From a virus, in IMG/VR virus record IMGVR_UViG_3300022921_000115, positions 1 through 23,181 of that record: 23,181 nt of DNA. The stretch is one strand, 5' to 3'. The notes beneath the pieces are model-generated. The model did not search any database and had not been told where the DNA came from. It was given only the letters and a program-made list of their open reading frames with translations. A program made the translations under genes and the position numbers. Shown piece after piece: positions 1 through 23,181 of the stretch. Position 1 is the first letter of the stretch; each line of letters begins with the position of its first letter.

Positions 1-1584
1 GTTGACCAGTTAGAAGATAAATTAAAACTGATTGAACTTATCTTAACAATGGCGTATGAGGCAAAAGTTAATTACCAAGATGTATTTTCACAAGTTAGAT
101 TTTGGGATACATTAATCTATAACTTCTTACGTAAAGATAACATAGTCATACCACCAAAAGAAGATAACTTAAAAGATGAGAAGTATCCTGGTGCGTATGT
201 AAAAGATCCTCTAGTAGGTATGCACAAATGGATTGTTTCGTTTGACATCAATTCACTATACCCACATTTGATTATGCAATATAATATTTCTCCCGAAAAG
301 ATTATAGGTATGAAACCAAATGGTATTACGGTGAACAAGATGTTAAATCAGGCAACGCCTCTAACATATCTTAAAACGGAAGGTGCAACTATAACACCAA
401 ACGGTGCATTATTCAAAACTGATAGTGAAGGTTTTTTACCTAAACTATTAGGTAAAATGTATAATGATCGTGTAACGTATAAGAAAAAAATGTTAGAGGC
501 GAAAAAAACTTATAATGAAACAAAAGACCCTAGTCTATTAAATGAGATTGCTCGTTGTCACAATATTCAATGGGCAAAGAAGATTGCATTAAATAGTGCT
601 TACGGTGCAATCGGTAATCAATATTTTAGATATTATGATGTAAGACAGGCAATGGCAATCACACTTGCAGGTCAGTTTGTAATTCGTTTTATTGAAAAGA
701 ATGTAAACGAATATATGAATAATATATTAAAGACACACGATAAGATAGATTATGTTGTGGCATCCGATACAGATTCCATTTATCTTTGTTTAGATAAGTT
801 AGTAGAACAAGTGTGTAAAGACAAAACTACTGAACAGAAATTAAGATTTATTAATAAAGTTGTTGAAGGTAGAATAGAACCATTCCTAGAAAAATGTTTT
901 AATCAACTTGCAGAATACACAAACGCATTTAAAAATTGTATGGTAATGAAACGAGAAGTTATTGCCGACAAAGGTATATGGACTGCTAAAAAAAGATATA
1001 TGTTAAATGTATTAGACGAAGAAGGTATTACATTTGACGAACCTAAATTAAAGATTATGGGTATTGAGGCAGTTAAGTCATCAACACCAGAGATATGTAG
1101 AACTAGAATTAAACAAGCAATCAAACTTGTTATGTCAAAAGAAGAATCAGATTTACATAAGTTTATTGCTGACTTTAGAACAGAATTTTTTAATCTGTCT
1201 GCTGAAGAAATATCTTTTCCTAGAAGTTGTAACAATATGAAAAAATATTATAGTAGTTCCGACATATTTATCAAATCAACTCCTATTCACGTAAAAGGTG
1301 CGTTGATATATAATCATCAAATAAAACAATTCAATTTACAAAACAAGTATCCATTAATACAAGAAGGTGATAAAATTAAATTTATTAAACTATTAGAAGC
1401 AAATCCATTTAAGTTTGATGTGATAAGTTATGTTACAAAGTTACCTAAAGAATTTAAGTTAGAAAAATATATAGATTATGAGGTGCAGTTTCAAAAGACA
1501 TTTATTGATCCTATGACTTTCATCTTACAACCTATTGGTTGGTCACATGAACCGAAAGCAAGTTTAGAGGCATTTTTTGGATGA
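1..1584 (+). CDS. 43: DNA polymerase, family B (T4 gp43-like), 5' end outside window
   Basis: This is the replicative phage DNA polymerase, C-terminal 527 residues. The reading frame is open from base 1, so the first in-window ATG (base 49) is internal and the gene starts upstream. The family B palm motifs are all visible: motif A with DINSLYP (bases 244-264), motif B with KKxxLNSxYG (about 574-606) and motif C SDTDS (763-777) with the two catalytic aspartates. The 3'-5' exonuclease domain expected at the N-terminus lies outside the window. The stop codon overlaps the ATG of the next small ORF (ATGA). Its place ahead of uvsX and gp41 matches the core replication order of T4-like phages. The identification is secure; only the 5' extent is unknown. 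Confidence 0.96.
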   Translation, partial: VDQLEDKLKLIELILTMAYEAKVNYQDVFSQVRFWDTLIYNFLRKDNIVIPPKEDNLKDEKYPGAYVKDPLVGMHKWIVSFDINSLYPHLIMQYNISPEKIIGMKPNGITVNKMLNQATPLTYLKTEGATITPNGALFKTDSEGFLPKLLGKMYNDRVTYKKKMLEAKKTYNETKDPSLLNEIARCHNIQWAKKIALNSAYGAIGNQYFRYYDVRQAMAITLAGQFVIRFIEKNVNEYMNNILKTHDKIDYVVASDTDSIYLCLDKLVEQVCKDKTTEQKLRFINKVVEGRIEPFLEKCFNQLAEYTNAFKNCMVMKREVIADKGIWTAKKRYMLNVLDEEGITFDEPKLKIMGIEAVKSSTPEICRTRIKQAIKLVMSKEESDLHKFIADFRTEFFNLSAEEISFPRSCNNMKKYYSSSDIFIKSTPIHVKGALIYNHQIKQFNLQNKYPLIQEGDKIKFIKLLEANPFKFDVISYVTKLPKEFKLEKYIDYEVQFQKTFIDPMTFILQPIGWSHEPKASLEAFFG

Positions 1585-1730
1585 TAGAAATAGCAATATT
1601 TTATTTAACTATTTTTTGGGCATTTAGATTCGGTCAAATACTAGCATTTAATCCTGTGATTAGAGTATGGCACCTATTCGCTTTTTACATACTAATTAAA
1701 TTTGTAATGATGAGTTATGGATATAAGTAA
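1581..1730 (+). CDS. Small membrane protein, 49 aa, unknown function
   Basis: This ORF of 49 codons starts at an ATG overlapping the gp43 stop (ATGA) and ends inside the start of the methyltransferase gene. It therefore fits the tight overlapping spacing seen throughout the window. The product has two hydrophobic stretches (about residues 3-14 and 31-44) separated by a short loop with Arg and Asn, and it ends in SYGYK. It may be a small inner-membrane protein with one or two membrane segments. I recognise no family. It could be a chance ORF in AT-rich sequence, but its overlap with both neighbours and the absence of any other gene in this gap support it. Confidence 0.5.
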   Translation: MIEIAIFYLTIFWAFRFGQILAFNPVIRVWHLFAFYILIKFVMMSYGYK

Positions 1731-2268
1731 TATAAACAAACAATATAAGGTAATTTATGCTGACCCTCCGTGGTATTTTAAATCATATTCAGAAAAGGGA
1801 GAGGGAAGGAACGCCACTAAGCATTATAAGTGCGCTGGCCTTTCTGACATTATTTCTCTACCTGTTAGCAACCTTGCTGAGGGCAATTCCACCCTTATAA
1901 TGTGGGTGACCGATCCGTTTCTACAACAAGCATTTAAAGTTATAGAGGCGTGGGGTTTCACTTATAAGACAGTTGCTTTTACTTGGGTTAAACAAAACAA
2001 AAACAATAACGATTACTTTAAAGGTTTAGGTTATTGGACACGTGCCAATCCTGAAATGGCTCTACTTGCGACTAAAGGTAAACCTCGAAGAATGTCCAGT
2101 AATGTAGATCAGTTAGTTGTATCAAATCGTAGAGAACACTCCAGAAAACCAGATGAGATATATGGCCGTATAGAACAATTACTTGAAGGTCCATATATTG
2201 AACTATTTGCTCGCACAAAACGTGATAAATGGGATAGTTGGGGTAATGAGATAGATAAATTTGTATGA
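1717..2268 (+). CDS. MT-A70-family DNA N6-adenine methyltransferase
   Basis: This is a SAM-dependent adenine-N6 methyltransferase of the MT-A70 family, 183 residues. The catalytic DPPW is at residues 16-19 (YADPPW). Further family signatures follow: NPEMALLATKGKP in the middle and ELFART...WDSWGNE near the C-terminus, matching the usual E-LFAR-x-GWD-WGNE ending. The length is close to that of stand-alone phage members. Such enzymes methylate phage DNA and can protect it from host restriction; the target site cannot be read from sequence. The first half has a base composition unlike its surroundings: bases 1801-1920 contain 60 G+C of 120, whereas 2341-2460 in the next gene contain 24 of 120. 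That points to recent acquisition or recombination. It overlaps both neighbouring small ORFs. Confidence 0.92.
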   Translation: MDISNINKQYKVIYADPPWYFKSYSEKGEGRNATKHYKCAGLSDIISLPVSNLAEGNSTLIMWVTDPFLQQAFKVIEAWGFTYKTVAFTWVKQNKNNNDYFKGLGYWTRANPEMALLATKGKPRRMSSNVDQLVVSNRREHSRKPDEIYGRIEQLLEGPYIELFARTKRDKWDSWGNEIDKFV

Positions 2269-2357
2269 ACTTGACATTAGCAATATTATATGTTATATTA
2301 TGTTATGTACTAGTATTAATTATGTTATGGATGTGGAATAATGAAGATTACAAGTGA
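2265..2357 (+). CDS. Tiny putative membrane protein, 30 aa
   Basis: The ATG overlaps the stop of the methyltransferase gene (ATGA) and the ORF ends 17 bases into the following gene. The product is one continuous hydrophobic helix (about residues 4-24) followed by a short charged tail (NNEDYK), a layout common in tiny phage membrane proteins. The same bases hold a sigma70-type promoter (2271-2299), so the hydrophobic coding could be a by-product of AT-rich promoter sequence. Translation is therefore uncertain. Confidence 0.35.
   Translation: MNLTLAILYVILCYVLVLIMLWMWNNEDYK
2271..2299 (+). promoter_or_regulatory. Sigma70-type promoter upstream of the DruA-like gene
   Basis: TTGACA (2271-2276) and TATATT (2294-2299) are separated by exactly 17 bases, close to the bacterial housekeeping consensus. 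The start of transcription would fall near 2306, about 35 bases before the ATG at 2341. The same arrangement recurs ahead of uvsX, gp41 and the gene at 8613. Confidence 0.65.
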
Positions 2358-3450
2358 AACAGCATTAAATTGTAGTAAAATAATAATAGATTTTTTTAGT
2401 GATTTTAAACGTATAGATGATTACTTTAGAATTAAAAAGATTGAAAGAGTAAAAGATATTCCAACACCTATTCCAGGTTTTTCTATTGAAGATGATATGT
2501 TTCAAAATTATGATATGTCACCTGAAGAAATGGATATAGATGTTGCTGAAAATAAAAATGAAGTCTTTGACACTATGTTAGAAAAAGTTGCAAGTTTCAC
2601 ACCAGAACAAGCACCAGGTAAAGAACTAAAATTACTTGTAAAAGAAAAAAATACCAATACTGTTATAGGTTTCATAAAATTAGCGTCACCTATGATTAAC
2701 TCTAAACCTCGTAATGAGTATTTAAACGGAACACCAGAATTATCTATCTTCAATAAACGTGCTATTATGGGATTTATTATTGTTCCTGTACAACCTTTTG
2801 GTTTTAATTATTTGGGTGGTAAGTTACTAGCATTAATTTGTTGTTCTCATAAAGTTAGAGAAATGTTAAATAAAAAATACAATACAGAATTTTGTTTATT
2901 TGAAACTACAAGTTTATATGGCAATATAAAAGGTACATCAATGTATGATGGATTAAAACCATTTTTACGTTATAAGGGTGATACATTGTCTAAATTTGTA
3001 CCATCATTGGGTGATACACAATATACCACTATTAAAAAAATTATTGAAAAAGAAATTAATGATGAAATAATACACAAGGGTGCTTCAAGTCGTAAACTAA
3101 AAATAATGCAAAAAATTATTAGTTTAATTAAATCATCATTAAAAGATACTCATAAAGATGAATACGATAAATTTGTAAAAGCAATATCTAGTGCTGAAGG
3201 TATTACAACACAAAAAAGATTTTATATGTCTGATTATGGATATGAAAATGCAAAAGATGTTTTGTTAGGCAAAACAGATACTTTAATTAAAGGACAAAAT
3301 TTTGATAAACATAATTTAGAAAACATTATTGATTGGTGGAAGAAAAAAGCAACAAGTAGATATAATAATTTAAAACTAGAAAATAAAGTACGAAAAGAAT
3401 TAGAAGTTTGGAATTCCCAAACAATGAACGTTATAGATATAATAAGATAA
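2341..3450 (+). CDS. DUF4338 / DruA-like protein
   Basis: This 369-residue protein has a central region that resembles the DUF4338 domain, the family of the Druantia anti-phage protein DruA. The matching blocks appear in order. TVIGFIKLASP corresponds to the domain's opening strand. KRAIMGFIIVPVQPF corresponds to the family's R-x-x-I-L-P segment. GGKLLALI is followed by a helix and KKYNTEFCLFETTSLYG, corresponding to the Y-x-x-P-LLETF-x-D block. Then comes KGTSMYDGL, corresponding to GTCYRAANW. The N-terminal 90 residues are acidic and the C-terminal 150 are lysine-rich; neither is recognised. Its molecular activity is not known to me. It has its own sigma70-type promoter and follows a methyltransferase, which suggests a DNA modification or anti-host role (inference). 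The assignment comes from reading the pattern, not a profile search. Confidence 0.6.
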   Translation: MKITSETALNCSKIIIDFFSDFKRIDDYFRIKKIERVKDIPTPIPGFSIEDDMFQNYDMSPEEMDIDVAENKNEVFDTMLEKVASFTPEQAPGKELKLLVKEKNTNTVIGFIKLASPMINSKPRNEYLNGTPELSIFNKRAIMGFIIVPVQPFGFNYLGGKLLALICCSHKVREMLNKKYNTEFCLFETTSLYGNIKGTSMYDGLKPFLRYKGDTLSKFVPSLGDTQYTTIKKIIEKEINDEIIHKGASSRKLKIMQKIISLIKSSLKDTHKDEYDKFVKAISSAEGITTQKRFYMSDYGYENAKDVLLGKTDTLIKGQNFDKHNLENIIDWWKKKATSRYNNLKLENKVRKELEVWNSQTMNVIDIIR

Positions 3451-3453
3451 ATA
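3446..3453 (+). promoter_or_regulatory. Possible T4-late-type promoter (GATAAATA)
   Basis: GATAAATA followed by GT matches the extended form ATAAATAGT found at three other gene starts in the window (6865, 8541, 18007). It differs from the T4 late -10 box TATAAATA by one base. It overlaps the stop of the DruA-like gene. By T4 geometry the start site would fall at about 3459, between two in-frame ATGs (3456 and 3462), so any transcript would be almost leaderless. This is the weakest of the four. Confidence 0.4.
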
Positions 3454-3455
3454 GT

Positions 3456-3824
3456 ATGGTAATGCCGATCACAAAAGAACAATATACAGATTTAAAAGAG
3501 TATTGGGACTATCAAAGAAAAATTGCATATAATAAAGAAATTATTTTTAATATAGCTGAACAATTTAAAAATAGAGTACATAATGAGTTTGGTTTAATGG
3601 ATCAAAATGAAATTAAAAATATATTATGGGATAGAGTTGGAAGTGATGATTATGAAGATCCACCAAAAAGTTGGATTCCAGAAGATGTTTCTATGAGATT
3701 TGAATGGGAACCAGATCCTAACATACCTAAGCAACTCACAAAACCTAAGGGTAGACCTATAATATTAAAAGCAAAAGAAGGTTGGGAAAAAGCGTTTGAT
3801 GATGATAACGATATACAAAAATAA
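3456..3824 (+). CDS. Hypothetical phage protein, about 122 aa
   Basis: I do not recognise the family. The protein is hydrophilic and aromatic-rich, with a helical N-terminal half (KEQYTDLKEYWDYQRKI) and a proline- and acid-rich middle (DDYEDPPKSWIPED). A basic GRPIILKAKEGW follows near the C-terminus. The frame extends upstream to 3408, but the first 48 bases lie inside the preceding gene. I therefore place the start at ATG 3456, with 3462 as an alternative, because both follow the preceding stop directly. The gene has no signal peptide or membrane segment. It lies between the DruA-like gene and uvsX. Confidence 0.7.
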   Translation: MVMPITKEQYTDLKEYWDYQRKIAYNKEIIFNIAEQFKNRVHNEFGLMDQNEIKNILWDRVGSDDYEDPPKSWIPEDVSMRFEWEPDPNIPKQLTKPKGRPIILKAKEGWEKAFDDDNDIQK

Positions 3825-3969
3825 ACAATATTTAAATCACAGTTTTCCAGCAAAAGACCTTGACAAAATCAAAGAAATATGTTATAGTCTAGGTATTAAA
3901 TGGTACACGATAAGTTATACACAAAAGGAGTATGAAGAATATGAGCAATTTTCTAAAAGACATAATTAA
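3799..3969 (+). CDS. Small hypothetical protein, 56 aa
   Basis: This ORF of 56 codons starts at a double ATG inside the end of the preceding gene and runs 29 bases into uvsX (counted from ATG 3941). The product is soluble-looking, Lys/Glu/Tyr-rich, with [21 protein letters not shown] followed by a short acidic helix. This resembles a small alpha/beta domain more than random translation. It fills an otherwise empty gap. It also contains the promoter at 3860-3888, so coding and regulatory functions would share bases. I know no homologue. Confidence 0.45.
3860..3888 (+). promoter_or_regulatory. Sigma70-type promoter upstream of uvsX
   Basis: TTGACA (3860-3865) and TATAGT (3883-3888) are separated by 17 bases. 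The predicted start near 3895 lies about 45 bases before the uvsX ATG at 3941. This is consistent with early transcription of the recombination gene by host polymerase. Confidence 0.6.
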
Positions 3970-4966
3970 AGAAACCGGCAATGAATATGCTGGTTTAGTA
4001 AGTGAAGGAGTTGATAGTGCAGATGTAACAAGTTTTATAGACACAGGTTCATACTCATTTAACGCTTTACTATCAGGTAGTATCTATGGTGGTATGCCAG
4101 GCAATAAGATTACAGCAATCGCTGGTGAAGCCGCAACAGGTAAAACTTTCTTTGCATTAGGTATTTGTAAACATTTTTTAGACACAGACAAAGACGCAGG
4201 TGTAATTTATTTTGAATCAGAAAGTGCCATTTCAAAAGAGATGATTGAAACTAGAGGAGTTGATTCTACTAGAATGGTAATTGTACCAGTTGCCACAGTA
4301 CAAGAATTTAGAGCACAATCAATTAAGATTATAGACAAATATTTAGAACAACCAGAAGATAAAAGAAAACCATTAATGTTTGTATTAGATAGTTTAGGAA
4401 TGTTATCTACTACAAAAGAAATGGAAGATACTGCTGCTGGTAAAGAAACAAGAGATATGACTAGATCACAAATAGTCAAATCAACATTTAGAGTATTAAC
4501 ATTGAAACTTGGTAAAGCAAATATACCAATGATAATGACCAATCACACATATGATGTTATCGGTTCAATGTTCCCACAAAAAGAAATGGGTGGTGGTAGT
4601 GGTTTAAAATATGCCGCTTCATCAATCATCTATCTTGGTAAGAGAAAAGAAAAAGACGGTACCGAAGTTGTCGGTAATATCATACATTGTAAAAATTACA
4701 AATCACGTTTAACAAAAGAAAATGCACAAATTGATGTCAAACTAACTTATAAAAAAGGACTTGATAAGTATTACGGTCTATTAGAACTTGGAGAAGAAGC
4801 AGGTATATTTAAAAAAGTTTCTACAAGATACGAAATGCCAGATGGTTCTAAAGTGTTTGGTAAAAACATCAATGATGAACCTGAAAAGTATTTTACAAAA
4901 GAGGTATTAGACAAGATAGATGAATACGCAAAAAGAAAATTCAGCTACGGATCAGACGAAGAATAA
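3941..4966 (+). CDS. uvsX: UvsX, RecA-like recombination protein
   Basis: This is the phage strand-exchange ATPase that coats single-stranded DNA and drives recombination-dependent replication and repair. The 341-residue product has Walker A GEAATGKT at residues 62-69. YFESE (about 90-94) supplies the catalytic glutamate region, and Walker B LMFVLDS ends at D150 with S151. A glycine-rich loop, MGGGSG, lies in the region of the DNA-binding L2 loop. An in-frame ATG lies upstream at 3932, but AGGAG at 3926-3930 is only one base from it and ten from ATG 3941, so 3941 is preferred. A sigma70-type promoter precedes the gene. Its neighbours gp43 and gp41 match T4 gene order. Confidence 0.96.
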
Positions 4967-5240
4967 AAAATACGTTTACGTACAAAGAGATGGTGATGAC
5001 TTTACTTGTATAAAGTTATTAGAAGGCAAGTACAAAGGTATAATTTATAAGTACGGTAAAGTAGGTTTTGCAAAAGAAGAAAAACCTGATGGTACTTTAC
5101 CTATGAGGTTTGACTATGATATTATTTTCAATCCACACGAAACGGACATTGACAAACAAGAGTTTATAGATTATATTGGAGATATATTAATAGAACAATT
5201 AGAAAGACAACTTAATAATGGCACCGCTATCCTTGAATAG
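4920..5240 (+). CDS. Conserved hypothetical protein between uvsX and gp41, 106 aa
   Basis: The ATG lies 47 bases inside uvsX and the end overlaps gp41 by 23 bases. The first 15 or so residues are polar and Asn/Lys/Gln-rich. A compact domain follows with short strands ([38 protein letters not shown]), an acidic FDYDIIFNP segment and a C-terminal helix ([16 protein letters not shown]). A small protein at this location is usual in marine T4-like phages, but I know no function. The true start could be a non-ATG codon after the uvsX stop, since the overlapping N-terminus looks low in complexity. Confidence 0.75.
5149..5177 (+). promoter_or_regulatory. Sigma70-type promoter upstream of gp41
   Basis: TTGACA (5149-5154) and TATATT (5172-5177) are separated by 17 bases, inside the coding sequence of the preceding gene. 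The predicted start near 5184 lies 34 bases before the gp41 ATG. The -35, spacer length and -10 match those at 2271-2299. Confidence 0.6.
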
Positions 5241-6606
5241 TAATAATGAACGAATAGAAATTACGATACTAAGAAACCTTATTTTCAATGAGGAGTTTAC
5301 TCGTAAAGCATTACCTTTTGTAAATGAAATTTATTTTACAAAAAGAGAAGAAAAGATTTTATTCCAAGAGATTAATACCTTTGTTGAGAAGTATAAAAAT
5401 TTACCTACAAAAGAAACTTTACTTATTGAATTAGGTTATCGTAAAGATATAAATGATGAAGAAGTCAAATCAGTAAAAGAATTATTATCTACATTAATTC
5501 CTGAAGAAGTTGAACAACAATGGTTGTTAGATACAACTGAAAAGTTTTGTAAAGATCGTGCTGTTCACAATGCAGTATTAGAAGGTATTAAAATTTTAGA
5601 TGGTAAAGATCAAAAGAGAACACAAGAGGCAATACCTAGTATTCTTGCAGACGCATTAGCAGTTAGTTTTGATAATCATATCGGACACGATTACATAGGT
5701 GACGCTGAAGATAGATTTAAATGGTATCATACTAAAGAGAAAAAGTATCAATTTGATTTATCTTACTTTAATAAGATTACAAAAGGTGGTGTGCCAAGTA
5801 AAACTTTAAACATTGCTCTTGCAGGTACAGGTGTTGGTAAATCTTTGTTTATGTGTCATTGTGCTAGTGCTTATCTATCACAAGGTTTAAATGTATTGTA
5901 TATCACTTTAGAAATGGCAGAGGAACGAATTGCAGAAAGAATTGACGCAAACTTATTAGATACAACGATAGATGATTTACACGCATTACCAAAAGACTTG
6001 TATGATTCTAAAATATTAAAAGTAAAAAACAAAACAAACGGTCAATTAATTATTAAAGAATATCCAACGGCGTCTGCTCATAGTGGTCACTTTAGAAGTT
6101 TATTAAATGAACTTGCATTAAAGAAATCATTTAGACCAGATGTATTGTTTATTGACTATTTAAATATCTGTGCTAGTGCTAGATTTAAAGGTGGTAACAT
6201 ATCATCTTATTTTTATATTAAGGCAATCGCCGAAGAATTAAGAGGTCTTGCTGTTGAGTTTAATGTGCCAATCTTTAGTGCAACACAAACAACAAGAACT
6301 GGTTTTGTATCAACTGATATTGGTTTAGAAGATACTTCCGAAAGTTTTGGTCTGCCTGCAACTGCTGACTTTATGTTTGCTCTAATGTCAAATGAAGAAT
6401 TAGAACAACTAGGTCAAATGAAAGTCAAACAATTAAAGAACAGATATAATGATCCTGCAATGAACAGATCATTTATTGTAGGTGTAGATAGGGCAAAAAT
6501 GAAACTATATGATGTAGAAAATACAGCACAAAACATAGTAGATAGAGGAAAGGATCCAGAAATCAAAGAAGACCCTTATGATAAGTTTTCTGATTTTAAA
6601 ATATAA
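5218..6606 (+). CDS. 41: Replicative DNA helicase, DnaB-like (T4 gp41)
   Basis: This is a hexameric 5'-3' replicative helicase of the DnaB/gp41 family, 462 residues, close to the length of T4 gp41. The N-terminal helical region (about 1-150) is followed by the RecA-like ATPase core. Walker A is AGTGVGKS at residues 202-209, and LEMAEERIAERI follows the next strand as in other DnaB proteins. Walker B is LFID ending at D313 (followed by YLN), and the segment FSATQTTRTG supplies the sensor region with Gln and the nearby arginine. The gene overlaps its predecessor by 23 bases and is followed by a TAATG stop/start overlap. A sigma70-type promoter lies just upstream. With gp43 and UvsX it forms the phage replisome and recombination set. 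Confidence 0.96.
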   Translation: MAPLSLNSNNERIEITILRNLIFNEEFTRKALPFVNEIYFTKREEKILFQEINTFVEKYKNLPTKETLLIELGYRKDINDEEVKSVKELLSTLIPEEVEQQWLLDTTEKFCKDRAVHNAVLEGIKILDGKDQKRTQEAIPSILADALAVSFDNHIGHDYIGDAEDRFKWYHTKEKKYQFDLSYFNKITKGGVPSKTLNIALAGTGVGKSLFMCHCASAYLSQGLNVLYITLEMAEERIAERIDANLLDTTIDDLHALPKDLYDSKILKVKNKTNGQLIIKEYPTASAHSGHFRSLLNELALKKSFRPDVLFIDYLNICASARFKGGNISSYFYIKAIAEELRGLAVEFNVPIFSATQTTRTGFVSTDIGLEDTSESFGLPATADFMFALMSNEELEQLGQMKVKQLKNRYNDPAMNRSFIVGVDRAKMKLYDVENTAQNIVDRGKDPEIKEDPYDKFSDFKI

Positions 6607-6869
6607 TGACAAAGAAACAAAAAGTACGATTTCATAAAGGCGATAGACGACCAAGACACGATACAGATTATGAAACATTATCGTACAATGTAAAGATGAA
6701 AAAACGTGGTCGTAAAATACTATGGACGGTAATAGAGCAACCTACAAATAAAACTATTGCGGAATTCTTCTTTGAAGAAGACGCACAGAAAACAGCAGAC
6801 TTTCAAAACAAACACCGTGTATGGCAACCTAATGGTGGCATACCTACATTTCTTTATATCCGTGCATAA
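6606..6869 (+). CDS. Small conserved phage protein, 87 aa
   Basis: The ATG overlaps the gp41 stop (TAATG), indicating translational coupling to the helicase. The N-terminus is very basic (KKQKVRFHKGDRRPRH). The remainder forms a small strand-rich domain with ILWTVIEQPTNKTIAEFF, then EEDAQKTADFQNKHRVWQPNGG and a hydrophobic end. This C-terminal signature is familiar from hypothetical proteins next to gp41 in marine T4-like phages. The basic N-terminus might bind nucleic acid (inference). No catalytic motif is visible. Confidence 0.8.
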   Translation: MTKKQKVRFHKGDRRPRHDTDYETLSYNVKMKKRGRKILWTVIEQPTNKTIAEFFFEEDAQKTADFQNKHRVWQPNGGIPTFLYIRA

Positions 6870-6872
6870 ATA
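6865..6872 (+). promoter_or_regulatory. T4-late-type promoter (CATAAATA), almost leaderless
   Basis: CATAAATA followed by GT matches the late -10 motif form NATAAATA. It overlaps the last codons of the preceding gene and ends five bases before the ATG at 6878. In T4 the last A of this box is at about -6, which would put +1 on the A of the ATG and give a leaderless message. Confidence 0.55.
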
Positions 6873-6877
6873 GTCCT

Positions 6878-8524
6878 ATGGGACTCTCAAATACAGAATT
6901 TGCTAAAAAAGCAAGCAAAGGACCTTACGCAGGAAAGGCAAGAAAAGATATTGCAAATATTAAAATTAAAAATAGAAAACCTTTTACAATAGAAAAAACC
7001 GGAGAAAAAATAATAGGTTTAAAAGTATCAGGTAATAATTTAATTTATAAAGTAAAAAATTCAGAAAAAACAATACCCTTTTCTAACATACAAAAAGACG
7101 AAGATTTTGGTGGACAACCTGCTAAAAAAGGATCAGGTTCTTCAACAACAATAAGTGGTAAAATTGTAGAAGTTTTATCTGAAGCATTTTTTTGTATATA
7201 TTGTGCTATGAAGTCAGCAGGTACTTTAAGTAAATATGATAAAGATAAAACCTATGAAGATTGGGACGATATTCAAAGTGCTAAAGATATATCTAGTTTT
7301 GCCTCTACTTATAAAATTTCAAAATATGTAGACCAAGAATTAAAATCATCTGTATTTAATCAATATAAAAAATTTGCTAACGCTTTTCTAGTAGATAAAG
7401 AATGGCACGCTAGACTTATGGCACAAGTAAATGTGATGTATTCTAATTATCCTATACCAAATAAATCATTTACATTTTTGAGAGCAGATAATATGAAAAG
7501 ATCAATGGATCCATATAAGACTTTTGAGGTTGTTGCACAACAAATTAAATCAAAAGTAGGATTTAGTAAAGCAGTTGATAAAGATAAATGGAATCCTGCT
7601 GATGTTTGGTTTTTTACATCTAATGCTGAAAATACATTGACAAAGGAATTAAGAGAATTAGAAAGTAAAATTAATAAAAATCCTGCAAACGCAGTAGATC
7701 AATTAAATAATTTAAATCAATTAATTTACAAACTATTTGAAAAAAAAGAATTGTATCCTATATCTTTAAAAGCACCAGCAGGTACATCTGCTAGAATAAC
7801 TGCTGTAAATGAAGATGGAGATATAGAACAATTAGTAAAATTTGATAGGATAGATTTAGGACAAGGGAATTTAGATGTAAAAATAAGATTTGATTTAATT
7901 TATCAAAAAAAGAAAACTAAAAAACTTGTAAAAAAAATGACAGGTTATTTAAAAAGTAAAACTGACACAGGTGGATTTAGATTAGAATTAGAGTTTCCAG
8001 GATCAGGTGCTAGATTTGGTACTTTAGGTACGGAAAATTATCAATATATAATTTATAATACTGATAAATCTGGTATTAATGCTTTACAAAGAATTAGAAA
8101 AGAAAGTAATACATTTCAACAAATACCTGAAAAATATAAACCAGGCACAGGAGAATTAGATTGGTTGGGTGCAAGTGGATATCAAAAATTATCAAAAGAA
8201 AAAGGTAGTAGAGATTACCTAGAAGGATATTTACAGACCTTATTTACTAAAATTAATAATGAAAAATTTAGATTAGGTCAACCACCAGAAAAAAATGTAT
8301 TAAATAAAACAATTGCTTCTGAAATAGCAATTGCAATAAATGAAATTAAAAATAAAATAGCAAGAGAAATTACAGTAGAAAATATCTATAATCTTGCCGT
8401 ATCACAAGGATTTAGGGTAGGTATTTCAAAAGAACAACTAAAAGCAAGAGGTGAAAAATCTATTGTAGATAAAACAGTTGCCGACACACTTTTTGACAGT
8501 TGTTTTCACTTAAAAGTTTACTAA
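6878..8524 (+). CDS. Unknown protein, 548 aa; possible nuclease-like fold
   Basis: I do not recognise a named family. The first 70 residues are basic and strand-forming. A glycine/serine segment (KKGSGSSTTIS) leads into a helix with two glutamates (GKIVEVLSEAFFCIYCAMK). Further on, WNPADVWFFTS is followed about 50 residues later by LYPISLKAPAGTSARI. An early Glu helix, an Asp strand and a strand ending in SLK together resemble motifs I-III of PD-(D/E)xK nucleases. This is only a suggestion. The C-terminal half is Lys-rich with mixed strands and helices. The late-type promoter against its start codon suggests late expression. There is no signal peptide or membrane segment, and little ribosome-binding sequence upstream. 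Confidence 0.65.
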   Translation: MGLSNTEFAKKASKGPYAGKARKDIANIKIKNRKPFTIEKTGEKIIGLKVSGNNLIYKVKNSEKTIPFSNIQKDEDFGGQPAKKGSGSSTTISGKIVEVLSEAFFCIYCAMKSAGTLSKYDKDKTYEDWDDIQSAKDISSFASTYKISKYVDQELKSSVFNQYKKFANAFLVDKEWHARLMAQVNVMYSNYPIPNKSFTFLRADNMKRSMDPYKTFEVVAQQIKSKVGFSKAVDKDKWNPADVWFFTSNAENTLTKELRELESKINKNPANAVDQLNNLNQLIYKLFEKKELYPISLKAPAGTSARITAVNEDGDIEQLVKFDRIDLGQGNLDVKIRFDLIYQKKKTKKLVKKMTGYLKSKTDTGGFRLELEFPGSGARFGTLGTENYQYIIYNTDKSGINALQRIRKESNTFQQIPEKYKPGTGELDWLGASGYQKLSKEKGSRDYLEGYLQTLFTKINNEKFRLGQPPEKNVLNKTIASEIAIAINEIKNKIAREITVENIYNLAVSQGFRVGISKEQLKARGEKSIVDKTVADTLFDSCFHLKVY

Positions 8525-8529
8525 TAAAC

Positions 8530-8558
8530 TTGACAAATCTTATAAATAGTGATATAAT
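8530..8558 (+). promoter_or_regulatory. Perfect-consensus sigma70-type promoter for the late operon
   Basis: TTGACA (8530-8535) and TATAAT (8553-8558) are both exact consensus hexamers, separated by the ideal 17 bases. The start of transcription would lie near 8565, about 48 bases before the ATG at 8613. A short AT-rich inverted repeat (AAGTTTA/TAAACTT, 8514-8531, loop CTAA) overlaps the -35 box and the stop of the preceding gene. The spacer contains a late-type promoter. Confidence 0.75.
8541..8548 (+). promoter_or_regulatory. T4-late-type promoter (TATAAATA) nested in the sigma70 promoter
   Basis: This is an exact TATAAATA followed by GT, lying inside the 17-base spacer of the sigma70-type promoter at 8530-8558. 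By T4 geometry its +1 would be near 8554, about ten bases upstream of the sigma70 start. The same gene could thus be read both by host sigma and by a phage late sigma. Confidence 0.7.
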
Positions 8559-8612
8559 TTAGTTGATTTATATGGAAAAAGTGATTATAGTTATGGGAAC
8601 AATGAGAGAGAA

Positions 8613-9836
8613 ATGTTTAGTTTTAAAGGTTTTATTACAAGCGATAAGAACACACATTTAGAACATTTAGAAGATGATATAATAAATCGTGGTTCAGATG
8701 GTGGTCGAAACGCAGTTAATTTTTTAAAGTCAGTTAGAAATATGCTAGCTGGTTCTGCTAGTGGACGTATCAATATGTCTGTTAAGTGGGACGGTGCACC
8801 TGCTGTTATTGCAGGTATCAATCCAGAAAACGGCAAATTCTTTGTCGGTACAAAATCAGTATTCAACGTAACACCTAAAATCAATTATACATCTGGCGAT
8901 ATTGCTAGAAATCATAGTGGTCCTGTTGCAGATAAATTACGAGTATGTTTAAATGAATTAAAAAGATTAGGTATTAAAGGTATCTATCAAGGTGATTTAT
9001 TATTCACAAAAGGTGATTTAAAATCTGCTGCTATAGACGGTGAAAAAATGATTACGTTTACACCAAACACTATTACATATGCAGTACCAGTTAACTCATC
9101 TATCGGTAAAAGAATTGCAAGAGCAAGATTAGGAATTGTATTTCATACTTACTATACAGGTAAAGATATGAAATCATTATCAGCAGGATTTGGAACCGTA
9201 TCAGGCAAATCAGGTTCATCTGCTGTATTTTTAGCAAGTGCAGGTTATACTGATACATCTGGTTCATCTACATTTACATCTTCCGAGTTATCATCATTTG
9301 ACGCATTGATTAGAATGGCAGAAGGTTCTTTATCAAAGGCGGCACCTTTGTTAGATACTATGAAATCAAACGATAGTTTATCAGTAGGGTTTAGATTAAA
9401 GACATTTTTTAATTACTATATTAGAAATAGTAAAGGTAACTCTATGGCAAAAGTTAAAACTTTACAAGATATGTTTAGAGAATATTACGAACAGATTTTA
9501 AGAACAGAAATTATGGCAAGAAAAACTGAAAGTGGAAAACAAAAGTATAGAGATATAATGAAAACAGGTTTAAGTTTTATAGATAAAAATAGAAGTGCTT
9601 TATATTTTGCAATTGCTTCACACGTAAGTTTAGGTAACGCAAAGAATTTTTTAATTCAAAAACTATCTCAAATACAAAGTATAGGACATTTTATTAGAAC
9701 ACCAAACGGTTATCGTGTAACTAATCCAGAAGGATTTGTTGCAGTTGATAAAAAAGCAGGTGCAGTTAAACTTGTAGATAGATTAGAATTTAGTAGAGCA
9801 AACTTTACTATTGCAAAAGATTGGGTTAAAGGTTAA
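8613..9836 (+). CDS. Ligase-like nucleotidyltransferase with KWDG motif (resembles DUF6267)
   Basis: This 407-residue protein resembles a family found widely in T4-like cyanophages, which I believe is DUF6267. The N-terminus FKGFITSDKNTHLEHLEDDI and the core SVKWDGAPAVIAGINP are characteristic. KWDG at residues 58-61 matches motif I (K-x-D-G) of covalent nucleotidyltransferases such as ATP-dependent DNA and RNA ligases, in which the lysine carries AMP. FFVGTKSVF (about 76-84), GIYQGD (123-128) and RLGIVFH (172-178) could be later strands of the same fold. The C-terminal region (about 250-407) is helical. The true substrate is unknown to me. The protein lacks a clear lysine motif V, so it may be a divergent or inactive member. 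It heads an operon behind paired sigma70-type and late-type promoters. Confidence 0.7.
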   Translation: MFSFKGFITSDKNTHLEHLEDDIINRGSDGGRNAVNFLKSVRNMLAGSASGRINMSVKWDGAPAVIAGINPENGKFFVGTKSVFNVTPKINYTSGDIARNHSGPVADKLRVCLNELKRLGIKGIYQGDLLFTKGDLKSAAIDGEKMITFTPNTITYAVPVNSSIGKRIARARLGIVFHTYYTGKDMKSLSAGFGTVSGKSGSSAVFLASAGYTDTSGSSTFTSSELSSFDALIRMAEGSLSKAAPLLDTMKSNDSLSVGFRLKTFFNYYIRNSKGNSMAKVKTLQDMFREYYEQILRTEIMARKTESGKQKYRDIMKTGLSFIDKNRSALYFAIASHVSLGNAKNFLIQKLSQIQSIGHFIRTPNGYRVTNPEGFVAVDKKAGAVKLVDRLEFSRANFTIAKDWVKG

Positions 9837-10567
9837 TGGCAACAGGATATTTAACAGAACAAAATTATCAAATTGCAAGAGGACTTGTAAGAGGCGCTTC
9901 AAGCATACACAAATTTGGTGCAGTACCTCAATTGTCTATTAACACAACAGGTACTTGTTGGGATAAAAATGATACTTTATATCCTTGGTCAGCATTAACA
10001 AGTGCAAGTGTATTAACAGCACAGGCCGTTAACGCAAGTGATAACGGAAAGATTTTAACAATTTTAGGATTGGATTCAAACTATAATGAAATATCAGATA
10101 CAATTACATTGTCAAGTAGTGGTACAGCAAGTACAACAAAACAATTTTTAAGAGTGTATAGAGGTTATATTTCAACAGGTGCAAACAATGTTGGTGCAAT
10201 TGATGTAAGAATAGGTGCAAATACCGTGTTGTATATTAATGTGGGTTTAGCACAAACTTTAATGATGATTTATACCGTACCTGCTGGTAAAGATTTATTA
10301 TTATTAAAAGGTGCTTGTACATCTCAAGCAGGTGCTGACGCTTCAGGTTTCTTTTATGTAAGATTTTTTGACCAAACAGCATTTAGAATACAACACACTT
10401 TTGAAGTTTCAGGTTCAGATGGTTATGAATATAAATTTGAAGTGCCATTTAGAGTGCCAGAAAAATCAGATATAGATTTTAGATTAACAACAAGAAGTAA
10501 TAACGGTAGATATACAGCAGCCTTTGATGGTCTGTTAGTAGATGTTCCGAGAACAATGCAGGTTTAA
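9836..10567 (+). CDS. Putative virion structural protein, beta-rich, 243 aa
   Basis: The start overlaps the previous stop (TAATG). The sequence is rich in Ser, Thr, Gly, Ala and Asn with alternating hydrophobic residues, for example KILTILGLDSNYNEISDTITL and SDIDFRLTTRSNNGRYTAAFDGLLVDVP. This is typical of the beta-sandwich proteins of phage capsid decorations, fibres or tail parts. It contains few Cys or Lys residues and no signal peptide or membrane helix. Its composition differs strongly from the lysine-rich proteins around it. The specific virion location cannot be told from sequence. Confidence 0.65.
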   Translation: MATGYLTEQNYQIARGLVRGASSIHKFGAVPQLSINTTGTCWDKNDTLYPWSALTSASVLTAQAVNASDNGKILTILGLDSNYNEISDTITLSSSGTASTTKQFLRVYRGYISTGANNVGAIDVRIGANTVLYINVGLAQTLMMIYTVPAGKDLLLLKGACTSQAGADASGFFYVRFFDQTAFRIQHTFEVSGSDGYEYKFEVPFRVPEKSDIDFRLTTRSNNGRYTAAFDGLLVDVPRTMQV

Positions 10568-10570
10568 TAA

Positions 10571-11263
10571 ATGAAAAAAACTTTAGACGAAATCAGACAA
10601 TATATAAACGAGGGTGTTTATGATCCTGGTATATTCAAAGCATTTTTTCTTGCAGGTGGTCCTGGTTCAGGTAAAACTTTTGTAACTGCTACTGCTTTTG
10701 GTGGAACAGGTTTAAAAGTAGTAAATTCTGATAGATCATTTGAAAGAGGTTTGAAACAAGCAAACTTATCTCTTAAAATGCCAGATGAAGAAGAATACTT
10801 TAGAAACATTATTAGACAAAAAGCAAAAACGACTACCGCTTCAGCATTAGATACTTACATACAAGGTAGATTGGGATTAGTTATAGACGCAACAGGCAGA
10901 GATTTACAATTAGTACAAAGTCAAGTTGCATTATTAAGACATATCGGATATGATTGTTATATGGTATTTGTTAATACAAGTTTAGATGTTGCATTAGAAA
11001 GAAATAAAACTAGACCAAGATCAATACCAGAATATATTGTAAAAAAGAATTGGGAAGGTGTACAGGCAAATATAGGTTCATTTCAAAGATTGTTTAGTCC
11101 TAATAAAATGTTAATTGTCGATAACAATAGAAGTGAACAAGAATTAGTTACACAAACTTTAAATACTGCTTCTCGTTTTATTAGAAGTAGATTAAGAACT
11201 AAACCAGAAAGTGGTATAGCAATGAGTTGGATTAAAAAAGAATTGGAGTTAAAAAGAAGATGA
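10571..11263 (+). CDS. P-loop kinase-like ATP-binding protein, 230 aa
   Basis: This is a P-loop protein with Walker A GGPGSGKT at about residues 29-36, preceded by the hydrophobic strand FKAFFLA. The acceptor-side motif NSDRSFERGL follows. LGLVIDATGRD resembles the second Asp strand of nucleoside/polynucleotide kinase or zeta-toxin-type kinases. An arginine-rich lid-like stretch (ERNKTRPRSIPEYIVKKNW) precedes the last strand, LIVDNN. The likely activity is phosphate transfer from ATP, with the acceptor unknown. The N-terminus MKKTLDEIRQYINE ends in I-x-E before a Gly, resembling a phage head-protease cleavage site. The gene overlaps the next by four bases (ATGA). Confidence 0.8.
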   Translation: MKKTLDEIRQYINEGVYDPGIFKAFFLAGGPGSGKTFVTATAFGGTGLKVVNSDRSFERGLKQANLSLKMPDEEEYFRNIIRQKAKTTTASALDTYIQGRLGLVIDATGRDLQLVQSQVALLRHIGYDCYMVFVNTSLDVALERNKTRPRSIPEYIVKKNWEGVQANIGSFQRLFSPNKMLIVDNNRSEQELVTQTLNTASRFIRSRLRTKPESGIAMSWIKKELELKRR

Positions 11264-13890
11264 GATTTAAAGACTTCATAAAAGAATCTATTATTGATAT
11301 ACCAAGAAGAACTTATGCACCTGGTGTGTTTGATAATGCAGACACAAAAGAACCTAAGATTAAAAGTGAAATTATTGGTATGATAATGAAACAGTTTACA
11401 GAATTCAAAAAAGAATATCCTATATTAGATTATTCTTTAATAGGTTCTATCTTAACAAAAAGATATAGAGATGACGCAGATTTAGATATTAATGTATTGT
11501 TTGATGTACCAAAAGAAAAACAAGAAGAAGAAAGAGTCAGACTTTCTAAAAAATATTTGTCTGCTTCCAATCCAGATAATATACAAGGTAAGTTAATACC
11601 AGGTACAAAGCATCCTATTAATTATTATTTCATAACAGATAAAAAAACTTATGACGATCAAAATAAAAAAGCAGATGCTGTTTATGATATAGGTAAAAAC
11701 AAGTTTATAAAACGACCTGAAGAATTTAATTTTGACATTGATATGTACATTAATGACTTTAATAAAAAAGTACAAGAGATAGATGTCGTTAAGGGTGAAT
11801 TAAAAAGAGATATTATAGATTATGATGAACTAAAAGATTTAACTCCAAATGATGTTTTAAACCTACAAGACAAAATTAATAGTAAGTTAGAAGAAATAGA
11901 AGATGACTTACAACAAATTATTAAGATTGGCGACAACGTAGATGTTGAAAGAAGAGCTGCGTTTGATAAAGATATGTCGCCAGATGAAATCAGATTATAC
12001 GGTATTAAAAATAGATTACCTAAAAATGTTATCTATAAGATGTTAGAAAAATATCATTACTTAAAATTCTACAAAAAGTGTAAACAAATATTAGATGATG
12101 GTAAAGTAACAGACGCAGAAATAGATAGTTTGAAAGTAGAATCAGTTACATTAGATAAAATTAAATTAACTACTACTAGATGGTTTAAAGATGTTGTAGG
12201 TAAATTAAAAAGAATGGCAACAACATCTAAACGATATGAATATGCTGCTAAAGTTTTACAAGATGTTATTAATAGAAAGAAAAGAGAAAGATCATTAGAA
12301 GGTTTACCATTAAGACACGATATAGGATATTATGCTTCCGTTGTTGCAGATACATTTAAAGATATTGACTCTAAAAAACTACAATCAATGGTACACGAAG
12401 AATATTTACCAGAGGCAAAATCTGTTGCATTTACTTTTGGTAGATTTAATCCACCTACTACAGGACACGAAAAATTAATTAGCAAAGTTAAATCTTTACC
12501 TACAAATGATTATAAAATTTATTTAAGTAGAAGTGAAGACCCTAAAAAGAATCCATTATCTGCTAGACAGAAATTAGATTATATGAAAAAAATGTTTCCA
12601 CAACACGCTAGAAACATAGAGGTAAATACTTCTAATATGGTATTAGATATTGCTACTAATTTGTATAAAAAAGGTTATAAAGAAGTTAGTATGGTAGTAG
12701 GTAGTGATAGAGTTAGAGAATTTGAAACAATATTAAAAAAATATAATGATGTAAAATCCAGACACGGATATTATAACTTTGATAAGATCAATGTTGTTTC
12801 TGCTGGTGAAAGAGATCCAGATGCTGAAGGTGTATCAGGTATGTCAGCAAGTAAGATGAGGGACGCTGCTCAAAAAGGAGACGTTAAATCTTTTAGTCAA
12901 GGATTGCCTAGAGGATTTGGAGATGTAGAAAAACTATTTAAAGATGTAAGACGTGGTATGAATTTAGCTGCTAATTACACATATGTAGGTGACCATAGAC
13001 CTATTGCAAGTTTACAAGAATTTGAACAACAACAAATAAGAGATTTGTATGTTAGAGAAATGATCTTTAACATAGGTGACAAAGTTAATTACATTAGAGA
13101 AAATATAGATGGCAAAGTTGTTAGACGAGGAACTAATTACATTGTTGTAGAAGATAACGATAATAATTTACATAAGGCGTGGATTTGGGATTGTTTACCA
13201 GATCCTGCAGATAGAGAGGCTCAAGTGCGAGAATACAATTTAGATATTGATTATGGATTTGAAGCTGTTTCTGAAAAGAAAGAATACGGACATACAGATA
13301 GATTACCACAAGATAAAGACATATCTAAAGAAAAAGGTAGTCAACCTAAAAAATATTACAAACAGTTATCAAAAGATACAAAATCAACAAGGGCAAAACA
13401 TTTTAGTAAAACAGATACAACTAAAAATGACAATGACCCAGCACCTGGTGATAAAGACGCAAAAACAAAACCAAGTGTACATACACAAAAATACAAAAAG
13501 ATGTTTGGTGAATTAAAGAAAGAATTATCAGACGCTTGTTGGACAGGATATAAGAAGGTAGGAATGAAAAATAAAGGTGGAAAACAAGTACCAAATTGTG
13601 TGCCAGAAGCATACGATATTGGACACGATTATGCTCAACATACATTAAAAGTAACACCAGGACAAGACGGATTTGACCCTAATTATCAAGGAGGATCGTA
13701 TAAACCATCAGTTGATGGCACGTCAGGTGAACAAGTTGTAACAAGACCAATGACAACAGATATTTCTGTAAAAGATATAAATGATTGGGCAGCTTCAAGT
13801 GAAACAATAGATAAATATAGAGAAAGATACAAAGAAGAATGGAAGACAAAATTATCTGAAGTTGTATCTAAAATGATAAGGAATTTATAA
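11260..13890 (+). CDS. Multidomain nucleotidyltransferase: Pol-beta-like plus NMN adenylyltransferase domains
   Basis: This large fusion is 876 residues. The N-terminal leader MRFKDFIKES resembles the T4 capsid-targeting peptide and ends in I-x-E. A Pol-beta-type nucleotidyltransferase signature follows, with GS at 62-63 and DLD at 74-76 (YSLIGSILTKRYRDDADLDI). A helical linker runs to about 380. From 388 a NadM/NMNAT-type domain begins, with GRFNPPTTGH (394-403, the nucleotide-binding HxGH-type loop) and GMSASKMR (527-534, the ISxSxxR-type motif). That domain would make NAD from NMN and ATP. Residues about 602-648 look like a small KOW/SH3-like barrel (IGDKVNYI...GKVVRRGTNYIVV). The tail has the ACWTGYKKVGMKNKGGKQ motif with the CVP end (about 759-783), seen in other T4-like phage proteins. 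The fusion is unusual; domain assignments are by motif only. Confidence 0.85.
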   Translation: MRFKDFIKESIIDIPRRTYAPGVFDNADTKEPKIKSEIIGMIMKQFTEFKKEYPILDYSLIGSILTKRYRDDADLDINVLFDVPKEKQEEERVRLSKKYLSASNPDNIQGKLIPGTKHPINYYFITDKKTYDDQNKKADAVYDIGKNKFIKRPEEFNFDIDMYINDFNKKVQEIDVVKGELKRDIIDYDELKDLTPNDVLNLQDKINSKLEEIEDDLQQIIKIGDNVDVERRAAFDKDMSPDEIRLYGIKNRLPKNVIYKMLEKYHYLKFYKKCKQILDDGKVTDAEIDSLKVESVTLDKIKLTTTRWFKDVVGKLKRMATTSKRYEYAAKVLQDVINRKKRERSLEGLPLRHDIGYYASVVADTFKDIDSKKLQSMVHEEYLPEAKSVAFTFGRFNPPTTGHEKLISKVKSLPTNDYKIYLSRSEDPKKNPLSARQKLDYMKKMFPQHARNIEVNTSNMVLDIATNLYKKGYKEVSMVVGSDRVREFETILKKYNDVKSRHGYYNFDKINVVSAGERDPDAEGVSGMSASKMRDAAQKGDVKSFSQGLPRGFGDVEKLFKDVRRGMNLAANYTYVGDHRPIASLQEFEQQQIRDLYVREMIFNIGDKVNYIRENIDGKVVRRGTNYIVVEDNDNNLHKAWIWDCLPDPADREAQVREYNLDIDYGFEAVSEKKEYGHTDRLPQDKDISKEKGSQPKKYYKQLSKDTKSTRAKHFSKTDTTKNDNDPAPGDKDAKTKPSVHTQKYKKMFGELKKELSDACWTGYKKVGMKNKGGKQVPNCVPEAYDIGHDYAQHTLKVTPGQDGFDPNYQGGSYKPSVDGTSGEQVVTRPMTTDISVKDINDWAASSETIDKYRERYKEEWKTKLSEVVSKMIRNL

Positions 13891-14432
13891 TGTTAAGTTT
13901 TGCAGATTACAAAGATAAGATTTCTAAATCGGTACATTATCATATTGAGAATAATATACCGTTTGCTGAAAATATCTATAGACTTCATAGTGAAGAATTT
14001 TATAGATTGTTTAGAGAGGCAAGAGAGTTATATAATGAGGGTCTACTGACTGAAATATCTGATTGGGATAGACAGTTATTAGAAACCGACATAGGTGAAT
14101 TTGCATATTGCGAGGAAGAAAAAAGAAAAGTTCCTTTAGATGTGCCAATATCTGTCGAAGAAAAAGACGTAGAACTAAACAAACCTAAAAAAGGTGGACC
14201 TAAAAAGTTTTATGTATTTGTCAAAGACGGTGATAAGATTAAAAAAGTAACGTGGGGTGATACTACAGGATTAAAAGTAAAACTAAATGATCCTGAAGCA
14301 AGAAAAAGTTTTGCTGCTAGGCACAAATGTAGTCAACAAAAAGATAGAACATCGGCTGCTTATTGGGCGTGTAACTTACCTCGTTATGCAAAAACGCTAG
14401 GACTTTCTGGCGGTGGAAATTTTTATTGGTAA
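13890..14432 (+). CDS. Conserved T4-like phage protein, 180 aa
   Basis: The start overlaps the previous stop (TAATG). The first 85 residues are helical and acidic (YHIENNIPFAENIYRLHSEE, FREARELYNEGLLTE). A short proline/lysine linker (NKPKKGGPKK) leads into a strand-rich C-terminal domain with FYVFVKDGDKIKKVTWGD. It ends in the distinctive ARKSFAARHKCSQQKDRTSA, then YWACNLPRYAKTLGL. The two cysteines, the His and the Trp in this ending recur in proteins of marine T4-like phages and might form a small metal-binding or nucleic-acid-binding module (inference). I know no function. Its place in the late operon suggests a virion or head-assembly role. Confidence 0.75.
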   Translation: MLSFADYKDKISKSVHYHIENNIPFAENIYRLHSEEFYRLFREARELYNEGLLTEISDWDRQLLETDIGEFAYCEEEKRKVPLDVPISVEEKDVELNKPKKGGPKKFYVFVKDGDKIKKVTWGDTTGLKVKLNDPEARKSFAARHKCSQQKDRTSAAYWACNLPRYAKTLGLSGGGNFYW

Positions 14433-14728
14433 TGAAAGAATTGTTAGATTATTATAAACCATTTGAAGACTTTGAAAAGAGTGCTTACGATAATGTATTT
14501 ACTAGAGTCTTTAAAGAAAATGTTGAAAATGAACAATTGATATGGCACAAAGATAAAAAAAGTAGAGTTGTCAAAGTGATTTATGGTACAGGATGGAAAT
14601 TACAAATGGATAATGATTTGCCTTTTGAATTAGAAGTAGGGCAAAATTATCATATTAACAAGGAAGAGTTTCACCGATTACATAAAGGTAATAGTGATCT
14701 AAAACTAGAGATAAAAGAATATGACTAA
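14432..14728 (+). CDS. Small cupin-like protein, 98 aa
   Basis: The ATG at 14432 overlaps the preceding TAA, as elsewhere in this operon. An upstream TTG at 14426 is possible but less likely. The N-terminal 25 residues are helical. The rest reads as a compact beta barrel: LIWHKDKKSRVVKVIYGTGW, a strand with QMDNDLPFELEVGQ, then YHINKEEFHRLHKG and a final strand LKLEIKEY. A glycine turn, a G-Q pair and the EEFHRLHKG element follow the pattern of single-domain cupins, in which His residues can bind a metal. The usual full set of metal ligands is not clear, so it may be a non-catalytic cupin. Confidence 0.6.
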   Translation: MKELLDYYKPFEDFEKSAYDNVFTRVFKENVENEQLIWHKDKKSRVVKVIYGTGWKLQMDNDLPFELEVGQNYHINKEEFHRLHKGNSDLKLEIKEYD

Positions 14729-15029
14729 AACTTTAAAAGAAATGAGATTAGACTTGCAAGAACAAGAAGCAAGTAAATCAGATTTACAATATATTAAAGC
14801 AAAAACAGCTTACAACAATCACTTTGAAGCAAGAAGATATATTGCTGATAAAATTTTAAGAGATAAAAAATTAGCAGACACTTACAAGTCTTTAGAAATG
14901 ATACACAATACTTATGGATCAATGATCGGTAATGACGCTATACAGTTAAGACAAAGATTAGAAAAAATGTTAATAGGTGATTTAAAAAGAAAAGTTAAAA
15001 ATTGGGACGCAGTTTATTCGGCGTTATAG
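14721..15029 (+). CDS. Hypothetical helical protein, 102 aa
   Basis: The gene overlaps the previous one by eight bases. The product is almost wholly helical and charged (Lys, Glu, Gln, Arg), with long amphipathic stretches such as YIADKILRDKKLADTYKSLE and AIQLRQRLEKMLIGDLKRKV. The N-terminus MTKTLKEMRLDLQE ends in L-x-E before Gln, similar to the leaders of the kinase (10571) and fusion protein (11260). This may mark it as a packaged or protease-processed head protein. No catalytic motif is visible. Confidence 0.7.
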   Translation: MTKTLKEMRLDLQEQEASKSDLQYIKAKTAYNNHFEARRYIADKILRDKKLADTYKSLEMIHNTYGSMIGNDAIQLRQRLEKMLIGDLKRKVKNWDAVYSAL

Positions 15030-15036
15030 GAGAGAT

Positions 15037-16440
15037 ATGAGTAGATATAGAGCAACAATGAGTGAACTTTTACAAAAAGTACACGAGCAAGATAAAGACC
15101 ACGAAGTATCAATGGCAAGAGGTGAACTAGAGGCAATTGCTGATAAGGCAACTCAACTTGCTTCAGCACTAAAAGGCAAATCAGATGAAGGCAATCCACT
15201 AGAAGCTTGGGTACAATCTAAAATTACAAAAGCAAAAGACTATATCAATTCAGTTTCAGACTATATGTTGTACAATCCTGATATGAAACAAAATGAAGAA
15301 ACTATATTAGAAAAAACTTATGGTTGGACTTTAGTTTCAAAAGCAAAAGACCTTGCTAAAAAGTTTGCTAATAATTACACAAAAGCTGTAGATGAAATAG
15401 AAAAACTAGAAAAGGGTTTATCTAAAAATCCTACAGTTGAAAAAGAATTAATGAAGTATAACGAAGAAGTTGAATTAGAAGAAGGCAAAATCAAAGATAT
15501 ATTTACTGCTAATAAAGAAGGCGAAAGTATAGAACAAATTGCTAAAAGATTAAATATGTCAGTTGCAACTGTTAAAAAACTTTTAGGTGAAGAAATTATA
15601 GATGAAAAAATTGCAGACAGTATTATTAAAGATTTACAAAAAGCATATGGTGATTTAAAAGGCAAAACTATATCTCCAGAAATGGCAACAAAAATATCAA
15701 AACATTTAGACGGTCAATCGTTTGATGTAGTTACATTAAGACAATTAATGAAAGCAAATATACCTTTTATATCTACAATCGCTAGAAATAAAATATATAA
15801 GAAGACAGGTAAGTTTGAAGAAGTAGAATTAGAAGAAGTTAAAACTCCTTCTATAGAACCTGACAAAAGATCAGACGGCGAAAAAGATATTGATAAAATT
15901 AAACTTGCAAAAGAAAAAGACACAGACGCAATAGAAAAACAATTAATTGCTGCTCAAGGTCAAATTAATATTTTAAAACAAAAATTAGAAAACGAAAAAA
16001 ATAAAGTAATTAAACCAGAACCAAATCCTGAAACAGGAGAAGTTCCATTAACAGTAGGTGTTGCATACAAATATTTCAAAGATAAAGAAATGAAAAAAGA
16101 ATCAGTAGATAATTATCCGACAAGTGATATTGCAAAACATAAAAAAGATGTTGCAGCTGATCCTAAAATGGGTGAAAAGAAACCTGTACATTTGGGTGCA
16201 AAAATGACTTACGAAAGTATTGCGGCTGTAAAAAACAAGGCAGAAAAAACAGGTATGCCTTACAGTATATTAAAACAAGTTTATGATAGAGGTATGGCCG
16301 CTTGGAGAGGCGGACACAGACCTGGTGCTACACAAGTACAATGGGCACTTGCTAGAGTAAATTCATTTGTAACAAAATCCTCAGGTACGTGGGGTGGCGC
16401 TGATAGTGATTTAGCGAAAAAAGTAAAGGGGGAAAAATAA
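15037..16440 (+). CDS. Multidomain late protein, 467 aa, with DUF5824-like C-terminus
   Basis: AGGAG at 15028-15032 precedes the ATG. The N-terminal domain contains MARGELEAIADKATQLASAL and EAWVQSKITKAKDYINSV, a pair of helices I associate with conserved proteins of T4-like marine phages. A helix-turn-helix-like element, GESIEQIAKRLNMSVATVKK, lies at about 162-181. The element VELEE occurs twice (about 145 and 267), flanking the middle region. A Lys/Glu-rich linker follows. The last 65 residues (GMPYSILKQVYDRGMAAW, GHRPGATQVQWALARVNSF, GTWGGADSDLAKK) resemble the domain I know as DUF5824. No enzyme motif is evident. Abundant charge and its operon position suggest a core, scaffold or internal head role (inference). 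Confidence 0.75.
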   Translation: MSRYRATMSELLQKVHEQDKDHEVSMARGELEAIADKATQLASALKGKSDEGNPLEAWVQSKITKAKDYINSVSDYMLYNPDMKQNEETILEKTYGWTLVSKAKDLAKKFANNYTKAVDEIEKLEKGLSKNPTVEKELMKYNEEVELEEGKIKDIFTANKEGESIEQIAKRLNMSVATVKKLLGEEIIDEKIADSIIKDLQKAYGDLKGKTISPEMATKISKHLDGQSFDVVTLRQLMKANIPFISTIARNKIYKKTGKFEEVELEEVKTPSIEPDKRSDGEKDIDKIKLAKEKDTDAIEKQLIAAQGQINILKQKLENEKNKVIKPEPNPETGEVPLTVGVAYKYFKDKEMKKESVDNYPTSDIAKHKKDVAADPKMGEKKPVHLGAKMTYESIAAVKNKAEKTGMPYSILKQVYDRGMAAWRGGHRPGATQVQWALARVNSFVTKSSGTWGGADSDLAKKVKGEK

Positions 16441-17504
16441 TGACAAAGTATCTAAAAACTAGAGAAGGTAGTTTGGAGGATTTAGCAAAACAAATGCAAA
16501 ACAAAGTTATTGAATCTGATTACCAAGATAAATTTAAAAAAGAATTAGACAAGGCAGGCAAACCTATCGGTCAAATGACTGGTGTAGAAAAGAAAGCATT
16601 TTTTAATAAGATAGATAAAATGCACACTGCTAAAAATGAACAGGCAAAAAACTCATACGCAATTGGTATGGCGGCTGCTATGAAAGCAAAGAACGATCAA
16701 CCACCTTTAAAGAAATCTACTATTACAAAGGCACACGATATTGCTAAGTCAATAGAGAAAGATCAAAAAGAAGATTACACTAAAAAAGATGTAGATAAAT
16801 TTCACACTAAATTAGATAAACTTGTTCACAAATCTTTTGGACATTCTTCAGATGAAAAGAAAAAAGAAATGAAAGAGGCAAGGTGGGAAATTGAAGGTAG
16901 AGTTTCATACAAAGGTATAGGTAGTGAAGATAGTTTTCATATGGTCATTGACGCACCAACTGAAAGTGCTGCTGAAAGAAAAGCATATGATGAATTAGAT
17001 AAAGCAAGACAAAGAAAAAAAATAGGTCCAGGTGGTGGCGGTAGTATTGATGACGCTGAAATTGAATATATTGAAAAAACTAATGATAAATTATCATCAC
17101 CAGAAACAGGTCGTTTGATGAACAGTTATGATCCTACACAAAAAGAAGAAGTACATCCACACGTTAAGAAAATGATAAAAGACGGTGAGAGTGATGAGAA
17201 GATTAAGAAAATGCACCCAGAGCTTAAAGATGATGAGTTAGAAAAATTAAAAGAAACTCATTCGTTTGTAACTAATAAACAAAACGAAAAACAAAAAGAA
17301 GTGGGTGGTGAAAAAGAACCTATCAAAACTAAAAAGAATGAATGGAAAACTTTTGCAATGATGGCTGCAGAATTGAGAGAAAAAAAAGAAGATAAAAAAG
17401 AAATGCAGGCAGGTGATGATACAAGAGATAAAAAAGTAAAAACAATGACAGGTGAAATTGCAACTACACCTGAAATGAACCCAAAAGTAGATTACAAGTA
17501 CTAA
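16440..17504 (+). CDS. Lysine/glutamate-rich late protein, 354 aa
   Basis: The start overlaps the previous stop (TAATGA). The product is extremely charged. It has QMTGVEKKAFFNKIDKMHTA and NSYAIGMAAAMKAKNDQPPL near the N-terminus, then a long Lys/Asp/Glu helix. A small strand domain follows from about residue 150 (ARWEIEGRVSYKGIGSEDSF...MVIDAPTESAAERKAYDEL) with a GPGGGGS turn. A helical segment HPHVKKMIKDGESDEKIKKM then leads into a disordered tail. EIEGRVSYKG...APTESAAERKA resembles a small beta-alpha nucleic-acid-binding or ribosomal-like fold, but I cannot name a family. High charge and low complexity are typical of head-core and packaged proteins. Confidence 0.7.
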   Translation: MTKYLKTREGSLEDLAKQMQNKVIESDYQDKFKKELDKAGKPIGQMTGVEKKAFFNKIDKMHTAKNEQAKNSYAIGMAAAMKAKNDQPPLKKSTITKAHDIAKSIEKDQKEDYTKKDVDKFHTKLDKLVHKSFGHSSDEKKKEMKEARWEIEGRVSYKGIGSEDSFHMVIDAPTESAAERKAYDELDKARQRKKIGPGGGGSIDDAEIEYIEKTNDKLSSPETGRLMNSYDPTQKEEVHPHVKKMIKDGESDEKIKKMHPELKDDELEKLKETHSFVTNKQNEKQKEVGGEKEPIKTKKNEWKTFAMMAAELREKKEDKKEMQAGDDTRDKKVKTMTGEIATTPEMNPKVDYKY

Positions 17505-17507
17505 ACT

Positions 17508-17996
17508 ATGAAATCACGTATCTATTGTGATATGGATGGTGTTCTTTGCGACTTTAAAAAGGCAGCAGAGAAAGTTACTGGTATGCCTATATCAAAATGG
17601 TCATATGCAAGTAAACAAGAGAAGTGGCAACCAATCAAAGACACTCCACGATTTTGGCACACACTTCCTTGGATGCCAGGTGGAAGAGAGCTTTGGTCTT
17701 TCATCTCAAATAATAAACCACATATACTATCAGCATACGTAGAAGAAAGTTTTGATCCTAATTGCATACCAGGTAAATCACATTGGGCAAGAACTAATTT
17801 AGGTATTGCACCAGGTCGTGTACATTTAGTCAAAAGAGTACAAAAACAAAACTACGCCAAAGTGGTTGGTGTACCAGCTATTTTAATAGACGACTATAAG
17901 AAAAATACAGATCAATTCACACAAAGAGGTGGTATCGGAATACTACACACTTCTACTTCCAATACGATTAGAGAACTTAAAAAACTAGGTTTCTAG
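17508..17996 (+). CDS. HAD-family phosphatase, 5'(3')-deoxyribonucleotidase-like
   Basis: This is a HAD-superfamily hydrolase, 162 residues, which is short but typical of phage members. The nucleophile motif DMDGVLCDF is at residues 8-16, with D8 and the general acid D10. The second motif region is HILSAY (about 72-77). HLVKRVQKQNYA carries the motif III lysine and ILIDDYKKN supplies the motif IV aspartates. VLCDF and the helical cap (ISKWSYASKQEKW) resemble 5'(3')-deoxyribonucleotidases, which dephosphorylate nucleotides. A polynucleotide 3'-phosphatase role is an alternative, given the kinase and ligase-like genes upstream. No ribosome-binding sequence is obvious in the three-base gap after the previous stop. 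Confidence 0.85.
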   Translation: MKSRIYCDMDGVLCDFKKAAEKVTGMPISKWSYASKQEKWQPIKDTPRFWHTLPWMPGGRELWSFISNNKPHILSAYVEESFDPNCIPGKSHWARTNLGIAPGRVHLVKRVQKQNYAKVVGVPAILIDDYKKNTDQFTQRGGIGILHTSTSNTIRELKKLGF

Positions 17997-18006
17997 TATC
18001 CATTCT

Positions 18007-18014
18007 TATAAATA
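18007..18014 (+). promoter_or_regulatory. T4-late-type promoter (TATAAATA)
   Basis: This exact TATAAATA, followed by GT, lies in the 57-base gap after the phosphatase gene. By T4 geometry +1 falls near 18020, leaving a leader of about 34 bases that contains AAGGAG (18042-18047) before the ATG at 18054. It is the clearest late promoter in the window. Confidence 0.8.
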
Positions 18015-18053
18015 GTACTGTTATATAACAATTACTAATTTAAGGAGAGATAT

Positions 18054-18611
18054 ATGTCTTTATGGGGAAACGATATAAAGCCTAAAAATCTTACAGACGA
18101 AGAAAAAAAAGAAGTCTATGCAACCGCTCAAGGTTGGGTAAGAGAAGCAGGCTCAGTATTATCAGGTAATGATAATCCAAATGCAGATCCTGAAGTATTA
18201 GTAGCAATCGGCGGATTAGCTACAAATATGGGTTCAGCAAATATTACTGAAATAGAATTTGTAACAACATCAATCGGTGCAGCTGCTGGTGGAAACATTG
18301 ACGTTAGAGTAAGATTTAACGAAAGAGTTGACATTACAGGAACACCACAAGTAACAGTAACTAACGACCAAACAGGTAGTGGTACTGATGCTACATTTAC
18401 AGCAGATTATAACTCTGGTACAGGAACTAACGAAATTGTATTCAGAGCAACTTATGGTGCTGCAGATGGTGGTATTGCTGAGAATGATGTATTATCAATT
18501 GGCTCTAACGCAGTAGCACTTAACAGTGGTACTATTAAAGATGCTGGTACAACAACAAACTCTACAATTACAAACGCTGCTCAAGCAGGTACATTAACTG
18601 TAGCAGCTTAA
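18054..18611 (+). CDS. Decoration/fibre-like virion protein with Ig-like beta domain, 185 aa
   Basis: The short N-terminal part, MSLWGNDIKPKNLTDEEKKE plus VYATAQGWVREAG, is of a type seen in abundant virion proteins of marine T4-like phages. From about residue 62 a beta-sandwich repeat follows: VRVRFNERVDITGTPQVTVT, TADYNSGTGTNEIVFRA, SNAVALNSGTIKDAG. This pattern (hydrophobic strand, xVxVTGTPxxxV, GSGTxxxxF, LNxGTIKDA) matches Ig-like repeats in bacterial surface proteins and phage decoration or fibre proteins. Codon use is richer in GCT, GGT and GCA than in neighbouring genes, as expected for an abundant protein. It has its own late promoter, a strong ribosome-binding site and a terminator-like hairpin after it, forming a single-gene unit. 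Confidence 0.75.
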   Translation: MSLWGNDIKPKNLTDEEKKEVYATAQGWVREAGSVLSGNDNPNADPEVLVAIGGLATNMGSANITEIEFVTTSIGAAAGGNIDVRVRFNERVDITGTPQVTVTNDQTGSGTDATFTADYNSGTGTNEIVFRATYGAADGGIAENDVLSIGSNAVALNSGTIKDAGTTTNSTITNAAQAGTLTVAA

Positions 18612-18621
18612 TAACAATATC

Positions 18622-18650
18622 ATATAAGGGCGCTCAAAGTGCCCTTATAT
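18622..18650 (+). terminator. Strong hairpin terminator after the decoration-like gene
   Basis: A 13-base left arm (18622-18634, ATATAAGGGCGCT) pairs with 18638-18650 (AGTGCCCTTATAT) around the three-base loop CAA, with a single G-U wobble. The AT-rich lower stem supplies T-rich sequence at the 3' side, followed by ATATACTATAT. It is the strongest inverted repeat I found in the window. Confidence 0.75.
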
Positions 18651-18722
18651 ATACTATATGAACAAATTGATCTAGGCAAATACCTAGAGTAGCATTCCCG
18701 AAAGGGTTAACAGGAGAAAAAA
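18651..18722 (+). promoter_or_regulatory. Structured leader upstream of the second fibre-like gene
   Basis: This 72-base gap contains two further stem-loops. TCTAGG (18671-18676) pairs with CCTAGA (18683-18688) around CAAATA. CCC-GAAA-GGG (18697-18706) is a three-pair stem with a GNRA-type tetraloop. CAGGAG (18711-18716) then precedes the ATG at 18723. I see no promoter here. It may be an mRNA-stabilising or translation-tuning leader produced by read-through or processing at the upstream hairpin. It matches no riboswitch that I recognise. Confidence 0.5.
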
Positions 18723-19184
18723 ATGGCAGATAAAAAAATAACAGCGTTGTCTGATTTGGGTAACGCATTAGCAAGTGCAGACTTGTTTCACGTAGTTGAC
18801 GATCCGTCAGGTACACCAATCAATAAAAAAATATCAGCAGAAGATGTTTTTAATAATATTCCTTCTTGGATAGGATTAAAAGATACTGCTCAAACAATTG
18901 TTGGTGACGGTTCAACTGAATCAGCAGTAACACTTACTGAAAGTACAACTTTAGTTAATGCAACTTCAGGTGCTGCTCCAGTAACAGTAGCAAACGGTGC
19001 TGATGGTCAAGTTAAAATTATAATTAACAACTCAACAGCTGGTAGTAATGCAGTAACAATTACACCTGCAAACTTTGTTTCAGGATCTACTGTAAATATA
19101 GATGCACCAGGTAGAAGTGTTATTTTATTTTTTAAAGATAGTAACTGGAATGTAATTGGTGGTAACGGATACGTAATCGCATAA
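18723..19184 (+). CDS. Fibre-like virion protein, 153 aa
   Basis: The N-terminus DKKITALSDLGNALASADLF, followed by HVVDDPSGTPINKKI, is a recurrent attachment module of marine phage fibre-type proteins. These typically open with a K-I-T/S-x-L motif and have a conserved DDPSGTPxNKKI turn. The rest is beta-rich with repeated Thr/Val strands (SAVTLTESTTLVNATSG, VKIIINNSTAGSNAVTITPA) and ends in SVILFFKDSNWNVIGGNGY. That resembles the capping segment of trimeric fibre domains. It has no signal peptide or membrane segment. The preceding leader contains CAGGAG. It probably forms a short head or tail fibre, or an appendage base. Confidence 0.75.
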   Translation: MADKKITALSDLGNALASADLFHVVDDPSGTPINKKISAEDVFNNIPSWIGLKDTAQTIVGDGSTESAVTLTESTTLVNATSGAAPVTVANGADGQVKIIINNSTAGSNAVTITPANFVSGSTVNIDAPGRSVILFFKDSNWNVIGGNGYVIA

Positions 19185-19197
19185 TTAAGGAGATATT

Positions 19198-19398
19198 ATG
19201 AAAATTGATGAAAAGATATTACAAGAAGAATTAACAACTTTAAAATCTGATTTTGATAAGACAAAAAAACAAATTGAAAGCATTGAAAAAGAAGTTATGG
19301 TTATGAGAAATAATCTTAATGCAATTTACGGTGCTATGCAACAAACTGAAAAACTTTTAAAGTTAAGTAAGGAAAATAAAGATGATAAAAAAGTTTAA
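19198..19398 (+). CDS. Small coiled-coil protein, 66 aa
   Basis: AAGGAG at 19187-19192 precedes the ATG. The product is an almost continuous amphipathic helix with heptad-like spacing of Leu, Ile and Met (residues about 5-57). A lysine/aspartate-rich tail (KENKDDKKV) follows. This suggests a homo-oligomeric coiled coil, perhaps a virion or assembly protein. The end overlaps the next small gene by 17 bases. No family is recognised. Confidence 0.75.
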   Translation: MKIDEKILQEELTTLKSDFDKTKKQIESIEKEVMVMRNNLNAIYGAMQQTEKLLKLSKENKDDKKV

Positions 19399-19516
19399 AT
19401 CTTTTGTAAAAGAAGAAGAACTAAAAGACTTTGAAGAAGATTTAGTAGGTGATAAAGAAAAAGAAACCGAAAAATCAAATTCAAATATTAAAGAGGAGAA
19501 AAATGAAAACTTTTAA
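19382..19516 (+). CDS. Small acidic protein with capsid-targeting-like leader, 44 aa
   Basis: This ORF overlaps the coiled-coil gene by 17 bases and the following gene by 14 bases. The start MIKKFKSFVKEEE matches the pattern of T4 head-targeting peptides (basic, FKxF, then hydrophobic-x-E). The rest is highly acidic and lacks structure (ELKDFEEDLVGDKEKETEKS). That composition is typical of head-core or internal proteins. It may be a real packaged peptide. Alternatively it may be a remnant, since the next gene begins with a similar leader. Confidence 0.5.
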   Translation: MIKKFKSFVKEEELKDFEEDLVGDKEKETEKSNSNIKEEKNENF

Positions 19517-19937
19517 ACAACACGTAAAAGAAGGTTCTTATATGGGTGGGCAAGTTGGAAGTACAACTTCTAACTCTCCTGAAGATAGTGCTTTAGGTGC
19601 TCATAACATACAGGATCCTGATGTTCTTAAAAGAGTTAATGCATTTGTAGGTTCTATTGCCGAAAGGGAATACATTAAACCACAATTTGCAGTTGATGAA
19701 TTAAGAGAGAAGTTACATAGAATAGGATTAACAGTATCGCCAGTTGATATGAACGGTGATAATGGTAAAGTAACAGCTGAAGTGAAACAATTTGGTGGAA
19801 GATTTGGTAAAGATACCGATGGTTCTGATATTAATGATGATGGTATATCTCATAGAAAAGAAGGTGGTTTGAAACTAGAAGTTAGTTACGAAACACTTAA
19901 AAACGGAACATCTAAGGTCTACGCTAAATTAGTGTAG
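19503..19937 (+). CDS. Conserved marine T4-like phage protein, 144 aa
   Basis: The frame is open further upstream, but GAGGAG at 19493-19498 and the leader MKTFKQHVKEG fix the start at ATG 19503. After the leader comes a Ser/Gly-rich stretch, then LGAHNIQDPDVLKRVNAFVG, IKPQFAVDELREKLHRIGL, a strand region and KEGGLKLEVSYETLKNGTSK. These blocks are familiar from hypothetical proteins of T4-like cyanophages. The HRIGL-x-VSPVD...GDNGKV segment looks like a small alpha/beta domain. The V-K-E before Gly at residue 10 may be a processing site. The function is unknown. Confidence 0.75.
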   Translation: MKTFKQHVKEGSYMGGQVGSTTSNSPEDSALGAHNIQDPDVLKRVNAFVGSIAEREYIKPQFAVDELREKLHRIGLTVSPVDMNGDNGKVTAEVKQFGGRFGKDTDGSDINDDGISHRKEGGLKLEVSYETLKNGTSKVYAKLV

Positions 19938-20303
19938 ATGATGTTTAGAGAGATAACCAAAGATAATTGGTTGTTGTTTGCACAACATCATTATGATAAT
20001 CCTACTCTGGAAAGAGAAAAGGAATTTTATGATGATGTCAAACGATTTAAATATCTTAAAAGGTTATTTCGTAGATATAAGATAACTGGTGAAATCAAAG
20101 TAAGACTTATCGTAAATCACGTTATAGTTTTACAAAATGTTTTTGGTGTAGAGGCAGCTTGTATATTACTATTATATAAAATAGATAGACAATATTGGCC
20201 TATACTTAAAACAGTTTTAGATTATTTACAGTATCTATATCCACACGAACTAAACAATGTTTCAGTAGATGAAAACGTTAAGAAATTTTTAGAGGAACTA
20301 TAA
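19938..20303 (+). CDS. Conserved helical phage protein, 121 aa
   Basis: The gene follows the previous stop with no gap; there are two consecutive ATGs (19938, 19941). The product is helical: KEFYDDVKRFKYLKRLFRRY, then GEIKVRLIVNHVIVLQNVFG, VEAACILLLYKIDRQYWPIL and a last amphipathic helix. YLKRLFRRYxxTGEIKxRLIxNHxIVLxNVFG is a strongly conserved pattern in marine T4-like phages. It is soluble-looking despite its hydrophobic patches. The function is unknown; neighbouring genes suggest a virion or assembly role. Its stop overlaps the next start (TAATG). Confidence 0.75.
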   Translation: MMFREITKDNWLLFAQHHYDNPTLEREKEFYDDVKRFKYLKRLFRRYKITGEIKVRLIVNHVIVLQNVFGVEAACILLLYKIDRQYWPILKTVLDYLQYLYPHELNNVSVDENVKKFLEEL

Positions 20304-20782
20304 TGGCAAATAGACCAGTTGATTTATTGATTGCGTATCGAGTTATAAAAATGTTAGTTACGCCATTTGATAAACAACCAGCATTTAAATATGGTATCAT
20401 AGACAAAGATGGTAATGTATTAAAAAAATACAATACTATAAAAGGTACCGAAGAAAAAAGAGCGTACACAATACTACACAAGTTTGTATTTAATTTAAAA
20501 AGAATACTTGCTAAAGTAGGTATTAGAGGTGCGTTAGGATCATTTGCTGTTGCCGCTGCTTTATTACTAAAAGAAAACAAAGAATTTGCTAAACACAAAT
20601 CTCTAATAGAATCAACAATCATAAAATATTTAAAAGAAACAAATCAGTATGATGACTTTCTTGCTGAACATAGAGAAATATCAGAAATAGATGATGAACC
20701 AATTGGTACATATTTTGGTGTTGATGTCTATGACAGAAACGGAGAACTAGTATCGGAGTTTGACTATGCCAAAACATTATAA
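20303..20782 (+). CDS. Conserved virion-type protein, 159 aa
   Basis: Translation is coupled to the preceding gene through TAATG. Conserved-looking blocks include RPVDLLIAYRVIKMLVTPFD, AFKYGIIDKDGNVLKKYNTI, YTILHKFVFNLKRILAKVG and an alanine-rich segment (ALGSFAVAAALLL). The last could be a buried helix rather than a true membrane span. The same order of blocks occurs in conserved proteins of T4-like cyanophages, some of which I associate with virions. No enzymatic motif is present. Confidence 0.75.
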   Translation: MANRPVDLLIAYRVIKMLVTPFDKQPAFKYGIIDKDGNVLKKYNTIKGTEEKRAYTILHKFVFNLKRILAKVGIRGALGSFAVAAALLLKENKEFAKHKSLIESTIIKYLKETNQYDDFLAEHREISEIDDEPIGTYFGVDVYDRNGELVSEFDYAKTL

Positions 20783-21116
20783 AGAAATGATGGATGAAAT
20801 CATCAACAAGATTGATGAAGACGCACCAGCAAATGCTGTAGGTACAGGTGCTAATGTGGCACTTCCTCCTGCAGTAGAACCAGGTGTTAAAAAGAAAGAT
20901 GATAAACGAGATCCTTTAATGTTTGCTAAACCTCTTAAAAGAAAAATTAAAGAGAGTGATGACAACAATAATGTCGTGTTAAAAAATATTATTGATAGGA
21001 TAGGAAACATTGAAACCAAACTTGATGAAAAAGTTTATGGTAAAACAGAATTTAAAATAGAAGAAGAAAAAGAATATAAGACTTTTAGAGATAAGTATAA
21101 TGCCAAAAAAATTTAA
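20766..21116 (+). CDS. Hypothetical protein, 116 aa
   Basis: GGAG at 20755-20758 is seven bases from ATG 20766, which I prefer to an in-frame TTG at 20760. The gene overlaps its neighbours by 17 bases on each side. An N-terminal helix (YKEMMDEIINKIDED) is followed by a flexible Ala/Gly/Pro segment (NAVGTGANVALPPAVEPG). A basic stretch (KKKDDKRDPLMFAKPLKRK) and a C-terminal coiled coil (VVLKNIIDRIGNIETKLDEK) complete it. The layout suggests an extended adaptor or internal virion protein. No family is recognised. Confidence 0.65.
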   Translation: MPKHYKEMMDEIINKIDEDAPANAVGTGANVALPPAVEPGVKKKDDKRDPLMFAKPLKRKIKESDDNNNVVLKNIIDRIGNIETKLDEKVYGKTEFKIEEEKEYKTFRDKYNAKKI

Positions 21117-21396
21117 AGAATATCTAGGATTACCTACAATTGCAATTGGAGGATTAGATAGTTATAGTCCTATGGTAAGTTTAGGTAAACAAGATGATAG
21201 ACCACCTAAAGGCAAAGGTGGCAGAGATAGTCGTGCTGTAGGTCTTGTTGCAAATTATACATCTCAAGGTGTAGGTACTATAAATCCTATATTAACAACT
21301 CCTACAAAACCAATCGTTACAAAAAAAGAAGATACAAATAAAATAAAAAAATCTCCTTTATATAAATTTATGAAGGATAAAAATATTTTAAAATAA
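21100..21396 (+). CDS. Hypothetical protein, 98 aa
   Basis: The gene overlaps its predecessor by 17 bases. The start MPKKFKEYLGL again has the basic KFKEYL look of head-leader peptides but lacks a clear hydrophobic-x-E site. The middle is Gly/Pro/Thr-rich and probably extended (GKQDDRPPKGKGGRDSRAVG, GTINPILTTPTKP), and a short lysine-rich helix ends it. It shows no membrane segment or catalytic motif. Its role is unknown. Confidence 0.65.
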   Translation: MPKKFKEYLGLPTIAIGGLDSYSPMVSLGKQDDRPPKGKGGRDSRAVGLVANYTSQGVGTINPILTTPTKPIVTKKEDTNKIKKSPLYKFMKDKNILK

Positions 21397-21405
21397 GGAA
21401 AAAAT

Positions 21406-22005
21406 ATGATAGACATTAACTTAATAGATATTATTGCAGACTTGATGATAAGATTTTGGCAATTTACAGTATTAGGAATTTTGATTATTATAGGTTTAGT
21501 TATTAACTTAACAGACAAATTTTTAAAAGGTAATAAAGTAGATTTTTCTTATACAGAATTACCACATATGCAACCAATTAGAATCCCAACTAAAGATAAA
21601 GGATTTTGGGGTGCGATATGGTTATGGTTTATGACAGTGAGAACATGGACGATTACAAAAGATTTTTATTATAAATTAAATGGACAAGAATATGTTATAC
21701 CAAAAGGATTTACATTTGATGGTGCGAGTGTACCAAAATTTCTGGCTTCGTTTTTATCACCTGTAGGTGTATTACTTATTGGTGGTTTAATACACGATTA
21801 TGCTTATAAGTATTCTGCTTTAAAACAAAAAAACGGTAGACTTTTTTTATTAAATCAAAAGATTGCAGATACAATTTTTAGAGATATAAACATAGAAGTA
21901 AATGGTTTTCATTTCTTAAATTATCTTGCTTATTGGGCATTAAGAATTGGTGGATTTGTTGCTTGGAATGGTCACAGAAAAAGAAACGCTAAAATAGAGG
22001 AGTAA
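21406..22005 (+). CDS. DUF1353 membrane-anchored protein, 199 aa
   Basis: A membrane helix lies at about residues 16-36 (WQFTVLGILIIIGLVINL). The DUF1353 domain follows from about 80, with the signature YVIPKGFTFDGASVPKFL (96-113), SPVGVLLIGGLIHDYAYKY (118-136) and a later ADTIFRDI. The HDYAYKY histidine and aspartate are the conserved polar residues of the family. Another hydrophobic helix sits near the C-terminus (FLNYLAYWALRIGGFVAW). DUF1353 proteins occur next to lysis genes in many phages and some are thought to act on the cell wall, though their activity is not established to my knowledge. Here it begins the probable lysis cluster. Confidence 0.85.
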   Translation: MIDINLIDIIADLMIRFWQFTVLGILIIIGLVINLTDKFLKGNKVDFSYTELPHMQPIRIPTKDKGFWGAIWLWFMTVRTWTITKDFYYKLNGQEYVIPKGFTFDGASVPKFLASFLSPVGVLLIGGLIHDYAYKYSALKQKNGRLFLLNQKIADTIFRDINIEVNGFHFLNYLAYWALRIGGFVAWNGHRKRNAKIEE

Positions 22006-22007
22006 AT

Positions 22008-22118
22008 ATGTTTTTAACAATAGGATTAATTATAGGTTTTATACTTGGATGGTATGTAAATGAAAAGTTTGAAGATTTAGTTGAACTTACTGATAAAATC
22101 AAATTTTGGAAAAAATAA
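22008..22118 (+). CDS. Tiny membrane protein, 36 aa, possible holin-related
   Basis: AGAGGAG at 21995-22001 is six bases from the ATG, and the stop abuts the next ATG. One hydrophobic helix at the N-terminus (FLTIGLIIGFILGWYV, residues 2-17) is followed by a charged amphipathic tail (NEKFEDLVELTDKIKFWKK). It is short, has a single membrane span, and lies between the DUF1353 and spanin-like genes. A holin or antiholin role is a reasonable guess, but nothing in the sequence proves it. Confidence 0.65.
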   Translation: MFLTIGLIIGFILGWYVNEKFEDLVELTDKIKFWKK

Positions 22119-22577
22119 ATGAGATTATTTTTCATAGGCATCATCATCACGTCTTTACTAGGTGCTGGTGCCTATGTGCTTAAATTACAAAGAGATAATG
22201 TAATTTTGAAAGAGAACGCAGTTAAACTTGAATCTGCTATTAGTGAACAAAAACAAGTTATAGAAAATCAAAAGAAAGACTTTGCTGAAATACTAGAGGC
22301 AAATAAAAAGATAAACGAACTCGTTAATAATCTCAAAAAAGATTTAGACGATTTAGATAAAAGATTTTCAAAGAAAGATAGAGATATTGGTAAACTGGCC
22401 ATTGAAAGAACAGGTGCCATTGAAAGAGTAATAAACAAAGGAAGTGATAACGCTACAAGATGTATTGAGATTGCTAGTGGATCACCCTTAACTGAAGAAG
22501 AAAAGAATGCTACAAAGAAGTCAGAAATTAATCCTGAATGTCCTTCTATTGCTAACCCTAGCTATATTCCTTACTAA
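22119..22577 (+). CDS. Rz-like inner-membrane spanin candidate, 152 aa
   Basis: A single N-terminal membrane helix (LFFIGIIITSLLGAGAYVL, residues 3-21) is followed by a long coiled coil (about 25-95; QRDNVILKENAVKLESAISE, ILEANKKINELVNNLKKDL). A C-terminal region with two cysteines comes last. This is the layout of class II inner-membrane (i-) spanins, which bridge the periplasm to an outer-membrane lipoprotein in the last step of lysis. The next gene, encoding a lipoprotein, begins inside this one (71-base overlap), as in Rz/Rz1 pairs. The family match is by architecture and position, not by sequence identity. Confidence 0.7.
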   Translation: MRLFFIGIIITSLLGAGAYVLKLQRDNVILKENAVKLESAISEQKQVIENQKKDFAEILEANKKINELVNNLKKDLDDLDKRFSKKDRDIGKLAIERTGAIERVINKGSDNATRCIEIASGSPLTEEEKNATKKSEINPECPSIANPSYIPY

Positions 22578-22890
22578 TTGTAGTGGAGTAAAGCAGTTAA
22601 GCATATTCAAAGAAGAAGTCAAAAGACAAGAACTTAATTTAGAGAAACCAACACCTCTACAATTAGAACAGATTAAATGGATTATTATAACATCTGAAAA
22701 TGCTGATGAAGTATTTAAAAAGATGGAAGAACAAGGACTTGATCCTGTGTTATTTGGTCTTACAGATAATGACTATCAATTGATAGCAAAGAACTTTGCT
22801 CAAATAAGAAATCAATTAAAAATTACAAACGATATACTTGACAAGTATAAAGAATACTACGAAGGAGATAATGATGGCGAAACTAGGTGA
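22507..22890 (+). CDS. Lipoprotein, outer-membrane spanin candidate, 127 aa
   Basis: The N-terminus has a basic start, a hydrophobic run (residues 8-22) and a lipobox-like LTNC with C25, followed by SG, so the mature protein would be lipidated. Asn at the -1 position is unusual for a lipobox. The mature region holds PTPLQLEQIKWIIITSENAD, then EVFKKMEEQGLDPVLFGLTD and a helical end. It overlaps the i-spanin candidate by 71 bases in another frame. At about 100 mature residues it is longer than most Rz1 proteins and not rich in proline, so another periplasmic role remains possible. It overlaps the following nuclease gene by 17 bases. Confidence 0.7.
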   Translation: MLQRSQKLILNVLLLLTLAIFLTNCSGVKQLSIFKEEVKRQELNLEKPTPLQLEQIKWIIITSENADEVFKKMEEQGLDPVLFGLTDNDYQLIAKNFAQIRNQLKITNDILDKYKEYYEGDNDGETR

Positions 22891-23181
22891 TAAAACTGAC
22901 TTTAGTTATAGAGTAAAAAGAGTTACAAAAGTTGTAGATGGAGATACAATAGATGTTATATTAGATATGGGGTTTGACATTTTGTTTGCTCAAAGAGTTA
23001 GACTATTTGGTATAGACACACCAGAAAGTAGAACAAGAGATAAAGTAGAAAAAATTTATGGTTTAAAGTCTAAAAAGTTTTTACAAGAAAAATTAAAAAA
23101 AGCAAAAAAGATTACAATTAAAACATACAAAAATTCAGAAACAGGTAAGTTTGGTAGAATACTTGGAGATGTATGGTGTGA
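22874..23181 (+). CDS. Thermonuclease (SNase)-family nuclease, 3' end outside window
   Basis: AGGAG at 22863-22867 is six bases from ATG 22874 and only three from an in-frame ATG at 22871, so 22874 is preferred. The first 102 residues show the staphylococcal-nuclease signatures: VVDGDTIDV (calcium and active-site Asp region), RVRLFGIDTPES (active-site Arg and Glu), and KFGRILGDVW (the later catalytic Arg). The domain is cut by the window edge. There is no signal peptide, so it would act in the cytoplasm, degrading or processing nucleic acid, unless it is packaged. The gene overlaps the lipoprotein gene by 17 bases. Confidence 0.88.
   Translation, partial: MAKLGDKTDFSYRVKRVTKVVDGDTIDVILDMGFDILFAQRVRLFGIDTPESRTRDKVEKIYGLKSKKFLQEKLKKAKKITIKTYKNSETGKFGRILGDVWC

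Follow-up and report, generated by a model that had tools for sequence, protein, structure and literature searches.

A phage protein that joins two nucleotidyltransferase domains

What would a marine phage gain from a single protein that joins two nucleotidyltransferases, and where in the infection cycle would such a protein act? This question is raised by a virus record of 23,181 bases (the window), an IMG/VR-type source whose records may be genome fragments. Positions 11260 to 13890 of its + strand encode, exactly where the initial annotation had placed it, an 876-amino-acid protein consisting of a leader, an MNT (Pol-beta-type) nucleotidyltransferase, an NMNAT-like domain and a small barrel, in that order. 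PHROG 395 and PHROG 3041, both labelled 'cytidyltransferase', match the ORF at 3e-71 and 6e-70, respectively. Profiles, folds and invariant motifs all agree that two nucleotidyltransferase domains, as had been proposed, reside in this one protein.

The first domain was matched by the Pfam family NTP_transf_2 (PF01909) at residues 42 to 97, scoring 21.6 bits against a curated cut-off of 21. AlphaFold modelling of residues 9 to 295 was confident (pLDDT of ~90) across residues 18 to 148, which form the Pol-beta/MNT core (11311 to 11703). The best PDB match found by Foldseek was HI0073 (1no5), an MNT protein (probability 0.99, E = 4.6e-3); the hits ranked below it were mostly aminoglycoside nucleotidyltransferases, MntA, CCA-adding enzymes and CD-NTases. 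No PDB match reached an E value of 0.001, so that the evidence is good for the fold class but does not extend to the subfamily. Matches in BFVD were to uncultured phage proteins (E = 6e-7 to 1.4e-4), one of them annotated as an amidoligase. Together with the fold we found the Pol-beta/MNT signature GS-x(9-12)-D-x-D, here GSILTKRYRDDADLD (residues 62 to 76; 11443 to 11487), in which G62, S63, D74 and D76 are retained in 40 of 40 relatives. The two features on which the initial annotation had depended, a nucleotidyltransferase fold within residues 55 to 150 and catalytic residues kept among homologues, are thus both present. The next strand carries HPIN (residues 118 to 121; 11611 to 11622), with H118, P119 and N121 invariant. 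Asn121, in the strand HPINYY, appears to sit where the third Pol-beta carboxylate is usual, as placed from secondary structure rather than by superposition, and the usual third acidic residue seems to be replaced by asparagine. Residues 160 to 294 (11737 to 12141) add a helical extension, modelled with lower confidence and strongly conserved among relatives (for example, DVxKGELxRDxxDY).

Sequence searches of the PDB with the MNT domain returned nothing significant. A tblastn search with residues 1 to 375 gave no match at an E value of 0.01 in 50,697 phage records, which argues against a common domain of cultured phages, and the MNT part had only three matches in 84,980 prokaryote genomes, all beside phage-like genes. 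The domain has its fold and GSx10DxD motif in common with the minimal nucleotidyltransferases HI0073 and MntA and with the aminoglycoside nucleotidyltransferases. It differs from all of these in the apparent Asn as third carboxylate, the long conserved helical extension and the attachment to an NMNAT-like domain. An MntA/HEPN toxin-antitoxin pair was rejected, since the MntA NCBIfam model scored 14.7 bits, far below its cut-off of 60, and a HEPN partner was not found; Pfam detected no HEPN family in the ten window proteins scanned. PADLOC returned only a weak match to a candidate-defence NTase.

The second domain (residues 388 to 560; 12421 to 12939) was matched by CTP_transf_like (PF01467) at residues 392 to 500, with 25.5 bits against a curated cut-off of 21. 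An AlphaFold model of residues 388 to 650 had a mean pLDDT of 87, and its fold agrees with two conserved HIGH-superfamily motifs, features that are common to other enzymes of this superfamily. These are TTGH at residues 400 to 403, within GRFNPPTTGH (residues 394 to 403; 12439 to 12468; all positions but 401 invariant), and the invariant SASKMR (residues 529 to 534; 12844 to 12861), part of GMSASKMR at residues 527 to 534. Foldseek (probability 1.00) ranked PPAT first (E = 9.7e-6), NadM fifth and NadD lower, without discriminating between NMNAT and PPAT, and a PDB sequence search gave only a weak PPAT match. Among NCBIfam models, the best was TIGR01526 (NadR-NMNAT; 5e-5, 22.7 bits against a cut-off of 341); TIGR00482 scored 13.1 against 112 bits, and CoaD matched at 8e-4, far below its cut-off. 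No equivalog-level NMNAT cut-off in NCBIfam was reached. Because NCBIfam favors NadR-NMNAT over CoaD, both below their cut-offs, NMNAT is the preferred, predicted activity. What stands of the NMN adenylyltransferase originally named is thus the HIGH-superfamily fold with its motifs; the equivalog scores and the Foldseek ranking of PPAT above NadM do not bear out the more specific identity.

Toward the C terminus, DSSP assigned five strands to residues 608 to 647 (13081 to 13200), with pLDDT values mostly between 82 and 94. This segment had been described as KOW-like; the barrel is there, but Pfam found no KOW family match, and we call it simply a small barrel. The N-terminal half of a DUF5824-like module follows at residues 696 to 756 (13345 to 13527; PF19141, E = 0.0015, below cut-off), a module that exceeds the cut-off in the relative L092. 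The CWTGY...VPNC motif (residues 760 to 781; 13537 to 13602), previously taken for a C-terminal tail, is indeed present but internal, with 96 residues after it. It occurs in 53 of 99 complete relatives and on four further protein families.

Further uncultured marine viruses carry the fusion

A scan of viral contigs yielded relatives across the whole length of the protein. In 40 non-redundant relatives, G62, S63, D74, D76, GRFNPPT-x-GH and SASKMR are invariant, so these motifs are not due to chance; residues 295 to 385 (12142 to 12414) show no conservation and form a variable linker that is nearly missing in the relative L090. The survey of related phages that had been suggested found the fusion repeatedly: at least 123 complete, distinct ORFs carry both domains in the same architecture, and at least 62 carry the second domain only, mostly of the Melnitz type, although these counts come from scans each seeded with one architecture and are not natural frequencies. 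The phages that carry it form an uncultured, T4-like family from the sea.

Homologous HIGH-superfamily domains with a leader-type N terminus are found in the cyanophage proteins S-SCSM1 ORF91, S-SZBM1_140 and S-CREM2 gp154 (PHROG 395). The cyanophage 'cytidylyltransferase' is virion-associated, and in S-SCSM1 the gene block between helicase and primase is comparable to that of the window. The cyanophage NMNAT-like proteins lack the MNT domain, whereas the window protein adds this domain, the helical extension and different tails. A 2010 paper on cyanomyoviruses is silent on the protein in its main text, as far as the names looked for go.

A late promoter precedes a conserved gene block

An exact T4-type late promoter, TATAAATA, lies at 8541 to 8548 (+), 72 nt before the gene for a DUF6267 protein, and a second exact copy at 18007 to 18014 (+) stands 47 nt before the next structural gene, which begins at 18054. 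These are the only two exact sites in the window, both on the + strand and in intergenic gaps. As their number is below the mean of shuffled sequence (2 versus 6), the weight of this finding rests on position and conservation; a scan allowing one mismatch was uninformative (98 found versus 117 expected). The promoter occurs within 200 nt upstream of DUF6267 in 63 of 94 loci, compared with 2.9% of random windows. Its conserved place ahead of the presumed operon supports the late expression assumed by the initial annotation.

The genes between the two promoters run in one direction, with short gaps or overlaps. The first (8613 to 9836, +) encodes the DUF6267 protein (PF19782, E = 1.6e-119), which contains KWDG...EGFV...KLV; among its relatives KWDG is kept in 157 of 157 and EG[YF]V in 156 of 157. 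An AAA_33/zeta-like P-loop kinase gene, assigned by Pfam (10571 to 11263, +), shares 4 nt with the fusion gene. Of 93 relatives, 91 have such a kinase gene no more than 3 kb upstream of the fusion, and in 69 it is the gene directly upstream; an adenylate-kinase-like gene is found upstream in 54 of the 93. The presumed operon ends with a 5'-3' deoxyribonucleotidase-like (NT5C) gene (17508 to 17996, +; phrog_2643, E = 1.2e-25). HTVC008M has a deoxyribonucleotidase-like gene at the equivalent place, and its kinase gene also overlaps the cytidyltransferase gene.

A T4-type leader is shared by unrelated proteins

The T4 protease gp21 cleaves after L/I-x-E, and for head targeting the ten N-terminal residues of IPIII are enough (PMC9026906; for the CTS, see also PMC3012670). 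The window protein begins with MRFKDFIKE (11260 to 11286, +), a leader of this L/I-x-E type followed by S-IIDIP, and a prohead-protease cut is predicted after Glu9 (IKE/S). Among relatives the leader itself varies (MKFKDYLKE, MKKFREIIE and others), and the subsequent E[SA][IV]IDIP is near-invariant. With one search pattern, the motif was found on 128 of 1,482 dereplicated ORFs of the relatives, whereas shuffled sequences gave 6.3 on average and never more than 13. Because these loci were chosen around the genes in question and share ancestry, we place the weight on the number of unrelated carrier families, at least eight, rather than on the ORF count. Carriers include the MNT-NMNAT fusion, the adenylate-kinase-like protein, DUF6267, the zeta-like kinase and several small proteins. 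The head-leader-like N terminus noticed at the outset is thus backed by its T4-type form, a nearly fixed cut-site context and enrichment over shuffling. The leader is not universal: the P-HM1 NMNAT lacks it, and that of HTVC008M is degenerate.

As in T4 IPI to IPIII and Alt, about ten N-terminal residues end in L/I-x-E, and this tag is all that the proteins have in common. The cargo in the window is a double nucleotidyltransferase, whose trimming and ejection we infer.

NMNAT relatives are detected in cyanophage virions

Mass spectrometry found an NMNAT relative in purified virions of S-SCSM1 (PMC9602691), S-SZBM1 (PMC9146016) and S-CREM2 (PMC10665884); these detections cover NMNAT relatives and not phages with the fusion itself. 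Such reports, dating from 2022 to 2023, mean that the word "unexpected", initially applied to an NAD-making enzyme in the late or virion set, must be softened, while the late promoter and probable packaging agree with that placement. The window protein is probably packaged in the virus head. The N termini of the three detected proteins read MKSFLQFLKE (S-SCSM1), MRFRQFIIE (S-SZBM1) and MKNFSSFLTE (S-CREM2). S-CBWM1 reportedly has an NMNAT relative as well.

For S-CREM2, we compared detected with undetected proteins, using a leader pattern derived from the leaders of other phages, the anchor of which was slightly tightened before any result. The motif is present on 4 of 26 detected and 2 of 167 undetected nonstructural proteins (Fisher P = 0.003); the corresponding values were 0.029 for all proteins and 0.017 for nonstructural proteins of at least 80 amino acids, the three being cuts of one table and uncorrected for three looks. 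The detected carriers are a SAM hydrolase, a kinase, the NMNAT and gp136. The count leaves out a Cas9-like virion protein of S-CREM2 in which a comparable stretch, RFASFMAEA, lies ~18 residues from the N terminus. In S-SCSM1, most of the gene block around the NMNAT is labelled 'virion protein'; the only convincing leader carrier besides the NMNAT is gp030, which was undetected in virions, so that this phage, taken as a second test of the leader as a predictor, did not extend the statistic.

A proposed model: injection of a double nucleotidyltransferase

We give roughly an even chance to the reading that this fusion, with its two nucleotidyltransferases, is one of the internal (ejection) proteins in the head of a T4-like marine phage. 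Synthesized late, it would be directed into the prohead (scaffold) by residues 1 to 9, lose these when a gp21-type protease cuts after Glu9, and enter the cell together with the DNA. The NMNAT-like domain would then most likely couple ATP to NMN or nicotinate mononucleotide, refilling NAD at the start of infection, and the MNT domain would most likely move a nucleotide (AMP) onto a host protein or RNA. Late synthesis and leader targeting are most likely, as comparative evidence suggests; the packaging, cleavage and injection of the fusion protein, the substrates of both domains and the benefit to the phage are what we infer from there. It is unlikely, if conceivable, that a whole leader-tagged kit (MNT-NMNAT, zeta-like kinase, often adenylate kinase, and ligase-like DUF6267) is packaged in the head and injected ahead of all phage gene expression, resetting host NAD and adenylate pools and nucleotidylating host targets.

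A rival reading, which we consider rather unlikely, is a packaged protein whose second domain is not an NMNAT but adenylylates or cytidylylates another small molecule, for example a phosphopantetheine-, glycerol-phosphate- or nucleotide-like one, making the fusion a general nucleotide or coenzyme supply. The top rank of PPAT in Foldseek, the CoaD match, T-x-G-H in place of H-x-G-H and the neighboring kinase and nucleotidase families, which act on nucleotides, all fit such an activity, but NadR-NMNAT is the best NCBIfam match, and both the Arg that closes SASKMR and the segment GSDRVREF presumably resemble NMNAT more than PPAT. An RNA- or nucleotide-repair kit, in which the kinase, a ligase-like DUF6267 and the MNT domain would repair or alter RNA or tRNA and the HIGH domain provides or consumes dinucleotides, appears very unlikely. 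Its attractions are the conserved gene adjacency, the similarity of the kinase to zeta, PSTK and, weakly, Pnkp, the phrog_455 profile uniting DUF6267 with the NMNAT-like domain, and the near-invariance in DUF6267 of KWDG and EG[YF]V, which we take to resemble motifs I and IV in covalent nucleotidyltransferases. The ligase reading comes from these motifs, however; a PDB sequence search with DUF6267 gave no ligase match and hence no support, and an RNA-binding domain was not identified.

The fusion might also be a conventional auxiliary metabolic enzyme, made late and acting in the cytoplasm, with virion detection of its relatives reflecting carry-over and the N-terminal likeness unconnected with packaging. 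The authors of the cyanophage reports themselves caution that highly expressed proteins can carry over into CsCl-purified virions (e.g., PMC9602691), the P-HM1 NMNAT has no leader, and S-SCSM1 fails to extend the leader statistic. Against this stand three independent virion proteomes, the recurrence of the leader on unrelated proteins, and a gene block and promoter of the late, virion type, and we consider it distinctly unlikely.

The association of an NMNAT-like protein with cyanophage virions is already known; new here are the MNT fusion, the leader and the late-operon neighbors. The limited set of papers covered described no MNT fusion in uncultured marine phages, no shared T4-type leader as a packaging tag and no late operon in which a KWDG protein is accompanied by kinases. 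The virion NMNAT-like proteins of cyanophages have so far been an oddity without a targeting mechanism, and a common T4-type leader would account for their entry into heads. Such a leader offers a simple, testable rule for predicting other injected enzymes, including those of uncultured marine phages. Should the fusion act as soon as it arrives, one injected protein would combine the supply of NAD, or of a related coenzyme, with nucleotidylation of a target before phage transcription.

Phage NAD synthesis has been discussed as counter-defence (PMC9503650), and an anti-NADase role of the fusion is possible. A search for NadV/NAMPT (PF04095) found none in the complete HTVC008M and Melnitz genomes, which argues against NadV-dependent salvage there and means that any NAD synthesis would need host NMN or NaMN; none was found in longer fragments of fusion-bearing phages, where fragments could miss it. 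Predicted NMN adenylylation is shared with the phage NadR/NadM enzymes that accompany NadV (PMC9503650), whereas no NadV was found in HTVC008M or Melnitz, the kinase is zeta/AAA_33-like and a Nudix domain is absent. The separate P-loop kinase beside the fusion nevertheless recalls the kinase-NMNAT pairing of NadR.

DUF6267 and its possible joining to the NMNAT-like domain

In the DUF6267 protein, encoded by the first gene of the presumed late operon (8613-9836 in the window), the motif KWDG was invariant among 157 relatives, while EG[YF]V was nearly invariant and VKLV was present in most. We take these motifs to resemble motifs I, IV, and V of covalent nucleotidyltransferases of the ligase/capping type. 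A sequence search of the PDB returned no match for DUF6267, and, judged from sequence, the protein may be a ligase-like enzyme that has so far gone unrecognized. The first half of the PHROG 455 profile (764 positions) aligns with DUF6267 and the second half with the NMNAT-like domain, which suggests that some phages carry both in one fused protein.

Variation of the MNT-NMNAT frame and its tails

In four relatives (L047, L049, L054, and L055), the MNT-NMNAT frame stays open in the 5' direction, uninterrupted by a stop codon, reflecting either a fusion or an unusual start; the L047 extension matches a PAP2-phosphatase domain (PF01569; E value, 9e-8). In L028, L292, and L295, the fusion ORF is broken up over two frames, through either assembly errors or real breaks. 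DUF5824 halves and DUF5754-like and CWxGY tails are spread over different proteins of the gene block (13345-13602, 13890-14432, and 15037-16440 in the window; also L082 and L084), and on one NMNAT core they differ from phage to phage.

Leader-like N termini

The annotated NMNAT start in phage C48C1 (L083:8040), MNPPTIGH, falls inside the HIGH motif and leaves out a leader-like VIKNFSQYLLE; the true start probably lies upstream. The same gene block also encodes, on the 5' side of the zeta-like kinase, an adenylate-kinase-like protein with a capsid-targeting-like leader (L091:1239-1826 and L092:4436-5014; also L012, L020, and L026), with examples beginning MKGFRDFIFE and MKTFLTFLEE. In cyanophage S-CREM2 (OR473000), the observations concern gp6, gp12, and gp14: the same type of leader occurs on a SAM hydrolase and a kinase, both detected in the virion. 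The Cas9-like virion protein of this phage has RFASFMAEA about 18 residues from its N terminus, perhaps a mis-set start or an internal leader.
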